NCBI RefSeq assembly: GCF_003001995.1
Contig: NZ_PVNB01000006.1
Location: 1 to 64,000 of the forward strand
Origin: Orenia metallireducens
Lineage (GTDB): Bacteria; Bacillota; Halanaerobiia; Halobacteroidales; Halobacteroidaceae
Length of the DNA: 64,000 nt
Direction: 5' to 3'
Part shown: positions 1 through 64,000 of the stretch, in pieces
How positions within the stretch are numbered: the first letter of the stretch is position 1
Layout of the letters: every line of letters starts with the position of its first letter
Notes under the pieces: generated by a model
What the model saw: only the letters and a program-made list of their open reading frames with translations
The model's database searches: none
What the model was told of the DNA's origin: nothing
Position numbers and translations under genes: made by a program

Positions 1-110
1 TTTATAGAAGTTCTAGAAACACCATATTCGCGAGCAAGCTCTGATTTAGATTTATTACCTGATTGATAAAGTTCAACTATCGTTTGTTTAAAATCTTCTG
101 TATAACTCAT
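1..110 (-). CDS. IS3-family transposase OrfA, N-terminal fragment (runs off window)
   Basis: The first 36 codons read MSYTEDFKQTIVELYQSG and continue into a helix-turn-helix of the kind that opens IS3-family OrfA proteins (SELAREYGVSRTSI). OrfA binds the element's ends. The gene runs off the window's left edge, so completeness of the element cannot be judged. An AAAGGG Shine-Dalgarno sequence lies upstream of the ATG at 110. The element end lies about 50 bp outside the start codon, as is usual for this family. Confidence 0.7.
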   Translation of the reverse strand, partial: MSYTEDFKQTIVELYQSGNKSKSELAREYGVSRTSI

Positions 111-163
111 ATGGACACACCCTTTCTTAGTTATATTGTAATATGTTCACTAAAGTGTGTCCA
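111..163. mobile_element. Terminal end of the IS3-family element
   Basis: Read on the minus strand, the segment starts TGGACACACTTTAGTGAACA, ending at 163. TGGACA-type tips are common in IS3 elements. The GGACACAC word recurs next to the OrfA start at 112-120. The other end and any target duplication lie outside the window. Confidence 0.55.
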
Positions 164-540
164 TGATTTTATACTAGCATCAAATTTACAATTAACAATC
201 GACAATTAGAAGAACTTAAAGATTTTTAAGACGAAGAAAATTAGTGTTTGAACGAGGCAAATATTCTAAAAGAATAATAGGTTCAAGATAATCTTTGAAT
301 TAGAAGTACCATATATCTTAATCCCAATATATCTGGATTGCTGAGTGAGTTTAATTTTCTTCTAGACTTTTTGGTTACTTTTGCGGCAATGGCAAAAGTA
401 ACACGGGAAAAAGCTGATAAGCATTCCCGTAACTTCTTTAATTAATAAAAACTTTGCTTATTTTTAAAAAGTAAAAGTGTCGCAATATACCCATTAAGTT
501 TCACTTGAAAATTGGATACCTATAAAATAGGATAAAGACC
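164..540. other. Intergenic region with repeat debris
   Basis: No coding region is seen. It holds an ACAATTAACAATCGACAATT word near 187, a perfect 11-bp inverted repeat (374-384 with 392-402, GTTACTTTTGC), and at 473-495 one end of the dispersed TGTCGCAATATACCC element. It looks like layered remnants next to the insertion sequence. Confidence 0.6.
473..495. repeat. Solitary end of the TGTCGCAATATACCC repeat family
   Basis: The string AAAAGTGTCGCAATATACCC matches the right ends seen at 1959-1977, 35954-35971 and elsewhere. No matching left end is visible nearby, so this is probably a truncated copy. Confidence 0.55.
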
Positions 541-1428
541 CTATAATAACTTGATCATACTGGCCATCCTTCCAGTCTTACCTTGGTCTCGACGGTAAGA
601 GAAGAATAACTCTGAATTACAACAAGTACATAACCCACTCTGAATAATATTTTCAGATCTTACCCCTATCTCTTCTAACTGGAGTTGATTGGCTAAAGCC
701 ATGTTCAATCTCCACTGACCTTCTCCATCCTCTTTAATAAGCCTTCCCCAATTCTCAAAGTTATCTTTCAATGGTTTAATAACTCTAGAATCTACTTGAT
801 AACAGCATTGACCAATAGCAGGACCAATCCCAACTAAGATATCCGCTGGATTACTTTGATATACATCTCTCATCTTTAAAACCGTCTTCTGTGCTATCTT
901 TGATACGGTCCCTTTCCAGCCAGCATGGGCTAAACCTATAGCTTTCTTCACTGGATCTAAGATTAAAATCGGAGTACAATCTGCATAATAAGAGGTCAAT
1001 AATATCCCAGATTTATCAGTAATTAATGCATCAGTATCTTCAATAGCAGTCTCATAATCTAAAGCTCCCTTTCCTTTATCATCAACACTAACGACCTTAA
1101 TCTGATCACTATGTATCTGCTTGCCTGCTACTAATTCTCTAGAATCACAGCCTAATATTTCAGAGATCAGCCGCCTATTTTCCAATATATTATCTACTCT
1201 ATCAGAAACATGAAGCCCCAAATTCAGTTCAGCATAGTCACCTTGGCTAACTCCACCTACTTTAGTAGTAAATGCATGTTCCACTAAGGCCGTCTTTTCA
1301 AACTCTTCAATAATATAATATTTAACTTTAGAACCCTCTCTTAACTTGAAAATTTTAATCTCCTCCTTTTTGAAATCCAGTGGCGAGTGACAAGTAACGA
1401 GTAACAAGTAAAAACTAATAAGAGTCAT
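541..1428 (-). CDS. pgeF: Peptidoglycan editing factor PgeF / YlmD laccase-domain protein
   Basis: This is a member of the YfiH/YlmD family. These are Cys/His metal-binding enzymes with purine nucleoside phosphorylase or deaminase-like activity, linked in E. coli to removal of wrong amino acids from peptidoglycan precursors. Family signatures are FTTKVGGVSQGDYAELNLG, KQIHSD, TSYYADCTPIL, GLAHAGWKGT and the CTCC cluster near the C terminus. The start is uncertain. A TTG (1434) and ATG (1428) open the frame, but the first ~20 residues are encoded by a GTGACAAGTAACGAGT-type dispersed repeat. A very strong GGAGG at 1366-1362 sits 8 nt before an in-frame ATT at 1353, which would give a 270-residue protein of usual length. 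It follows gerW closely. Confidence 0.85.
   Translation of the reverse strand: MTLISFYLLLVTCHSPLDFKKEEIKIFKLREGSKVKYYIIEEFEKTALVEHAFTTKVGGVSQGDYAELNLGLHVSDRVDNILENRRLISEILGCDSRELVAGKQIHSDQIKVVSVDDKGKGALDYETAIEDTDALITDKSGILLTSYYADCTPILILDPVKKAIGLAHAGWKGTVSKIAQKTVLKMRDVYQSNPADILVGIGPAIGQCCYQVDSRVIKPLKDNFENWGRLIKEDGEGQWRLNMALANQLQLEEIGVRSENIIQSGLCTCCNSELFFSYRRDQGKTGRMASMIKLL
1384..1415. repeat. Core word of dispersed repeat inside the pgeF 5' region
   Basis: The stretch contains CGAGTGACAAGTAACGAGTA, the same self-similar word found in the intergenic elements at 1890-1950, 21945-22005, 39185-39240 and others. It lies between the gerW stop and the pgeF Shine-Dalgarno sequence. Confidence 0.7.
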
Positions 1429-1430
1429 TA

Positions 1431-1745
1431 TCAAACTTCTTTACTCTTCTTTAATTCATCTAAACTCCCCAATATTTCAGGAAGCTTCTCTTTAATTTGA
1501 TCAGAAGAATTATCTATAAGGGGTAACAAAGAGACCTCTTTTTCTTGATTAATTATAATCAATGCCTTAGGACTTAGATACCCTCCACCTCCACCATTTT
1601 TACTACTTCCTATTCCAAGACCTATTATAGTATCAATTATTGGAATGAAGGTCATCCCTTCTATCTGATAAGGGGCACCAATTATCTCATGGCTCTTTAT
1701 CATATTCTCTAGTTTATCTAAAGTTTCTCTCTGCTTTGACAACAT
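1431..1745 (-). CDS. gerW: GerW/YtfJ family sporulation protein
   Basis: A 104-residue protein with the YtfJ layout: an amphipathic N-terminal segment (LDKLENMIKSHEIIGAPY), a central IPIIDTIIGLGIGS segment, a glycine-rich GGGGGYLSP motif, and a hydrophilic tail. GerW/YtfJ proteins are forespore proteins needed for normal germination in Bacillus. It is shorter than the Bacillus protein (about 150 residues) because the C-terminal extension is missing. The start has an AAGGAGG sequence directly upstream. It is the first gene of a two-gene unit with pgeF. Confidence 0.8.
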   Translation of the reverse strand: MLSKQRETLDKLENMIKSHEIIGAPYQIEGMTFIPIIDTIIGLGIGSSKNGGGGGYLSPKALIIINQEKEVSLLPLIDNSSDQIKEKLPEILGSLDELKKSKEV

Positions 1746-1811
1746 CTTTTCCTCCTTAATCTATTTATAAATATTTAACCTCCAATAGAGTTTAAACAAC
1801 TAATACAATAT

Positions 1812-1977
1812 AGAGATATTACAACAGTAACGAGTGGATAGGAAAAATCCAATTTGTGATTTTTCCATTACGAAGGGTTCAAAGAACCCGAAGGATGAGT
1901 AACAAGTGACAAGAAGAGATTTTTACTCGTTACCCGTCACTTGTCACTAATTACTAAAGTGTCGCAATATCCCCATT
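1812..1977. repeat. Full intergenic palindromic element, GTGACAAGT core
   Basis: The left end AGAGATATTACAACAGTAAC pairs imperfectly with the right end AAGTGTCGCAATATCCCC. Inside are GAGTAACAAGTGACAAG and its approximate complement CTCGTTACCCGTCACTTGTC. Smaller inner hairpins are GGAAAAATCC..GGATTTTTCC-like (about 1841-1866) and GGGTTC-AAA-GAACCC (1873-1884). Confidence 0.7.
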
Positions 1978-2061
1978 AAATCTTACTATCTATTTAATTT
2001 ATAATTAAGGATACTTAAAACTATTTTACTCTATTTTAGTTAATTTATGAGAAGTAGATAT

Positions 2062-2092
2062 AAAAAAAGGGCAACACTTGTCGCCCTTTTTT
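2062..2092. terminator. Orphan intrinsic terminator-like hairpin
   Basis: The stem AAAAAAGGGC / GCCCTTTTTT encloses a loop with an inner ACA/TGT pairing and has T-runs on both sides. No annotated gene ends next to it on either strand, so it may close an unannotated short transcript. Confidence 0.5.
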
Positions 2093-2307
2093 ATTCTAAT
2101 GAGTTAACTTGATCCTTCCACCTATTAAATAACTCTTCTTTTTGATAATTGATCAATTAACATTATTACACAAAAAAACAAAAATCCCTTTTTTATTTGA
2201 CTAATCTCACCATAATTTTAACTAATCATAACTAATAAATAAAAAGATATTCAGATAGAATAAACTATTTTAAAATTGGATAAATTACATTATTAGGAGG
2301 GGATTTA

Positions 2308-2484
2308 ATGCCTAAAAAGCTAGACTTTAAGAAGAATAAGATGGAAGTTGCTAAAGAGATGGCAGAAATCCAATCAAAAAGAGTTCTAGAAAAGGTAGAT
2401 GCCTTTGCGATGAATGAGCATCGTAAAGACCCTAAAGGTGTTCCTCCTGTTCAAAGAAATGATTTAGGAATTGGTACTAAATAA
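2308..2484 (+). CDS. Small hydrophilic protein, 58 residues, function unknown
   Basis: The frame ATG(2308)-TAA(2484) encodes a 58-residue basic protein starting MPKKLDFKKNKMEVAKEMAE and ending in DLGIGTK. It has a perfect-looking ribosome site (TAGGAGGGG, 7 nt before ATG) and ends inside a strong terminator, so it is very likely a real gene. It has no membrane segment or cysteine. I do not recognise the family. The size and Lys/Met/Glu content would suit a small spore or stress protein, but that is a guess. Confidence 0.65.
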   Translation: MPKKLDFKKNKMEVAKEMAEIQSKRVLEKVDAFAMNEHRKDPKGVPPVQRNDLGIGTK

Positions 2485-2520
2485 AGAAAGTCAGGCTCTA
2501 AAAAGAGCCTGACTTTCTTT
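2483..2520. terminator. Bidirectional terminator between small gene and histidine kinase
   Basis: Perfect 16-bp arms (AAAGAAAGTCAGGCTC / GAGCCTGACTTTCTTT) with a 6-nt loop. It overlaps the stop of the 58-residue gene and serves the convergent kinase gene too. Confidence 0.85.
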
Positions 2521-2591
2521 GTTGCTATATGAATTTAAAATGATTGCTATTTAAATTTTATCAAAAAGCAGTCATCTTAATTAAGAGCTCA

Positions 2592-4397
2592 TCATAAAGT
2601 TATAATAAACTCACTTCCAATTCCCTCTCTACTATTGATAGCAACCTCTCCTCCTAAAGCCTCAATAATCTCTTTGACTATTGCCAATCCTAAACCTGTA
2701 CCTTCTTGATCAGGTGTTCTAGCTCTATCAACTTGATGGAATCTCTCCCAGATATAAGATAATTCGGCTTTAGGAATACCAATACCATTATCTCTGACCT
2801 TTATCTTGACTCTATCTTTATCTTCTTCAACTTTAATTCTAATCTCTCCATTACTTGCTGTAAACTTAATTGCATTACTCAATAAGTTGACCAGCACCTC
2901 TTCTAACTTATCCTGATCACTCTTGATTATTAGCTCTTGCTTACCCTCAACACTGACAGTTCTATCCTCTAGCTTACTCTCTAAATTTCTCACTACTTTA
3001 TTGACTAAAACTAACAGTTCAAACTCTCTTAAATCAAATTCAATCTGACCTGACTGTAAACGGGCTAAATTTAGAATTTCTTGAACGAGTCTTGTCATCC
3101 GCTTAGTCTCTGTTAATACCCTTGTTAAATATTCACCTTGTAGTTTAGCATCATCAACAACGCCGTCCAAAATAGCCTCTAAATAACCCCGAATTGCCGT
3201 TAATGGTGTCTTTAATTCATGGGATACATTAGCAACAAATAACCTTCTCATCTCATCTAACTTTCTAATTTCTGTAACATCCCTGACTAAGATTATAATT
3301 CCCCACAGCTTAGCATCTTTCTCTCTAACAGGAGCTGCATGGGCCACAATAATCTTTTCCTCCCAAGTAAACTCCTCTTTTAGCTCCTCTTCTTCTACCA
3401 AGACCTTATCTATTAATTCCATTAAATTCTCATTAACTAATTCAATAGAACTCTTGCCAATAATCTCTTCCTTAACTTCAAAGATTTCTTTAAATCTAGG
3501 GTTTGCCAATAAAATCTTTTTATCACTACCAACACCTAAAACCCCTTCTGCCATACTTGTCAACATCTCATGCATTCTCTGCTTTTCCCTACTTAGCTCT
3601 TCTATATTCTCTTCTAATTTATTTGATAGATAATTAAAGCTCTCTCCTAGCTCGCCAATCTCATCTTTAGGTAAATTAGCTATCTGAACCTGATAATCCC
3701 CTCTAGCCATCTTCTGTGCTTGCTTCTTCATCTCTAACACAGGGCGAGTAATCCCTTTTGAGATAAAATAACCCAAAATTAATGCCAATAAGACAGCTAT
3801 CAGAGTTACTCGTAAGGTTAAATTTCTGACCTTAATTACTGTCTCTTGTAAGCCACTTAATGGAGAGATTAGAAATAAGGCCATCTTCTTAGAAGTATAC
3901 AAAGGAATTCCAACCCCAATAATCGGCTGTTTTAACATCTCTATCTCTCCACGAAAGCTTGTCCTCTCTCCAGCTAGGACCTTATCGAGCTCTTCTTGGA
4001 AGTTCATAATCCTGCTAGGAATAGCATCATTTAAAGCTCGGTGCATCCTATTATGCATCATCGCTCCATGCATTCTATTCATACTAGGTCTTCTCATCAA
4101 CTCTCGCATCCGCATCCCTTTATTGATTATCTCACCCTCTTGATCAATTACTATCAAGCTAGTATCCAATAGTCTCTCTAAACTCCCTAAGAAATTATCA
4201 ATTTCATTATAATGATTATAATCTCCTTGTCTGATTAACCTAACAGCCATCTCCCCTTTTCTCAAAAGCTCTAACTCTTTTGCTTTGAAGAAATAGTCTT
4301 CTAAATAATTTGGTAGAATAGTAAGCAGAGCTAATAAAATCAACAGTGGAATTAACAAATAACTTCCCATGATCTTACTAAAGAGATTATTAAACAT
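2592..4397 (-). CDS. Membrane sensor histidine kinase with Met/His-rich sensor loop (HAMP-PAS-HisKA-HATPase)
   Basis: Numbering is from the ATG at 4397, which follows a GAGGTG ribosome site inside the end of the regulator gene (8-nt overlap, translational coupling). TM1 about 12-32, external domain to about 190, TM2 about 195-213, HAMP to about 266, PAS about 280-380. HisKA contains phospho-acceptor His393 in NVSHELKTPLTAI. The ATPase domain has the N box (NLLSNAIKF), G1 (DNGIGIP) and G2 (GTGLGLAI). Layout resembles PhoR/WalK/ResE-type kinases. The external loop at about 95-119 has eight Met and three His (MHGAMMHNRMH), like metal-binding loops in copper or silver sensors. The signal is inferred, not proven. 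It phosphorylates the regulator encoded just upstream. Confidence 0.88.
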   Translation of the reverse strand: MFNNLFSKIMGSYLLIPLLILLALLTILPNYLEDYFFKAKELELLRKGEMAVRLIRQGDYNHYNEIDNFLGSLERLLDTSLIVIDQEGEIINKGMRMRELMRRPSMNRMHGAMMHNRMHRALNDAIPSRIMNFQEELDKVLAGERTSFRGEIEMLKQPIIGVGIPLYTSKKMALFLISPLSGLQETVIKVRNLTLRVTLIAVLLALILGYFISKGITRPVLEMKKQAQKMARGDYQVQIANLPKDEIGELGESFNYLSNKLEENIEELSREKQRMHEMLTSMAEGVLGVGSDKKILLANPRFKEIFEVKEEIIGKSSIELVNENLMELIDKVLVEEEELKEEFTWEEKIIVAHAAPVREKDAKLWGIIILVRDVTEIRKLDEMRRLFVANVSHELKTPLTAIRGYLEAILDGVVDDAKLQGEYLTRVLTETKRMTRLVQEILNLARLQSGQIEFDLREFELLVLVNKVVRNLESKLEDRTVSVEGKQELIIKSDQDKLEEVLVNLLSNAIKFTASNGEIRIKVEEDKDRVKIKVRDNGIGIPKAELSYIWERFHQVDRARTPDQEGTGLGLAIVKEIIEALGGEVAINSREGIGSEFIITL

Positions 4398-5079
4398 CTG
4401 CTTGCACCTCAAATTTATAACCAACTCCCCAAACAGTCTTGATATAATCTAAATCTAATTTATCTCTTAACCAATTAATATGGACATCTACAGTTCTCAT
4501 ATCCCCATAATAGTCTATCCCCCATATCCTGTCACATAACTGCTCCCGTTTAAAGACCTGCTTAGGATGCCTAGCTAAGAGCAGTAATAGCTGGTACTCC
4601 TTTGGTGATAAATCTACCACACCTCCATCTACCTCTACCCTTCTCTCCTGTGGATCGATAGTCAAATGGGGATAAGAAATCAGATCACTTCTTTCCTTTA
4701 TAGCTCTAGCCTTTGTTACCCTCTTTAAGATAACCTTGACCCTAGCCAATACTTCCCGTGGACTAAAAGGCTTGGTTACATAATCATCTGCTCCAATCTC
4801 TAAGCCTAAAATCCGATCAAACTCCTCCCCTTTAGCCGATAAGAGGATAACAGGAATCTCATTATCCTTTCTTAAAATCTTCAATACTTCAAGACCATCT
4901 ATCTTAGGCATCATAATATCTAAAATAATTAAGTCTGGATTAACTTCTCCTACTTTAGATATTGCCTCTTTACCATCTTTAGCAGTTAATACCCTAAAAT
5001 TTTCTTTATTGAGATATAGGCTTAAAATCTCAAGCACATTCTTATCATCATCAACAATTAAAATCTTCTTATCCTCCAT
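4390..5079 (-). CDS. OmpR/PhoB-family response regulator
   Basis: 229 residues. The receiver domain has acidic residues D11-D12, phospho-acceptor Asp54 (IILDIMMPKIDG) and Lys103 in the KPF motif. The C-terminal winged helix (about 130-226) carries the family pattern LSPKEYQLLLLLARHP, RTVDVHINWLRDKL and VWGVGYKFE. It is the first gene of a two-gene operon with the overlapping kinase. Targets cannot be read from the window. No metal efflux gene lies next to it. Confidence 0.9.
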   Translation of the reverse strand: MEDKKILIVDDDKNVLEILSLYLNKENFRVLTAKDGKEAISKVGEVNPDLIILDIMMPKIDGLEVLKILRKDNEIPVILLSAKGEEFDRILGLEIGADDYVTKPFSPREVLARVKVILKRVTKARAIKERSDLISYPHLTIDPQERRVEVDGGVVDLSPKEYQLLLLLARHPKQVFKREQLCDRIWGIDYYGDMRTVDVHINWLRDKLDLDYIKTVWGVGYKFEVQADV

Positions 5080-5276
5080 CTATCTTCACCTCACATTGAG
5101 TTTTACTTTAAAATTATACTTAAACTTATTACCAGTATATCATATAGATATTAAGAAAATATTAAGGATAAAGCTAAGTATAAGTTTTATTTTTAGCTTA
5201 ATTAAAATATTTACTACTCATATTAAAAGATAAGGAGAAGTAAACTATTATATAAAGAAAAAAAGGAGTGATAATA

Positions 5277-5798
5277 TTGAATAAAGCTGTATTTTTAGAC
5301 CGTGATGGTGTGATTAATCGTTATGATTCCCCTGTCAATAAACCAGAAGACTTAGAGCTATATCCTTGGACTGCTAAGGCAATTAAAAGTTTAAATGAGA
5401 AAGAATATAAGGTCTTTATCGTTACTAATCAAGGTGGTATCGAGTGTGGGTATTTCACTGAAACTGATTTAAATGAGATTCATCAGCATTTATTAGCTAC
5501 TTTAAAGAAGGAAGCTGCCCATATCGATGATATAGAATACTGTCCCCACTTCAACTCAGATTGTAAATGCCGCAAACCTGAGGCAGGGATGATACTCAAA
5601 TTAGCTAAAAAATATGATATCAATTTAGAAAATTCCTTTATGGTAGGTGACCGCAACTCCGACATAGAAGCAGGTAATAAAGCAGGTTGTAGAACTATCA
5701 AATTAGGTAGTAAATATCCTGCTGCTGATTATTCTGTAGAGAACCTTGAAGATGCAGTAGAAATTATAGTTAATGCTCAAGAACTAATTTATATTTAA
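5277..5798 (+). CDS. gmhB: D,D-heptose 1,7-bisphosphate phosphatase (GmhB-type HAD phosphatase)
   Basis: The start is TTG at 5277, because AAAAGGAG at 5261-5267 is well spaced for it; an in-frame GTG at 5268 overlaps the ribosome site. HAD motifs: FLDRDG (Asp8 nucleophile, Asp10 acid), TNQ (Thr50), and KP with VGDRNSDIEAG. The structural zinc ligands Cys89, His91, Cys96, Cys98 (CPHF...CKC) are typical of GmhB. The enzyme removes the 7-phosphate in ADP-heptose synthesis. No other heptose gene is present here, so substrate could be another sugar bisphosphate. A heptose pathway would fit a diderm envelope. Confidence 0.82.
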   Translation: MNKAVFLDRDGVINRYDSPVNKPEDLELYPWTAKAIKSLNEKEYKVFIVTNQGGIECGYFTETDLNEIHQHLLATLKKEAAHIDDIEYCPHFNSDCKCRKPEAGMILKLAKKYDINLENSFMVGDRNSDIEAGNKAGCRTIKLGSKYPAADYSVENLEDAVEIIVNAQELIYI

Positions 5799-5802
5799 AC
5801 CT

Positions 5803-5858
5803 AAGTATGAGTTTAAGGCTGAGTAGATAACTTACTCCACTTAAGCTCATACTCACAC
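5803..5858. repeat. Intergenic inverted repeat, AAGTATGAG core
   Basis: AAGTATGAGTTTAAGGCTGAG is followed by a partly complementary CTTAAGCTCATACTCACACTTA, between the convergent gmhB and pdxR genes. The same core word occurs at 58826-58905. It may also act as a terminator. Confidence 0.55.
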
Positions 5859-5864
5859 TTAGAC

Positions 5865-7352
5865 TCAAACCAAGGGCATTATACTATTATCCCAGTGATA
5901 ACTCTCTTCATCCAACTCATCCTCTATCAATTTGGCTAAGCTCTTTACTCCTCGTTCTATCTGCTCACCAGTAACTGCTGCAATACTCAGTCTAACTCTA
6001 TTCTCCTTCTTCTGACTGTAGTAAAAGACCTCTCCTGGAGCAATATTAATCCCTAGCTTCAAAGCTTTTTGATGTAACTTTTTACCTGAAATATTCTCAG
6101 GTAACTCTAACCAAAGATTAAGTCCACCTGCTGGAGTAGTGAATTTGACTCTTTGAGGTAGATATTTATGCAAAGCATTTATCATAGCCTTATACCTCTT
6201 TTGATAAGTTTGCCTTAGTTTACTAATCTGATCCTCCCAGATCTCTTCTCTAAAATACAAATCAAGTACCCTTTGTACCAGTCCATCAGTAAAGATATCT
6301 GACATATACTTTGATAAGAGGATATCATTAAAATAGCGTTCTGGAATAATTAAAAAAGCCAATCTCAATCCTGGCATGAAAATTTTAGAAAAACTCTTAA
6401 TATAGATTACCCTGCCATTATCAGATAATGATTTCAAAGACAGATTATTACTATTCCCATAATTTAAATCACTCAAACAATCATCTTCAATAATTAAGAG
6501 ATCATGCTCTTTAGCCAACTCCAATATCCGCTCTTTCTTCTCTTGAGAGTAACTATACCCTGTTGGATTCTGATAATTTGGCATCAAATAAAGAAATTTG
6601 GGCTTCTCTTTAGACAATTCAGCCTCTAAAACTTCAATATCTATCCCATCTCTTTTCATAGGAATATCTATTATATTAGCACGTCTAGACTTGAAGACAG
6701 AGATTGCCCCAGGATAAGTCGGTCTCTCTACAAAGACGGTATCACCATAATCTAAAAAGGTCTTTGCTAAAATATCAATCCCCTGCTGAGCCCCAGAGAC
6801 GATTTGAATCTCATCAATATTACTCTCTATATTGTACCTTTTAATATACTCACTGATTGATTGGCGCAAAGGTAGATAACCTTGGCTCTTCTGATAACCA
6901 AAGGCATAACCTCTATCCCTATCTAAAACCTTATTTAAAAGCCTCTTAAAGGGAGTAATAGGAAATAAATCAGGAGTAGGTGCAGCTGTTGCAAAATTAA
7001 TTAGCTTCTCTACATCTTCTATCTCTTCTCGCTCTTCAATAAACTTAGTATCCTCATCGATATATACCTCTTCATCAAGATAAATATCCTCTCTATCCTC
7101 AACAAGGTTCTGAGCTGCAACAAAAGTTCCACTACCCACCTTCTTATAGACTAGGTTCTCTTCTTCTAATAGATTATAGGCATTGACAATAGTTACATTA
7201 TTGACTCCTAAACTCTTTGATAACTTCCTAATAGGTGGTAATTTAGTATGCTCCTTTAATTTGCTAGCTTCAATCAAGTCTCTTAACTGAAGATATAATT
7301 GGATATAAAGATGCTTGGAAGAAGATTTATCTAATTGTATCGATTCAATCAT
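5865..7352 (-). CDS. pdxR: MocR-type PLP-dependent regulator of pyridoxal phosphate synthesis
   Basis: 495 residues. The N-terminal GntR-type winged helix (about 8-80) contains LPPIRKLSKSLGVNNVTIVNAY. An acidic linker follows (about 84-115), then a fold-type I aminotransferase domain with the PLP lysine Lys323 in SFSKIFMPGLRLAF, and IEDDCLSDLNY upstream of it. MocR regulators next to pdxS/pdxT (PdxR in Listeria, Streptococcus and Corynebacterium) control PLP synthesis in response to PLP. It is divergent from pdxS, across a 427-bp region holding a strong promoter and GGGTACAA-type sites. The ribosome site AGGAGG precedes the ATG. Confidence 0.82.
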   Translation of the reverse strand: MIESIQLDKSSSKHLYIQLYLQLRDLIEASKLKEHTKLPPIRKLSKSLGVNNVTIVNAYNLLEEENLVYKKVGSGTFVAAQNLVEDREDIYLDEEVYIDEDTKFIEEREEIEDVEKLINFATAAPTPDLFPITPFKRLLNKVLDRDRGYAFGYQKSQGYLPLRQSISEYIKRYNIESNIDEIQIVSGAQQGIDILAKTFLDYGDTVFVERPTYPGAISVFKSRRANIIDIPMKRDGIDIEVLEAELSKEKPKFLYLMPNYQNPTGYSYSQEKKERILELAKEHDLLIIEDDCLSDLNYGNSNNLSLKSLSDNGRVIYIKSFSKIFMPGLRLAFLIIPERYFNDILLSKYMSDIFTDGLVQRVLDLYFREEIWEDQISKLRQTYQKRYKAMINALHKYLPQRVKFTTPAGGLNLWLELPENISGKKLHQKALKLGINIAPGEVFYYSQKKENRVRLSIAAVTGEQIERGVKSLAKLIEDELDEESYHWDNSIMPLV

Positions 7353-7370
7353 AACAATCCTCCTTACTTA

Positions 7371-7480
7371 ATTAACAATTAACAATGTACAATGAAGAAT
7401 TTATCACCTAACAAAACCTTATAGTAATAGTAATTCTAGCTTTATAATTGTACATTAGCAATTATAAATTGTAAATTTTA
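7371..7480. repeat. AT-rich inverted segment with ACAATTAACAATGTACAAT words
   Basis: AATTAACAATTAACAATGTACAATG (7372-7396) has a partly complementary partner ATAATTGTACATTAGCAATT (about 7444-7463). It resembles the word at 187-206 and is probably another core class of the dispersed palindromes. It lies just upstream of pdxR. Confidence 0.4.
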
Positions 7481-7481
7481 T

Positions 7482-7562
7482 TTGTACCCTACTTGACAAT
7501 ACAATTTAATTAGTTATATAATAATTCGTGGGTACAATCCCAAGTTTTATGGAATTGAACCC
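7482..7562. promoter_or_regulatory. Candidate PdxR operators: three TTGTACCC-type octamers
   Basis: TTGTACCC at 7482-7489, its exact inverse GGGTACAA at 7530-7537, and a one-mismatch copy TTGAACCC at 7555-7562. The first two flank the -35/-10 of the pdxS promoter; the third lies in the untranslated leader. Spaced repeats around the target promoter are known for MocR regulators. That these octamers are the actual sites is an inference. Confidence 0.5.
7493..7522 (+). promoter_or_regulatory. Sigma-A-type promoter for pdxST
   Basis: A perfect -35 (TTGACA, 7493-7498) and perfect -10 (TATAAT, 7517-7522) are separated by 18 bp. Transcription would start near 7529 and give a leader of about 250 nt before pdxS. 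Confidence 0.75.
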
Positions 7563-7599
7563 ATACAATCATTATATATTAAATCAAAAGAAGAGTAAA

Positions 7600-7745
7600 G
7601 AGTTAAAAATCAGTGAGTAGTGAAGAAAGAATAGTACGCAGTAAAATAATTAGTCTCTTAGCCCCCCTTGGGTCCTGCCGACTATTTCTAGGAAAGAAAT
7701 TTCTCTATCTAAATCTTCTCCACTTCTCACTATTTACTCTTTCTA
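7600..7745. repeat. Intergenic inverted repeat in the pdxS leader
   Basis: The left part has AGTGAGTAGTGAAGAAAG and the right part has CTTCTCCACTTCTCACTATT, which are partly complementary. Between them lie shorter stretches without obvious coding potential. It is probably a divergent member of the GTGACAAGT-core palindromes, transcribed as part of the pdxS leader. Confidence 0.5.
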
Positions 7746-7779
7746 AACAACTGTTGAATTTAAAAAGGAGATGATAAAT

Positions 7780-8658
7780 ATGAATGAAAGATATGGATTA
7801 AACAAGAACTTAGCACAGATGCTAAAGGGTGGAGTAATTATGGATGTAACCACTCCAGAGGAAGCAAAGATTGCTGAAGAGGCTGGAGCAGTAGCAGTTA
7901 TGGCTTTAGAGAGAGTCCCTGCTGATATTCGTAAGGAAGGTGGGGTATCAAGAGCATCTGACCCTGCAATGATTAAGGGGATCCTTGAAGCAGTTTCTAT
8001 CCCTGTTATGGCTAAAGCAAGAATTGGACATTTTGTAGAAGCACAGGTTTTAGAGGCTTTGGGTGTAGATTACATAGATGAAAGTGAAGTATTGACTCCA
8101 GCTGATGAGGATAACCATATAGATAAGAGTTTATTTGAAGTACCTTTTGTTTGTGGTGCCACTAACTTAGGTGAGGCATTACGTCGGATTGGTGAAGGTG
8201 CTAGTATGATCAGAACTAAAGGTGAGGCTGGTACAGGTAATGTTGTAGAAGCTGTGAGACATATGAGAACAATGAACTCTCAAATGAGAAGATTGACCAC
8301 TATGGATAGCCACGAATTGATGGCTGCTGCTAAAGAATTACGAGCACCTTTTGATCTAGTTAAGTATGTAGCTGAGCATGGCAAACTTCCTGTAGTTAAC
8401 TTTGCTGCTGGTGGAGTAGCTACCCCTGCTGATGCGGCATTAATGATGCAATTAGGTTGTGATGGAGTATTTGTAGGTTCAGGAATCTTTAAATCAGGCG
8501 ACCCTGCCAAAAGAGCTAGAGCAATCGTTAAGGCTACTGCTCACTATGATGATCCTAAAATCATTGCTGAAGTATCAGAAAACATCGGCGAAGCAATGGT
8601 GGGAATTAATATCAGTACAATCCCTGATAATGAAAAATTAGCTCATCGAGGTTGGTAG
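7780..8658 (+). CDS. pdxS: Pyridoxal 5'-phosphate synthase lyase subunit PdxS
   Basis: The start is the ATG at 7780, nine bases after AAAGGAG (7764-7770); an earlier ATG at 7771 abuts that site. 292 residues, full length for PdxS (YaaD). It forms a dodecamer that makes PLP from ribose 5-phosphate, glyceraldehyde 3-phosphate and ammonia from PdxT. The conserved pieces [33 protein letters not shown] and [13 protein letters not shown] contain the catalytic Lys79 and Lys147 (Lys81 and Lys149 in B. subtilis). It is transcribed from the strong promoter at 7493. Confidence 0.97.
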
Positions 8659-8716
8659 GGATTATAAGTGCATTAAGCACTTATAGACCACGAAAAGTCC
8701 AGAGGACTTAGAGGGA

Positions 8717-8880
8717 CTCAGTTTACAGTTAAAATCTCAAAAACATTAATAGACTAAAAATACTTAAATTTAATTCTATTTTAATCATAAAATTAATTAT
8801 CAGACTATTACTTAACTGTCCTTACGAGTCGGAAAAGATGACTCTTCATGTAACCACTGTCAACTCTACACTGTAAACTA
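8717..8880. repeat. Inverted-repeat-bounded segment between pdxS and pdxT
   Basis: AGTTTACAGT (8719-8728) and ACTGTAAACT (8870-8879) form a perfect 10-bp inverted repeat. They bound an AT-rich segment that ends with CGAGTCGGAAAAGATGACTC, itself a small hairpin (GAGTC..GACTC). It separates two genes that are normally adjacent. The layout fits the other intergenic palindromes in the window. Confidence 0.5.
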
Positions 8881-8901
8881 ATGAAAAGGTGGTATAGAAC
8901 T

Positions 8902-9504
8902 ATGCTTAAAATTGGTGTCTTATCTTTACAAGGGGGAGTAGCTGAACACCTAAAGATGTTAGACCAAATTACTGGTGTCTCCCCTTTAAGTGTCAAAAAG
9001 AAGGAAGATTTTGCAGATTTAGATGGGCTAATCTTACCTGGCGGTGAAAGCACTACCTTAGGAAAGCTACTTAATATCTTTGATTTAAAGGATACAATTA
9101 TAGATTTAGCCCAAAGAGGGCTGCCAATCTGGGGGACCTGTGCTGGCATGATTTTATTAGCTAAAGAAGTTGATGGTGAAGATAGCCATCTCAATCTGAT
9201 GGATATCAGTGTTAAAAGAAATGGCTATGGAAATCAATTAGCTAGCTTTAAGACTATGGAGGTAATTCCTAAAATAGCTGAGCAAGAGATTCCACTAGTA
9301 TTTATCAGAGCACCTTATATCAATCAAGTCTCTAATAATGTTCAAGTATTACTAGAGTTGGATAGTAAGATTGTAGCTGCAGAGCAGAACAATCTACTAG
9401 CTACGTCTTTCCATCCAGAGTTGGCTGAAAATCTAAGTGTACATCAGTATTTTGTAAATAAGGTTAAAGCATCTATGACAGATGCTTTAAAGATAGCTAA
9501 ATAA
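8902..9504 (+). CDS. pdxT: Pyridoxal 5'-phosphate synthase glutaminase subunit PdxT
   Basis: The start is the ATG at 8902, ten bases after AAGGTGG; an upstream in-frame ATG at 8881 is the last base-pair of an inverted repeat and lacks a ribosome site. 200 residues. A class I glutaminase with the triad Cys80 (WGTCAGM), His171 and Glu173 (SFHPEL), plus the GGVAEH and PGGESTT oxyanion segment. It feeds ammonia to PdxS. It is separated from pdxS by about 240 bp. Confidence 0.96.
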   Translation: MLKIGVLSLQGGVAEHLKMLDQITGVSPLSVKKKEDFADLDGLILPGGESTTLGKLLNIFDLKDTIIDLAQRGLPIWGTCAGMILLAKEVDGEDSHLNLMDISVKRNGYGNQLASFKTMEVIPKIAEQEIPLVFIRAPYINQVSNNVQVLLELDSKIVAAEQNNLLATSFHPELAENLSVHQYFVNKVKASMTDALKIAK

Positions 9505-9539
9505 TTTAATTAATCAGCGCAGTAATTCAAAAAATTTTT

Positions 9540-9618
9540 TACCACGAATCTACACAAATATACGTGAATCAAAAGAAATATGATTCATGTGTTATTTGTG
9601 CCAATTCGTGGTTAATTA
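9540..9618. repeat. Intergenic hairpin, ACCACGAAT core
   Basis: ACCACGAATCTACACAAATA and the right arm ATTTGTGCCAATTCGTGGT are complementary over most of their length, with an inner GTGAATC / GATTCAT pair. It lies between convergent pdxT and the peptidase gene and may terminate both. Confidence 0.65.
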
Positions 9619-9661
9619 TTTATTACTACTATTTTTTATCTCAATAATTTCTATGACTATT

Positions 9662-11233
9662 TTAATTAATCTCTACAACCTCTATATCAACCTCCTGCTC
9701 TTCAAATTGAGGTAAAATCTCTTCTTTTCTTCCTACAATCACCGTTAAAAACCTTTGAGGATAACTATACTCAGCAAAGACCTCCTGAGCCTTACTAGCA
9801 CTTAACTGATTATACTCCTCTATCACCTTATTGATATAATCGATATCTCTACCCTGTAGTTCAACATCACGGATAACTCTATTGATTACACTTAACTTAG
9901 ATTTATATGATTTAGGGAAGAAAGCATTATAAAGGTTGATAATTTTAAATAACTCATCTTCCTTTATCTTCTTCTCACCATTTTTTATAAGAGACATCTC
10001 TTCTTTAATCCCTTCTATTGCTTGATAGGTATTCTCAGGCTTTACTTCGGTACTAATGTAATAGGCTCCTCCTAATTCATTATATTGGTCATTGGCAGCA
10101 ATTCCATAAACAAAGCCTTTTTCAGTACGGAGCTTATTCATTAGCCTACTCTCAAAATCTCCTCCACCATAGACGATATTAGCCATTGTAAAATCAATTC
10201 TATCCTTAAAACTATTATCAAAGAAATTATATCCCATCTTAATCTTAGCTTGAGTAGCATCAGGCTTATTGACTAGGATTATTTTACCATAGTTCTCTCT
10301 ATCAATCTCAACTATCGGTTTTTTAATCTCAACCTCAATGTCTTGATACTTACTCTTCTCTTTAGCTTCCTCTTGACTCTTAACTTCAGACTCTTTATCT
10401 TTAAGCTGTTTATTTTCAGTAGACTCTTGCTCTTTATCCTCCTCTATCATTCCCCACTGATTAAAGTAATTATAAAGCATCTGCTCCATCTGCTTAGTAT
10501 CTAAATCACCTACAATAGCAAAGATAGTATTAGCAGGGGAGATATTCTTATCATAAAAGCTCTCTAACCTCTCAGGAGTGATATTAGAGAGAGCAGCTAT
10601 ATTTAAATCAATATCATCATCAAAAGAATAGGGATGATTTTTATAAATATTCTTATAAAAATACATATCTAACAATGAACTCTCCTGGGTTTTAGCTTGA
10701 ACCAAACCTCTATACAACTCCTGCTTTACTCTAGTAAAATGATTGGCATTAAACTTTGGCTCCTCTAACATCTCTGCCATTAAGGAAATTAGCTCATCTG
10801 TATCTGTACTTAAAGCACTACCGGCAAAACTGAGATAATCATTCGATACTCCAAAAGCAAAATCGATTCCATTAATATCTTTATAATTTGCCATCTCCTT
10901 TTCATTAAAGTGCTTAGTTCCAGTATTCATCATCTCGACCATAAAGGAGCTAATTCCTGCCAATTCTTTAGTCTCTTGTCTCCTTCCCCCATTGATATAA
11001 CCCTTAATCTCAATGATAGGAAGCTGATGATCTTCTACTAAATATACAATCAGACCATTTTCAAGCTCTATCCGTTTATAATCGGGAATCTCTATATGAG
11101 GAACCTTATTCTTATTAACTGCTAAGCTCTCAAATAACTCTTGGCTATACTCTACCTCTGCAAAAGCAGCTTCACTATAAACTACTTGAAAGAGAACTAC
11201 TAGCAGCATTATACCTATAATCAACTTTTTCAC
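9662..11233 (-). CDS. M16-family peptidase-like subunit, zinc site lost (R/Y subunit)
   Basis: 523 residues with a signal peptide (MKKLIIGIMLLVVLFQVVYS...AFA). The fold is M16B: ELENGLIVYLVEDHQLP at the start and a C-terminal SRLMNKLRTEKGFVYGI segment carrying the conserved Arg/Tyr pair. The HxxEH zinc motif is replaced by SFMVE at 96-100, so it cannot bind zinc alone. In two-subunit M16B enzymes one partner supplies zinc and the other the R/Y pair; the gene directly upstream supplies HLLEH. A charged Lys/Glu-rich insertion of about 50 residues separates the two halves. Probably envelope-located protein or peptide degradation. Confidence 0.82.
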   Translation of the reverse strand: MKKLIIGIMLLVVLFQVVYSEAAFAEVEYSQELFESLAVNKNKVPHIEIPDYKRIELENGLIVYLVEDHQLPIIEIKGYINGGRRQETKELAGISSFMVEMMNTGTKHFNEKEMANYKDINGIDFAFGVSNDYLSFAGSALSTDTDELISLMAEMLEEPKFNANHFTRVKQELYRGLVQAKTQESSLLDMYFYKNIYKNHPYSFDDDIDLNIAALSNITPERLESFYDKNISPANTIFAIVGDLDTKQMEQMLYNYFNQWGMIEEDKEQESTENKQLKDKESEVKSQEEAKEKSKYQDIEVEIKKPIVEIDRENYGKIILVNKPDATQAKIKMGYNFFDNSFKDRIDFTMANIVYGGGDFESRLMNKLRTEKGFVYGIAANDQYNELGGAYYISTEVKPENTYQAIEGIKEEMSLIKNGEKKIKEDELFKIINLYNAFFPKSYKSKLSVINRVIRDVELQGRDIDYINKVIEEYNQLSASKAQEVFAEYSYPQRFLTVIVGRKEEILPQFEEQEVDIEVVEIN

Positions 11234-11265
11234 TTAATTTACCTCCTTCTAATTAACTCTATCCC

Positions 11266-12612
11266 TTAATTCTTAGGTAAGATATATCCAATAGTCCTAT
11301 TATCCCTTACAAAGTATTTTTGGGCTACCCTGATAATATCTTTAGTAGTTAAGTTCTTTAACCTCTGGATATTCTTCTGGTATAAAGTTGGATCATTATA
11401 ACGAACAACACTTGTTGCCACTGTATCAGCTGCAGAAGAGATATCCTTTTGACTAAAGATTAAATCCTTTAACACCCTCTTTTTAACTATCTTTAGCTCA
11501 TTCTCTTTAATACCCTGCTCTATTAACTTCTCTAACTCTTGATCAAAGTCATAGCGTACATCATAGACTATTCCTTCTGACATTGGTACAGTATATAACA
11601 AAGCATAGCCTGGCTTACGTAATCCCACTGTAAATCCTCCAGCTTCTAAGATCATCCGCTTCTTCTGCTGTAGTTCTGTCTTCACTCTAGAAGTGGAATT
11701 ATTGACTAAGATATCAAGTAAAGCATTGATTGCTACCATATCAGGATGGTCACCTTTAGGTATCTTATATAACATAGCTATAATCGGCACTTGAGTCATC
11801 TTCTTTAATTTAATAATCCTTTCTGATTTCTGTTCAGGCTCAATAGCCTCTAGCCTCTTAATCTCTTGGGGTTGATAGCTACCATAATATTTTTGAGCTA
11901 AAGTATGTACCTCTTGAGGATCAACATCACCTGAGACTACCATTACTCCATTATTGGGAGCATAATATCTAGTATAATAGTCTCGTATATCCTCTACTGT
12001 GATATTATTAATATCTTCCATCCACCCAATGACTTGATGATGTAAAGGAGACTCCTTAAAGGCTTCAGCCTGGATCTCTTCTAAGGAGGAGCTGAAGATA
12101 TTATTCTCTACTCTCATTCTTCGCTCTTGTTTAACAACTTCTCTCTCTCGATAAAACTCTTCAGGATTTACCTTCAAATTTCTCATTCTGTCGGCTTCAA
12201 TTGCCATTGCTAGTTCCAATTTTGCCGATGGAATCTCTTCATAATAGGTTGTGTAATCATAATAGGTTCCAGCATTATTACTTCCCCCTACAGATTTAAT
12301 CAATTGATGCACCTGATCTTTAGCAAGACTCTCTGTTCCTAAGAACATAGTATGTTCTAATAAGTGCGAAATCCCTGATATCCCTTCTGGCTCATCGATT
12401 GAACCAACCTTATACCAGATAGAGAATTTGGCTAAGGGAATCTTATGGTCTTCAAATACATAAATCTCTAACCCATTATCCAATTTAAAATGGGAATAGT
12501 CTAACTTTGGAATAAATAGCTCTTTTTGATTTAGCTGCTGAGCATATATCGAACTTACTCCAAAGAGAATTAATAGTAATGATAATAATAAAATCTTAAA
12601 AAACTTTCTCAT
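11266..12612 (-). CDS. M16-family zinc peptidase, catalytic subunit
   Basis: 448 residues with a signal peptide ending near SSIYAQ. The zinc motif HLLEH is at 83-87 and the distal ligand Glu163 lies in EREVVKQERR (H-x2-E-H-x75-E). The N-terminal DNGLEIYVFEDHKIPLAKFS strand and GISGISHLLEHTMFLGTE are typical. It is the first gene of a two-gene operon with the zinc-less partner 32 bp downstream. Together they should form a secreted heterodimer. Confidence 0.87.
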   Translation of the reverse strand: MRKFFKILLLSLLLILFGVSSIYAQQLNQKELFIPKLDYSHFKLDNGLEIYVFEDHKIPLAKFSIWYKVGSIDEPEGISGISHLLEHTMFLGTESLAKDQVHQLIKSVGGSNNAGTYYDYTTYYEEIPSAKLELAMAIEADRMRNLKVNPEEFYREREVVKQERRMRVENNIFSSSLEEIQAEAFKESPLHHQVIGWMEDINNITVEDIRDYYTRYYAPNNGVMVVSGDVDPQEVHTLAQKYYGSYQPQEIKRLEAIEPEQKSERIIKLKKMTQVPIIAMLYKIPKGDHPDMVAINALLDILVNNSTSRVKTELQQKKRMILEAGGFTVGLRKPGYALLYTVPMSEGIVYDVRYDFDQELEKLIEQGIKENELKIVKKRVLKDLIFSQKDISSAADTVATSVVRYNDPTLYQKNIQRLKNLTTKDIIRVAQKYFVRDNRTIGYILPKN

Positions 12613-12832
12613 CTAAAACTTCCTCCTTTGTATTTATAATTAATTAATCTTTTAATATTATTGCTATTATAACAAGATTCAACTTAAGATACAATAAAAG
12701 TAAGTATCCCCAAATTTATTTTTTAGTCCTAATAAAGACTAAACAAGAATGGATATTAAAAATAATCGACTTAATCTACCTTAAATAAATAAGTTCTATG
12801 AAATCATCATAATTTTACTATCATTCTGACTA

Positions 12833-12862
12833 TAAAAAAACACATCTTCAAAACAAGATGTG
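12833..12862 (-). terminator. Second minus-strand terminator, no gene assigned
   Basis: On the minus strand CACATCTT-loop-AAGATGTG is followed by TTTTTTT. The gene upstream already has its own terminator at 13027, so this may close an independent small transcript starting around 13000. Confidence 0.6.
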
Positions 12863-13026
12863 CTCATAAAGACATCCATCTCTTTAATATACTTCAACCT
12901 ATTTCAAATCTAAGATAAGATACTGATACTTAAAGTAAAAATAAGCATATTTATTATCTAAATAAGCTAAGTAGTATATAATATATATTCAACAGAATAT
13001 CTATTTATCCTCTAGATCTATCTAAA

Positions 13027-13051
13027 AAGGCATATCCTGAGGATATGCCTT
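13027..13051 (-). terminator. Terminator of the FMN glutamate-synthase-like gene
   Basis: AAGGCATATCC / GGATATGCCTT, 11-bp perfect arms with a 3-nt loop, followed on the minus strand by a T-run. Confidence 0.8.
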
Positions 13052-13056
13052 GATAT

Positions 13057-14478
13057 TTAATGTAATCTAAAATCCTCCTCTTTTTCTTCACTCATTACAG
13101 AAGGATAAATATATTGATTCTTCTGCTCAATTTTTCTGACCTTAGGCAAGTATCCAGCATAATCTACACCTAATACATCAGATAAATTCTTATCTACCAC
13201 TACCAAATCTGATCGATCTAATTGAGCAAGATCAGATTTGCCTAAAGAGTACATAGTCAATTTCATCTCTTCTATACAAGACTTTAAAAACTTAGCTAGA
13301 TGTTGAGCCCCCTCCTCTATATCCAAATCTTCTTTGAATTTACCTAGATATAATGGGATCTGAGGAGCAGGTTCATAGGGTAATGCCTTTGCCATCTGAG
13401 CTTGTAGTAGTGCCATCAACGCTATAGAACCTATATATATTGCGTCCGCACCTAATGCCATCGCCTTCAAGAAATGACCCGGGGTCGTCAATCCTCCCGA
13501 AGCAATCACTGAAACTCTATCTTTAACTTCAACTCTCTCTAAAAATCTCACTGTCCTTGATAGGGCAAATAAGGTTGGAAGTCCCACATCATCTTCTAAG
13601 GTAGTTGGTCCTCCATGGGTCCCTCCTTCTGCTCCATCGACAACCACAAAATCAATCCCAGCTTTAACAGCTATTTCTAACTCTTTTTCTAGATAATGGG
13701 TGGCACAAAACTTTAATCCAACTGGAACATCATATTTATTCTTTAAATTCTTTACTACCTTAATAAAATCTGATGGTTGATTCATTTCAGATAATCGAGT
13801 ATGAATCATTGCATCTTCGCCAGGTTTTAGTTTCTTAGCCTTTCTCAAATCTTCTCCTATCTGATGGGAAGACATTCCCATAGGAGCAGCAGCTTGAGCA
13901 CCTTGTCCTAATTGTATTTCAATTGCATCTAGCTCTTTTAGTTGCTCATGGTTATTCATCCAACCAGCACGATTATATTGACCAATAAAGTATTTGGCTG
14001 CCTGTCGTTCCTCATTTACTAAAGGCGCTTCCCCAGAATTAGTAGCCGTTCCTGCCATAGTAGCACCTTTTGCTAAAGCAATCTTTGCTTTTAAACTTAA
14101 TGCACCACCATAAGACATCCCTGTAATTAAAATTGGGATCTCTAGCTTAAGAGGTTTCTTTGCTTTAGGTCCAATTACAGTTTTAGTGTTAATCTCTACT
14201 CCATCTTGAGTTGGTAAACGATATAGGTGGACAGGATTAAGTAGAATCTTATTCCATTCTGATAATATATTATAGGTTCCCAAAGGCCGTTCAATAGGCT
14301 TGCCTGATTCTGCACGCATTCCAGCTTCAATAATAGCTCTAGGACTTAGCTTTTGCATAATAGTAACCATAGAAAACAAATTCTCTGTATAGGGTTCTTC
14401 CATCATTCGTTTCCACATATAATCCATCATATTATTCATTATCGACATCATCATCTTATTCATTATCTTTTCAAACAT
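13057..14478 (-). CDS. FMN-binding glutamate synthase family protein (stand-alone GltS domain)
   Basis: 473 residues. It resembles the central FMN/synthase domain of glutamate synthase (GltB): PILITGMSYGGALSLKAKIALAKG, TATNSGEAPLVNEER, IEIQLGQGAQAAAP, and the barrel end VVDGAEGGTHGGP with ASGGLTTPGHFLKAMALGAD. The N terminus is very Met-rich. No 3Fe-4S cysteine cluster and no glutaminase domain are present, so it is not a complete GOGAT. The two genes directly upstream are coat-protein (CotF) genes. Such lone GltB-like proteins occur near coat genes in spore formers; a redox role in the maturing spore is possible but unproven. Confidence 0.75.
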   Translation of the reverse strand: MFEKIMNKMMMSIMNNMMDYMWKRMMEEPYTENLFSMVTIMQKLSPRAIIEAGMRAESGKPIERPLGTYNILSEWNKILLNPVHLYRLPTQDGVEINTKTVIGPKAKKPLKLEIPILITGMSYGGALSLKAKIALAKGATMAGTATNSGEAPLVNEERQAAKYFIGQYNRAGWMNNHEQLKELDAIEIQLGQGAQAAAPMGMSSHQIGEDLRKAKKLKPGEDAMIHTRLSEMNQPSDFIKVVKNLKNKYDVPVGLKFCATHYLEKELEIAVKAGIDFVVVDGAEGGTHGGPTTLEDDVGLPTLFALSRTVRFLERVEVKDRVSVIASGGLTTPGHFLKAMALGADAIYIGSIALMALLQAQMAKALPYEPAPQIPLYLGKFKEDLDIEEGAQHLAKFLKSCIEEMKLTMYSLGKSDLAQLDRSDLVVVDKNLSDVLGVDYAGYLPKVRKIEQKNQYIYPSVMSEEKEEDFRLH

Positions 14479-14530
14479 TCAATCTCCTCCTTTATGGAGC
14501 AGTCACTGGTTATTTTAATTAGTAAATATA

Positions 14531-14821
14531 TTATTGTAATTTCTTCTCAGCTAATTCAGGGTCCTTTAAAGACTTCTGTTCCCAGTTAATAATCTCACTC
14601 TCGATCTCATTCTGCCCTGCTACTGGAATCTTATACCACCCATTACTCTCCATTAAGTTAAAGATTCTAGTGTGTATCTCCGCTACATCTCCATGTAACC
14701 CCTGAAAAACCTGACGTAAAGGTTGATTAGCTGCTTCAATCTCTGCCATACTATAACCTTGTATCATCTGCCGACTCATTAATAGCATATCTTTTGCCAT
14801 ATCTTTATCCTTTAAATTCAT
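14531..14821 (-). CDS. CotF-family spore coat protein
   Basis: 96 residues, helical, matching the coat F pattern: MNLKDKDMAKDMLLMSRQMI, then a two-helix hairpin and IFNLMESNGWYKI at the C-terminal part. CotF-like proteins are ferritin-fold-like small coat proteins. It sits between a 68-residue relative and the FMN enzyme in an apparent three-gene unit. A clear ribosome site (AGGAGG-like) precedes it. Confidence 0.75.
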   Translation of the reverse strand: MNLKDKDMAKDMLLMSRQMIQGYSMAEIEAANQPLRQVFQGLHGDVAEIHTRIFNLMESNGWYKIPVAGQNEIESEIINWEQKSLKDPELAEKKLQ

Positions 14822-14831
14822 ATTTTACCTC

Positions 14832-15038
14832 CTAATGCTTTTTTCCATTGAACTCTCTTAACTGATTTAATAAAGTCTGTAGATGTTCTTCATATACCTG
14901 CGCTGCATCTTGAAAGATTGATTTCAGTTCTTCTGCTTGAGCTTGCTCTTGATATACTTGGCATTTTTTCATAGCTAGTGCAGTACTATCTAGGTGACTT
15001 TGTAGTTGTATTAATTCCATCTGTGTTAATTGTTCCAT
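14832..15038 (-). CDS. Small helical coat-associated protein, CotF partner
   Basis: 68 residues. An all-helical, Gln/Leu-rich protein (LTQMELIQLQSHLDSTALAM, then YEEHLQTLLNQLREF). Its length and helix pattern are like the small CotF/ferritin-like proteins that pair with longer CotF proteins in Clostridia and Halanaerobiales. Only 10 bp separate it from the downstream CotF gene. Its exact family is not certain. Confidence 0.6.
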   Translation of the reverse strand: MEQLTQMELIQLQSHLDSTALAMKKCQVYQEQAQAEELKSIFQDAAQVYEEHLQTLLNQLREFNGKKH

Positions 15039-15080
15039 TAGTCTCTTCCCCCTTTAAAAATATCTTTTCCTAATTTAACT

Positions 15081-15138
15081 ACAAATATAAAAGAAAGTGA
15101 GGTGGATGATCATCCACCTCACTTTCTTTTATATTTGT
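15081..15138. terminator. 58-bp perfect palindrome, bidirectional terminator-like
   Basis: Two 29-bp arms are exact complements with no spacer. The centre is GGTGGATGA|TCATCCACC and the flanks are AAGAAAGTGA / TCACTTTCTT. T-runs at both ends would make it terminate in either direction. It separates the coat operon from the tiny-gene array, which is read on the same strand. Confidence 0.85.
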
Positions 15139-15141
15139 TTT

Positions 15142-15231
15142 TTAATATCCAAAGTCTCCTCCTAATAATAATAAGATTAAAATTAAGAAGATTACAAATA
15201 CTCCATTATCATCATATCCATAGTCACCCAT
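15142..15231 (-). CDS. Tiny YjcZ-like membrane peptide A1 (29 aa)
   Basis: Encodes 29 residues: MGDYGYDDNGVFVIFLILIL followed by LLLGGDFGY. A short Tyr/Asp/Gly head is followed by one membrane helix, the layout of the tiny sporulation membrane peptides of the YjcZ type. The ribosome site AGGAGG is 9-10 bp before ATG. It is nearly identical to the copy at 15462-15551 (one substitution, V to A at residue 11). Confidence 0.72.
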   Translation of the reverse strand: MGDYGYDDNGVFVIFLILILLLLGGDFGY

Positions 15232-15288
15232 TAGGATAACACCTCCTTAGATCACTTTATTATAGAGATAGAAATAGATTAAAAATAA

Positions 15289-15363
15289 TTATTCATAACT
15301 ACCTAACAATAACAGAATTAAAATTAGAAAGACTACAAATACATAATTGTTATCATCAGTCAT
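15289..15363 (-). CDS. Tiny YjcZ-like membrane peptide B1 (24 aa)
   Basis: Encodes 24 residues: MTDDNNYVFVVFLILILLLL then GSYE. It has the same membrane core as the A genes but a shorter head and tail. The ribosome site AAGGGGG is present. It is the partner of A1 in a duplicated two-gene module; its paralogue lies at 15613-15684. Confidence 0.68.
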   Translation of the reverse strand: MTDDNNYVFVVFLILILLLLGSYE

Positions 15364-15431
15364 CTGATATCTACCCCCTTCTTGCTACTTACACTTTATA
15401 TTATGCTTTAAAATTCACTTTCGTTAAAGAT

Positions 15432-15458
15432 AAAAACAGGAGCAAAAGCCCCTGTTTT
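15432..15458. terminator. Terminator between the two tiny-gene modules
   Basis: AAAACAGG / CCTGTTTT arms with an inner GC-AAAA-GC pair. It follows the A2 stop on the minus strand. Confidence 0.75.
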
Positions 15459-15461
15459 CTA

Positions 15462-15551
15462 TTAATATCCGAAATCTCCACCTAATAATAGTAAGATTAA
15501 AATTAAAAAGATTACAAATGCTCCATTATCATCATATCCATAGTCACCCAT
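15462..15551 (-). CDS. Tiny YjcZ-like membrane peptide A2 (29 aa)
   Basis: 29 residues, MGDYGYDDNGAFVIFLILIL then LLLGGDFGY. Only residue 11 differs from A1, and the AAGGAGG-TTTTATCCTA leader is nearly the same, so this is a recent duplication. It ends at the terminator 15432-15458. Confidence 0.72.
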   Translation of the reverse strand: MGDYGYDDNGAFVIFLILILLLLGGDFGY

Positions 15552-15612
15552 TAGGATAAAACCTCCTTATATTAGTTTTATTACAAGAAATGAATGGAAT
15601 TAAAACTAATTA

Positions 15613-15684
15613 TTAATAAGTACCCAACAATAATAAAATCAAGATTAAGAAGATTACAAATACATAGTTATCATCATGAGGCAT
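15613..15684 (-). CDS. Tiny YjcZ-like membrane peptide B2 (23 aa)
   Basis: 23 residues, MPHDDNYVFVIFLILILLLL then GTY. First gene of the array on the minus strand, with a GAGGGAAAG ribosome site after GCAAGAAGG, a leader shared with B1. It differs from B1 in head and tail but keeps the membrane core. Confidence 0.68.
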   Translation of the reverse strand: MPHDDNYVFVIFLILILLLLGTY

Positions 15685-15780
15685 CTTCTTTCCCTCCCTT
15701 CTTGCTAATTTCAATTTATATTATGTACTTCCTATCAAAATCGTTACAAAATATCTTATCAATTATAAAGCAACTATTAA

Positions 15781-15862
15781 GTAAATAATGAGTAATAAAT
15801 CTAAAATACTTTTTACTTATCACTCATCATTGATTACTAAAATTTTTACAATATATCTATTA
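15781..15862. repeat. Intergenic repeat, AGTAATAAAT core with ACAATATATCTATT end
   Basis: AGTAAATAATGAGTAATAAA is partly complementary to TTTACTTATCACTCATCATT, followed by TTACAATATATCTATTA, a worn form of the CGCAATATACCCATT end. A shorter relative of the element at 1812. Confidence 0.5.
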
Positions 15863-15927
15863 GCTGATAACCTCTATAATTAAAATTTATTAGAAAAATT
15901 TCTTTTAATAAATTATATACCAAAAGA

Positions 15928-15963
15928 AAAACCCGTGATGACTTTAAAGTCATCACGGGTTTT
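15928..15963 (-). terminator. Terminator of the TPP-enzyme gene
   Basis: A perfect 36-bp palindrome with 18-bp arms (AAAACCCGTGATGACTTT and its complement). T-rich on the minus-strand exit. Confidence 0.8.
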
Positions 15964-15977
15964 AACTATCTATACAA

Positions 15978-17612
15978 TTATACTAATTCAATCACCTTTC
16001 TTGACTCTAGCTTAGTTCCTGCAGGCACTGGGGCTGCTGTTACTACATCTATTAATATAGTCTCTGTCATATCTTGATGCTGATTTAAGATATAATCTAA
16101 CTCTTCAACACTCTCTGCTCTCATTCCTTTAATACCACAGGATTCTGCTAATTTTATAAAATCAGGATTGCTTAAGTTAACCTCTTCTTCTTTTAGATTA
16201 GCTGAAAGCATCTTATTTCTTTCCATCGCTAATACTCCATTATTCATCACTATTATTCTAACTGGGAGATTATATCTTTTAGCAGTTAGAAGCTCAGCTA
16301 AGACCATTGCTATCCCTCCATCACCAATAATACAGGTAACAGGCTTTTGGGGATAATTTATCTTAGCTACTAAGGCTGCTGGTAAAGCAAATCCCATCGT
16401 CCTCCACTTTCCTGAGATTAGAACTTCTTCACATCTCTTACTAAAGTATTTAGCAAACCAGACTACATTATCCCCAGAATCAAGGGTAATAATCTCATCC
16501 TCGCCAAGAATATTAGCAAGGGATTTCATAACCTCTTTAGGGCATATTCCTGTTTGATTATTATCATATTCTCTTGACAATTTAGTTAATAATAGCTCTC
16601 TAGTACCTTCTACCTTAGCTCTCCACTCTTGATTGTTTTTAGCAGAGACCTTTTCTAGTAATAATTGCAATGAGCTTTTTAGCTCACCTAAGACTCCTAC
16701 CTCTACTGGATGGGTCATTCCTATATTCTCTTTAATAGCATCAAGCTGAATTATTCTAGGGTTTCGTGGTACACTGTCCATTGGCCACCAAGTAGCTCCC
16801 AAGATAATGACTAAATCTGCTTCCTTTAATAGATTATCAGCTTTCTCATTTCCTGCATGGCCTAAACCACCTAAATACAATTGTTGATTGTATTCAATCA
16901 TCCCTTTAGCTGCTAAGGTACTGATTAATCCACCATTGATCTTATTAGCAAACTCTAATAGCTCTTCCCTACAACCTTTAGCACCTCGACCATATAATAT
17001 CATTGGCTTTTGAGCTTGATTTATCAACTCTACTGATTGATTAATCAACTCATCATCAGGCAATCTTAGCTCATCTAAATGGGGTAGATAATCACGAGCT
17101 TGAGCATTAACTTCCTTATCCCACATATCCATGGGAATAACTAAATGGCTGACTCCACCTTCGACTATCGCTTTGGTCATCGCTTTAACTAGCAAGTCCA
17201 CTATGGATTCAGGGTTAGTGACCAAAGCAGAATAAACAGTCAGAGAGTCGGTCAGATTCATCTGCTTGATAAATTGTTCATAATTTGTTCCCATATTCCA
17301 GCTCTCTACCTGCCCTGTGATTAAAAGCATTGGTGCTCTATCACTATAAGCATCAGCAACACCATTGAGAATATTGGTTGTACCTGGTCCACCATCTGCT
17401 AGACAGACTGATAACTGCCCCTTTAGCTTTGATTCAGCCGAGGCCATCAAACCTGCTGCCGCCTCATTCTTGGTAGTATAGAGTTTAATGGGGGAATCCT
17501 TTAGCTCTGAGAAGAACTTTAAGATGGTATCACCTGCATACCCATAGATATGTTCAACTCCCCATTTACTTAGCTGTTCTATCATTACTTTACTTAGTCT
17601 CTGTTGTGACAT
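15978..17612 (-). CDS. Thiamine-diphosphate enzyme, pyruvate oxidase / acetolactate synthase type
   Basis: 544 residues in the three-domain order of the POX/AHAS family. The N-terminal Pyr domain has GVEHIYGYAGDTI and the catalytic Glu50 in TTKNEAAAGLMA, then DGGPGTTNILNGVADAY. The middle domain is FAD/Rossmann-like (about 190-335). The C-terminal PP domain has MGFALPAALVAKINYP and the TPP motif GDGGIAMVLAELL...NN. It is close to pyruvate oxidase/YdaP-like proteins by head sequence. It stands alone with its own terminator, so it is unlikely to be the branched-chain amino acid enzyme. Substrate not fixed. Confidence 0.75.
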   Translation of the reverse strand: MSQQRLSKVMIEQLSKWGVEHIYGYAGDTILKFFSELKDSPIKLYTTKNEAAAGLMASAESKLKGQLSVCLADGGPGTTNILNGVADAYSDRAPMLLITGQVESWNMGTNYEQFIKQMNLTDSLTVYSALVTNPESIVDLLVKAMTKAIVEGGVSHLVIPMDMWDKEVNAQARDYLPHLDELRLPDDELINQSVELINQAQKPMILYGRGAKGCREELLEFANKINGGLISTLAAKGMIEYNQQLYLGGLGHAGNEKADNLLKEADLVIILGATWWPMDSVPRNPRIIQLDAIKENIGMTHPVEVGVLGELKSSLQLLLEKVSAKNNQEWRAKVEGTRELLLTKLSREYDNNQTGICPKEVMKSLANILGEDEIITLDSGDNVVWFAKYFSKRCEEVLISGKWRTMGFALPAALVAKINYPQKPVTCIIGDGGIAMVLAELLTAKRYNLPVRIIVMNNGVLAMERNKMLSANLKEEEVNLSNPDFIKLAESCGIKGMRAESVEELDYILNQHQDMTETILIDVVTAAPVPAGTKLESRKVIELV

Positions 17613-17970
17613 ATAAACACTCCTTTTATTAAAGATATCACTATTATAGTTTCCTTAATAGGGAGTATTTATGATTTTAAAATTATGGGAGAAGTAAAAT
17701 AACACACCTTTCTAGGTGTGTTATCGAAATTAATTTCATATAATATTAATCTTGCTAGTGCTTGTTTCTGGGTATATTGCGACAGTTTTGCTACTAGCTT
17801 ATAGCTACTGGTTATTAGCTAAGACCTTAAAAGCTAAAGGCTAGAAGCCAGCAGCGGATTTATCACAAAGGGCTTGTTTTTAGCCCTGAAGGAGTAGCTA
17901 ATGAAAAAGTGTCGCAATCTCTATATATTGTCTCAATTTAACCATGATAAGATATAAAAACAACTAATAT
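17613..17970. other. Intergenic region with hairpin and full dispersed repeat
   Basis: No gene is seen. AACACACCT-TTCT-AGGTGTGTT hairpin at 17701-17722 and the dispersed element at 17770-17925. Confidence 0.6.
17770..17925. repeat. Full intergenic palindromic element, TAGCTACTAGC core
   Basis: Left end GGGTATATTGCGACAGTTTT, right end AAAAAGTGTCGCAATCTCTA. The core is made of TAGCTACTGG / CTAGAAGCCAGCAG words, unlike the GTGACAAGT core of other copies. Its left side matches the complement of the right side of the element at 52881-53002 almost base for base. Confidence 0.75.
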
Positions 17971-18564
17971 TTAAAACTCCTTCGCACCCCTCTTAGCCTC
18001 TTCAATTGAAGCTGCAACTGATTTTTCTAGCTCTTCCCCTTGTAATACATTAGTCAATTCTGTGGAAACTGTAGTGAAATCAGTAATGCCAATAAACCCT
18101 AAAATTGTTCTTAAATAACGCTCTCCCATCTCAAAATCTTGAGCAGGACTTTCACTGTACTTACCACCTCTAGCTACTAAATATGTTACCTTCTTATCTT
18201 TAAGTAATCCAACTGGACCCTCTTCTGTGTATTTGAAAGTAACTCCAGCTACTACTAGATAATCGATATATACCTTTAAAATAGCAGGAACACTTAGATT
18301 CCACATTGGAGCAGCAATGATATATTTGTCAGCGTTAGCAAACTGCTTGACATATCTTCTAACATCACTATCTTCTTGGGTAAATAGCTCTCCTATCATC
18401 TCGGCAGTTAAAGGCTTGATATCCTCTTGGTATAGATCTAAGGTAGTAATTTCATCTTTAGGATTAGCCTTTTGATACTCATCTACAAAAGCTTCTGACA
18501 TCTTAAAGGTATAAGAATTCTCTCTAGTTTTTGGGTTTGCCTTGACGTATAACACTTTTGACAT
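17971..18564 (-). CDS. azoR: FMN-dependent NADH:quinone/azo oxidoreductase
   Basis: 197 residues, flavodoxin-like fold of the AzoR family: SKVLYVKANPKTRENSYTFK (FMN phosphate loop), APMWNLSVPAILKVYIDYL, and VARGGKYS near residue 140. AzoR enzymes reduce quinones and azo compounds with NADH and help against electrophile stress. Monocistronic, with a GGGGGAAA ribosome site. Confidence 0.88.
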   Translation of the reverse strand: MSKVLYVKANPKTRENSYTFKMSEAFVDEYQKANPKDEITTLDLYQEDIKPLTAEMIGELFTQEDSDVRRYVKQFANADKYIIAAPMWNLSVPAILKVYIDYLVVAGVTFKYTEEGPVGLLKDKKVTYLVARGGKYSESPAQDFEMGERYLRTILGFIGITDFTTVSTELTNVLQGEELEKSVAASIEEAKRGAKEF

Positions 18565-18777
18565 TCTATTTCCCCCTTAAATTATAATCACACATCTATC
18601 TATAAAATAACCTCTTAGGCAACTATTATTCTCAAAACATAGTTTATTTGTTAAGTACCTAAGTAAATGTTATTAATTTCAGCCAATCTTAAGCAATTAC
18701 AATACTTTGGATAAATCTAATACGAAATGATAACAATAAATATATATTCTAAATTCAATAAAACTATAGGTGATTTA

Positions 18778-19854
18778 ATGAAAAAAGAAAAAATAAGTCC
18801 TTTTCAATATTTCTGGTTATCAACTAATATGATTATTTCAACTATAATCTTATTAATTCCTAAGATAATTATTGAAGATGGAAGGGAATACGCTTGGATA
18901 GTCCCAATAGTTTCTGGCTCTACTATTGCTGTGATACATTATCTGATTTTGAAAGTAGGATGTAATTTTTCTAATAAAAATATTATAGCTGATCTTAAAG
19001 AGATATTAGGTCCCTTTATAGGCACTATATTACTAATTCCATATATTCTACTAGTCCTTCATACTACAAGCTTAATGATGTTGCAAGGGGTAGAGTTTGT
19101 TACATTTGTCATGCCTAGTAAATCAATAATTGGTTTCTGGCTTGCAATCGGACTACTTGCTAGTTATATTAGCTATAAAGGGATTGAAACTATAGCCCGC
19201 ATGGCCCAATTTGCAATAATTATTATGTTTACGGCAATTCTAACCATTGTAATATTAAATTTACTATCTATGAATAAAGAATGGTTAAAACCTTTTTCTA
19301 TTAACTACAAAAATGTTATTACAGCTAGCCTTACACCTGCTCATTGGTTTTTAATAATTCCTAATCTATCATTGATATTCAAACCATATTTTACAGATAA
19401 TAAAAGAACTATTAGAGCAAGTTTACTAGGTAATTTAGTAGCACAAATTATGATAGTTCTACTATTTATCAGTGCTTTAACTACATTAGGCGCCGATTTG
19501 ACTTCTGCCTTAAAATTTCCTTTTTATACCTTAAGCGCTCTACCTTTAGCAGGTTTAGAGATAATCATCTTTATAGCTTGGATGACAGGAGTTATTCTTG
19601 AAGTTGGAATTTTTTATTTAGCATCTTTAGAATTAATCTCATCTTTATTTAAATTGAAAGATTATAGAATATTAGTTATTCCATTCTTTATTATCAATAC
19701 TTCTATGGGAATATTTCAAAGTGAAATTCCAGCAGTTTTTAAACATATAGGCTATATGGTTCCAATTAATGTACTATTATTAGAAATTCCTTTTCTAATA
19801 ATAGTTATCTCAATTTACCTAATTGAAAATAAAAAAGATAAATTTAAAGAGTAA
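18778..19854 (+). CDS. GerAB/GerKB-type spore germination permease (orphan)
   Basis: The start is the ATG at 18778, preceded by AGGTGA; the frame is open upstream but without a ribosome site. 358 residues with about ten membrane segments, like the amino acid-permease fold of GerAB subunits. The N terminus (KKEKISPFQYFWLSTNMIIS) is typical of this family. GerAB subunits sense germinants and normally sit with gerAA and gerAC genes; neither is near here. A terminator with 16-bp arms overlaps the stop. Confidence 0.82.
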   Translation: MKKEKISPFQYFWLSTNMIISTIILLIPKIIIEDGREYAWIVPIVSGSTIAVIHYLILKVGCNFSNKNIIADLKEILGPFIGTILLIPYILLVLHTTSLMMLQGVEFVTFVMPSKSIIGFWLAIGLLASYISYKGIETIARMAQFAIIIMFTAILTIVILNLLSMNKEWLKPFSINYKNVITASLTPAHWFLIIPNLSLIFKPYFTDNKRTIRASLLGNLVAQIMIVLLFISALTTLGADLTSALKFPFYTLSALPLAGLEIIIFIAWMTGVILEVGIFYLASLELISSLFKLKDYRILVIPFFIINTSMGIFQSEIPAVFKHIGYMVPINVLLLEIPFLIIVISIYLIENKKDKFKE

Positions 19855-19883
19855 GTAAGTTAAAATCAACTTACTTACTCTTT
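19846..19883. terminator. Terminator at the gerAB 3' end
   Basis: AAAGAGTAAGTAAGTT / AACTTACTTACTCTTT, 16-bp perfect arms with a 6-nt loop. It contains the gerAB stop codon and also faces the convergent 132-residue gene. Confidence 0.8.
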
Positions 19884-19888
19884 ACTCT

Positions 19889-20287
19889 TCACTCTTTATC
19901 CTTCATCTTCTCTTTTAGTCTTGCATCAGCAGCTTTAGCTATATCCTTAATCCCATCCCTTCCTATCTCAAAATCTTCGGTTTCAGCAGCAGGAGAACCC
20001 ATCAAAACCTGGTCACTAAAACGACCTACCTGCTGAGCTACATCCTCCTTGAAATTACTCCACTCACCTTCGACCTCAACCTCAGGAAAGTTAAAGCCTT
20101 CATTATTCTCCTGAAGGCTGATAAAGTCCTTCTCATGGGTAGCCTTGTCATATACTTCACCCATTAAACCACCATTATTTGCTCTAGCACCTCTATCATT
20201 TACCTTTATCTCACCATTACTCTCTTCTCTAAGCTCTGCTTTCTCAGGTATTGACTCTCTTCTATCTGCTTTGTTGATGTCTACCAC
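19889..20287 (-). CDS. Hydrophilic protein of unknown function, 132 aa
   Basis: Start GTG at 20287, five bases after AGGAGGTG. The protein is strongly charged, without membrane segments or cysteines. Its N-terminal third looks disordered (KADRRESIPEKAELREESN) and the C-terminal part has GRDGIKDIAKAADARLKEK. I do not recognise a family. The good ribosome site and isolated position suggest it is a real gene; neighbouring spore genes make a spore role possible. Confidence 0.6.
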   Translation of the reverse strand: MVDINKADRRESIPEKAELREESNGEIKVNDRGARANNGGLMGEVYDKATHEKDFISLQENNEGFNFPEVEVEGEWSNFKEDVAQQVGRFSDQVLMGSPAAETEDFEIGRDGIKDIAKAADARLKEKMKDKE

Positions 20288-20443
20288 AAAAGCACCTCCT
20301 ATTACTAGTTTGCAACTAAACTTTAAAATAATGCTAGGACTTTTTGTTAATTATAGATATCTAGATTTATAACTTAATTCTAATAAATTACATTATAATA
20401 TGAGATATTAAAAGAAATACTACTTAAGAATGGAGGTGAATAA

Positions 20444-20797
20444 ATGAACTCTACAACCAAAGCACTAATTATTAAATTTATTATGACCTTTGTATTTGCT
20501 GCTATCTCCTTCACTTTTATAGCCAATAACACCTTGGGATGGAGTCTAATAGTAGCAATATTAGTAACAGCTTTGAATTATCTATTAGGGGATTTATTAG
20601 TACTCCCTAACTTTGGAAATATCACTGCTTCTATAGGTGATGGATTGATGGGAGCTTTCACCGTTTATCTTCTTGATATCCTTTCTAGAAATTTTGCTAC
20701 AACTTTTTATACTCTAAGCCTATTTGCTATCTTAATAGTAGTTGGTGAATATTTCTTCCATCAATATCTGTTTGATAACAAGAAAGTTTCACCATGA
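20444..20797 (+). CDS. DUF2512 family membrane protein (YndM-like)
   Basis: 117 residues with four predicted membrane helices (about 8-27, 30-48, 62-85, 92-110). The pattern LNYLLGDLLVLPNFGNITAS is characteristic of the DUF2512/YndM family found in spore-forming Firmicutes. Function is unknown. A GGAGGTGAATAA ribosome region precedes the ATG. Monocistronic. Confidence 0.8.
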   Translation: MNSTTKALIIKFIMTFVFAAISFTFIANNTLGWSLIVAILVTALNYLLGDLLVLPNFGNITASIGDGLMGAFTVYLLDILSRNFATTFYTLSLFAILIVVGEYFFHQYLFDNKKVSP

Positions 20798-20858
20798 ACA
20801 TTTTAATATTTGATTGCTAAATATAATTCATGTATTAATAAATAAGATAGGAGTAATT

Positions 20859-21091
20859 ATGAATTAATAATAGAAAATATGGTACCCATGAAGTTATGAA
20901 ATCACATGAAATCTTACCTGGTGCATTTAAGGAAATTAATCAATTTTAATTATATCGTCCTCATGTTAAAGATCAGCAATTAGGTGCTATCTTAGATAAT
21001 TAGCTTCAATTAATAATTAATGGTTCATTCTTATGCTCCTACTAATGCACAGAGTAAGATGAACATGGAATTCCAGCCTACTATGCAGTAA
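20859..21091 (+). pseudogene. Decayed spore coat protein gene
   Basis: An AGGAG ribosome site and ATG (20859) remain, but the frame stops at once. In another frame, 20878 onward reads YGTHEVMKSHEILPGAF, INQF, stop, LYRPHVKDQQLGAILDN, stop. A further frame ends with SYAPTNAQSKMNMEFQPTMQ and a stop at 21091. HEVMxxHE, INQFxLYRPHVKDQQL and ILDNQL are typical of CotF-like coat proteins of this group. At least one frameshift near each end and two internal stops show decay. A terminator follows directly. Confidence 0.75.
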
Positions 21092-21101
21092 TATCTCTTT
21101 A

Positions 21102-21134
21102 AAAGACCACTTACCTTATAAGGTAAGTGGTTTC
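21102..21134 (+). terminator. Terminator after the coat pseudogene
   Basis: ACCACTTACCTT / AAGGTAAGTGGT with a 2-nt loop, followed by TTTC. It has outlived the gene it served. Confidence 0.75.
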
Positions 21135-21214
21135 TTAATATCTTTGATTTTCCAGTATCAATCCTATAGTAATCCCAAATACTAAGATTAAAATAATCAT
21201 GAGGAGTTGAAGCC

Positions 21215-21931
21215 ATGTTCAAACATGACAAACAGTTATTACATGAGGTTAGAGTTGATCAACCCAATCCTGCTTATGCCGCTATGTTACAAGAACAATT
21301 AGGAGGACCTAATGGTGAGCTAAAAGCTGGACTACAATATTTTGCACAAAGCTTTAGGATTCAAGACCAAGAGATAAAGGACTTATTTTTGGACATTGCT
21401 ACTGAAGAGTTCAGCCATGCAGAGATGGTTGCTGAAACTATCAATCTATTAAATGGTCATGATGTAGCTAATACTGCTGATACTGTGGGTACAATTGAAG
21501 CTCAAGTCTTAGGGGGTCTCTCCCCTATGTTAGCCAATGCTTCTGGAGCACCTTTTACAGCTGATTATGTAAATGTTACTGGAGATTTAGCTGCTGATAT
21601 TCTCTCTAATATCGCCGCTGAGCAGAGGGCCAAGGTAGTGTATGAATACTTACACCGCCAAATAGATGATCAAGGGGTTAGAGAGACAATTGACTTTCTA
21701 TTAAATCGTGAAGAAGCCCATAATGCACTGTTTAGAGAAGCCTTAAATAAACTACAGCAGAAGCCCGAATACTCTACTTATGACTTTGGAGTTACTGAGG
21801 ATTCTAAACTATACTTTGATTTATCTACACCAGGTAGATACTTTGCTGATCCCAATCCAACTGCTCCAAGCTTTGATAACCCACGTAAGATAGAAAAAGA
21901 AGGAGCTCAAACTCTACAACCAGTTCAATAA
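21215..21931 (+). CDS. Manganese catalase (CotJC-like)
   Basis: 238 residues, ferritin-like four-helix protein. Ligand-bearing helices: GGPNGELKAGLQYFAQSF, DIATEEFSHAEMVAETINLL, NIAAEQRAKVVYEYL and NREEAHNALFREAL (Glu and ExxH pairs for two Mn). It breaks down hydrogen peroxide; in spore formers related CotJC proteins sit in the coat. The start has a GAGGAG site. Its stop lies next to a dispersed repeat. Full-length for the short, spore-type Mn catalases. Confidence 0.9.
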   Translation: MFKHDKQLLHEVRVDQPNPAYAAMLQEQLGGPNGELKAGLQYFAQSFRIQDQEIKDLFLDIATEEFSHAEMVAETINLLNGHDVANTADTVGTIEAQVLGGLSPMLANASGAPFTADYVNVTGDLAADILSNIAAEQRAKVVYEYLHRQIDDQGVRETIDFLLNREEAHNALFREALNKLQQKPEYSTYDFGVTEDSKLYFDLSTPGRYFADPNPTAPSFDNPRKIEKEGAQTLQPVQ

Positions 21932-21939
21932 GCAATAGT

Positions 21940-22008
21940 AACTAGTGACGAATAACAAGTGCTGAAAAAAGATTTTTGCTCATCACTTGTCACTCGTTAC
22001 TCATTACT
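21940..22008. repeat. Core-only intergenic palindrome, GTGACAAGT class
   Basis: AGTAACTAGTGACGAATAAC and GTCACTCGTTACTCATTACT are complementary with small gaps, with AAAAAAGATTTTT at the centre. It lies between the convergent Mn catalase and channel genes. The CGCAATATACCC ends are missing. Confidence 0.7.
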
Positions 22009-22014
22009 AAATTA

Positions 22015-22848
22015 TCATTCCTCCTCTTCATTTGGTGAAGAGACCCTCATCTCTAGATAAGCATCGATAATTCTTTTAAGCTCTTTTATTTCTTTTACTG
22101 ATAAGTCCTCAAGATTATTTAACTGTTCTATTACAAATTTAAGATTACTGTTCCCCCCTTTTCTCCGCTCCTCATTTAAGAAGAAGGTTGATAAAGTACT
22201 GGTAATCATCCCTATTAAAGATATTCCCACAACCATAATTAAAGCTGCAATCATTCTCCCTTCAATAGTCTTAGGAGCAATATCTCCATACCCTACTGTT
22301 GTAGCAGTTACCAGACTCCACCATAAAGCATCTTCAAAGCTTCTGTTTTCAAATTTATGGACACCTGCTGCTCCCAAAAAGATTACTATCACTGTGAAAA
22401 TTAACATATAATTAAGTCCATTTGTCTGTATAAATCTATGAAATCCTTTAATAGACCTGCGAATAAAGATAAATATTCTGGCAACTCTAAAAGCCCTAGT
22501 TATGTAGAAAAACTGGCTTAAAGTCAATAATCTAGATACTCTAGCTATTCTAAATAACCTAAAGGCTTTATCAAAGGGAATAAAGGCCATTATATCCAAT
22601 AGATTATTTGAGATATAAGCCAGCCTTTCACCTCTTTTAACATGAGCTAAGCGTGAACAGAACTCCAGAGCAAAGACAATACAGATAAAGAAATCTATAT
22701 TTGAAAATAATTTTTCAGTCTTAGCAGAGAGATTAAAAAAACTCTCCGCAGTCAACATCCCTATTGCCAAGACAGCTAAAATTAACATAAATATTTCAGT
22801 ATACTTCTCTAATCTTTGATTATCAAACCTCTTATGAGAGTTGAACAT
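22015..22848 (-). CDS. Voltage-gated-type potassium channel, 6TM
   Basis: 277 residues. Six membrane segments: S1 about 17-36, S2 about 49-66, S4 with regularly spaced Arg (RLFRIARVSRLL and RAFRVARIFIFIRR), then S5, the pore with selectivity filter TTVGYGD, and S6. A charged cytoplasmic helix closes the protein (IEQLNNLEDLSVKEIKELKR). No RCK or cyclic-nucleotide domain. It would carry K+ across the inner membrane, useful in a salt-adapted organism; that link is inference. Confidence 0.9.
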   Translation of the reverse strand: MFNSHKRFDNQRLEKYTEIFMLILAVLAIGMLTAESFFNLSAKTEKLFSNIDFFICIVFALEFCSRLAHVKRGERLAYISNNLLDIMAFIPFDKAFRLFRIARVSRLLTLSQFFYITRAFRVARIFIFIRRSIKGFHRFIQTNGLNYMLIFTVIVIFLGAAGVHKFENRSFEDALWWSLVTATTVGYGDIAPKTIEGRMIAALIMVVGISLIGMITSTLSTFFLNEERRKGGNSNLKFVIEQLNNLEDLSVKEIKELKRIIDAYLEMRVSSPNEEEE

Positions 22849-22936
22849 TTAATTTTATCCACCTCTATTATATTCTTTACTAATTGAGCAGATATTACCC
22901 AAAGTTTTTTCTTTTTTAATCAATGATGTAATATAT

Positions 22937-23033
22937 GGATATTGGGACACTTTAACACCTCACCCTAACCCTCTCCTATTCTTAGGAGAGGGTTAGGGTG
23001 AGGTGTTAATTCTAAAAGTATCGCATTATCTCT
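22937..23033. repeat. Full intergenic palindromic element, CCTCACCCTAACCC core
   Basis: Ends are GGATATTGGGACACTTTA and AAAGTATCGCATTATCTC. The core is a perfect inverted repeat with 26-bp arms (22952-22977 and 22984-23009) beginning TTAACACCTCACCCTAACCC and a 6-nt loop. The same end type encloses other, unrelated cores elsewhere in the window. Confidence 0.75.
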
Positions 23034-23040
23034 TTATTAA

Positions 23041-23078
23041 AACAAAAGACTGCAACCTTTAATTTAGGCTACAGTCTT
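23041..23078 (-). terminator. Terminator of the znu-zur operon
   Basis: AAGACTG / CAGTCTT arms with partial inner pairing, T-rich on the minus-strand exit, just past the zur stop. Confidence 0.65.
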
Positions 23079-23080
23079 AT

Positions 23081-23503
23081 TTAATGGTTTTTGCAATTTG
23101 GACATAATCCATATATCTTCATTCGATGATCTAAGATAGTATATCCTGTATCATCCTTTAATTTACTCTCAAACTCCTTTAGAGGACAATCTAATGGGAG
23201 AATATCATCACATTTTATACAGATTAAATGGTGATGATGATGCCCATTGATTAATTCAAACTTCTGTTCATTCCCATTTAAATTCAAAGCTCTAACAATT
23301 TTATTATCTTTAAAGGAGTTCAAATTTCGATATACTGTAGATAATCTCAACTTAGGATAATCACCCTCTAATTTAGCAAATATATCTTGAGCAGATAAAG
23401 GTCTTGTACTAGCAAGCAGCACTTCTATAATAATTCTTCTCTGTCTAGTCCATCTAATACCTTTATCCCTTAACTTCTGTTCCCAGAGTTCTAAATCCCC
23501 CAT
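23081..23503 (-). CDS. zur: Fur-family zinc uptake repressor
   Basis: 140 residues: winged helix with TRQRRIIIEVLLAS and KLRLSTVYRNLNSFKDN, then a metal-binding domain with HHHHH followed by CIKC and CPNC, the two CxxC pairs of the structural zinc site. Fur, PerR and Zur are alike in sequence. Its position as last gene of znuACB, 34 bp after znuB, and the TGCAAATCATTTGCA palindromes upstream of znuA argue for Zur. Confidence 0.82.
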   Translation of the reverse strand: MGDLELWEQKLRDKGIRWTRQRRIIIEVLLASTRPLSAQDIFAKLEGDYPKLRLSTVYRNLNSFKDNKIVRALNLNGNEQKFELINGHHHHHLICIKCDDILPLDCPLKEFESKLKDDTGYTILDHRMKIYGLCPNCKNH

Positions 23504-23536
23504 ATTTCTCCCCCATTTCAGGAAATCTAATAATTA

Positions 23537-24382
23537 TTAATCCTTTACTGCAACTTTCAATTCAGACCTTTTATAGAGAAAGCTATTAATCTTTTTATAG
23601 ATGATAGCAGCAATTAAATAAATCACACTAGCTACAATAATCGTACCTCCAGAAGCCAAATCATAATAAAAGGATATAAATAACCCAGTATTAACTGCTA
23701 AAACACTGAAGATAATACTATAAATAATAGTCTGTTTAAAACTTTTAGCCATCTGCAAACTCCCTGCCACAGGCAGAGTAATCAATGAAGAAACTAACAA
23801 ACCACCAATAATTCTCATCGATAAAGAGACAGTAATTGAAACAAGTATCATAAAGAGTAAATTCAATATCTTTACAGGAATCCCTGCTAGCTTGGCATCA
23901 CTCTCATTAAAGGCTAAGAAGAAGAAACCATAATAGAAGTATAATATAACACCTATAATAACTACTGCTAAGGGAATAACAGTCAATACATCCTGTCTAG
24001 TAACCATCGAAATACTACCAAATAAATAGCTAAAAATCCCCGAATTATTATTGGATAAACTGATCAAAATAGTTGCTAACCCTAGCCCTGTAGCCAAAAT
24101 AATAGACAGTGATAGTTCAGCATAATCCTTATAATTTTTACGTAATTTCTCAATTCCTACAGCAGCTAAAACCGAAACAGCTAAAGCAGTATAAATAGGA
24201 TAAATACCAAAAATCATCCCAATTGCTACTCCTGTTAATGCTACATGGGATAGAGTATTCCCAATAAGAGATAGCCTTTTTAATACTAAAAAGACACCAA
24301 TTAAGGGACAGATTACCGCTATAACATTTCCTACTATAAAAGCACGCTGCATAAAAGAATAAGTAAATATATCTAACAGCAT
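23537..24382 (-). CDS. znuB: Zinc/manganese ABC transporter permease ZnuB
   Basis: 281 residues, ABC-3 family permease with eight or nine membrane segments. Family pieces: VLKRLSLIGNTLSHVALTGVAIG and VVSSLITLPVAGSLQMAKSF-like segment around 195-215. It overlaps the end of znuC by about 10 bp. It forms the channel for zinc delivered by ZnuA. Confidence 0.9.
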   Translation of the reverse strand: MLLDIFTYSFMQRAFIVGNVIAVICPLIGVFLVLKRLSLIGNTLSHVALTGVAIGMIFGIYPIYTALAVSVLAAVGIEKLRKNYKDYAELSLSIILATGLGLATILISLSNNNSGIFSYLFGSISMVTRQDVLTVIPLAVVIIGVILYFYYGFFFLAFNESDAKLAGIPVKILNLLFMILVSITVSLSMRIIGGLLVSSLITLPVAGSLQMAKSFKQTIIYSIIFSVLAVNTGLFISFYYDLASGGTIIVASVIYLIAAIIYKKINSFLYKRSELKVAVKD

Positions 24383-25146
24383 CTATTATCCCTCCTTTGA
24401 TGTTCATGTTTTGGTATCAATGATTTATTATCTCCCTTGATCTGATTTAAGTAATTGACATAATCAAACTCCTTAGCCTGATGTACAAAGATACTCTTAT
24501 TTCCAAAACAGAAGATTTTATTTGCTTGATCACTGATCATATAAATATCATGGGAGATCATCACTATGGTAATTCCTAAATCTCTGTTCAACTTGGTCAA
24601 TAAGTTATAGAATTCATCTTGGGATTTAAGGTCTACCCCCACTAATGGTTCATCTAAAAAGATTATCTCTGGATTGGTAATTAAGGTTCTAGCAATAAAC
24701 ACCCGTTGCTGCTGTCCACCAGATAGTTCACCAATCTTTCGATACTTATAATCAGACATATCAACTAGCTTCAATACTTTATCTATTCTCTGCTCTAACC
24801 TTTTAGTCAGTATTTTAAACCATCCCATCTCTTGATATAATGCTGCTCCAACAATCTCCTTGACAGTAGCAGGAAAACTGGAATTAAAGTCTCTTACCTT
24901 CTGTGAAATATAGCCAACCTTGTCCCACTCTTTAAAAGTTTTAATGTTCTTATCCAATAACTTAACCTCTCCACTATTTGTCTTTAAATCACCTATTAAT
25001 AATTTTAAAAATGTACTCTTTCCAGAACCATTAGGACCAATAAAGGCGATAAAATCACCTTTATTGATAGTTATATTAATATTCTTTAATATATACTCAT
25101 CCTCATAGTTAAAGGATAAATTCTTTACTTTAATTATCTCTTTCAT
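24373..25146 (-). CDS. znuC: Zinc ABC transporter ATP-binding protein ZnuC
   Basis: 257 residues. Walker A GPNGSGKST, signature LSGGQQQR, Walker B IIFLDEPLVGVD and H-loop (MISHD). The C-terminal tail is His-containing (PKHEHQRRDN), as in some ZnuC proteins. It lies 1 bp from znuA and overlaps znuB. Confidence 0.92.
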   Translation of the reverse strand: MKEIIKVKNLSFNYEDEYILKNINITINKGDFIAFIGPNGSGKSTFLKLLIGDLKTNSGEVKLLDKNIKTFKEWDKVGYISQKVRDFNSSFPATVKEIVGAALYQEMGWFKILTKRLEQRIDKVLKLVDMSDYKYRKIGELSGGQQQRVFIARTLITNPEIIFLDEPLVGVDLKSQDEFYNLLTKLNRDLGITIVMISHDIYMISDQANKIFCFGNKSIFVHQAKEFDYVNYLNQIKGDNKSLIPKHEHQRRDNRCC

Positions 25147-25147
25147 C

Positions 25148-26113
25148 TTATTCCACCAAAGCCTTTCTTAAACTAGATAGGTTCTTTTTCATAATAGAGA
25201 TATAATCTTCACCCTGCTTCTGCTCTTGAACTGTTAAGCCTGCGATTGGATTGAGGGTTAATACCTCTAAGTTAGCCTCTTGAGCCAATACCTGTGCTGT
25301 TTTAGGACTGGCTAAAGTCTCCATAAAGATGTACTTTAGACCATGTTCCTTTGCCTCATCAGTTAACCTAGCTAAATCTTTTGAGCTAGGCTCCTGATGA
25401 GGAGAGATCCCGGCAATAGCTAGCTGTTCTAGCCCATATCTAGCTGCTAAATATCCAAAGGATGCATGGGATACCAAGATATAACTCTGCTTTTTATTGG
25501 CTAGAGTATCTTTATAATCTCGGTCAAGGCTCTCCATTTCATCAGCAAAATCAGCAAAATTATTATTATAAAATTCTTTATGACTAGAGTCTAATGCAAT
25601 AAACTCCTCTTTCATTACTCTAGCAATTTCAATCATATTAAGTGGATTTAACCAAATATGAGGGTCGTAGTCACCATGCTCATGTAAGTGCTCTGCTTCA
25701 TGACTATGCTCTGCTTCATGATCGTGCTCTTCAAATTTGATTAATTCAACACTCTCACTGACTTTAACAGTTTTAACACCAACAGCTTTAAGATTCTTGA
25801 CAATCTTATCCCCCCATGGCTCTAAGCCTACACCATTATAAAAGAAGATATCAGACTCTTCTAAATCCGCCAATTTACGAGGAGAAGGTTCATAGCTATG
25901 TACTTCAGCACCATTAGGTATTACAAGCTCAACCTCTAGCTGCTCTCCACCAATCTGATTAGCCACATAATAGAGAGGATAAAAGCTAGTATATACCTTT
26001 AATCTATCTTGAGTTACCTCATTACCAACCTCTTCTTGTTTTTTGCTACACCCAATAGCAGTAATCATCACAAAAATAACAGTAATTACAGTAAATAATA
26101 ATCCTTTTCTCAT
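25148..26113 (-). CDS. znuA: Zinc-binding lipoprotein ZnuA
   Basis: 321 residues. A lipobox lies at MITAIGC near residue 22, so it is a lipid-anchored substrate-binding protein of the cluster A-I metal family. It contains the His-rich loop (EEHDHEAEHSHEAEHLHEHG, about residues 132-151) typical of zinc-specific members, plus conserved HSYEPSPR, HIWLNP, HASFGYLAARYGL and ETLASP. First gene of the operon; its promoter is embraced by two Zur-type palindromes. Confidence 0.93.
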   Translation of the reverse strand: MRKGLLFTVITVIFVMITAIGCSKKQEEVGNEVTQDRLKVYTSFYPLYYVANQIGGEQLEVELVIPNGAEVHSYEPSPRKLADLEESDIFFYNGVGLEPWGDKIVKNLKAVGVKTVKVSESVELIKFEEHDHEAEHSHEAEHLHEHGDYDPHIWLNPLNMIEIARVMKEEFIALDSSHKEFYNNNFADFADEMESLDRDYKDTLANKKQSYILVSHASFGYLAARYGLEQLAIAGISPHQEPSSKDLARLTDEAKEHGLKYIFMETLASPKTAQVLAQEANLEVLTLNPIAGLTVQEQKQGEDYISIMKKNLSSLRKALVE

Positions 26114-26134
26114 TCTAACACCCCCGCTTGTTTT

Positions 26135-26149
26135 TGCAAATCATTTGCA
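26135..26149. promoter_or_regulatory. Zur operator 1
   Basis: TGCAAATCATTTGCA, a 7-1-7 palindrome, downstream of the znuA -10, where bound repressor would block transcription. Confidence 0.75.
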
Positions 26150-26161
26150 TTTGGTAAGTTA

Positions 26162-26190
26162 ATGATAACAGATATCAATAAAACTGTCAA
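26162..26190 (-). promoter_or_regulatory. znuA promoter
   Basis: On the minus strand TTGACA (26190-26185), 17-bp spacer, TATCAT (26167-26162). It lies between the two operator palindromes. Confidence 0.7.
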
Positions 26191-26206
26191 CCACTCCTTT
26201 TATTTT

Positions 26207-26223
26207 ATGCAAATCATTTGCAT
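26207..26223. promoter_or_regulatory. Zur operator 2
   Basis: ATGCAAATCATTTGCAT, the same 15-bp core as operator 1 with perfect extra flanking bases, 73 bp away (about seven helical turns) and upstream of the -35. Confidence 0.75.
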
Positions 26224-26393
26224 TAAATACCCATATTAATCTTACTTATTAGATTATTTTCATATAAATAGGAAGAGAATATCTCTATATTCTCTCATTA
26301 TCTTATAATAAAAAGAAAATTTCAGCTTAATTTGATTAGATGACTTTGATTATATTTCCCAGATTAGTAAATTTAATTCAGTAAAGCCAAAGA

Positions 26394-26418
26394 AAAGGAG
26401 CCTAATATTATAGGCTCC
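26394..26418 (-). terminator. Terminator of the flavodoxin/DUF3793 unit
   Basis: GGAGCCTA / TAGGCTCC with a 6-nt loop, followed on the minus strand by TTTTCTTTGG. Confidence 0.7.
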
Positions 26419-26492
26419 AGCTAACTGATAAAATTAGAAGTCATTTAATATATAACAACAGACTTTTAGCTCTTACAAACACCTAAATACCT

Positions 26493-27092
26493 TTAAATAA
26501 CTTCATAAAATTCTTTACTATCTTCAATATCATCTAATCGCTCTTTAACATAATTTCTAGCTTCTTCAAATCTCTTCTGCTGCAACTGGGAGACTCTCTT
26601 ATTCCCATAAAATCTCCATTCTCCACAATCACTTGTATCTAGATTCAAATAACCCATAAATCCTAATACATCCTTTAAAGGATAGCCAAAAAAGACTCCA
26701 ATCTCATGGGGAAATTCATTACTCTCCAACCTTCTTTTTAAATGTTTAAGATAGCTATCTAAACTATAGTTTTTAGGATAGCCAATCTCCCTTAAAAATT
26801 TTAGATTGTGCTTAGCTTTAAGATACCTATCCAAAGAGAAACGGTGATAAAATAAAACCTTTATCTTATTCTGTTTCTCAACCTCACCTATTTCTAAAAC
26901 ACCTAAATCCTGATGCTCTAAAAGGGATTTTTTGCAGTCCTGCCAATAAAGACAATCACCACATCTAGAAAGAATAACACTTCTTAATTCAGCAGGTTTG
27001 ACCCCCATAATAGTAGCCCCAATATTACTGAGTAATGACTTTAAATACTCTTTGTTACAGATATTATGATTAGATAGCATTTTGAACCTCAC
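26493..27092 (-). CDS. DUF3793 family protein
   Basis: 199 residues with the DUF3793 features: YLKSLLSNIGATIMGVKPAEL near the start, a small cysteine pair region (SRCGDCLYWQDC), KVLFYHRFSLDRYL, and EIGVFFGYPLKDVLGFMGY. Function is unknown; the family occurs in anaerobes, often next to a flavodoxin gene under iron control. It overlaps the flavodoxin gene by 23 bp, so the two are probably translated together. The start may be internal (M5). Confidence 0.8.
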   Translation of the reverse strand: MRFKMLSNHNICNKEYLKSLLSNIGATIMGVKPAELRSVILSRCGDCLYWQDCKKSLLEHQDLGVLEIGEVEKQNKIKVLFYHRFSLDRYLKAKHNLKFLREIGYPKNYSLDSYLKHLKRRLESNEFPHEIGVFFGYPLKDVLGFMGYLNLDTSDCGEWRFYGNKRVSQLQQKRFEEARNYVKERLDDIEDSKEFYEVI

Positions 27093-27543
27093 CTACTTTA
27101 GCTTCTTCTAAAAGTAATAATTTTTCTACCCAAGAGTTGATTAACTGATCATCTTTTTGACTAAAAGCATCTAATTTAAAACCTTCCACATCTATATTCA
27201 ATCCCATCTCTTTTAACTCACTCTCAAAGATATCTACCGTTTCACAAAAAGAGTGGCGATCTTTATTTAAAGGGCAGAAGGTAGCACCCCTTTTCTTAGA
27301 TAGATCAACTTTTCCTTCCGCTAAAGCATTATATAAATTTATAAAAGACTCTTGAGAGATCTTAAAGTTAGAGCTTGCTGAACCAAATATAATCAAATCA
27401 AACTCTTCAATCTCTTCAATATTTAATTTACTTATATCCTTCTCTACTACTTCATACTTGACCTTTAGACATTCTCCTATCTTTTGGGAAATATCTTTAG
27501 TCTCTACTACACTTCCATCATAGATAATAATTGCCTTCTCCAT
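27070..27543 (-). CDS. Flavodoxin-like electron carrier
   Basis: 157 residues. The N terminus (KAIIIYDGSVVETKDISQKI) is a flavodoxin first strand and FMN loop, though the loop lacks the usual T/S-x-T-G-x-T spacing. DLIIFGSASSNFKISQ corresponds to the second loop. It is followed and overlapped by DUF3793. Likely made under iron limitation to replace ferredoxin, given a Fur-like box at 27620. Confidence 0.72.
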   Translation of the reverse strand: MEKAIIIYDGSVVETKDISQKIGECLKVKYEVVEKDISKLNIEEIEEFDLIIFGSASSNFKISQESFINLYNALAEGKVDLSKKRGATFCPLNKDRHSFCETVDIFESELKEMGLNIDVEGFKLDAFSQKDDQLINSWVEKLLLLEEAKVGEVQNAI

Positions 27544-27619
27544 ACTAGCTCCTCCTTTCTAAATTCTAGTAAATAAATTTATTTAATAATTAATATAATC
27601 TTATATCAGATCATTATGT

Positions 27620-27638
27620 GAGAATGATTGTCATTTCT
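27620..27638. promoter_or_regulatory. Fur-like box upstream of the flavodoxin gene
   Basis: GAGAATGATTGTCATTTCT resembles the Fur consensus GATAATGATAATCATTATC (about 14-15 of 19 positions by eye). It lies 77 bp upstream of the flavodoxin start. Confidence 0.5.
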
Positions 27639-27784
27639 AATACTAATATATCATTATTCTATTATTTCTGTCAATATTTTTTGATTTTTTATAACCTTGT
27701 TGATTACTTTGAAATATGTAAATTATTAAAATCTCATAAATCTTTTTATATTGACATTTTATCCAAAGTATTGATAAAATTAAT

Positions 27785-27803
27785 AATAATGATTTTCAAT
27801 TTC
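27785..27803. promoter_or_regulatory. Second Fur-like box, upstream of the HD-GYP gene
   Basis: AATAATGATTTTCAATTTC shares ATAATGAT with the Fur consensus but is weaker on its right half. It lies about 22 bp upstream of the HD-GYP start. Confidence 0.35.
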
Positions 27804-27825
27804 GTATTCAGGGAGGATAAAGCTT

Positions 27826-28476
27826 ATGGAGAGCAGTTCGATTTCAAAGATTGATTTACATGAATTTGTAGAGAGCTTAATCAAAGGATTGGAATCTAAA
27901 GATTTATATACATCAGGACATTCTGAAAGGGTAGCCCATCTAGCTGAAAAGATAGCTACTAAGATGAAATTAAATACTAAAGAGATCTTTAAGATACATA
28001 TCGCAGGTCACCTTCACGATATAGGTAAGATCGGAATTAGAGACTCTGTCTTGAAGAAAAAAGGAAGATTAACAGATAATGAATATGAAGAGATTAAAAA
28101 GCATAGTATGATAGGTCATGATATTCTTAATAAGATTAGTAATTTTAAGGAGATTGCTCAAATAGTCAAATATCACCATGAACGCTATGATGGCAAGGGG
28201 TATCCAGAAGGGCTAAAGGGTGATGAGATACCTTTGGAGTCAAAGATTATTGGGGTTGTAGATGCTTTTGATGCAATGACCAGCCCTAGACACTATAGAA
28301 GACCTGTCACTATCCTAGAGGCTATTGAAGAGATTAATAAAAACTCTGGCAGCCAATTTGATCCTGAAATATCACAAATAATCAACAGAATCTATCATGA
28401 TAACTATGAATTCTTAGAAGAGATTGTTAAAAGTGCTTATAAGAATAATAATTATATAGAGCTAATATGTGAATAA
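27826..28476 (+). CDS. HD-GYP domain protein (probable cyclic-di-nucleotide phosphodiesterase)
   Basis: 216 residues, almost wholly HD-GYP: the HSERVAHLAEKIA helix, the metal pair HLHDIGKIGI, KHSMIGHDIL, the signature HHERYDGKGYPEGLKGDEIP, and VDAFDAMTSPRHYR. No receiver, PAS or GAF domain is fused, only a short N-terminal helix. Such proteins hydrolyse c-di-GMP or related nucleotides. The ribosome site GGGAGG is 9 nt upstream. Divergent from the flavodoxin gene. Confidence 0.87.
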   Translation: MESSSISKIDLHEFVESLIKGLESKDLYTSGHSERVAHLAEKIATKMKLNTKEIFKIHIAGHLHDIGKIGIRDSVLKKKGRLTDNEYEEIKKHSMIGHDILNKISNFKEIAQIVKYHHERYDGKGYPEGLKGDEIPLESKIIGVVDAFDAMTSPRHYRRPVTILEAIEEINKNSGSQFDPEISQIINRIYHDNYEFLEEIVKSAYKNNNYIELICE

Positions 28477-28512
28477 AAAAAGCAGAAAGGGGATATCCCC
28501 TTTCTGCTTTTT
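28477..28512. terminator. Bidirectional terminator between HD-GYP and HU genes
   Basis: 18-bp perfect arms without loop, centred on GGGGATATCCCC, with A- and T-runs outside. Confidence 0.85.
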
Positions 28513-28523
28513 ATTTTAAGCAA

Positions 28524-28832
28524 TTATTCATTTACAGTCTCTTTAAGAGCTTTTCCTGCTTTAAATGCTGGTACCATACGAGCTGGAATATGCATCTCTT
28601 CACCAGTTTGAGGATTACGTCCAGTTCTAGCACTTCTTTCACGTACTTCAAAACTACCAAAACCGATTAATTGAATTTTACCTCTTTCTGCTTCAGGCTT
28701 TTGCGCCTCAGCTTTTAAATTTTCAGCAATTACTTCTAGCAATCCATCTAATGCTGCTTTAGAATCCTTTTTAGTAATCCCTGCTTTCTCTGCTACTTGA
28801 TCCACTAAATCTGTTTTTGTAATATTTGCCAT
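28524..28832 (-). CDS. hup: HU-family DNA-binding protein with an enlarged loop
   Basis: 102 residues; usual HU is 90-92. Helical body ([20 protein letters not shown]), [17 protein letters not shown], the DNA-arm [13 protein letters not shown] and [12 protein letters not shown] are all canonical. The extra residues form a charged insertion ([13 protein letters not shown], about 40-52) before the first beta strand. It compacts DNA. AGGAGGT precedes the ATG. A sigma-H-like promoter is suggested upstream. Confidence 0.95.
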
Positions 28833-28919
28833 AACAAATCTACCTCCTATAAAATATGAATTAAATATTTAAGCATTCATCTCTAAGCATTGGTCTTATG
28901 CTTATTATGCCACAAATAA

Positions 28920-28946
28920 ATTTCTTGATATCCTTTATTATTCCTT
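28920..28946 (-). promoter_or_regulatory. Candidate sigma-H-type promoter of HU
   Basis: AAGGAAT - 13 bp - AAGAAAT on the minus strand. The upstream flank and the AAGGAAT half match the candidate spoVS promoter at 39710-39736, also with a 13-bp spacer. Confidence 0.35.
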
Positions 28947-28974
28947 CTTTTTTAGAAAAAAAAACGTAATAAAA

Positions 28975-28999
28975 GAAAAAACCGGCCTAAATGACCGGA
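28975..28999 (-). terminator. spoIVA terminator
   Basis: On the minus strand CCGGTC-loop-GGCCGG (one G-U pair) followed by TTTTTTCTTTT. Confidence 0.65.
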
Positions 29000-29004
29000 T
29001 TAGT

Positions 29005-30483
29005 TTATAATATTATGCAAATTAATCCTCCACTTCCTTCATTTATTATCTTCTGTAGAGTGTCTTGTAACTTCTCTTGAGCATTGATTGGCATTCTGTA
29101 TAACTTCTGATTTATTCCATCTTTAACCAAATCATGGAGGGAGCGACCTAAGAAATCACTCTGCCAGATAGCATCTGGATTCTCTTCAAATTCAGTAGCA
29201 AAGAATTCAATCAGCTCTTCACACTGCTTTTCAGTTCCTACTACTGGTGATACCTCTGTATTGATATCAGCTCTAATCATATGAATAGATGGAGCACTGG
29301 CTCTTAACTTAACCCCAAAATGACCTCCTCGTTTAATCAATTCTGGTTCATCAAAGAGTAGATCCTCTATCTTAGGAGTAACTATTCCATATCCAGTCTC
29401 CTTCACCTTTGTTAAAGCATCAGAGATCTGGTCATACTCTTTTTTAACTACACTTAACTCTTTGATTAGATTGAATAAATTATGCTCTCCTTTAATCTCT
29501 AAGTCGGTCATCTCTTCTAGAACCTGATAGAATAGCTCATCCTTTAAATCAAAGTTAAGATTGGCTGTTCCACTACCTAAATCCATATCAGAGATATAAA
29601 CCCGCTGAGCATTCTCACTACCACCTAAACTATCTACTAAATTATTGATATCTCTCAAAGTATATATATCTTGGATAGATTCGTTGATAGAATTGTTGAC
29701 ATCTACACTCAACCAGTGGGTATCTTCTAACTCATCAATCCATAGTGGTAAATCAAGGTTAATCTCTTTTAATGGAAACTCATATAAGACCTCTTGTAAT
29801 AGATTACTTATATCTTCCCCCTTTAAATCACGACAGCTGATTGGAAGTACCCGTTTATTATACTTCTCTTCTAACTTCTGGGCCAACTCTTGGGTCTCAA
29901 CACTCCCAGGATTGGCTGAATTAAGAGCTATGATAAAAGGCTTACCTAACTCATTTAACTCTCTAATAACCCTCTCCTCAGCTTCTGTGTAGCTCTCTCT
30001 AGATAAATCAGTTATTGTTCCATCGGTAGTTATCACCAGACCGATAGTTGAATGGTCTTGAATTACCTTTTGTGTGCCAATTTCAGCAGCCTTTTGAAAA
30101 GGAATTGCCTCTTCAAACCAAGGTGTTGTTACCATTCTAGGCCCATCCTCTTCTTCATAACCTAAGGCACCATCAACACGGTAGCCAACACAATCAACTA
30201 AACGTATTTTAAAATCAACATTCTCATCTAAACTGATTTCAGTAGCACGATTAGGTACAAATTTGGGCTCTGTAGTCATAATCGTTCTACCTTCACCACT
30301 TTGGGGTAGTTCATCCCTTGTTCTCTCTCTGTCATACTCATCACTCATATTAGGCAGAACCAATAAGTCCATAAATTTCTTTATAAAAGTAGACTTTCCT
30401 GTTCTAACAGGCCCAACTACCCCTACATAAATATCACCATTGGTTCTAGTAGCGATATCCTGATAAATATCAAACCTTTCCAT
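29005..30483 (-). CDS. spoIVA: Stage IV sporulation protein A, coat basement ATPase
   Basis: 492 residues, full length. Walker A GPVRTGKST at 24-32, switch-like DCVGYRVDGALGYEEEDGPR, TTDGTITDLSRESY, and the C-terminal segment ending in GGLICIIL. SpoIVA polymerises by ATP hydrolysis on the forespore outer membrane and recruits the coat. Monocistronic. Start has a GGGAGG site. Expected to be under sigma-E; no promoter was assigned. Confidence 0.96.
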   Translation of the reverse strand: MERFDIYQDIATRTNGDIYVGVVGPVRTGKSTFIKKFMDLLVLPNMSDEYDRERTRDELPQSGEGRTIMTTEPKFVPNRATEISLDENVDFKIRLVDCVGYRVDGALGYEEEDGPRMVTTPWFEEAIPFQKAAEIGTQKVIQDHSTIGLVITTDGTITDLSRESYTEAEERVIRELNELGKPFIIALNSANPGSVETQELAQKLEEKYNKRVLPISCRDLKGEDISNLLQEVLYEFPLKEINLDLPLWIDELEDTHWLSVDVNNSINESIQDIYTLRDINNLVDSLGGSENAQRVYISDMDLGSGTANLNFDLKDELFYQVLEEMTDLEIKGEHNLFNLIKELSVVKKEYDQISDALTKVKETGYGIVTPKIEDLLFDEPELIKRGGHFGVKLRASAPSIHMIRADINTEVSPVVGTEKQCEELIEFFATEFEENPDAIWQSDFLGRSLHDLVKDGINQKLYRMPINAQEKLQDTLQKIINEGSGGLICIIL

Positions 30484-30865
30484 TCTTCTCCCTCCCTTTG
30501 TAATATATCGATAAAATTGATGTAATTAACCTATAAAGATCGCTTTACATGATATTACTATATTAATAGCAATATAATCAGATATTAGATCTTTAAAATA
30601 AATTAATCTATCTCAAAACCTCCTTTATCTCTAAAGCAAATATCACTATATATATATGACCTGTATCTAAGATTATTCCTTAGGAGAAGAAATAAGAAAA
30701 ACTGAATGTAACTTTAAATAAAATTCTAAATTTCATCTCAAACTAGGAATGTTACTAAATTAGGAGATTTTTTCGATCCTTCTTTTTTATATACATATTA
30801 CAAACAAGGAGAAGATATAATTATCTTCGTTAATTAATTTTTATTTTTAACTAGATTATTGCTTA

Positions 30866-30953
30866 ATGGGGATATTACGAGAGTTTAGTAATCAGTGACA
30901 AGTGACAGGTAACAAGTAAAAATCTCCTCTCGTTACTGTCGTAACATCTCTAT
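30866..30953. repeat. Full intergenic palindromic element, GTGACAAGT core
   Basis: Left end ATGGGGATATTACGAGAGTT, right end TACTGTCGTAACATCTCTAT. Core AGTGACAAGTGACAGGTAAC with AAAATCTCC at the centre. The right arm is shorter than the left, so part has been deleted. Confidence 0.7.
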
Positions 30954-31004
30954 ACTATATTAATCTAGCTATAATTTTTAATAATAAAGATAATCAAAAA
31001 CAAA

Positions 31005-31031
31005 AAGAGGCACGAAAACTTCGCGCCTCTT
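31005..31031 (-). terminator. gpsA terminator
   Basis: AAGAGGC-A-CGAA / TTCG-C-GCCTCTT stem, T-run on the minus-strand exit. Confidence 0.75.
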
Positions 31032-31111
31032 CACTCTTCACTGTTCTCTATTCCTACGATTCCCTTGGACTTTTTATAATGGAAAAATACCCAAACGAAT
31101 TTTTCCTTTCT

Positions 31112-32140
31112 CTACCATTTCTTCTCTGTAGCTACAGCTTCAATCTCATGGGTTGCCCCTCTAAGCATTAAATCATTAACAACCTGCTTAGGCTCTTTAC
31201 CTTCAAATAGGATTCGATAGACCTGCTCTACAATCGGCATATCCACTCCTAATTCTTCGGCTAAGGTATAGACAGCCTTGGCAGTTCTAACCCCTTCTAC
31301 AACCATCTCCATCTCAGCTAAGGCTTGATCTAAGCTCTTGCCTGACCCTATCTTAAAGCCTAATCTACGATTTCGACTGTGTTGACTGGCACAGGTTACA
31401 ATTAAATCTCCTAAACCAGTTAATCCAGCAAAGGTCATAGACTCAGCCCCCATTGCCACTCCTAGACGCTTCACCTCTGTAATACCACGAGTAATTAAAG
31501 CTGCTATAGCATTATCTCCAAAATCAAGCCCATCGGAGATACCAGCAGCGATAGCAATCGCATTTTTGACTGCTCCACCAAGTTCAACACCTACTATATC
31601 AGGATTTGTATAGACTCTAAACCAATCAGACATAAAGATATCTTGAACCTGCTGTGCCAACTCTTTATTCTGATTTGCCACTACCACAGTAGTTGGATGG
31701 CTTAAAACTACCTCTTCAGCATGGCTTGGTCCACTTAAAGCTACAATTCTATCATGAAACTTATCACTTAACTCATCTTTGATGACCTCAGACATTCTCA
31801 AATGGGTCTCTTCTTCTATACCCTTAGAAGCAGTAACAATGATTACATCATCATCTAATAGCCCCTTTAAGTTCTTAGCTACGATTCTAACTATATGTGA
31901 AGGTACGACAATAACTACTGCTTTAGAGCTAGTAACTGCTTCCTCTAAGTCAGTAGTAGCTTTAATACCTTTAGGAAGCTTAATACCTGGCAAAAATGAA
32001 TGCTTATGTTCTTGATTGATTTCGGTTACCCTCTTCTCTGAAACATCCTGTAACCAAACATCATATCCATTATTATCTAGAACAACTGCTAAGGCAGTTC
32101 CCCAACTACCTCCTCCAATTACTGCAATCTTATCACTCAT
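31112..32140 (-). CDS. gpsA: NAD(P)-dependent glycerol-3-phosphate dehydrogenase
   Basis: 342 residues. N-terminal nucleotide fold VIGGGSWGTALAVVL, the active-site Lys in ELGGAVKNAIAIAAGI, and C-terminal GLGDLIVTCASQHSRNRRLG. Reduces dihydroxyacetone phosphate to sn-glycerol 3-phosphate for phospholipid synthesis. It lies 57 bp downstream of plsY, the next enzyme of the pathway, and closes the der-plsY-gpsA run. Confidence 0.96.
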   Translation of the reverse strand: MSDKIAVIGGGSWGTALAVVLDNNGYDVWLQDVSEKRVTEINQEHKHSFLPGIKLPKGIKATTDLEEAVTSSKAVVIVVPSHIVRIVAKNLKGLLDDDVIIVTASKGIEEETHLRMSEVIKDELSDKFHDRIVALSGPSHAEEVVLSHPTTVVVANQNKELAQQVQDIFMSDWFRVYTNPDIVGVELGGAVKNAIAIAAGISDGLDFGDNAIAALITRGITEVKRLGVAMGAESMTFAGLTGLGDLIVTCASQHSRNRRLGFKIGSGKSLDQALAEMEMVVEGVRTAKAVYTLAEELGVDMPIVEQVYRILFEGKEPKQVVNDLMLRGATHEIEAVATEKKW

Positions 32141-32197
32141 ATCCTTCCTCCTATCAATGCCTTTTATAATATCACTATCTCTAATTTAAAATAGAAC

Positions 32198-32806
32198 TCA
32201 GTCATTTGCTCTTTTATTTAAGCTAACCTTATTCTCAGTTCCAGCCAATAATCTCTTAATATTAGATTGATGCCGATAAATTACAAAAATTGCAATCAAT
32301 ACTGCTAAGATTATAAAGATAGTCTCCTGACCAAATAAATACATCAGAATCGGTATTACTATAGCTGCTATTATTGAGGCCAAAGATACATATTGGGTGG
32401 TGAGTATTACTATCATCCATATAAAAAAGGCAAACAAAATAGTCTTAGGTGATAAACTGATTAAGACCCCCACAGAAGTTGCTACTCCCTTACCCCCTTT
32501 AAATTTTAAGAAGATTGGCCAATTGTGACCTGCAATAGATAATAGCCCAGCTATTAAAAGTAATAATGGTTGATCTGCAAAAAAGTGACGAGCCACAGCT
32601 ACAGCTATAAATCCTTTGCCTATATCCAGTAAAGCTACTGAGATCCCTAGTCCTAAGCCCAATATTCTAAAGGCATTAGTAGCCCCTACATTACCACTCC
32701 CATACTCACGGATATCTACCCCTTTAACTAACTTAACTACCAATAAAGCAAAAGGAATAGAACCTAACAAATAAGCAAAAAGCATTACTAAAACTTCTTT
32801 AATCAT
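32198..32806 (-). CDS. plsY: Glycerol-3-phosphate acyltransferase PlsY
   Basis: 202 residues, five membrane segments. Conserved motifs: GSIPFALL, GSGNVGATNAFR (glycerol phosphate site) and KFKGGKGVATSVGV. It transfers acyl groups from acyl phosphate to glycerol 3-phosphate at the membrane. The GGAGGAG site precedes the ATG. Confidence 0.95.
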   Translation of the reverse strand: MIKEVLVMLFAYLLGSIPFALLVVKLVKGVDIREYGSGNVGATNAFRILGLGLGISVALLDIGKGFIAVAVARHFFADQPLLLLIAGLLSIAGHNWPIFLKFKGGKGVATSVGVLISLSPKTILFAFFIWMIVILTTQYVSLASIIAAIVIPILMYLFGQETIFIILAVLIAIFVIYRHQSNIKRLLAGTENKVSLNKRAND

Positions 32807-32979
32807 TATATCTCCTCCGAATAAAGTGAGTTCTTAGCTTCAGAGAAAGTTTTTTATCTCCCCTGAAACTTAGTCCTAAAGGATGACCTAAGGGCCTTAG
32901 AACAAATCCAGAACCATAGTGCCTTTATCATCCACTTAATAGACGTGGGTGTTTTAGAGGCACTTAGGTATCGGATAAA

Positions 32980-34296
32980 TTATCTTCCTCTAGCTAAAAT
33001 CTTAATAGGAGTCCCTTCAAAGCCAAAGGCACCACGAATCTGATTCTCTAAATAACGTTTATAAGAGAAATGCATCAACTCTGGATCATTAACAAACAAC
33101 ACAAATAATGGTGGCTTTACTCTAGGTTGAGTAGCATAAAAGATCTTCATCCTCTTACCATGCTTATTAGATGGCGGTTGATTCATAGCTACAGCATCTT
33201 CAATCACCTTATTTAATAGATTTGTTGAAATTCTACGGTTATGCTGTTCTACAACATAATTAACTATATCTAATACCTCCATGACTCGCTTTCCTGTAAG
33301 GGCAGATGTAAAGATGATTGGAGCATAATTTAAGAATCCTGCTTGATATCTAATCTCTTCAATGTATGCATTCATAGTATGGGTATCCTTCTCAACTAAG
33401 TCCCATTTATTAACAACTATCACCACACCTTTTCCTTCATCATGAGCATATCCAGCAATCTTCTTATCTTGATCAGTTAATCCTTCACTAGCATCTAATA
33501 CCACTAGTACTACATCAGAACGGTCTACTGCTCTTAAAGAGCGGATTACACTATATTTTTCTACCCCTCTATCTACTTTCCCTCTTCTTCTCATTCCAGC
33601 GGTATCAATGATTACATAATCATTATCATCATGGGAAAAAGGAGTATCGATAGCATCTCTAGTAGTACCAGCAATATCACTGACAATTACTCTTTGTTCA
33701 CCTAAAATCCTATTTACTAAAGATGATTTTCCTACATTTGGTCGACCAATTACCGAAATCTTAATTGTATCATCATCATATAGCTCTTCTTCTACCTCAG
33801 GGAAATATTCAATCAGTTTGTCCAATAAATCCCCTGTTCTTCGCCCATGTTCAGCTGAAATCAACTGGGGATCATCAAATCCTAATTCATAAAAATCATA
33901 CTTATTCATCTCTGCTTCTTGATTATTCTCAGCTTTATTGGCTACCAAGATAACTGGTTTATTAGATTGGCGTAACAACTCTGCTACATCCCTATCCATA
34001 TTGGTCAAACCTGCTCTAACATCTACTACAAACAAAATAACATCTGCTTCCTCTATTGCTACTTGTGCCTGATATCTCATCTGTGCTTTAATGGTACTTT
34101 GATCATCAAGCTCAATTCCTCCTGTATCAATCACAATAAAAGGATTACCTAGCCATTCAGAATCACCATAAATTCTATCCCTAGTAATACTCGGTCTATC
34201 CTCTACAATCGAAACTCTCTCCCCTACAAGTCTATTAAATAGAGTCGATTTTCCTACATTTGGTCTACCCACAATCGCAACTACTGGTTTTATCAT
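32980..34296 (-). CDS. der: Ribosome-assembly GTPase Der (EngA)
   Basis: The ATG at 34296 is chosen because the longer frame would start within its own GGAGGTG ribosome site. 438 residues. Two tandem G domains (GRPNVGKST near 10 and GRPNVGKSS near 185; [11 protein letters not shown] in the second) and a C-terminal KH-like domain with [18 protein letters not shown]. It works in 50S subunit assembly. It overlaps the DUF512 gene by 32 bp. Confidence 0.96.
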
Positions 34297-35656
34297 TATT
34301 AACACCTCCAAAATTATATCCTAACATCTTTTCTACTAAATCTATCCCTTGATTCTTAACCTTGACAACTTGATTAGAAAGCTCTTTAACAAAGTCAGCC
34401 CAACTCAAATCATCTAAGAATAATCCATCATCATTTAGCACAATCTCTGGAATTAGAGTCAGATCACCTAAGTCATCAACTTCAGCTAATTTATTCAAGA
34501 TATCTGCTCCAGTCAATAAACCTGTTACTGTAACAGTAGGACCAAAATATTGATTCTCTACTGTAATTAGCTGAATCTCCAAATTTCCTATCTGATTGAG
34601 CCTATTTATAATAGGCTCAATTGCTTTAGTTCCCGAAACAGAAGTAACCATAGTAACCTTACGACACTCTATTAGCTTCTGAGGTAACCCTTCTTCTAAC
34701 TCTGCAAATTCATCTAATAATAACCTCACCATTCCTACCCCATTCTCTAATTGGAGAAAATCATCATAATAGTCTGTCGAAGGCACCTCTTCTCCTGCCA
34801 ACAAGTAAAATTCATCAGAGAGATAGATAAAGTTATTATCATACTCCGCTCTAAATTTATTCTGCCACTCTTTTACCATCTTAATTACTTCTTTAGCCTC
34901 TTTAGATGTAAAAGTTCTTAATTCATCTAAATCATCTCGATACTTGGTCAGTCCAACTGGAACGATAGCTAAGGACTTGACGTTAGGTAGAAATTCTCCT
35001 AAATCTCTAATAGTCCTCTCTAAGATCTTTCCATCATTGATTCCAGGGCAGAGTACCACTTGAGTATTAAGCTCTATCCCAGCCTCTACCAAATCTCTAA
35101 TCTGTTCTAATATCCTGCCAGCCTTCTTATTTCTTAACATCCTGACCCTGACCTTGGGGTCTGTACTATGGACTGACACATGTAGTGGACTTAAATGCAT
35201 CTGCTTGATTCTCGCAAACTCCTCATCAGATAGGTTAGTCAGTGTGGTATAACTTCCACCTAAGAAAGAGAAGCGATAATCATCATCCTTTAGATTCAAT
35301 GTCTTTCTAGTATTAGGTGCAGTCTGCTTTACAAAACAGAAGATACAATTATTATGGCACTGCTTTAACCCATCAAAAACAATCTCAGAGAACTCAATTC
35401 CTAAAGGTTCATCATAGTCCTTCTCAACCTCTAGAACCCAACATTCGCCATTACTCTTAATTATCTCAACCTCCAGGTATGTATCAGTAATCAAGAATTT
35501 ATAATCTATAAAATCTCTAATTGTATTCCCATTAATTTTAACTAAATTATCTCCGACCTCTACTCCTAACTCTTCAGCGATACTTCCTGCTTCTACTCCT
35601 TCAATTCTAATATATCTGCTTACATCTTCAAATTCTGCAAATAATCTTTCTCCCAT
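34265..35656 (-). CDS. DUF512 radical-SAM-like protein with PDZ domain
   Basis: 463 residues. An N-terminal PDZ domain (about 15-75, [23 protein letters not shown]) is followed by a radical SAM cluster motif C100-x3-C104-x2-C107 (CHNNCIFC), the barrel with [16 protein letters not shown] and [11 protein letters not shown], and the C-terminal DUF512 domain ([14 protein letters not shown]). The family is widespread in Clostridia and cyanobacteria, usually right before der as here. Its reaction is unknown. Confidence 0.88.
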
Positions 35657-36018
35657 CTTTTATCACCTCTATTTGTCCACTCCCTTTATTATTATTATAT
35701 ATTAAGGTAATTTCGTCAAGTTAATTTATTAAATCACAGTCTTTACTATCTGTCTATATATTCCATTTAATTTCGAATTCAAAATAAATAAACCTTTGAT
35801 AGCTAAAAAAGACTAGCAGCTGCTAGCCCTTAATAGCATATAGAATTAATATCTTTACTAATAGAAAAGCGACACTTTTACTTTGGTAGTTAGATAGTTT
35901 GGGGCAGGTAGGTAGTTAGGAAAAACCTAACCACCTACCCACCTAATTACGAAATTGTCGCAATATACCCATACTCCAATACCAGACATCTAAATTTAAT
36001 TAATAGAACAGATATATT
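35657..36018. other. Intergenic region with a full dispersed repeat
   Basis: No gene is seen. TAGCAGCTGCTA-type hairpin near 35815-35826 and the element at 35867-35971. Confidence 0.55.
35867..35971. repeat. Full intergenic palindromic element, GGTAGGTAGTTAGG core
   Basis: Ends AAGCGACACTTTTA and AATTGTCGCAATATACCC. The core arms GGTAGGTAGTTAGG and CCTAACCACCTACCCACC pair around AAAAA. Another unrelated core word between the same ends. Confidence 0.75.
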
Positions 36019-36213
36019 TTAATGTTTTATCAAAACATAAACCCCATTTCCTAAATCATGAACCATCGACTTAGTTAATCTCGAAATCATCATCGAGATA
36101 TACTCCAACTCTTCTTCATCTTCAGCATAAAAGATTGGAGCAGAACCATTATCTACTTTATCCTTATCCTCATAAGAGGTTACAATGGCTAGAATATAAT
36201 CGTTAATATCCAT
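36019..36213 (-). CDS. Small YIEGIA-associated protein (capping subunit type)
   Basis: 64 residues: MDINDYILAIVTSYEDKDKV, GSAPIFYAEDEEELEYISM and VHDLGNGVYVLIKH. This is the short protein that regularly follows YIEGIA genes in spore-forming Clostridia. Function is not known. 77 bp, mostly repeat, separate it from the YIEGIA gene. Confidence 0.7.
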   Translation of the reverse strand: MDINDYILAIVTSYEDKDKVDNGSAPIFYAEDEEELEYISMMISRLTKSMVHDLGNGVYVLIKH

Positions 36214-36237
36214 CTAATTCATCCCTTCTAGGTAATT

Positions 36238-36296
36238 CCAAGGTGACGAGAGAAGATTTCTACTTATTACCCATCACTTGTCACTCATCACTAGTC
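36238..36296. repeat. Core-only palindrome overlapping the YIEGIA stop codon
   Basis: On the minus strand ACTAGTGATGAGTGACAAGT starts at the YIEGIA stop (TAG) and ends in CTCGTCACC. GTGACAAGT class, ends missing. Confidence 0.65.
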
Positions 36297-37214
36297 TGAT
36301 GCCATCCTCCCTGCTTTAGTCGCCAATGGAGCCCTACGGGAAGCCTCCAAAACAGGGGTACGCCTTACCGCTTCTATAATGCACTCTCTATCAGGCTCCA
36401 TTGGTATCATAATAATATAGACCCGCCCTGTATGGAGATTAATTCTAGCTAAAGGTGTATAATCTTGAACACCAACATCTAGCCTAACCCCTAGTTGGCT
36501 AACAACATCATGGATAATCGCCTGCCTTTGGCCTGTATTGGCTAAGGTAGCTCGTGCATTATCATCTTTGGGAGCAATAACTATTCCTACCCCTGATTTT
36601 TTCCAACTCTCCTTTGCTTCTTTTAAACCTACATTCATAATTACGGTATCCTCAACAGATAGATTGGCATTATTTGGTCCAACAAACTCTAAATCTACCA
36701 CTCTAATCTCTGCAATATCTCCTACATGGTCTTCAGACATCAAAGTGTATAAGACATAGACAACTATTGTACCAATAATCACTCCCCCAGCTATATTTAA
36801 AGAGTTATATCCTATTAAATTAAAGAAATAATAGCCAAAACTAGTTAACAGCGCAGCAATCATTGCTAAATAGTTCCTTGATTCAAAGACCTTAGCTATC
36901 CCCTCAATATATGCTTGACCCCGAGGCACAAGTTCAGTGTCTTCAATCTGACTTAAAAAGTCCCTTTCCATGTTCCTAATGCCACGAAATTGCTGAACAG
37001 CAGCCCCTAGAATAGTAACAGCTACATAATTCTCCTCTAACATAGCTGGTAATACTAAAGCACCTAAAGATGAAGCTAAAAAAGCTAAAGTCAAATGAAC
37101 AATATATCCATGGGGATAACCTGGATATTGGCGATAATCAACCCTTAATAACAATAATCGAGTAAAGGTTCCCAAGATAACTGCTAATAAAATCATTTCC
37201 CCATACTTTATCAT
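36291..37214 (-). CDS. YIEGIA family sporulation membrane protein
   Basis: 307 residues. Five or so membrane segments in the first 165 residues, with the name-giving motif AYIEGIAKVFE at about 109-119, then a soluble C-terminal domain with VVSQLGVRLDVGVQDYTPLARINLHTG. The family is restricted to spore formers. It lies 15 bp after spoIIP in one operon. Confidence 0.82.
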   Translation of the reverse strand: MIKYGEMILLAVILGTFTRLLLLRVDYRQYPGYPHGYIVHLTLAFLASSLGALVLPAMLEENYVAVTILGAAVQQFRGIRNMERDFLSQIEDTELVPRGQAYIEGIAKVFESRNYLAMIAALLTSFGYYFFNLIGYNSLNIAGGVIIGTIVVYVLYTLMSEDHVGDIAEIRVVDLEFVGPNNANLSVEDTVIMNVGLKEAKESWKKSGVGIVIAPKDDNARATLANTGQRQAIIHDVVSQLGVRLDVGVQDYTPLARINLHTGRVYIIMIPMEPDRECIIEAVRRTPVLEASRRAPLATKAGRMASD

Positions 37215-37229
37215 CTTATACCTCCACTC

Positions 37230-38339
37230 CTAATTATCATCCTCTCCTTTATCGTCGTCTTCTTTTACCCCCAAAGAGTTACTAAATGCACCACCAGCTC
37301 CAGTTTTATTTGCAAAGAATAAAAATCCTCCTATAACCAATACAATCGCTAAAATAATTCCTATAGCACTAAAAGCACCTGAGGATTCATTAGCTTTAGT
37401 TTGCTTAGTTGTAGTTCCTCCAATTCCTAAAGCACCTTCGCTTTCACCACCATAAAGTAATTTATTGATAGAATCAGCAAATAAATTCACACTAACACTG
37501 GCAGCTTCTTGAGGTTGTACATAGGTAGCAAACTCTAGTATCAAAGAACGGGGAGAGAGATCTTGATTATACTTACCTTTGGCATAGAAGATACCTTTGA
37601 CCAGTCCTGGATAATATTTATCAGTAACGGCCTTAATCTCTTTAGCAAACTTATCATTGACCTTCATCTGAGGATTCTGACGTCCTACTACCATTCTAAC
37701 CTGTCCAAACTTCTTACCATTTATATCAGCTGTGTACTCCTTACTATTAGGAACCCCATCACGATGTATATCAAAGATAGCATCAGGTCTCTTTCTTGCT
37801 AGTCTAGTAGCTGTTCTACGAGAACGTTCATAAGCTCCACCATCATGAGGATCATGTTTAGATTGATTATGGATAACCTCAATTCCCTTCTTCTCCAAAG
37901 CCTGAGCAAGCATTGCTGCTACATTAAACACATCTCCTTTACCAGGCTCACTATGGGTTCCACTGGTAGGCTTATAGGATTCATCACTATGGGTATTATA
38001 AAGAGCAATTAATTTATTACCCTTTTGAGCTAATAGTCCTTGAGATAAAGCAAATAAATTATCATCATCTTCTATTAGTTTTACTGTCCCCTCAAACTTA
38101 GCAATACATTTCTTACCATCTACTTTAATGATTCTATACTTCTTATTCTGCTCATTGAGATAATAATCACCTACACTGACTTCCATTGCCGTCTCAAAGA
38201 TAACATCTCTGCTCTTTTCAGCAACTACCGTAAAATAATTCTGCTGCTGTGCATAAGTATTAGGTGAAGATAGCAGAAAGAATAGGGTAATAAGGAGAGA
38301 AGCAGTTATTAGAATCCTTTTATTCATCCTTTTCACCAT
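37230..38339 (-). CDS. spoIIP: Stage II sporulation protein P, peptidoglycan endopeptidase/amidase
   Basis: Start ATG at 38339 after AGAGGAG; ATG at 38363 or 38327 are alternatives. 369 residues. Signal/anchor helix near the start, then the SpoIIP catalytic fold: ALYNTHSDESYKPTSGTH, the His/Glu site DIHRDGV, and LILEFATY. A C-terminal membrane helix (GIILAIVLVIGGFLFF) is unusual compared with the N-terminally anchored Bacillus protein. SpoIIP thins the septal wall during engulfment with SpoIID and SpoIIM. The start overlaps the DUF1614 gene. Confidence 0.9.
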   Translation of the reverse strand: MVKRMNKRILITASLLITLFFLLSSPNTYAQQQNYFTVVAEKSRDVIFETAMEVSVGDYYLNEQNKKYRIIKVDGKKCIAKFEGTVKLIEDDDNLFALSQGLLAQKGNKLIALYNTHSDESYKPTSGTHSEPGKGDVFNVAAMLAQALEKKGIEVIHNQSKHDPHDGGAYERSRRTATRLARKRPDAIFDIHRDGVPNSKEYTADINGKKFGQVRMVVGRQNPQMKVNDKFAKEIKAVTDKYYPGLVKGIFYAKGKYNQDLSPRSLILEFATYVQPQEAASVSVNLFADSINKLLYGGESEGALGIGGTTTKQTKANESSGAFSAIGIILAIVLVIGGFLFFANKTGAGGAFSNSLGVKEDDDKGEDDN

Positions 38340-39033
38340 CCTTATTCTCCTCTTTACCTTCATAACCTAGCTCTCCAACCTCCATTGAATGAGCCAACTT
38401 AGCATCATTAAATCTCTGACTAGCATCCTTATCATCTCTAAACAATCTTTCCCTAGACTCTCCTATCAACTCTACTAAAAGAACAGCTAATAATCCTCCA
38501 ATAACTATTGAATCAAAGGCTCCTGCTCCACCTATATCTGCTTCCCCAGGAACTCCTCCTAAGGTAATTCTGACTACATGAATTAAATCATAAATTAAAA
38601 AACCTAAAGCACCTGCTACAAAAGCCTCTCTACGAGAACGGCCAATCAAATAAGCAATCACACCTGTGACTATTGGGAAGAGATAATTTGTATCTATTAA
38701 TGTGTGCCCCTCTTCAAACTGATAAAATTGGGTTAAAGCAAAAATTGCTCCACCTGCCAATATCGTTGCTATTATCGTTCTAAAAACTTCCCCTCTATCT
38801 GCTTTAGATAAGAGATAGACAGCCAAAACGATAGGAACTACTGCTCCCCCTAAATTAATTGTAATTAAGGGATTAGTAGAAATTGGTATGTCTAGATAGC
38901 TACCCACTATCATTAAAGCAAAAAAGATAAGTAAGGCAGTCTTACTTAACCCCATTTTTTTTATCATCTGCTCTGCAAAACCAAAATAAATTATCAACTC
39001 TAAAGCTAGTAATAATATTACTCCTGTAGGCAC
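38320..39033 (-). CDS. DUF1614 membrane protein
   Basis: 237 residues, about seven membrane segments in the first 190 residues, then a charged tail. Family pieces: LVPIVLAVYLLSKADR-like segment around 70-85, and GEADIGGAGAFDSIVIGGLLA. It starts the DUF1614-spoIIP-YIEGIA-cap operon, so a sporulation role is likely but unproven. Confidence 0.82.
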   Translation of the reverse strand: MPTGVILLLALELIIYFGFAEQMIKKMGLSKTALLIFFALMIVGSYLDIPISTNPLITINLGGAVVPIVLAVYLLSKADRGEVFRTIIATILAGGAIFALTQFYQFEEGHTLIDTNYLFPIVTGVIAYLIGRSRREAFVAGALGFLIYDLIHVVRITLGGVPGEADIGGAGAFDSIVIGGLLAVLLVELIGESRERLFRDDKDASQRFNDAKLAHSMEVGELGYEGKEENKDGEKDE

Positions 39034-39180
39034 TGCTTTTAGCCCCCTTTACTAAATTATATTTTTAAGTAGAATAACCAGATTTATTATTAGATAGTCT
39101 TAACCTGCTCTAATTTAATTATTCATTAGTGGTTTAAATATATATTCATCAAACTTTAAATCTCTTTTTAAAGTTTGATG

Positions 39181-39268
39181 ACAGTGATGAGTAACAAGTG
39201 ACAAAAGGAGATTTTTACTCGTTGCCTGTCACTCGTCACCGATTACTAAACTATCGCAATATCCCCAT
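39181..39268. repeat. Intergenic palindromic element, GTGACAAGT core, right end intact
   Basis: GATGAGTAACAAGTGACAAA and CTCGTTGCCTGTCACTCGTC pair around GGAGATTTTT. The right end reads AACTATCGCAATATCCCC; the left end is replaced by the hairpin before it. Confidence 0.7.
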
Positions 39269-39343
39269 ATTAAGATACTTACCTACTCAATTTCTATCAA
39301 TCAAATATAAATAAATCAAACTAAAAAGTATTATATAAAGAAA

Positions 39344-39367
39344 AAAAGCAACCTCTTGGTTGCTTTT
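39344..39367 (-). terminator. spoVS terminator
   Basis: AAAAGCAACC / GGTTGCTTTT with a 4-nt loop. Confidence 0.8.
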
Positions 39368-39387
39368 ATAATATATCAATATTAAAT

Positions 39388-39648
39388 TTATCTTGGCTGC
39401 ACAATTAGTTTAATAGCCGTTCTTTCTTCTCCATCAATCTCAATGTCTGTAAAAGCAGGGATACAAATCAAATCAACTCCACTTGGTGCTACATAACCTC
39501 TTGCAATAGCTACTGCCTTTACTGCTTGATTTAATGCACCAGCTCCTATCGCTTGAAGCTCAGCTCCACCATTATCTCTTAATACACCAGCTAAGGCTCC
39601 AGCTACAGAATTAGGACTTGAACTAGATGATACTTTTAGTACTTCCAT
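39388..39648 (-). CDS. spoVS: Stage V sporulation protein S
   Basis: Start ATG at 39648 (MEVLKVSSSSSPNSVAG), 8 nt after GGGGAGG; the longer frame begins inside that site. 86 residues, the full and highly conserved SpoVS (Alba-like fold), which affects septation and coat assembly. Genes spoVS, ymdB and rny occur together in Bacillus as well. Confidence 0.97.
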   Translation of the reverse strand: MEVLKVSSSSSPNSVAGALAGVLRDNGGAELQAIGAGALNQAVKAVAIARGYVAPSGVDLICIPAFTDIEIDGEERTAIKLIVQPR

Positions 39649-39709
39649 GTTTAAATACCTCCCCATTTGTTTTGATAAATTAATTTAATGAATTTTATTG
39701 TATATATTT

Positions 39710-39736
39710 ACTTCAACATTTTCAAAACAATTCCTT
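39710..39736 (-). promoter_or_regulatory. Candidate sigma-H-type promoter of spoVS
   Basis: AAGGAAT - 13 bp - TTGAAGT on the minus strand. spoVS is sigma-H dependent in B. subtilis, and the match to AGGAnn / GAAT-type boxes is fair. The A-rich upstream flank resembles that of HU. Confidence 0.4.
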
Positions 39737-39774
39737 CTTTTTTTGGAAAAAATATTATTTTTTATTTGAGAGTT

Positions 39775-40560
39775 TTAATTAGATTTATGTACCATGGCAA
39801 CTCTTTTAACCTCTGTAGCTTTAGCAGTGTTATTATCGACTTCAACAATTAAACCAGATAATTTAGCATCACCGGTAGCTACTTTAAACCTGTTTGGCAT
39901 CTGGGTTAAAAATCTCTCTAAGGGCTCATCGATATTCATACCCAAAATTGAATTTACTCCACCAGTTAAACCTAAATCAGTGATATAAGCAGTTCCTTGG
40001 GGCAATATCCGCTCATCAGCAGTTTGAACATGAGTGTGAGTTCCTACAATTGCTGATACTCTGCCATCAGCATACCAACCTAAGGCTTCTTTCTCTGCAG
40101 TAACCTCAGCATGGAAATCTACTACAATAGCATCAACTTGATCTTTTAACTCTTCAATGACCTTGTCTAAAGTACGAAAAGGGCAAAGATAATTCCCTAT
40201 ATATACCCTTCCCAAAAGATTAACCACACCCAAAGTAACGTCTCCTTTATTAATGATTTGAAATCCAACCCCAGGGGTTCCTTGAGGATAATTATAGGGT
40301 CTAATCACTTTGTCAGTGTCATCAATGAACTCAAAAATTTCTCTATTATCCCAAGTGTGGTTACCATTAGTTAATAAATCAATTCCATAATCAAGAAGTT
40401 CATCCATAACCCCTTTGGTTAAACCAAATCCTCCAGCAGCATTCTCTCCATTAGCTATAATAAAATCTAATTCTTCTGATTCAATAATTTGAGGAAGTAG
40501 CTCTCTTACTGCTTTTCTACCAGTTCTGCCTACTATATCCCCAATGAATAAAATTTTCAT
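39775..40560 (-). CDS. ymdB: YmdB-family metallophosphoesterase
   Basis: 261 residues of the TIGR00282 family. Metal ligands in KILFIGDIVGRTG, NGENAAGG, NGNHTWD, DFHAE and GTHTHVQTAD. In B. subtilis YmdB hydrolyses 2',3'-cyclic nucleotides and controls sporulation/biofilm choices, acting with RNase Y. Same neighbourhood here (rny upstream, spoVS downstream). Confidence 0.93.
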   Translation of the reverse strand: MKILFIGDIVGRTGRKAVRELLPQIIESEELDFIIANGENAAGGFGLTKGVMDELLDYGIDLLTNGNHTWDNREIFEFIDDTDKVIRPYNYPQGTPGVGFQIINKGDVTLGVVNLLGRVYIGNYLCPFRTLDKVIEELKDQVDAIVVDFHAEVTAEKEALGWYADGRVSAIVGTHTHVQTADERILPQGTAYITDLGLTGGVNSILGMNIDEPLERFLTQMPNRFKVATGDAKLSGLIVEVDNNTAKATEVKRVAMVHKSN

Positions 40561-40995
40561 TTAAAGAGTTCCTCCTTATACTGTCCAATACCATCATATA
40601 TATACACTATAGCTTAAAAATTCCTATATAAATTATTATAATTGTAAATATATAATAATTTATATAGTTAAGCTGGATTAATTTAATAAATCTGATATAA
40701 TACGTTATCATTAAAAAATACTAGGTATTCTTAAATAGTTGATTATAAAATCATCTTTAATTTAAGATAAAACCTTATATACTTCTTGTTGATTTAAAAT
40801 GTTATAACAAACATAACATTAACTACTAAGATTGATACCTTCTAATATAATAATATACTGTCTAACTTATTTAAATAATATTCACCAAAAGATCCTAATC
40901 TTATAAAAATAATAGATATCTATCAAATAATTTTTAATAAAAACAGTAGTTATTATCACTTTATAGCTAAAATTTATTTTATCATAGAATTTAAT
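40561..40995. other. Very AT-rich intergenic region, nothing recognised
   Basis: 435 bp between ymdB and the 178-residue gene. No frame with a ribosome site, no clear hairpin. It must contain the ymdB promoter. Confidence 0.5.
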
Positions 40996-41523
40996 TTAAG
41001 CATTATTTCTGTTTTTATTAAATACTAAAACCTTATCCTCTTCTATAAATCCTAAATATTCACGACCCATATCTTCTAGCAGATTATCTTTAGATACCTC
41101 TTCAAGTAAAGAATCTATAGCAGAAGCACCCTTAGCATAATAAAAATTTTGATTCTTTAACAGCTTATCCTCAAAGATCTCTTTTAGAACTGAGATTATA
41201 AAATCTAATTCATTTTTAGAGCATCCCTCTAAATCTCTACTCAGATTTAACCTAGTTAGACCATTATAGTCATCCTTAGTAACTATAATATTCTGCTTAT
41301 TCTTCTTTTTGAACTTGTTAAATAATCTAAAATGCTGCTCTATCTTTCTCTTCTGATTTAGCCAACTTTCATAAGTTATCTCTTCATCGATTAAAAAAGA
41401 TATCTTTAAACTCTTCTCCTCCAAATTAATATCCACTGTATTAATAATCGGGTACTCAAGTAAAATAGATGTCAATAATTCTATGCTATTATCACGATTT
41501 AAGTTAACTTTATTTGTCTCCAT
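40996..41523 (-). CDS. Unknown protein, 175 aa, between rny and ymdB
   Basis: The start is the ATG at 41523, 8 nt after AAAGGAG; the longer frame begins with a GTG inside that site. A soluble, charged alpha/beta protein without cysteine clusters: NSIELLTSILLEYPIINTVD, a basic stretch (RLFNKFKKKNKQNI), and GASAIDSLLEEV. The last pieces recall small regulatory or GerMN-like domains only vaguely; I do not recognise the family. It has its own ribosome site and lies downstream of the rny terminator, so it is probably transcribed alone. Confidence 0.6.
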   Translation of the reverse strand: METNKVNLNRDNSIELLTSILLEYPIINTVDINLEEKSLKISFLIDEEITYESWLNQKRKIEQHFRLFNKFKKKNKQNIIVTKDDYNGLTRLNLSRDLEGCSKNELDFIISVLKEIFEDKLLKNQNFYYAKGASAIDSLLEEVSKDNLLEDMGREYLGFIEEDKVLVFNKNRNNA

Positions 41524-41741
41524 AGTTAGCACTCCTTTAAAATTTACATTATTAGTCTATTCATTAGTTGATTGTTTTGTACTTATGTGCTACTTACTTT
41601 ACTTATTTAATTACATATAGACTCACAAATTCCTGCTTAAAATAAAGAATTTTAATCTAAAAATAATACCTGTTAAAAAACTTTCTTCTAGATTTAAGAT
41701 AATAATATTAATTAGGAATTAAGTTTAAAGGAGATATAGCA

Positions 41742-41767
41742 AAAGGTGACCACAAAGGGTCACCTTT
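41742..41767 (-). terminator. rny terminator
   Basis: AAAGGTGACC / GGTCACCTTT with a 6-nt loop, just past the rny stop. Confidence 0.75.
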
Positions 41768-41771
41768 AAAA

Positions 41772-43301
41772 TTACTTAGCATATTGAACTGATCTTGTTT
41801 CTCTAACAACAGTTACTTTAATCTGTCCTGGATATTCTAAGTTTTCTTCTATCTTTTTAGCTACATCATAAGCTATTTTACTTGATTTAGCATCATCAAC
41901 ATCTTCAGGTTCAACCATAATTCTAATTTCACGACCTGCTTGAATGGCATAAGATTTCTCTACACCTTCAAAAGAGTCAGCAATATTCTCTAGATTCTCT
42001 AAACGTTTGATATATGATTCTAATGTTTCACGTCTAGCACCTGGTCTAGCAGCTGAAACAGCATCTGCTGCTGCAACTAATACCGCCTCTATAGATTGGG
42101 GCTCAACATCACCATGATGAGCTTCAATTGCATGAATAATCTTCTCTGATTCTCCATGTTTCCGAGCGAAATCAACCCCTATCTTGACATGGGATCCTTC
42201 AACTTCATGGTCAATTGCCTTACCTATATCATGAAGCAGTCCTGCTCTCTTAGCTATATTGACATCTACACCTAATTCAGCTGCCATCACACTAGCTAAA
42301 TGAGCAACTTCAATAGAGTGTTTTAGTACATTTTGACCATAACTTGTCCTATACTTCAGTCTTCCTAATAGATACATAGTCTCGCGGTCTAAACCATGTA
42401 CTCCTACATCAAAGGTAGCTTGTTCACCAACCTCATAAATCTTATCATCTATCTCTTGACGAGCCTTCTCCACCATCTCCTCTATGCGGGCAGGGTGAAT
42501 TCTACCGTCTATAATAAGTTTTTCTAAGGCAATTCTAGCTATTTCACGTCTAATAGGATCAAATCCTGATAAGACAACAGCCTCTGGTGTATCATCGATA
42601 ATCAAGTCAATACCTGTTAAACTCTCTAAAGCTCTAATATTTCTACCTTCTCTACCAATGATTCTACCTTTCATCTCATCATTTGGTAGCGATACCACTG
42701 AAACTGTGGTTTCAGCAACATGATCAGCAGCACAACGCTGGATAGCAGAAGAGATAACCTCTTTAGCTCTCTTGTTGGCTTCTTCTTTGGCTCTTGTTTC
42801 GATATCTTTAATCTTTTTAGCCATTTCATGTTCAATCTCATCTTCTACTTGGCTTAGTAATAATTCTCTAGCCTGTTGAGTTGTCAATCCTGCTAAATAT
42901 TCTAGCTTCTCAACCTGCTTATCATATAAATCATTGATATCTCTTTCCTTCTTCTTAACAGAAACTTCTCGATTTTTAATGTTTTCTTCTCTAGATGTTA
43001 GAGTTTCAGCTTTACGTTCCAAATTTTCTTCTTTTTTCAGCAGACGACTTTCAAATCGTTGTAATTCATTTCGACGCTCACGACATTCTTTTTCAACCTC
43101 ATCTTTAACTTGATGAGCCTCTTCTTTGGCTTCAACTAATAGCTCTCTTTTATTAGATTCAGCCTGACGTTTTGCGTCTTCAATAATTCTCTCTGCTTCT
43201 GTTTCAGCAGTTCCAATCTTACTCTCTGCAATATATTTTCTAACGGCAAAGCCAGTTATTACTCCAACTAATAAAGCAACAATCATTAAAACAAACTCCA
43301 T
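41772..43301 (-). CDS. rny: Ribonuclease Y
   Basis: Start ATG at 43301 after GGAGGTGAAAGGC; 509 residues. One N-terminal membrane helix ([18 protein letters not shown]), a long coiled coil to about 190, a KH domain ([21 protein letters not shown]), and an HD domain with [10 protein letters not shown] and EAHHGD. A membrane-bound endonuclease that starts mRNA decay. In B. subtilis it follows recA and precedes ymdB; here the repair cluster also lies directly upstream. Confidence 0.97.
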
Positions 43302-43378
43302 GCCTTTCACCTCCATTCCATTATTAAGTTGTAAAATTACGAAGATTTAATTTTTTCTTAAGGAAGTACCACGTTTAT

Positions 43379-43407
43379 ATTTTATCTTCTTATAGTTATT
43401 ATGTCAA
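43379..43407 (-). promoter_or_regulatory. rny promoter
   Basis: TTGACA (43407-43402), 17-bp spacer, TAAAAT (43384-43379) on the minus strand, about 75 bp before the rny start. Confidence 0.7.
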
Positions 43408-43554
43408 GATAGAATGCCTCTGAGAGGGGTTTAATACCTTTATAATTGAATAAAGCCGATATACATTAACCTTATATTGTAATCTAAGTCAAAAATTAAA
43501 TGATAACTACAACAAATCTTATAAATAATTACATCAGATGTCTAGCAAGATATG

Positions 43555-44217
43555 CTAAAATTCTTTAACAGCAACCTCACTTTTTCCATCCTTCAGTTCT
43601 ACTCTAAAAGCTTTATCAGCCACTTCACTTAAGTGTTGTTGATGTGTAACTACAATAATTTGACGTTCAGAAAAACTATGTACCTCTTTTAAAAATTCAG
43701 TTACCCTAATTATATACTCCTCACTAACATGTTTAGCAGGCTCATCTAAGATAATCGATCCATCGATAGCTGGATTGTTATGGCTCTGTAAAATAGCTAT
43801 TCTTAAGGCCAAAGAGACAACATCAACCACCCCTCCCCCACGAGCATCTTGGGGTTCATTTTTGACCCTATACTTATCCTCTTGAGAGACTACATAAAAA
43901 TCTGCCCAAGGCTGTCCTCCCCGACTTCTCAGCTCTATTTCAAAGCTGAAATTCTCACCAAAAACATATTGTAAAAAGTGAGTCACCAAAGACTCTATCT
44001 GTTGCCTTGATTGTTCTCTAGCAAATTCAGAGGTCTCATGAAAAAGGAGGTTGACCTGCTCTAATAAATCTCTTTCACTCTTTCTCTTCTCCAACTTCAA
44101 CTTACTCTCTGCAATTACCTGCTCTATATGCTCCTTGGTACCTTTCTTCTGGTCATATTCACTTTGCAATCTATTTATATTCTCTTCTAAGCCATTAATA
44201 ATATCAGCTATAGGCAT
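43555..44217 (-). CDS. Rad50/SbcC-like ATPase, C-terminal half (Walker B lobe)
   Basis: 220 residues. A coiled coil (about 8-65) leads into the C-lobe of an SMC/Rad50-type ATPase: signature-like GGGVVDVVSLALRIA (127-141), Walker B SIILDEP (154-160, Asp158/Glu159) with D-loop, and H-loop VVTHQQH (His192). No Walker A exists in this protein. The Walker A lobe is in the gene at 44618-46213 of the same operon, so the two together make one composite ATPase site. The start has an AAGGAGG site. Confidence 0.82.
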   Translation of the reverse strand: MPIADIINGLEENINRLQSEYDQKKGTKEHIEQVIAESKLKLEKRKSERDLLEQVNLLFHETSEFAREQSRQQIESLVTHFLQYVFGENFSFEIELRSRGGQPWADFYVVSQEDKYRVKNEPQDARGGGVVDVVSLALRIAILQSHNNPAIDGSIILDEPAKHVSEEYIIRVTEFLKEVHSFSERQIIVVTHQQHLSEVADKAFRVELKDGKSEVAVKEF

Positions 44218-44247
44218 AAGATTTCCTCCTTCCCTATCTAAGTTAAA

Positions 44248-44325
44248 GTAGTGGGTAATAAGTAATGAGCAAACAGTTATAGTAAAACAAACTTGTTACT
44301 CATTACTCGTCACCAATTACTGTCC
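44248..44325. repeat. Core-only palindrome inside the repair operon
   Basis: GTGGGTAATAAGTAATGAGC and TTACTCATTACTCGTCACCA pair around a short AT-rich middle. It lies between the small coiled-coil gene and the C-half, and it supplies the coiled-coil gene's stop codon (TAA in CAGTAATTGGTGACG on the minus strand). Confidence 0.65.
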
Positions 44326-44589
44326 TACTTTCCCCTGTAATACATCTTTATCAGGTAACATCTCTTTAGCCTGTTTCAATAGTTCTTGAAGCTTAGCTTC
44401 TGTCTGCTTAATCTCTTCTTCTAAATTATCAGGTTCTACTCCAAACTCTTTTATCTCTGCTACCAACTTCTCATTATCCTTCTTTAAGGATTCCATTCTA
44501 GCCTCACTTTGCATCTTCAATCTATTAGCAGTATCCAACTCTTTTTTTATTTGAGTAATCTCCTGCTCATATTTAGCCATATTAGCCAT
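44317..44589 (-). CDS. Small coiled-coil protein of the split Rad50 operon
   Basis: 90 residues, almost entirely heptad-like: YEQEITQIKKELDTANRLKM, then KDNEKLVAEIKEFGV and LEEEIKQTEAKLQELLKQAK. No cysteine. Preceded by AAAGGGTGA. It lies exactly between the N-half and C-half genes of the ATPase. It might supply coiled coil that the short C-half lacks. Confidence 0.65.
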   Translation of the reverse strand: MANMAKYEQEITQIKKELDTANRLKMQSEARMESLKKDNEKLVAEIKEFGVEPDNLEEEIKQTEAKLQELLKQAKEMLPDKDVLQGKVGQ

Positions 44590-44617
44590 TCAATTCACCC
44601 TTTCCATTTATTGTAAG

Positions 44618-46213
44618 TCACTCTTCACTCTTTATCTCTTCTAAGATATGCTCTATCACATTCTCATCAACCACACTCAAACAGGTCGGGCATCTTCCTT
44701 CTTCTTTTAAATAATCCCCATAAGCTTGAGCTAATTGATTGACCTTATCCTCCTGCTTGGCTAATAAAGTCGATAATTGATCCATCTCTCTTAAATTCCT
44801 TGCTCTAGCTTCCTTAAATTCTAATAACTTAGCTAGCTTAATCTTCTCTTGTTTCATTAGAGCAACTACCTCATCTGCCTTATCAATCTCAGCTAAGGAT
44901 TTAGCTTGGATATACTCTCTTTTATATTCGTCTCTCATCTCTTTCTGTCTAGCTAAGACTTTAACTAGAGTCTTAGCTTTTTCTAAGAGATAAGGTAACT
45001 CTTTATCTACAATATCTATTACTTTGCTAACATCCTTACTTGCTTCAATGACCCTCTGTTTAGCTGCTATACCTTTGATATTTTCCCGATAGGCTTGATG
45101 ATACTTGATTAGATAAGAAAGTTTATTGCTCTCTTGACTTAAGAGCTTAAATATATCTTCTACCTTGTCTAAGTCTTCAAGCTCTTCTAATATCCTACTT
45201 CCCACCTTGATACTATGCTCTTGCTTCTTATATTCAATAAAGTATCTATCTAAAATTCTCAATCTATCAACAGTTGATTCCAACTCTTCATAAACCTTAA
45301 ATAATTCATCTATACCCTCTAACTCATCTAATATCTTGCTGTAAGTATTAAGTTCTGTTTGCTGTTCTTTGTAAATTTTTAGGTATGATGCCAACTTATC
45401 TAATCTGCTATTATTATCAGCTAAACTTAAATAAATTGACTCTAACTTATCTAAATCATTTAGTTGCTTCAATATCTTCTCAATCTCTTCTTGCTCACAA
45501 GCAAGCTGATCTTTTCTATCTTTGAAGCATTTTAATCTCTCTAATTTACTATCGATATTTTTTAGTTGAAGTAATAACTTTTTCTGAGCATCAATCTCGT
45601 CTTTAATCTCATTTAAATTTTCAAATTCCTTTAACTTCTCTTCGTTCTCAGCAATCAGCTCTGTAAGTTGGTTCTGCTCTGCACTGTTTCTTTTAATATC
45701 TCTAGTGGTACTTTGAATAGCAACATCAACAACATGAACATTGATCAATCTACCTAAGGTTTTGGCTCTAATCGATCCACTATCTGTTAAGAGAAAAGCA
45801 CCTTCTAGTTGATAATCTATATTCAAAGTTGTCTCATCATCTGTCCCCAAATAGATCTTTCTCATCCCATGAATCTCTAGTATCTCTTCAGGTACTCCAC
45901 TACCTACTTTCTCAAAGACATGCTCCTCCCCTTCAGGAGTGATTAAGATATACCTATTTTTACTGGGAGTCCGCTTCCGGATAATTTTAAAACCATTGCT
46001 TAACTCAATTCCTACCTGACACTTTTTTTTACCATGGCGGATAAAGTCACTTCCCCTAGGCTCATTATATAAGACCCATCTTAAGGCTCTAATAATTGCT
46101 GACTTTCCCTGATCCGAAGGACCTGTAATCACATTCAGACCTTGATCAAGATTTAATTTACTATTCTCATGGGATTGAAAATTTATCAGTTCAATGCTCT
46201 TAATACCTACCAT
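44618..46213 (-). CDS. Rad50/SbcC-like ATPase, N-terminal half with zinc-hook CPTC
   Basis: 531 residues. N-lobe of a RecF/SMC-class ATPase: IELINFQSHENSKLNL, Walker A GPSDQGKS (31-38), Q-loop Gln135. A coiled coil follows (about 170-500), containing tandem 47-residue repeats at 248-294, 295-341, 342-388, 389-435 and weaker at 436-482. The end is EEGRCPTCLSVV (Cys508, Cys511), a CPxC zinc-hook half, at the C terminus rather than mid-protein. No Walker B. ATG overlaps the stop of the nuclease gene (TAATG). Expected to bind DNA ends with the SbcD-like nuclease. Confidence 0.83.
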   Translation of the reverse strand: MVGIKSIELINFQSHENSKLNLDQGLNVITGPSDQGKSAIIRALRWVLYNEPRGSDFIRHGKKKCQVGIELSNGFKIIRKRTPSKNRYILITPEGEEHVFEKVGSGVPEEILEIHGMRKIYLGTDDETTLNIDYQLEGAFLLTDSGSIRAKTLGRLINVHVVDVAIQSTTRDIKRNSAEQNQLTELIAENEEKLKEFENLNEIKDEIDAQKKLLLQLKNIDSKLERLKCFKDRKDQLACEQEEIEKILKQLNDLDKLESIYLSLADNNSRLDKLASYLKIYKEQQTELNTYSKILDELEGIDELFKVYEELESTVDRLRILDRYFIEYKKQEHSIKVGSRILEELEDLDKVEDIFKLLSQESNKLSYLIKYHQAYRENIKGIAAKQRVIEASKDVSKVIDIVDKELPYLLEKAKTLVKVLARQKEMRDEYKREYIQAKSLAEIDKADEVVALMKQEKIKLAKLLEFKEARARNLREMDQLSTLLAKQEDKVNQLAQAYGDYLKEEGRCPTCLSVVDENVIEHILEEIKSEE

Positions 46214-47193
46214 TAATTATTCTCACCACCTTGACCAACCTCTTGCTGTGCAAACTCCAATCTATGTAGGGCTTCTTTAATTATATCTTCCTCTAACCCT
46301 TTATTAGCAGCTATCTTATTTAAGATAGCATCGATACTAAAGACCTTAAAATTATCAGAAGCCTTGATCTGCCTAACAAATTCAGCCAACTTCTTCTCCC
46401 TAAACTTCTCTTCCTCGATAGCCCTACGGTCTAAGACCTCTTTACCTTTTTGGGCAGACTTTAACTTTCTTAAAGTAATATTAAGCTCATCTTTTAGTTC
46501 AATAATCGCTACTTGCGGGGTTCGATTAATCTCTTTGATATCAGCACTTGCCCTTACCAATGAACCTGGATTTAAGAAATATCTGCCTTTATATTCCTTT
46601 ACCCCAAAGCCTAAATGATAATGCCCTGCAATAGTAATATCTGCTTCTGTCTCTACATCCTCAATCAAGGTAAAACCAGACTCAAAAAAAGGTCTGTCCA
46701 ATAACATTCCATGGACTATATGAATAGCATAATCAGCATTACTAGCCTTTTTAATGTTATAAGCATCACTATTTTTATTATCTAAGGTATAATCAAAGTT
46801 CCTTCCAGATAACTGTAGGGTTATCCCCCCCTTATCCTTTAATATTATCGCTTCATCAGGAATCAATTTAACAACCCCTGAAGCAATCAATAACCCCAAC
46901 ATTGTCCGTGGCAAGGTCTGAGGATTATGCCCATATAGATCGTGATTTCCTGCTACTATATAAATTGGCTTAGGATAAGTCCTTAGTACCTTGACAAATT
47001 CACCAACCACAGAAGGGGCTGTATCTGGACGATCAAATAAATCTCCACCATGGAGAATATAATCAACCTCTTCCTCAATTGCAATCTCTCTTACCTCTGT
47101 TAATTTCCTCAATAAAGTCTCTTTAAAGTCATCCAACCTCCTACTTGGATTGGTTCCTCTAATATGGGTATCTGTTAAAAATAAGAGCCTCAC
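46213..47193 (-). CDS. Mre11/SbcD-like DNA-repair nuclease
   Basis: The GTG at 47193 is chosen because GAGGAGG lies 6 nt upstream and it follows the recX stop directly. 326 residues. Calcineurin-like phosphoesterase motifs: LLFLTDTHI (Asp8, His10), GGDLFDRPD, VAGNHDLYG, VHGM and AGHYHLGFG, then a helical C-terminal capping part. It is shorter than classic SbcD/Mre11. Context with a Rad50-like ATPase makes a DNA end-processing nuclease likely. Confidence 0.83.
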   Translation of the reverse strand: MRLLFLTDTHIRGTNPSRRLDDFKETLLRKLTEVREIAIEEEVDYILHGGDLFDRPDTAPSVVGEFVKVLRTYPKPIYIVAGNHDLYGHNPQTLPRTMLGLLIASGVVKLIPDEAIILKDKGGITLQLSGRNFDYTLDNKNSDAYNIKKASNADYAIHIVHGMLLDRPFFESGFTLIEDVETEADITIAGHYHLGFGVKEYKGRYFLNPGSLVRASADIKEINRTPQVAIIELKDELNITLRKLKSAQKGKEVLDRRAIEEEKFREKKLAEFVRQIKASDNFKVFSIDAILNKIAANKGLEEDIIKEALHRLEFAQQEVGQGGENN

Positions 47194-47194
47194 T

Positions 47195-47833
47195 CTACCC
47201 CTCCTCATCTAAATCATCTAACACTTCATTAATAATATCAAAGCTAAATCCCTTTCTCTGTAATGATTGAGCCAATTTATTTCTTTTTTCCCAAGCATCA
47301 TATTTGCGGTATCGCTTCTCCTTCTTTTTAGCCAACTTAAAAGCATTCTGATACTGGAGATCATAACTGTATTCACTGGACAACTCTTCTTTGATTATTC
47401 TCTCATCGACCCCTTTTTCCTTAAGCTGCATCTTAATAACCCAAGGCCCATACTTTCTAGTTATTCTATCTCTAATCCAAGCCCCTGCAAATTCTCTATC
47501 ATCAATATAGTTCAATCGTTCTAATACCTTAATTACCTGTTCAATAATAAATTCATCAAAGCCTTTATCAGCTAGTCTACCTTTTAGCTCTTGGCAACTT
47601 CTTTGCCGATAGGATAAGAGGTTAAAAGCAGCCTTCTTGGCTTGAATAAAATCTTCTTGATTTAATATATACTCTAAAATATCCTCTGTTAATTTATAGC
47701 CTTTCTTCAACTTAAACTTATAAATCAATTCTGCATCGATCCCTACGAAAAATTCACCATCAACGAAGATAGAGCACCTTCCACTATTTCTCTTTTGGGC
47801 TTCAATCTTAGTTATTTCTCCAACAAAATCCAT
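47195..47833 (-). CDS. recX: Regulatory protein RecX
   Basis: About 212 residues. Three-helix RecX repeats: KKAAFNLLSYRQRSCQELKGRL, VIKVLERLNYIDDREFAGAW and RNKLAQSLQRKGFSFDIINEVL. It binds RecA filaments and limits RecA activity. The start is unclear: ATG 47833 or GTG 47845. It lies just downstream of recA and opens the repair run. Confidence 0.88.
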   Translation of the reverse strand: MDFVGEITKIEAQKRNSGRCSIFVDGEFFVGIDAELIYKFKLKKGYKLTEDILEYILNQEDFIQAKKAAFNLLSYRQRSCQELKGRLADKGFDEFIIEQVIKVLERLNYIDDREFAGAWIRDRITRKYGPWVIKMQLKEKGVDERIIKEELSSEYSYDLQYQNAFKLAKKKEKRYRKYDAWEKRNKLAQSLQRKGFSFDIINEVLDDLDEEG

Positions 47834-47923
47834 TACCCTCAACACCCCATAATCTCTTTACTCTACAATAATCTTAAAATTAGTATTAATCACAAATTTC
47901 ATTGTTGAACCTATATATAACAC

Positions 47924-47949
47924 TAGCCACAGGTTTGAACCTGTGGCTA
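47924..47949. repeat. Hairpin with TTAATCACAAA upstream motif
   Basis: TAGCCACAGGTT / AACCTGTGGCTA, 12-bp arms with a 2-nt loop. The preceding 47887-47911 (TTAATCACAAATTTCATTGT then TGAACC) matches 59152-59176 almost exactly, where another hairpin follows. Confidence 0.55.
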
Positions 47950-47971
47950 ACAAAATAATTCATAGTTTCTT

Positions 47972-47995
47972 AAAAAGCCCTTTAAAGAGCTTTTT
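47972..47995 (-). terminator. recA terminator
   Basis: AAAAAGCTCTTT / AAAGGGCTTTTT on the minus strand with one mismatch, just past the recA stop. Confidence 0.65.
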
Positions 47996-47997
47996 CA

Positions 47998-49071
47998 TTA
48001 AGCTGACTCTTTGTTCTCTTTCTTTCCTTTACTATCCTTAGCTTTATCCTTATCTTCCTGCTCTGGCTGAGCCTCTTCTTGAATTATTCCTATCTTAACC
48101 TTAACCTTACGCTCAATCTCCTTTAATAGTTCTGGCTTAGTCTCTAAATAATTTTTAAAATTATCTCTACCTTGTTCTCGATGGTCATCACCATAAGAGT
48201 ACCAAGAACCAGCTCTCTCAACTATATCCTCTTCTACCGCCATATCTAAAATACAACCTGCTGCTGAAATCCCTGTACCATACATGATATCAAATTCAGC
48301 AGTTTTAAAGGGAGCTGCCACCTTATTTTTAACTACCTTTACTTGGGTTTTATTACCTAGGTATTCATCACCATCTTTAATAGTCTGCCTTCTTCTGACA
48401 TCCAATCTGACTGAAGAGTAGAATTTAAGGGCTCGTCCACCAGAAGTAGTCTCTGGGCTACCAAACATTACGCCAACCTTTTCACGAATCTGATTGATAA
48501 AGACACAAGTACATTTAGATTTACTTAATACACCTGATAGTTTTCTCATCGCTTGAGACATCAAACGTGCCTGTAGTCCAACGTGAGCATCTCCCATTTC
48601 TCCTTCAATTTCAGCTTTTGGTACCAAAGCTGCTACTGAGTCAATAACAATTAACTCTACAGCACCACTGCGGGCCAATGCTTCACATATCTCTAAAGCA
48701 TCCTCACCAGTATTAGGCTGGGATACTAACAATTCATTGATATTTACTCCTAAATTCTGAGCATATTTAGGGTCTAAAGCATGCTCTGCATCAATAAAAG
48801 CAGCTACTCCACCTTCTTTTTGCACCTCCGCAATCATATGTAGGGTTACTGTAGTCTTACCAGAACTCTCTGGCCCATAAACCTCTATAATCCTTCCTTT
48901 AGGAACACCACCTACACCTAAAGCTACATCTAAGGATAAAGCACCTGTAGAGATAGCCTCTACATCCATCACCTTAGCTTCTCCTAGCTTCATAATTGAA
49001 CCTTTACCAAACTCTTTTTCAATCTGGCTAAGAGTTCTCTCTAAAGCTTTCTTCTTCTCTGCTAATGACAT
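47998..49071 (-). CDS. recA: Recombinase RecA
   Basis: Start ATG at 49071 ([20 protein letters not shown]), after AGAAGGAGTGG; the longer frame adds 22 unlikely residues. 357 residues. Walker A GPESSGKT (66-73), [10 protein letters not shown] and [18 protein letters not shown] loops, and the usual C-terminal acidic/Lys-rich tail. Catalyses strand exchange and LexA cleavage. No clear LexA box was seen upstream. Confidence 0.98.
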
Positions 49072-49229
49072 ACTATCCACTCCTTCTATTAATAATAAGC
49101 CTAGAAGCCTGAAATAATCATTACTCTTCTTTAACATGATAATATTATATTATATATTCTTTTAAAAAGCAATTACATAAAATGTATGCCCTATTAATGA
49201 TAGTTAATCAAATTATCGCTATTTTATTA

Positions 49230-49799
49230 TTAAAATTCCACCTCAAATAAAGAGTTATACACAACCCCTTTAGGTGTCAGCCTGCTCTTCATTAGTGATA
49301 TTTTATTTACCTGTTGTTTACAGTCAATTTCAAAGGGAAATTCTTTTATCCTCTTACTAATTAAAGTAAAATTCTTCTCTTTACGGCCTGTCCTACCTAA
49401 AGTAATATGGGGGAGATAACTGTGAGCTTCTGCCTTAAAGCCCAAATCCAACATCGAATCTTCAAGCAATTGTTGTAACTTCTTTAAGTTCTCTTGACCA
49501 TCATCTATACCAGTCCAAATTACCTTAGGATAATCTAGATTAGGAAAAGCACCTAAACCTTTAATTCTGATATCAAATTTATCTACCTCCCCTTTTAAAG
49601 CCAATAACTTCTGTTCAATAGCATCAATATTATCTACATTAACTTCACCCAAAAATTTAAGGGTAAGATGAAGGTTACACTTATCAACCCACTTTATCTC
49701 TAAAGAACAGTCCCTTAAAATATTCTTAATCTTCTCCAATTTCTCCTTAATAAGATCTTCTAATTCTATAGCAATAAAGAGCCTTAATTCTTCACCCAC
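49230..49799 (-). CDS. thpR: RNA 2',3'-cyclic phosphodiesterase (LigT family)
   Basis: Start GTG at 49799, after GAAGGGAG; the longer frame (49829) lacks a ribosome site. About 189 residues. Two HxTx motifs, HLTL (with KFLGEV) and HITL (with GRTGR), define the 2H phosphoesterase fold. Sits between cinA/phosphoesterase and recA, a usual arrangement (cinA-thpR-recA) in Clostridia. Confidence 0.92.
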   Translation of the reverse strand: MGEELRLFIAIELEDLIKEKLEKIKNILRDCSLEIKWVDKCNLHLTLKFLGEVNVDNIDAIEQKLLALKGEVDKFDIRIKGLGAFPNLDYPKVIWTGIDDGQENLKKLQQLLEDSMLDLGFKAEAHSYLPHITLGRTGRKEKNFTLISKRIKEFPFEIDCKQQVNKISLMKSRLTPKGVVYNSLFEVEF

Positions 49800-49959
49800 T
49801 TTAAATCTCTCCCTTCTATAGTCATCCAACTTCAGAATAGAATCTAAATTAAAGTAAAGTTGGACGACAGTGACAAGTAACCAGCAACTAATTAAAATCC
49901 AAAACGTAAAAATAACATAAGTTAATCAGATATCTATAAATATCTATATTTTAGAAAGT

Positions 49960-51366
49960 TTAATCAACTTCTTTTTCTTTATCCATCCCCTTATCATTAA
50001 TTAACTTTCTTTCTAAGATAAAACCACTATGGCGATCATAGAATTTAATAATATCAACTACATCTAAAGACCATTTCTCTGGTTCTTCTGTTGAACTGTT
50101 ATAATGTAATAAGGCAACAGAGTAGGGGATTCCTTCCTCACTCTGTAAACCTCTAATTCCAGAAGCACCAGTAGTCCCTGCATCTATAATTGTAGTTCCT
50201 TTCATATCATAAATCTTAAAGACATGGTCATGCCCATGTAGTAATAAAGGAATCTCTCCTAATAACCCCTTTCCTAGCTTAAAGTTATGGGTAATCACTA
50301 TATCAGGAGTTACCTTTAATCTAGCAACTAGCTCTTCCAAGCCTTCTTTATATTCTGCCATATCCTCTTCTTCTAAAGGCTTAATTTGATTGCTTTTAGC
50401 AGCAGGATCTTCTACCCCTGCTATCACTAGCCCTTTAATATTGATTACATCTGCTTGTAAGACGATTACATTTTCAAACTCTCTCATACTCTCGACAATA
50501 TCTGGTGAGTCATGATTACCTGCTATAAAGATATAGGGTACCTTTAAATCATCTATTCTCTTTAATAATTCACCCTCTAGTGGAGTACCATAATCGGTAA
50601 TATCCCCTGTATCAATAATTAAATCTACTCCAAAACTATCTACTATCTCTTCTACAAAGGGCAAAGCTACAGGGTTATTATGAATATCTGTAATATGTAA
50701 GACCTTCAAATCCCCAGTTACCCTACTTAGCGGTCTTAAAGTATCAACCTTTGAGAATAGCTCTGCCATATTAGAGGCAATCAATTCCATCTCTTCACCC
50801 AATTGATCTATACTATCTAAACCTTTTTGAATCATACCAATCATCCATGGTGCAGCTTCTAACATTCCTTCATAATTGGGATCATTAAACTTTGATAAGT
50901 CATAAGTATAATAGGTCATTGTAGTTAATATAAGTACAATTATGATTCCCATTATAGTCCCTATTAGAATAGATTGACGATCAAACTTAATCAAACTTGC
51001 CCCAACTATTCCACCCAAGATAGCTATCACAGCTAATCTGATCATAAATAATTGAACAACAACATTTCCCTTCTCTTTTAGTAAGGAGATTAACTCATCT
51101 TTGCTCTTGATATTCTCTATTATTGCCTTTAATCGCTCTTGATGAATTGCATCCAAGGTTAGATTTATATCTAAAGGGGACTTATGGGTACTAGCTCTGA
51201 TTCTACCTACAGGAGGAAAATCAAAAACTGTAGCAGGTTGATCTGATAGCTTTAAATCAATTTCAACATCAAAAGCACTTAATTTATAGACCTTGGCAGA
51301 GGTAAAATTAATTAAAAATAGTATAATAGCAGTTGCTAAAATTATCTTTCCCACTAGCCCCTTCAT
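49960..51366 (-). CDS. Membrane-anchored metallophosphoesterase
   Basis: 468 residues. N-terminal helix (IILATAIILFLINFTSA), an external part to about 105, two helices (about 107-127 and 133-152), then a calcineurin-like domain: LKVLHITDIHNNP, DLIIDTGDITDYG, IAGNHDSPD, VITHNFKLGKGLLGEIP and LLLHGHDH. It resembles membrane phosphoesterases found in Clostridia whose substrate is unknown. It is directly downstream (18 bp) of cinA. Confidence 0.82.
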   Translation of the reverse strand: MKGLVGKIILATAIILFLINFTSAKVYKLSAFDVEIDLKLSDQPATVFDFPPVGRIRASTHKSPLDINLTLDAIHQERLKAIIENIKSKDELISLLKEKGNVVVQLFMIRLAVIAILGGIVGASLIKFDRQSILIGTIMGIIIVLILTTMTYYTYDLSKFNDPNYEGMLEAAPWMIGMIQKGLDSIDQLGEEMELIASNMAELFSKVDTLRPLSRVTGDLKVLHITDIHNNPVALPFVEEIVDSFGVDLIIDTGDITDYGTPLEGELLKRIDDLKVPYIFIAGNHDSPDIVESMREFENVIVLQADVINIKGLVIAGVEDPAAKSNQIKPLEEEDMAEYKEGLEELVARLKVTPDIVITHNFKLGKGLLGEIPLLLHGHDHVFKIYDMKGTTIIDAGTTGASGIRGLQSEEGIPYSVALLHYNSSTEEPEKWSLDVVDIIKFYDRHSGFILERKLINDKGMDKEKEVD

Positions 51367-51384
51367 CTTATCTTCCTTTCCCTA

Positions 51385-52629
51385 TCAGCTTGTAGCTAAA
51401 AGCTTCTTTCTTAGTAAGTTTAAAATCACCTGAGAGGTCATATACTTAACCTTTCCCCGGCTACCATTAAATTGATACTTATAGCTCTCTACACCATTCT
51501 TATCAGCTATAGCCATATAGACTAGACCAACAGGCTTCTCTATACTACCTCCTCCTGGTCCAGCAATCCCTGTAGTGGATATACCAATATCAGTTTTAGC
51601 TAAATCCCTTACACCCTTAGCCATCTCTTCAGCTGTTTGACTACTGACAGCACCATACTTTTTTAATGTACTCTCCTTAACCTTTAATAGATCCACCTTA
51701 GCTTGATTACTATAACTAATTACTCCTCTTTCAAAATAAGCAGAACTACCTGCTACACTGGTCAATCTATCGCCAATCAGTCCCCCTGTACAGGATTCTG
51801 CTGTCGCAATGGTCAGCTTCCTAGCCCATAATAATTTAGCTACTACCCCTTCTAAGTTATCATCATCATAACCATAAATATACTCCCCTATTCGCTCTCG
51901 CAACTTAGCTTCCTTTAAATTAATTAACTTATTAGCCTCTTCTTCACTATCAGCTTTAGCTGTTAATCTCAGCTTTACTTCCCCTTGACTGGCTAAAGGG
52001 GCTATCGTAGGGTTTGTTTGCTCTATTAAAATATCTGAAATCAACTCTTCTAAAGATGATTCTCCTATCCCACAAGTCTTAATTACTCTAGATTTAATCA
52101 CTTCAGCCTTTGAAAACTTCTTTTTCAAATATGGTAGCACAGTCTCAACCATCATTGCTTTCATCTCTATAGGTACTCCTGGCATTGCTACAATAATCTT
52201 CCCAGCTTGATCTAATAATATTCCTGGAGCTGTACCCTCAGAGTTAGCAATAGCTACTGCACCCTCAGGTAAATAAGCCTGTTTGATATTGTTATCAGCC
52301 ATATTACGGCCCATCCTATTAAAATAACCCTTGATCTCCTCTAATAAATCTTCACTTTTGCTTAAATCTAATCCTAAAGCTTCCGCTATGCACTCTCTAG
52401 TCAAATCATCTTGAGTCGGTCCTAAACCTCCAGTTGTAATAATAATATCAGAGCGCTCAATAGAGCTTTGAAGTGTATCTAAAATCCTCTTCTTATTATC
52501 CCCAACTGTTGCCTTATAATACAGATCAACACCTATCTCTGCTAACTTTTGCCCTATCCATTGGGAGTTAGTATCTATAATCTGCCCTAATAATAGTTCT
52601 GTACCAATAGTAATAATTTCAGCTTTCAT
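51385..52629 (-). CDS. cinA: CinA family protein (nicotinamide-nucleotide amidase / competence-damage)
   Basis: 414 residues: N-terminal molybdopterin-binding-like domain (EIITIGTELLLGQIIDTNSQ, TTGGLGPTQDD) and C-terminal deamidase domain (TAESCTGGLIGDRLTSVAGS, GIAGPGGG). It recycles NMN to NaMN and hydrolyses ADP-ribose in known members. First gene of the cinA-phosphoesterase-thpR-recA run. Confidence 0.95.
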   Translation of the reverse strand: MKAEIITIGTELLLGQIIDTNSQWIGQKLAEIGVDLYYKATVGDNKKRILDTLQSSIERSDIIITTGGLGPTQDDLTRECIAEALGLDLSKSEDLLEEIKGYFNRMGRNMADNNIKQAYLPEGAVAIANSEGTAPGILLDQAGKIIVAMPGVPIEMKAMMVETVLPYLKKKFSKAEVIKSRVIKTCGIGESSLEELISDILIEQTNPTIAPLASQGEVKLRLTAKADSEEEANKLINLKEAKLRERIGEYIYGYDDDNLEGVVAKLLWARKLTIATAESCTGGLIGDRLTSVAGSSAYFERGVISYSNQAKVDLLKVKESTLKKYGAVSSQTAEEMAKGVRDLAKTDIGISTTGIAGPGGGSIEKPVGLVYMAIADKNGVESYKYQFNGSRGKVKYMTSQVILNLLRKKLLATS

Positions 52630-52880
52630 TCATAATCACCACCTAATAAAAATTTATACATTATGACTGCAAATTATAATCACTAGATATACTTTACAAG
52701 TCCAAAACTTTTATACTTTAAAATTCTAATTACTTTCAGCTGGATTAGATCTATGATATATGTATAAATAAGATTCTTTATACCTTTTAAATCACCTTCA
52801 AATCAATTAGATTTACAAATTAATTCAAAAGAAAAGCTTAGACTCTAATTCTAATAAAAAAGTAATACAACAAAGAGATA

Positions 52881-53002
52881 AAACGGTACTTTTTGATTAG
52901 CTACTAGCTGCTAGCCGTTAGCCACTGGCTAAGAACTTATAAAATTAACAGCCAGTGTCCAGTAGCTAGAACCTAGTAGCAAAACTGTCGTAATATACCC
53001 CA
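52881..53002. repeat. Full intergenic palindromic element, TAGCTACTAGC core
   Basis: The right end reads CAAAACTGTCGTAATATACC. The core TAGCTACTAGCTGCTAGCCG faces CCAGTAGCTAGAACCTAGTA. Its right half, read on the other strand, is nearly the left half of the element at 17770. Confidence 0.75.
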
Positions 53003-53055
53003 TTATCCCTTACTAGCTATTAAAATTCAGCTACTATAATCTCTTCACTAAAAAG

Positions 53056-53083
53056 AAAAAAGCTAGGATATCCTAGCTTTTTT
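53056..53083. terminator. Terminator of the HhH-DUF4912 gene
   Basis: Perfect 14-bp arms, AAAAAAGCTAGGAT / ATCCTAGCTTTTTT, no loop. Confidence 0.8.
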
Positions 53084-53097
53084 ATCATATTCTGTTA

Positions 53098-54021
53098 TTA
53101 GTTTGAAGCATTAATAGTCTCCTTAGAACCCTCTAAAGGTCCTTTTAAGAGTTCAATAGAACTATAAATTTGATCTAAATCATAAACTTCACTGACTGAC
53201 TCTAGCTTTCTAAGAATATCTATAGAGCTATATCCGCCTTCTCTCTGTTCAAATAATAGTCCACCAGATAATAGGTATAATTTCTCCATAGTTTCTTGAA
53301 CGGTCATCCATTCCTCATCTAATCTATCACTTACCTTATTGGTTGGCATAGTAACTTTATTAGATTCAAGCATAGAGTAAAAATTACCTTCCTCATCTAC
53401 TACTCCTAATTTCACAAAATAACTATTAGTAGTCTCTAAGTCATTTAGCCACCAGCTATCATTATCTAAACCAACTTCAATATCATACTCTGAATCTGTA
53501 GTTAGGTTATAAATTCTTAAGGATAGCTTAGCCTCATTAACGTCATTGACACCACTTTGAGCTATCACTTCATTTATTTTATCCTGAGTATATTCCCAAT
53601 ACAGATGAGCTGTCTGAGGATTTTTAACCTGTAAGACCAATTCATTTACTCCATACTTCTCTGGAACCTGATATTCATTGACAATATCTATCCCTTCATT
53701 CAACTCAAACTCTTTCTTCTTATCTTCAACTAGCTCATCACTTGAAGCTCCGCTCGATGGTGCTTGTTCATCTTCATCTAATTGCTTTAAGTTCACTTCT
53801 TGAATTTGATTAGTAATTTCATCTTTTACCCCTGCAAAGAGCTTCTTGCCAATTCCTGATACCAACTTCAACTCTTCTAAGCTATCAAAACTACCTTTCA
53901 TCTCACGATAATCAACGATTCTACCTGCTAAAGCAGGACCTATTCCTTTTAAAGTCGTCAACTCTTCAACTGTAGCAGTATTGATGTTGATTTTAGTTGA
54001 TTTATCTTTTTCTGTTACCAT
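53098..54021 (-). CDS. Helix-hairpin-helix plus DUF4912 fusion protein
   Basis: 307 residues. The N-terminal part (about 10-72) is a ComEA-like double HhH: ININTATVEELTTLKGIGPA and SLEELKLVSGIGKKLF. An acidic linker follows, then a DUF4912 domain (about 117-270): YGVNELVLQVKNPQTAHLYW, LSLRIYNLTTD, WWLNDLETTNSYFVKLGV. No signal peptide or membrane helix. DUF4912 is a beta-sandwich of unknown role in Clostridia and cyanobacteria. A fusion to a DNA-binding-type HhH is not one I know. Confidence 0.82.
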   Translation of the reverse strand: MVTEKDKSTKININTATVEELTTLKGIGPALAGRIVDYREMKGSFDSLEELKLVSGIGKKLFAGVKDEITNQIQEVNLKQLDEDEQAPSSGASSDELVEDKKKEFELNEGIDIVNEYQVPEKYGVNELVLQVKNPQTAHLYWEYTQDKINEVIAQSGVNDVNEAKLSLRIYNLTTDSEYDIEVGLDNDSWWLNDLETTNSYFVKLGVVDEEGNFYSMLESNKVTMPTNKVSDRLDEEWMTVQETMEKLYLLSGGLLFEQREGGYSSIDILRKLESVSEVYDLDQIYSSIELLKGPLEGSKETINASN

Positions 54022-54364
54022 TGTTTAACCCCCTTCAACTTCTTAAAAATTAAACTGAAATAATTTATAAAATAAAATTTGAAATTAACTAACAGAATAA
54101 CATTATAAGAATTTATCTGTTATATATTATCCCTATCAAATTCATTTAATAATAGTAAGTATCTATAATTAATATAACCTTTAAAGCAATTTTAATCTAT
54201 GATTTACCTACTATTTATATAGTTAGATATAAATACCTATTCACCTGCTGGTTTTTGATTTTTTTTAAAATCTGTATTTAGGGGGATTTTAGTTTCTTAA
54301 ATACAGCTAGCTAATAAGTTGAAGTACTTATCAATTGCTAAATTGAGAGACTCTTCTTTTTGAT
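54022..54364. other. AT-rich intergenic region, nothing recognised
   Basis: 343 bp without a coding frame with a ribosome site. No strong hairpin was found. Confidence 0.45.
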
Positions 54365-55042
54365 CTAGAATTTATAAGAAAGACCAATACTAGCAACTAA
54401 GCCCTTCATCTTCAATTCTTCATTATCTATATCTATAACTTTATATTTATAGTTACTATACTTTTCTGTTATATCGATATTATTCATATAATATCCCATA
54501 TCTAGTATGAAACTTAACCTTTGATTGATTGGATGAGTCATCACTACACCAAGCATTAGACCCAGTCCATCGCCTCTTCTCATATCACTATCAAAGCCTT
54601 CTCCACTAAAATGCTCCTTATATTTATTATAATTAATATTAAGATAAGGACTCCAATTAGGATTTACTGAATAAATAATCTTAGTATAATAACTATCTAG
54701 TTGAGAAGTGTACTTATTATTTTGACCTTCACTACCAGTTGACCATTCAGCTATAATATTATTCTTACGCAAGCCAACCCCTAATGCTAATTTATGATTA
54801 AACCAATAAACTAACTCTCCATAATATCCAGTTCCTTGGTGTAAATCCTCTCTTATGAAATTATCATTTAACATCTTTATAGTAGAACCATCTTTGATCT
54901 TAATATCATAATATTTATAGATATAATTGCTATAATTAAAACTACCTCTAAACTCTACTTTGTCCTCTTTCTCCATAGCTTGACTACTAGAACTAAACAA
55001 TAAGATTATTAATAAAACTAATAGATATTTTTTCAAATTCAT
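54365..55042 (-). CDS. Secreted beta-barrel protein, probable outer membrane
   Basis: 225 residues. Signal peptide MNLKKYLLVLLIILLFSSSS-QA, then alternating aromatic beta strands (VEFRGSFNYSNYIYKYY, GYYGELVYWFNHKLALGVGL, PYLNINYNKY, LSFILDMGYYMN) and a final strand GLVASIGLSYKF. A C-terminal Phe after alternating residues is the hallmark of outer-membrane barrels. It fits an 8-stranded OmpW/OmpX-like porin. This implies a second membrane. It follows the lipoprotein gene by 51 bp. Confidence 0.7.
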   Translation of the reverse strand: MNLKKYLLVLLIILLFSSSSQAMEKEDKVEFRGSFNYSNYIYKYYDIKIKDGSTIKMLNDNFIREDLHQGTGYYGELVYWFNHKLALGVGLRKNNIIAEWSTGSEGQNNKYTSQLDSYYTKIIYSVNPNWSPYLNINYNKYKEHFSGEGFDSDMRRGDGLGLMLGVVMTHPINQRLSFILDMGYYMNNIDITEKYSNYKYKVIDIDNEELKMKGLVASIGLSYKF

Positions 55043-55060
55043 ACACTCCTAAACTAATAA

Positions 55061-55080
55061 GGACGGTCTTAAGACCGCCC
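55061..55080 (-). terminator. Intercistronic hairpin between lipoprotein and beta-barrel genes
   Basis: GGGCGGTCTT / AAGACCGTCC on the minus strand (one G-U pair), without a T-run. It could attenuate or protect the mRNA. Confidence 0.5.
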
Positions 55081-55093
55081 TCTAAATTAATTA

Positions 55094-56554
55094 TTATTCT
55101 TTAACTCTCTTTACAACTTCTAAATTTGAATCAACTTTAACTACATAACTATTTTCATCTGCAGAATGTCCTGCTAATAAATAATCATTATCCGTAGCTT
55201 TAGCAACACCATATAAATATCTACCATAATTTTGTTTATAAGTATAATTCGAAGAACCAGATTTTATCTTAACAACAACCCCTTGTTCTTTATCTTCTTC
55301 ACCAACTACTACATAATCTGTTCCATCTACAATCACATCTCTAAAGACTAAACCTGACTCTAACTTAGTAGAATTAGCTATATTACCGTTACTATCAACC
55401 TCAGCTATATAACCATTATCGCCAACTACTACAAATTCAACATTTTTATTGTTTTTAATTTCTTGGCTAACTTCTTTGATCTTATATAATTTAGAGCCAA
55501 AATCGGTTTCCAAAGTTTTTATCTGGAAGTCTGAGTTTAATGTTAATAATATTCCATCGGAATCATTTCTACTATTTCCTGTATATCCAACAGCAATATA
55601 CCCATCATCAGTCTCTACAATAGACTCTAAATTATAATATGGATTTGATAAGGTAGTATCTTTTTCATTTAAAAAATAATAGTCCTCTTTATCACTTCCA
55701 TCAGCTATATTTATTTTAGTTATATATGGTAATACAGTCTCGCCATCATCATAATTTCCTACAGCAACTATATAATCGGAAGTAAAAACATGAGTTGATA
55801 CTATTCCACTTCTCAAATATACTTTTGTAGTAACTTGATCTTCTTGACTGTCTTCATCCTCAGGATTATATTCTTCTTCAATCTCCATCTTGTTATTCAA
55901 CTTTAAAACAAATGATTTATAAAAACCACTACTTACTTCTCCATAACCTATTAAATAGTAACTATCTCCTAATCCCCAATGAGCTATATCCTGTACATCA
56001 TAAAATCTACCATCACGATCAAATTCTTTCTGGTCAATGATTAGGCCTCGATTATCTGCCTTGACCATATAAGGATTTTTAGCTTCTTCTAGTGCCAATG
56101 GTCCAATCGTACCAGCTGCAATATATCCTTCACGTTTCTTATCACTAGTAGTTACAATGGCATGAAAAGTACCTTCTGCATATTCAGTTTTGCTTTCATT
56201 TTTTAATACTTCTATACTAGGTAAGTTCTTTTCAGTATTGTTAATCATAACACTAATATTAACTGTTCCATATTGAGCAGCTTCCTCTGATGGAATAAAT
56301 TTAGTATTAGCATCATTTGGTGCAGTAAAGATTCCCATATTAGCACCTGCAACTTCCCATATATAACTAGAACCAGTTTCTCCTGTCGCAACAAATTCAT
56401 CACTTTCAACACCAACTATAACTTGATCTGGTCCTTCTACACCTTCAATCAATTCAGTAGTAGTACTATCCCCAGAACACCCTGCCATCACAGCTACAAG
56501 TAACATTAATGACAATACTATTATTCCTTTTTTCTTACTTAGCATAATTTTCAC
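55094..56554 (-). CDS. Lipoprotein with Ig-like N-terminal and beta-propeller-like region
   Basis: 486 residues. Lipobox LLVAVMAGC at about residue 26. An Ig/PKD-like domain (about 36-115, DQVIVGVESDEFVATGETGS) is followed by repeated blades of the type YYLIGYGEVSSG, YIVAVGNYDDGE, YIAVGYTGNS, FVVVGDNG, YVVVGEED and YLLAGHSADE, about 45-60 residues apart. This suggests a beta-propeller of six or seven blades. Function is unknown; a surface or periplasmic scaffold is possible. Transcribed with the beta-barrel gene. Confidence 0.68.
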   Translation of the reverse strand: MKIMLSKKKGIIVLSLMLLVAVMAGCSGDSTTTELIEGVEGPDQVIVGVESDEFVATGETGSSYIWEVAGANMGIFTAPNDANTKFIPSEEAAQYGTVNISVMINNTEKNLPSIEVLKNESKTEYAEGTFHAIVTTSDKKREGYIAAGTIGPLALEEAKNPYMVKADNRGLIIDQKEFDRDGRFYDVQDIAHWGLGDSYYLIGYGEVSSGFYKSFVLKLNNKMEIEEEYNPEDEDSQEDQVTTKVYLRSGIVSTHVFTSDYIVAVGNYDDGETVLPYITKINIADGSDKEDYYFLNEKDTTLSNPYYNLESIVETDDGYIAVGYTGNSRNDSDGILLTLNSDFQIKTLETDFGSKLYKIKEVSQEIKNNKNVEFVVVGDNGYIAEVDSNGNIANSTKLESGLVFRDVIVDGTDYVVVGEEDKEQGVVVKIKSGSSNYTYKQNYGRYLYGVAKATDNDYLLAGHSADENSYVVKVDSNLEVVKRVKE

Positions 56555-56662
56555 TCCTTATTAATTTAAATTATATAATTCCCAACTAATTATCCCGATG
56601 AGTATAATTCAATATGTAATACCCATAAACTCATTATATCGTAGCTAATTTAATTCTGCAAT

Positions 56663-56694
56663 AAAAAAACAGACCAACATAAGTTGTTAGTCTG
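56663..56694 (-). terminator. Terminator of the FtsH-like gene
   Basis: AGAC-C-AACA / TGTT-A-GTCT stem on the minus strand followed by TTTTTTT. Confidence 0.65.
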
Positions 56695-56697
56695 CTT

Positions 56698-58188
56698 CTA
56701 AGCTACACTCTCTTTGTTTTTAGATAATAGTTCTCTAAAGTCATCACCTGTAATACTCTCTTCTTCTAATAAGATCTCTACTACTTGGTGAATAAAATCG
56801 CTATTGGCTTTAATCACTCTTCTTACTAACTCCTCTTGATCTGCAATAATTTCAGAGGTAGTCTCGTGTAATAGCTTACCTGGAAGGCTATCCTTACTTA
56901 CTACTCCTAATTTGGACATTCCTGAGAAAATAATCTGCTTGGCAACTTCAATTGCCTTCTCAAAGTCATTACTTGCTCCTGTACTTCTATTACCTAAAAT
57001 CTCTTCTTCTACTAAAGAACCGGCTACCAAGACAGCAATCTGATTCTTTAAGTAGTCGATAGTCTGTAGGTAATAGTCATCCTCTGGATTATGGCGAACA
57101 TAACCTAAGGCTCTACCACGAGAAGTAATTGTAATATTAGATACAGACTTTGGATTTACTATCTCTCCTAAGAGGGCATGTCCAACCTCATGATAAGCTA
57201 CTCGCTTTAATTCCTCTTTATTGGGGCGACGATTTAACTTCTCACCCATCATTACCTTATCAATAGCCTCTTTAAAGTGATTCCTATTAATTGTTTCTGC
57301 ATCTTCACGCATAGCCATAATAGCCGCTTCATTGGTCAAGCTCTCTAATTGAGCACCAGAGAAACGGAAGGTCTCTTTAGCTAACTGTTCTAAATCAACA
57401 TCATCAGCTAAAGGCTTATTATGGGTATGAATCTTTAAGATATGCTCTCTACCCTCTCTATCTGGTAAATCTACCTTGACAATACGATCAAAACGCCCTG
57501 GTCTTAAGAGAGCCTCATCTAGAATATCAATTCTGTTTGTAGCACCAACTACTAAGACATTAACTTGATCATCTACACTGATACCATCAAGCTCCACTAG
57601 TAATTGGTTAAGGGTCTGATCATATTCCATATGGCTAGAGTTACTACCACGCTTACCACCTAATACATCTATCTCATCGATAAAGATAATCGCATTATTC
57701 TTATCGGCTTTCTTAGCCTTATCACGGGCATCCTTAAATAGTTTTCTAACCCTTTTAGCACCAACTCCTGCATACATCTCAATAAACTCACTACCTGAAG
57801 TAGAGATGAAGATAGAGTCGATATAGTTAGCTGCTGCTTTAGCCATTAAGGTCTTACCAGTTCCTGGAGGACCACTTAGCATCAAGCCCTTTAAGGGTCT
57901 AATCCCTAGCTTCTTAATCTCTTCTTTACTCTTGACAAATTCCAATGCTTCTAATAACTCATTTTTAGCTGAATCCTGTCCACCAATATCAGCAAAGTCT
58001 ACCTTTGGAACCTTATTATCATCTTTATTTGAAATAGCAAAGTTATCCCCTAAAGCCTGCTTGTTTAATGAATTGAATAAAAAGTAACCTAAGCCTCCCA
58101 AAAGTACCATTGGAAAGAGGTTGATTCCATTAACAGCTAAGAAGATAATTGCTGCTACTCCAATTCCTAACCCAAAATCTTTAGCCAT
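56698..58188 (-). CDS. Short FtsH-type AAA protease
   Basis: 496 residues, versus over 600 for standard FtsH. Two closely spaced N-terminal membrane segments (about 7-22 and 25-42) with almost no external domain. AAA: Walker A GPPGTGKT, Walker B IIFIDEIDVLGGKRG, arginine fingers RPGRFDR. Zinc protease HEVGH (about residue 339), distal Asp in STGASNDFEKA. A second, compact FtsH paralogue as found in some Clostridia. It overlaps by 8 bp the gene for a single-helix membrane partner. Confidence 0.87.
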   Translation of the reverse strand: MAKDFGLGIGVAAIIFLAVNGINLFPMVLLGGLGYFLFNSLNKQALGDNFAISNKDDNKVPKVDFADIGGQDSAKNELLEALEFVKSKEEIKKLGIRPLKGLMLSGPPGTGKTLMAKAAANYIDSIFISTSGSEFIEMYAGVGAKRVRKLFKDARDKAKKADKNNAIIFIDEIDVLGGKRGSNSSHMEYDQTLNQLLVELDGISVDDQVNVLVVGATNRIDILDEALLRPGRFDRIVKVDLPDREGREHILKIHTHNKPLADDVDLEQLAKETFRFSGAQLESLTNEAAIMAMREDAETINRNHFKEAIDKVMMGEKLNRRPNKEELKRVAYHEVGHALLGEIVNPKSVSNITITSRGRALGYVRHNPEDDYYLQTIDYLKNQIAVLVAGSLVEEEILGNRSTGASNDFEKAIEVAKQIIFSGMSKLGVVSKDSLPGKLLHETTSEIIADQEELVRRVIKANSDFIHQVVEILLEEESITGDDFRELLSKNKESVA

Positions 58189-58711
58189 TCATCTCACCTC
58201 CTAATCTCTTCTTTTGACTCCGTTTAACTACTTTATATAATTCCTGCTTCTCTTTAATCAAAGTTAAATAAAGATAATCAGTATCAACCTTAATCTCTGA
58301 TTTATCTAATTGATACTCCTTAGCAAAATTATCAACTCTCTCTCCTAGTTTAACAAACTCTCCTGTCTCTAAAGCCTCATATAAAGCCAAATTAATTCCT
58401 TCATACATCTCAGTTAATTCAGCAGAATCAGAGTTAATAACTAACTTATATCTCTCATCTTTAGTGGTCTCTTTTATTCTATCATTAATACCTTCATAAA
58501 CTTCAATTAAATTGTCAACGGCTCTTAAAGTAACTTCCACTTTATAAATTGTACTAGATTTATCAATCTCTACCCTTTCTACACCATCAATTCTCAATAA
58601 ATCATCATTTAATGCATGATTAAATTTATAGCTATCCACAAGGTAACTTCCTGCAAAAAGAACTGTTAAGGTTAAAATTAAAGCCAATAAGCTTCTCTTG
58701 ATATTCATCAT
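58181..58711 (-). CDS. Single-pass membrane protein upstream of short FtsH
   Basis: 176 residues. One membrane helix at 9-25 (LLALILTLTVLFAGSYLVDS), then a soluble domain rich in helices and strands (IDGVERVEIDKSSTIYKVEV, LTEMYEGINLALYEALETG). I do not recognise the family. The overlap with the protease gene suggests a regulator or adaptor. An AAAGGAGGCAG site precedes the ATG. Confidence 0.65.
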   Translation of the reverse strand: MMNIKRSLLALILTLTVLFAGSYLVDSYKFNHALNDDLLRIDGVERVEIDKSSTIYKVEVTLRAVDNLIEVYEGINDRIKETTKDERYKLVINSDSAELTEMYEGINLALYEALETGEFVKLGERVDNFAKEYQLDKSEIKVDTDYLYLTLIKEKQELYKVVKRSQKKRLGGEMNG

Positions 58712-58825
58712 TACTGCCTCCTTTCATAATTCGGATAACAATTGTCATATCGACAACAAAATTTATTATAACATAATTTTTTACAGGAATCTAATGTAAA
58801 TAACTTGTAATTAATGTAATCTGAA

Positions 58826-58930
58826 GTATGAGATTAAGGCTAAGCCTGAATAAAACATAAAATATTATTTCAATCTTCTACTTATACTTAGACTTAATAA
58901 TTGTTACAATATATCTACTAACTGTTACAA
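58826..58930. repeat. Intergenic repeat, AAGTATGAG core with worn end
   Basis: GAAGTATGAGATTAAGGCTA and CTACTTATACTTAGACTTAA resemble the element at 5803. It ends with TTGTTACAATATATCTACTA, a worn form of the CGCAATATACCC end. Confidence 0.5.
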
Positions 58931-58990
58931 TCAATAATAAAATGGCTCTTCCACGACTTTTGTGAAAATAATTTAGAATCAAAAGAATTA

Positions 58991-59094
58991 TTAGACGCAG
59001 ATTTACACAGACAAAAGCGGACTAAAAATAAGAAATTAAATAATAAAAGGTTTTAAATCAGATCTTAGTCAGATTTTAGTCTGCGTCAAAAAAA
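58991..59094. repeat. Intergenic palindrome, GACGCAGATTT core
   Basis: AGACGCAGATTTACACAGAC faces GTCAGATTTTAGTCTGCGTC. The words resemble the ACGAATCTACACAAA core at 9540. Confidence 0.55.
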
Positions 59095-59200
59095 GATTTT
59101 GATTTACATCTTTTATAAAAATTATTAGTTCAACTTATATAAAATAGGCATTAATCACAAAGTTCGTTGTTGAACCAATAAAATTAATACGATATAGAAA

Positions 59201-59225
59201 AAAGGTTCACCATAGTTGGTGAACC
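59201..59225 (-). terminator. ppk1 terminator
   Basis: GGTTCACCA / TGGTGAACC with a 4-nt loop, T-run on the minus-strand exit. Confidence 0.8.
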
Positions 59226-59245
59226 CTCAAATAATTCTATTTAAA

Positions 59246-61384
59246 TTAATGTATGTTAGTATCAATTGCTGATGTCTGCTTGAACAAAGCTATTACCTTC
59301 TTGCTATCCATCTTTTTAATCGCCTTCTTGGCCAATCTATGGAACTCAAGCTGAGATTCTAACTCCTTCCCTTTTCTTTTCACACGTTTATAACTTCCAT
59401 CAGGCTGTTGCTCCCGTGCTTTAACATTATCCCTTAGGGTAATATCTAAGAGATTAATAACTCTATTCTTCAAATCCTCATCCTCTACAGGAAATAATGC
59501 TTCAACCCTTCTATCTAGATTTCTAGGTCTCCAGTCAGCACTAGACATAAATATTTTAGGATTAGCACCATTATTGAAATAAAAGATGCGGCTATGCTCT
59601 AACAAACGTCCGATTATACTAATTACTCTAATATTCTCACTAAAACCTTCAATTCCAGACTTTAAACAGCACATTCCTCGTACTATTAAATCTATCTTAA
59701 CCCCTGCTGAAGATGCTTTATATAACTCCTTAATTATTCCAGAATCAACCAAAGAGTTCATTTTAGCAATAATATGCCCTTCCTTACCTGATCTTACTTG
59801 CTCAACTTCATTTCTAATCAACTTAACAAAGGTTTCTCGTAAATTCAGGGGAGCAACCGCTAACTTCTTCCATTTAGGAGCCGAAGAGTAGCCTGTTAAG
59901 AGGTTGAACATAGCTGAAACATCAGAACCAAAAGTCTCTTTAGCAGTAAACATTCCAGTATCAGTATATAATTTAGCCGTCTTATCATTATAGTTTCCTG
60001 TACTCATATGAACATACCTTCTAATACCTTCTTCTTCATCTCTAACTATTAATAATAATTTAGAGTGTACCTTCAAGCCAACCAATCCATAAACAACATG
60101 ACAACCTGACTTTTCTAGCTTCTTGGCCCACTCTATATTATTCTCCTCATCAAATCTAGCCTTTAGCTCTACTAACACTGTAACCTGCTTTCCATTTTCA
60201 GCTGCTTGAGCTAGAGCCTCTATAATTGGAGAATCTCCACTGACCCGATAAAGGGTCTGTTTAATAGCTAATACTTCAGAATCTTCAGCAGCCTCCTGTA
60301 CCAATCTAACTACAGGGTCAAAACTTTCATAAGGATGGTGAACCAATAGGTCCTTCTCCTTAATCAGATCAAAGATACTCTCTTCTTTATTATAGAAGTC
60401 TTGAGCTGGTTGAGGTAATAGCGGTTCATATCTAAGGTGATCAAAACCATCTAGACCACTAAAGTCCATAAAAGTAGTTAAATCAATAGGTCCTGCAACT
60501 TCATAGATATCTTCTCTATTTAAATCTAGAGAATGAACTAAGAAATCCTTTAATTTCCGATCAATTCCTTGCTCTATCTCTAATCTAACAGGAAAACCCC
60601 ACTTTCTTCTTTTAACATAACGTTCCATCTCTATTAGTAAGTTTTGTGCCTCCTCATCAAGGCTTACCTCAGCATTTCTGGTAATTCTAAAAGCACCTAC
60701 AGCCTCTACTGTATATCCAAAGAATAACTTATTTAGATACTCCTTGATTACCTTCTCCATAAAGATAAAGCTTTGCTTATTATCAGAAGGTACCTCTACA
60801 ATTCTAGGTAAAATAGAAGGTACTCTAACCATTGAAAATAAACCTTGACCATCTTTATTAGGAGAAAGAGTATTCGATTCTGGAGAACTTGTTAAGCGTA
60901 CTACTAAATTTAAACTCTTATTTAAAATCAAAGGAAAAGGTCTACTCTGATCAATAGCCATTGGTGTCAATACAGGATGAATATTATCATGAAAATAATT
61001 ATCCAAAAAATCCTTCTGCTTTTCATCCAAATCTCTATACTCTACAAAGCTAATATTCTCTTCTTCTAAGGTATCTAGTACATAAGCTAAACAATTATAC
61101 TGCTCCCTAACCATCTGATGCATTCGATTAGAAAGTCCTTTAAAAAGCTCCTTTGGTCTAAAGCCTGCCTTATCCTCCTTATTATAACCAGACTCTATCT
61201 GCTCCTTTAACCTGGCTACTGTAACCATCACAAACTCATCCAAATTAGATGCAGTTATTGCTAAAAATTTCAATCTTTCCAATAAAGGTGTCCTCTCATC
61301 TTGAGCCTCTTCTAAGACACGGTTATTAAATTCCAACCAACCAAACTGTTTACTGAGATAATATTTAGAATCAGTATAATCCAT
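59246..61384 (-). CDS. ppk1: Polyphosphate kinase 1
   Basis: 712 residues. N domain QFGWLEFNNRVLEEA, FLAITASNLDEFVMVTVARL; head domain; C1/C2 domains with LLVHHPYESFDPVVRLV, KQTLYRVSGDSPI, VVYGLVGLKVHSKLLLI (active His) and HMSTGNYNDKTAKLYTD. Makes inorganic polyphosphate from ATP reversibly. Its ATG overlaps the stop of the Ppx-like gene by one base (TAATG). Confidence 0.97.
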   Translation of the reverse strand: MDYTDSKYYLSKQFGWLEFNNRVLEEAQDERTPLLERLKFLAITASNLDEFVMVTVARLKEQIESGYNKEDKAGFRPKELFKGLSNRMHQMVREQYNCLAYVLDTLEEENISFVEYRDLDEKQKDFLDNYFHDNIHPVLTPMAIDQSRPFPLILNKSLNLVVRLTSSPESNTLSPNKDGQGLFSMVRVPSILPRIVEVPSDNKQSFIFMEKVIKEYLNKLFFGYTVEAVGAFRITRNAEVSLDEEAQNLLIEMERYVKRRKWGFPVRLEIEQGIDRKLKDFLVHSLDLNREDIYEVAGPIDLTTFMDFSGLDGFDHLRYEPLLPQPAQDFYNKEESIFDLIKEKDLLVHHPYESFDPVVRLVQEAAEDSEVLAIKQTLYRVSGDSPIIEALAQAAENGKQVTVLVELKARFDEENNIEWAKKLEKSGCHVVYGLVGLKVHSKLLLIVRDEEEGIRRYVHMSTGNYNDKTAKLYTDTGMFTAKETFGSDVSAMFNLLTGYSSAPKWKKLAVAPLNLRETFVKLIRNEVEQVRSGKEGHIIAKMNSLVDSGIIKELYKASSAGVKIDLIVRGMCCLKSGIEGFSENIRVISIIGRLLEHSRIFYFNNGANPKIFMSSADWRPRNLDRRVEALFPVEDEDLKNRVINLLDITLRDNVKAREQQPDGSYKRVKRKGKELESQLEFHRLAKKAIKKMDSKKVIALFKQTSAIDTNIH

Positions 61385-62916
61385 TATTTCACCCTCTTTT
61401 TAATAAATTCAGCTTTTATTCCAAATACTTCTTTGAAAAGTTCTGACTTCTGCTCAAAGGTCCAAGCCTCTAATAAGGTATTTTCATTACTATAACCAAT
61501 AACCTCTAACTTCTTAGCCTCTAAATTGACCTTAAGATCTTCAAACTTCTTAATATGGCTTCTATCTAAAGAATCACCTAATCGTAAAATAGCTGCCAAT
61601 TTAGCCACTAATACCTTATCTTCAATAGCTAATTGTCTATAGTTGATATCACTACCATTAGGTGACTTAGCACTATGATATCTTGCTACATTTGCTACAA
61701 TCTCTATCTCTTTGTTATTTAGTCCCAATATACTGGAAGCATAAATAATATCATAAGAATGGTAATAATGGCGTTTAAGGCTGATATATTTACCTACATC
61801 ATGTAAAATAGCCGCTATTTCTAATAATAATCTTTCTCTATCACCTAAACCATGGATAGCTTTAATCCCATCAAATATCTTCAAAGTAAAACCTGTTACA
61901 ACCTCAGCATGCTTCTTATTATAATAAAATTTCTCTCCAATACTTTTAGCCGAAATTATTGTATTCTCAACAAAGACATCATTCCACCCTCTACTCTCTT
62001 CTGAATATAGAGTATCATATAATAGCACATCTACTAAGAATACAAATGGAGCTATAATCTTCTCTGCTTGGGTAAAATTAAAGACCGTCTTATAAATAGC
62101 CATAGCTGGTAATAAAATCTCTGATTTTTCTGGTGATAGGTTGTACATATTAAGGAGTTGAATTGGAGTCTTATCTTTAATTTGATCATAAAAGTTCTGA
62201 AATTTATCCTTGGGAATATACCATGACTCCTTCTCTTTCTCTACCTCACATAAGTTAGCTATCATCTCTATCTCTTTTCCACAGACAACAAAATGAGAAA
62301 TATTCATTATAGGAAAACTCTTCTGCAACATATAAGTAAAGCTTCTTAAATACTCTTCTAGGACTAGATAGAATTTATCTGTCTTCTCTTGAATCTTACC
62401 TAATAGCTCACTTAATTTCAAAGAACCTATTCTAATATTTTGATTGTATTTGATATTCCCTTTAGAGTATAATGATACCCCTAATCTTCCTGTTCCAATA
62501 TAGCACATTAATGCTTGTTGATCATTTAACCCCAATTTTTTAAGCTTTTTAGACATCCCTTTATAAATATGTATCTTCTCTTCAGAATCATCTAATACTT
62601 CTACCTGCAATCCAGTCTTTACCTTAATCTGGTCTAAGATATAATCTCTATTTTTGGCCTCTCTAATGGCAGTGGTAGCTACTGTTTTGATCTTCTCTAT
62701 TCTATACTCATCAGTTAATTTCAAAAAACCTTTGAGTACTCTACAGGTTTCATCTACCTTCTCAAAGCTGATCTTATCTTTTTTAAAGGTATCGTGACCT
62801 AAACTTAGTGGATATTCAAGAGATTCTAAGATTTTCATATTATCAGCTCTCTTTTCTCCTATCTTTAAATATAATGCACTAGAGCCAATATAAATAACAG
62901 CAGCTTTTTCACTCAT
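61384..62916 (-). CDS. Ppx/GppA-like protein with HD domain, degenerate phosphate motifs
   Basis: Start ATG at 62916 after GGGAGGAA. 510 residues. The order is that of exopolyphosphatases with a C-terminal HD domain (ILHDVGKYISLKRHYYHSYDII at about 382-403). The actin-like core motifs have decayed: the DIGSNS loop is YIGSSALYL, and DIGGGSTE is CYIGTGRLGVS. Polyphosphatase activity by the standard mechanism is therefore doubtful. It is co-transcribed with ppk1, so a regulatory or binding role is possible. Confidence 0.78.
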   Translation of the reverse strand: MSEKAAVIYIGSSALYLKIGEKRADNMKILESLEYPLSLGHDTFKKDKISFEKVDETCRVLKGFLKLTDEYRIEKIKTVATTAIREAKNRDYILDQIKVKTGLQVEVLDDSEEKIHIYKGMSKKLKKLGLNDQQALMCYIGTGRLGVSLYSKGNIKYNQNIRIGSLKLSELLGKIQEKTDKFYLVLEEYLRSFTYMLQKSFPIMNISHFVVCGKEIEMIANLCEVEKEKESWYIPKDKFQNFYDQIKDKTPIQLLNMYNLSPEKSEILLPAMAIYKTVFNFTQAEKIIAPFVFLVDVLLYDTLYSEESRGWNDVFVENTIISAKSIGEKFYYNKKHAEVVTGFTLKIFDGIKAIHGLGDRERLLLEIAAILHDVGKYISLKRHYYHSYDIIYASSILGLNNKEIEIVANVARYHSAKSPNGSDINYRQLAIEDKVLVAKLAAILRLGDSLDRSHIKKFEDLKVNLEAKKLEVIGYSNENTLLEAWTFEQKSELFKEVFGIKAEFIKKRVK

Positions 62917-62980
62917 ATCAATTCCTCCCAAATAAGTGTGTTTAATTTTTAACTATTTATAATAAAATTAATCGAAATAA

Positions 62981-63086
62981 ATATTGAGACATTTTAGTAA
63001 CAAGTACTAGATAACGAGTACATACTTTTTCTCGTTATTGCTCACTGCTTGCTCATCACTCATTACTATCTGAATATCTCTGTATA
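62981..63086. repeat. Intergenic palindromic element, GTAACAAGT/CGTTAT core
   Basis: Left end ATATTGAGACATTTTAGTAA, right side CATCACTCATTACTATCTGA followed by ATATCTCTGTA. Core AGTACTAGATAACGAGTAC and TTTCTCGTTATTGCTCACTG. Confidence 0.65.
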
Positions 63087-63243
63087 AGATAACTTTAAAT
63101 TAAATTCTAGAATTAGAAATTTATAAATATAAGATATTATCAGCTAATCTTTATTCGTCGAAGAGAAAACACTTTAAAAATCAATTCTCAACATAAAGAT
63201 CTATCTTTTACAGTATTATAACATATTCCTGCTGTACACTTGT

Positions 63244-63260
63244 TAACACAATGTTAATAA
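63244..63260. promoter_or_regulatory. TTAACA-CAATG-TTAATA site, PhoP-box-like or palindromic operator
   Basis: TTAACA and TTAATA are 11 bp apart, the spacing of B. subtilis PhoP direct repeats; the same bases form a TTAACA-CAA-TGTTAA palindrome. It lies between divergent polyphosphate genes. The PhoP reading is inference. Confidence 0.35.
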
Positions 63261-63405
63261 TCATTAAGATCAAGTTAAAAAGTAATTATTTAACTATTAT
63301 TATTTTTAGAAATAATGTATAATTATAAGAAATAATTTCATAATAATATAATTAATTATTTTTGCTATTTTTTTTAAAATGCTTAGAAATAAAGGGAGGA
63401 TTTTT

Positions 63406-64000
63406 ATGAGAAATATTGCTATTATTGATATCGGTTCAAATTCTATCAAATTAGTCTTAGCAGAGATCAAAAAGAACAACTCTTTTAGGATAATTGACGA
63501 GCTAAAGGAAACTGTTAGATTAGGCGAAGGAATGGAGAAAGATAATAAATTGCAGGAAGGGCGCATTAAAGTAGCTATTCAAACCTTGAAGATGTTTAAA
63601 AACTTATGTGACGCTACTGAGACTAAAGAGATTATAGCTGTTGCTACAGCTGCTGTACGCAAAGCTGATAATCAAGAGGAATTTTTAAATAGAGTAAAAA
63701 AGGAAGTCGAACTTGATGTGCAAGTATTATCAGGTGAAGAAGAAGGTTATTATGATTACTGGGGAGTTGTAAATAGCATTGATCGAGATAATGGGCTGAT
63801 TATGGATATCGGTGGAGGAAGTATAGAACTTATTTGGATGAAAGATAGAAGGATAAAGGAATGTATTAGCTTGTCCTTTGGTTCTCTAGATTTAACCCAA
63901 CAGTTCAATCTTTATGATAGCATCACTAGCGAACAAGAGGAGCAACTGCTAAACTTCTTAACAAAGTCCTTTAATGAAGTTAATTGGCTAAAAGATATAG
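63406..64000 (+). CDS. ppx: Exopolyphosphatase/GppA, canonical, 5' part (runs off window)
   Basis: Starts at ATG 63406 after AAAGGGAGGA. The first 198 codons encode MRNIAIIDIGSNSIKLVLAE, RLGEGMEKDNKLQEGRI, VATAAVRKADNQEEFLNRVK, VLSGEEEGYYDYWGV and MDIGGGSIELIW. Both phosphate loops (DIGSNS, DIGGGS) are intact, unlike in the neighbouring Ppx-HD protein. It hydrolyses polyphosphate or pppGpp. The 3' end is outside the window, so presence of an HD domain cannot be judged. Confidence 0.93.
   Translation, partial: MRNIAIIDIGSNSIKLVLAEIKKNNSFRIIDELKETVRLGEGMEKDNKLQEGRIKVAIQTLKMFKNLCDATETKEIIAVATAAVRKADNQEEFLNRVKKEVELDVQVLSGEEEGYYDYWGVVNSIDRDNGLIMDIGGGSIELIWMKDRRIKECISLSFGSLDLTQQFNLYDSITSEQEEQLLNFLTKSFNEVNWLKDI

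Follow-up and report, generated by a model that had tools for sequence, protein, structure and literature searches.

The window, meaning the whole stretch of DNA that was analysed, covers positions 1 to 64,000 (64,000 nucleotides) of contig NZ_PVNB01000006.1 in the Orenia metallireducens assembly GCF_003001995.1, and the feature under study lies at 43,555-47,193. The gene order on the minus strand is recA, recX, M, N, cc, C and rny, with the following features:

47998-49137, minus strand: recA, from its translation; a neighbour conserved in 55 of 80 named loci
47921-47952, minus strand: terminator-like hairpin in the recA/recX gap, with a 14-pair stem, 4-base loop and T-rich tail (consensus match only)
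47195-47845, minus strand: recX, with three RecX HTH domains; overlaps M by 14 bases
46213-47208, minus strand: M, Mre11/SbcD-like metallophosphoesterase, 331 aa (Pfam Metallophos 2e-15); overlaps N by one base
44618-46213, minus strand: N, putative Rad50 N-half (N-lobe, arm and hook), 531 aa (AAA_23 4e-18; PHROG 16465 7e-87; best PDB profile match Rad50, 3e-12)
46100-46123, minus strand: Walker A GPSDQGKS, N residues 31-38; G31, G36 and K37 invariant in 114 homologues
45809-45811, minus strand: Q-loop glutamine Q135 of N, invariant in 114 homologues
44699-45592, minus strand: arm of 47-residue helical repeats, N residues 208-505; units detected at 208, 255, 302, 349 and 444
44681-44692, minus strand: zinc-hook motif CPTC, N residues 508-511; both cysteines invariant in 114 homologues
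44317-44589, minus strand: cc, helix-loop-helix protein, 90 aa; a homologue occupies this position in almost every locus
43555-44217, minus strand: C, putative Rad50 C-half (short coil stub and C-lobe), 220 aa (PHROG 15167 1.6e-62; best profile match Rad50 chain B, 8.6e-15)
43828-43842, minus strand: altered ABC signature RGGGV, C residues 126-130, aligning to Rad50 LSGGE; G127 and G129 invariant in 105 homologues
43741-43755, minus strand: Walker B IILDE, C residues 155-159; D158 and E159 invariant in 105 homologues
43642-43644, minus strand: H-loop histidine H192 of C, conserved in 102 of 105 homologues
41772-43316, minus strand: rny (RNase Y), from its translation; downstream flank of the conserved locus, in this position in 49 of 80 named loci

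Because the terminator-like hairpin separates recA from recX, the predicted transcription unit is probably recX-M-N-cc-C, with recA outside it. A previous reading made from the sequence alone had placed the ATPase in one operon with the nuclease, recX and recA. This probably holds for recX, which adjoins and overlaps M, but not for recA, which the terminator-like hairpin (47952-47921) sets apart.

The M protein was expected to be an SbcD-like phosphoesterase with all metal motifs, and the five motifs are indeed complete (D13, H15, G55-D56, GNHD 87-90, H166, GH 195-196 and H198) and invariant in 21 homologues. The C-terminal region of M is conserved, and a search there for a capping domain and Rad50-binding helices gave no PDB profile match at 1e-10. 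In N, the Walker A, Q-loop and terminal CPTC attributed to the 531-residue protein were all found and are invariant in 114 homologues. The CPTC lies twenty residues from the C-terminal end, and the end of the N profile matches the Rad50 hook structures 6zff and 1l8d (hook-region matches of 5.8e-6 and 1.3e-5). By motif and profile, a CxxC zinc hook is present in N, whilst zinc binding itself is inferred. The modelled head of N superimposes on Rad50 1f2u with a Z score of 13.9 (133 residues, rmsd 2.6), and SMC heads score equally well.

The 220-residue C protein had been credited with a signature, Walker B and H-loop. The last two were recovered, but the signature is non-canonical: all 105 aligned C homologues carry an RGGGV-type sequence in place of LSGGE/Q, with glycine at the serine position in every one. 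With both the serine and the glutamate of LSGGE missing, ATP may drive closure of the heads differently than in Rad50. Walker A, Q-loop, Walker B and H-loop are thus all present, divided over two chains. In a PDB profile search, Rad50 N- and C-segments ranked top for N (3e-12) and C (8.6e-15), and several of the Pyrococcus Rad50 matches are deposited as separate chains (1f2t, 1ii8). Both halves can accordingly be assigned to Rad50 by descent at the level of sequence, the placement of C resting on profiles, and the possibility that they belong to unrelated families, which would have refuted the split, is not supported. Scores fall far under the curated cut-offs for Rad50, SbcC and Mre11; for NCBIfam the best was 52 bits against a cut-off of 700.

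The proposal of a Rad50/SbcC-like ATPase split at the zinc hook was confirmed by comparison with relatives. The same four ORFs recur in distant genomes, in unchanged order and with open frames, and so the split is not a product of chance or error. In linear order the parts correspond to a single chain (the hook of N is at residue 508, against 505-538 in SbcC chains of the phylum, and N ends just beyond it), but the idea that a frameshift, assembly or sequencing error, or decaying sbcC pseudogene mimics two genes can be discarded with near certainty: the frames are open in dozens of distant genomes, cc has its own gene between the halves, phages arrange the genes in another order, and in some genomes C is no longer linked to N.

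N and C are inherited together. They occur in the identical 21 of 101 relatives (Fisher 4e-22), and in a 398-genome sample of the phylum N was found in 64 genomes and C in 65, and 63 genomes have both; the mismatches are a 3.4-kb contig (G352) and two genomes with fusions. C is unlinked from the cluster in 15 genomes, in 14 of which it is still encoded elsewhere. No fusion of N to C was found among 238 related loci. One bacterial family encodes M, the N head and the C head as a single chain of 684-783 aa in six genomes, and the N and C heads alone as a chain of 373-375 aa in two; this family has lost the arm, the hook and cc altogether. The armless fused protein was not found in viral contigs. 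Phages carry M fused to N, as on the 218,948 bp contig L136, where the C-half is a separate gene 1 kb downstream. Phage cassettes differ from bacterial ones in gene order and often adjoin recA, and in Bacillus phage vB_BboS-125 N, an AP2 gene, cc and C stand in a row.

These patterns bear on whether N and C could be Rad50 homologues that serve two different complexes. The chains are separate, and C can leave the cluster. However, N and C co-occur perfectly, two kinds of fusion join N-lobe to C-lobe, and N lacks a Walker B just as C lacks a Walker A, and we regard separate complexes as very improbable. The sequence-only reading had inferred that the halves assemble to one ATPase beside the Mre11-like nuclease. 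Co-occurrence, the retention of C when unlinked, the M-N and M-N-C fusions and the Rad50 profile matches strongly support assembly of the head in trans, which remains an inference, with no complex modelled and no biochemistry.

A separate full-length sbcC, proposed as a check, was sought in this genome with TIGR00618 and not found (control detection 14/14). Across the phylum sample, genomes with the split system hardly ever have full-length SbcC as well: the two co-exist in two of 64 genomes against 26.5 expected (Fisher p ~5e-14), and both exceptions show the phage gene order.

An SMC-like ATPase beside a nuclease could also belong to a Lamassu-like anti-phage defence system rather than a repair machine, and weak PADLOC matches point that way (N to LmuB, 5e-16; C to Mads mad3, 4e-12). 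However, these matches reflect the SMC fold in general, and the cassette has recA on one side and rny on the other in 49 of 80 named loci, is carried by phages themselves, often beside recA, and replaces SbcC. No Lamassu or Mads effector gene was found between the cassette and its conserved flanks, the setting being a core recA locus. We therefore consider a defence role unlikely. A function in DNA repair is suggested by the neighbouring genes and by homology.

The arm of N shows self-similarity peaks at lags of 47 and 94 residues, and the units were found with a unit HMM. AF2 predicted helices of ~44 residues with short breaks between them. Across homologues the arm ranges from 147 to 391 residues, changing in steps of 47, whilst cc and C remain constant in length. 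For this reason, the matched antiparallel coil of classical Rad50 is, as far as sequence lengths can decide, impossible in the split system, in agreement with the earlier expectation that the geometry must differ. The 47-residue repeats, like the altered signature and the armless fusions, did not feature in the sequence-only reading.

It is possible, though it is not the likelier arrangement, that the same heteromeric complex carries the arm as a compact self-folded helical bundle in which the reach of the hook is short. This alternative concerns the arm only and is compatible with our preferred explanation. The hydrophobic positions of the arm recur every ~3.4 residues and helix breaks fall every 47 residues, features that hairpins could use. 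Set against this, arm lengths change by single units, and in a zigzag each such change would move the hook to the opposite end; pooled covariation between repeat units gave no signal of hairpin packing. Furthermore, the arm-alone model has a low pTM (0.30) and a 91-residue helix crossing a unit boundary, and a Foldseek search with the arm alone found nothing below E 3, its two highest-ranking, non-significant hits being Rad50 hook structures. None of these points is decisive.

The cc protein has a conserved GVxPExL turn. Its homologues are 80-90 residues long, and remain at ~80 while the arm runs from 147 to 391. This constancy rules out pairing of cc with the arm over its entire length, and the earlier idea that the 90-residue protein stands in for the absent descending coil can be upheld only in part. 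An apparent absence of cc from short-arm phages proved wrong, as divergent cc-like genes sit just upstream of C there. The post-hook tail of L179 was considered as a fused cc (score 11.5, the best of ~2000 shuffles), yet other coiled-coil arms reach 12.0 and the resemblance is suggestive only.

We propose, with high confidence, that the locus encodes a heteromeric Mre11-Rad50 complex that replaces SbcCD, in which N and C form one ABC head and the arm is borne by N only. Its parts, motifs, conserved order, co-inheritance, natural fusions and repeats are established from sequence. N would supply the N-lobe (Walker A and Q-loop) and C the C-lobe (signature, Walker B and H-loop) of a single ATPase head. 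Two such heads would close around ATP on a dimer of the M nuclease, allowing DNA ends to be sensed and trimmed. The arm, a row of 47-residue helical repeats, would present the CPxC hook at its end, where zinc could join two complexes. The cc protein and the constant coil stub of C would probably brace a fixed-length part of the arm, at its base or hook end, rather than its full length. The role and position of cc and the geometry of the arm are inferred, as are ATP-driven control of the nuclease and zinc bridging, for which there is no biochemistry.

The proposed complex resembles SbcCD in its ABC head with Walker A and B, in the CPxC hook that ends the ascending coil and in the adjacent SbcD-like nuclease gene. 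In contrast, SbcC is a single chain (1017-1083 aa) that carries the hook mid-chain in 15 of 16 sampled; its coils are matched and lack 47-residue repeats, and its signature is of the LSGGE/Q type. Here there are two chains plus cc, a one-sided repeat arm and RGGGV. The single chain, mid-chain hook and matched antiparallel coils of Rad50/SbcC are thus not met. Both halves, and the hook region too, find their best profile matches in archaeal Rad50 (Pyrococcus, Methanocaldococcus). Archaeal Rad50 is a single chain in nature, and its known two-chain form is an engineered crystallisation construct.

Mre11/Rad50 fusions lacking one P-loop NTPase segment of SbcC have been described in Bacillus phage 0305phi8-36 and Anaerostipes, the missing segment being left unexplained (Yoshida et al. 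2011, PMC3175470). They share the M-N fusion order with the phage contig described above, on which the C-half is present as a separate gene. The families of the two halves are catalogued separately, as PHROG 16465 'exonuclease' (N, 7e-87) and PHROG 15167 'ATPase' (C, 1.6e-62), and nothing was found that links them as halves of one ATPase. In open-licence PMC papers, the only literature covered, no split Rad50 or SbcC was found.

Many Gram-positive bacteria and their phages encode Rad50 in split parts. This could explain why SbcC seems absent from many Bacillota and why some phage Mre11-Rad50 fusions seem to miss half of their ATPase. On balance, we favour the view that these proteins constitute a widespread, unrecognized class of Mre11-Rad50, with a heterodimeric N/C head and a self-standing, single-sided rod that evolves by whole 47-residue repeats, one lineage having become tetherless with re-fused heads (mostly joined to the nuclease in a 700-residue chain). 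It has long been asked how Rad50 couples ATP in its head to the long coils and zinc hook; in a single-chain protein, changes to the coils or the hook are difficult to make without breaking the chain itself. The split system offers head halves, arm and hairpin as separate genes, arms that vary in 47-residue steps and an armless one-chain version. The one-sided arm and the armless re-fused heads challenge the view that coiled-coil strands must form a matched pair in Rad50 and, if the new class is real, the functions of the Rad50 head would have been separated in nature from coil signalling and tethering.

The Rad50-like genes of Orenia metallireducens lie on the minus strand in one series with recA, recX and rny, here in order of transcription.

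49137-47998, minus strand: recA, first in the series
47952-47921, minus strand: terminator-like hairpin between recA and recX
47845-47195, minus strand: recX, second, after recA
47208-46213, minus strand: M, the Mre11/SbcD-like nuclease, a calcineurin-like phosphoesterase of 331 aa
46213-44618, minus strand: N, the Rad50 N-half, an AAA_23 protein of 531 aa with Walker A, Q-loop and CPTC near its end
44589-44317, minus strand: cc, a 90 aa hairpin protein between N and C
44217-43555, minus strand: C, the Rad50 C-half, 220 aa with Walker B and H-loop, without Walker A
43316-41772, minus strand: rny, last of the series, after C

Adjoining reading frames share 14 bases at recX/M and a single base at M/N. 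Because of the terminator-like hairpin, the sequence suggests a transcription unit recX-M-N-cc-C, with recA separable. Between recA and cinA, at 49960-51366 of the window, lies the gene of another calcineurin-like phosphoesterase, one with a membrane region at its N-terminus; a 178-aa ORF without Pfam or NCBIfam match above cut-off lies at 40996-41532, between rny and a YmdB-like phosphoesterase.

The sequence-only reading had described M, N and C correctly apart from two points. It credited the C-half with the signature, which is in fact altered: Rad50 has LSGGE, C has RGGGV, and in the C homologues the serine position is glycine in 105/105 and the glutamate position V or I in most of the 105. 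It also placed the CPTC motif at the end of N; the motif is present, but 20 residues separate the hook from the C-terminus.

The prospect that the halves come from unrelated families was not borne out, as the N and C profiles each match Rad50 best. For N, Rad50 was the top match (3e-12), ahead of SMC, and the last 70 profile positions matched the solved Rad50 zinc hooks 6zff (5.8e-6) and 1l8d (1.3e-5); at 1e-8 the C profile matched Rad50 chains only (best 8.6e-15). When N was modelled with AF2 (mean pLDDT 81.9), its head grouped with Rad50, SMC and RecF heads, tied at Z 11-14. In several of the matched Pyrococcus Rad50 structures (1f2t, 1ii8) the deposited N and C segments are two chains, which we take to be an artificial precedent for in-trans assembly. 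The split proteins are akin to Rad50 by descent, yet are not canonical SbcC/Rad50, because on testing they lacked both the expected signature and the single-chain features.

The split is a genuine feature, both old and widespread. A search for the same gene order in relatives found the identical order M-N-cc-C, with all frames open, throughout the order and in distant families, which disposes of sequencing error as its source. Among 80 named bacterial loci (including Halonatronum, Natroniella, Caloramator, Acetivibrio, Tepidanaerobacter, Tumebacillus and Kroppenstedtia), 24 have recA-recX-M-N-cc-C-rny and 24 the same order without recX. Phages mostly have N-cc-C-M or, with a diverged cc-like gene directly ahead of C, recA-N-M-C. 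No single chain carrying N and C was found in the 238 loci scanned. N occurs in 64 of 398 genomes sampled evenly across the phylum (45/267 genera). In one genome (L289 6344-7647) N occupies two ORFs, covering profile positions 1-100 and 157-479, beside intact M, cc and C, through frameshift or decay. In Bacillus phage vB_BboS-125 (L031 7416-10236) an AP2-domain gene separates N from cc, and M (9256-10236) is unannotated in the record.

Co-inheritance and observed fusions indicate, on genomic evidence, that N and C belong together. Strong matches to each fall in the identical 21 of 101 relatives (Fisher 4e-22). Across the phylum sample N was found in 64 genomes and C in 65, with 63 in common; the sole N-only genome has N on a contig of 3.4 kb, and those with C only carry fusions. 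In Acetivibrio-like genomes the genes after M-N-cc were read as rimO and pgsA, with C not nearby, and a strong C lies elsewhere in 14/15 such genomes. M and N form one chain of 707-772 aa in some phages; one such chain (L179 7068-9383) runs on past the hook as a coiled-coil tail of 138 residues. No distinct cc gene was found there between the N and C parts, and the chain is possibly an N-cc fusion, although this is not statistically secure.

Mre11-Rad50 fusions are already known, and those of Bacillus phage 0305phi8-36 and Anaerostipes lack one NTPase segment (PMC3175470). The loci analysed here suggest an explanation for such cases, namely that the absent segment is encoded by a gene of its own. 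Phage families of N and C have separate catalogue entries, 'exonuclease' and 'ATPase', and we found no description of a split Rad50 in open-licence papers, the only literature covered.

In one family of the phylum sample, f54, the parts are joined in 8/8 genomes examined (M-N-C or N-C fusions at L287 4652-6754, L292 3764-5818, L293 4583-6670, L305 7694-8815 and L306 8361-9488). Six genomes have M, N-lobe and C-lobe in one chain, of 700, 684, 695 and 783 aa in those read completely. In the other two, which belong to one genus, M is separate and a chain of 373-375 aa joins the N-lobe to the C-lobe. In profile coordinates the fused N stops at about 171-178 of 482 positions and the fused C starts at about 44-53 of 219, so that arm, hook and C coil stub are lost and both kinds of fusion are naturally armless Rad50 heads; no cc was found near the fusion genes. 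The triple fusions read retain the GGG signature and both Walker motifs, A and B. One of the two short N-C fusions has LVLDDP as Walker B and a changed H-loop histidine, making activity uncertain there.

The arm, the helical-repeat part of N ending in the hook, has a strongly supported period of 47 residues. Self-similarity of split arms (n=140) peaks at lags 47 (z 3.6) and 94 (z 2.9), unlike SbcC chains of the same phylum (n=16), which have ordinary heptad lags and no such peaks. A unit HMM spaced successive units by 47 residues 322 times, and the spacing between the conserved D163 and the hook falls into classes of 250, 297, 344 and 391, joined within a phage clade by classes of about 147 and about 194. 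The best single period across all lengths is 49-51, not exactly 47, because the shortest length classes are slightly off grid. The cc protein, a short helix-GVxPExL-helix near-universal among arm-bearing systems, stays at about 83 residues and C at about 220 (about 205 in the short-arm phage clade). The proposal that the geometry differs from classical Rad50 thus stands: arm steps of 47 accompany constant cc and C, and since the ascending strand grows by 47-141 residues on a constant descending strand, a matched antiparallel Rad50 coil is excluded. An extended rod is favoured over a partly folded arm, though not proven, because of the single-unit steps, the arm model (low pTM, 0.30) with a 91-residue helix crossing a unit boundary, and the absence of a hairpin covariation signal between repeat units.

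Motifs, gene order, co-inheritance, fusions and repeats are shown directly by the sequences; the mechanism is inferred from them. We infer that N and C most likely fold into one ABC head, and that two heads would most likely clamp on an M dimer, with ATP inferred to govern whether DNA ends reach the nuclease. Hooks at the arm tips could join complexes through zinc, again by inference, and cc, whose position is likewise inferred, would probably brace a fixed-length portion of the arm together with the C stub.

A check for a separate full-length sbcC in the O. metallireducens genome gave no match to TIGR00618, a model that matches 14/14 controls. Across the 398 genomes SbcC was found in 165 and N in 64, and both in 2, against 26.5 expected (Fisher 5e-14, indicative only, as related genomes are non-independent samples). 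Both exceptions have the phage order N-cc-C-M, and we read their split copies as prophage-borne. Judged from gene content alone, the split system replaces SbcCD.
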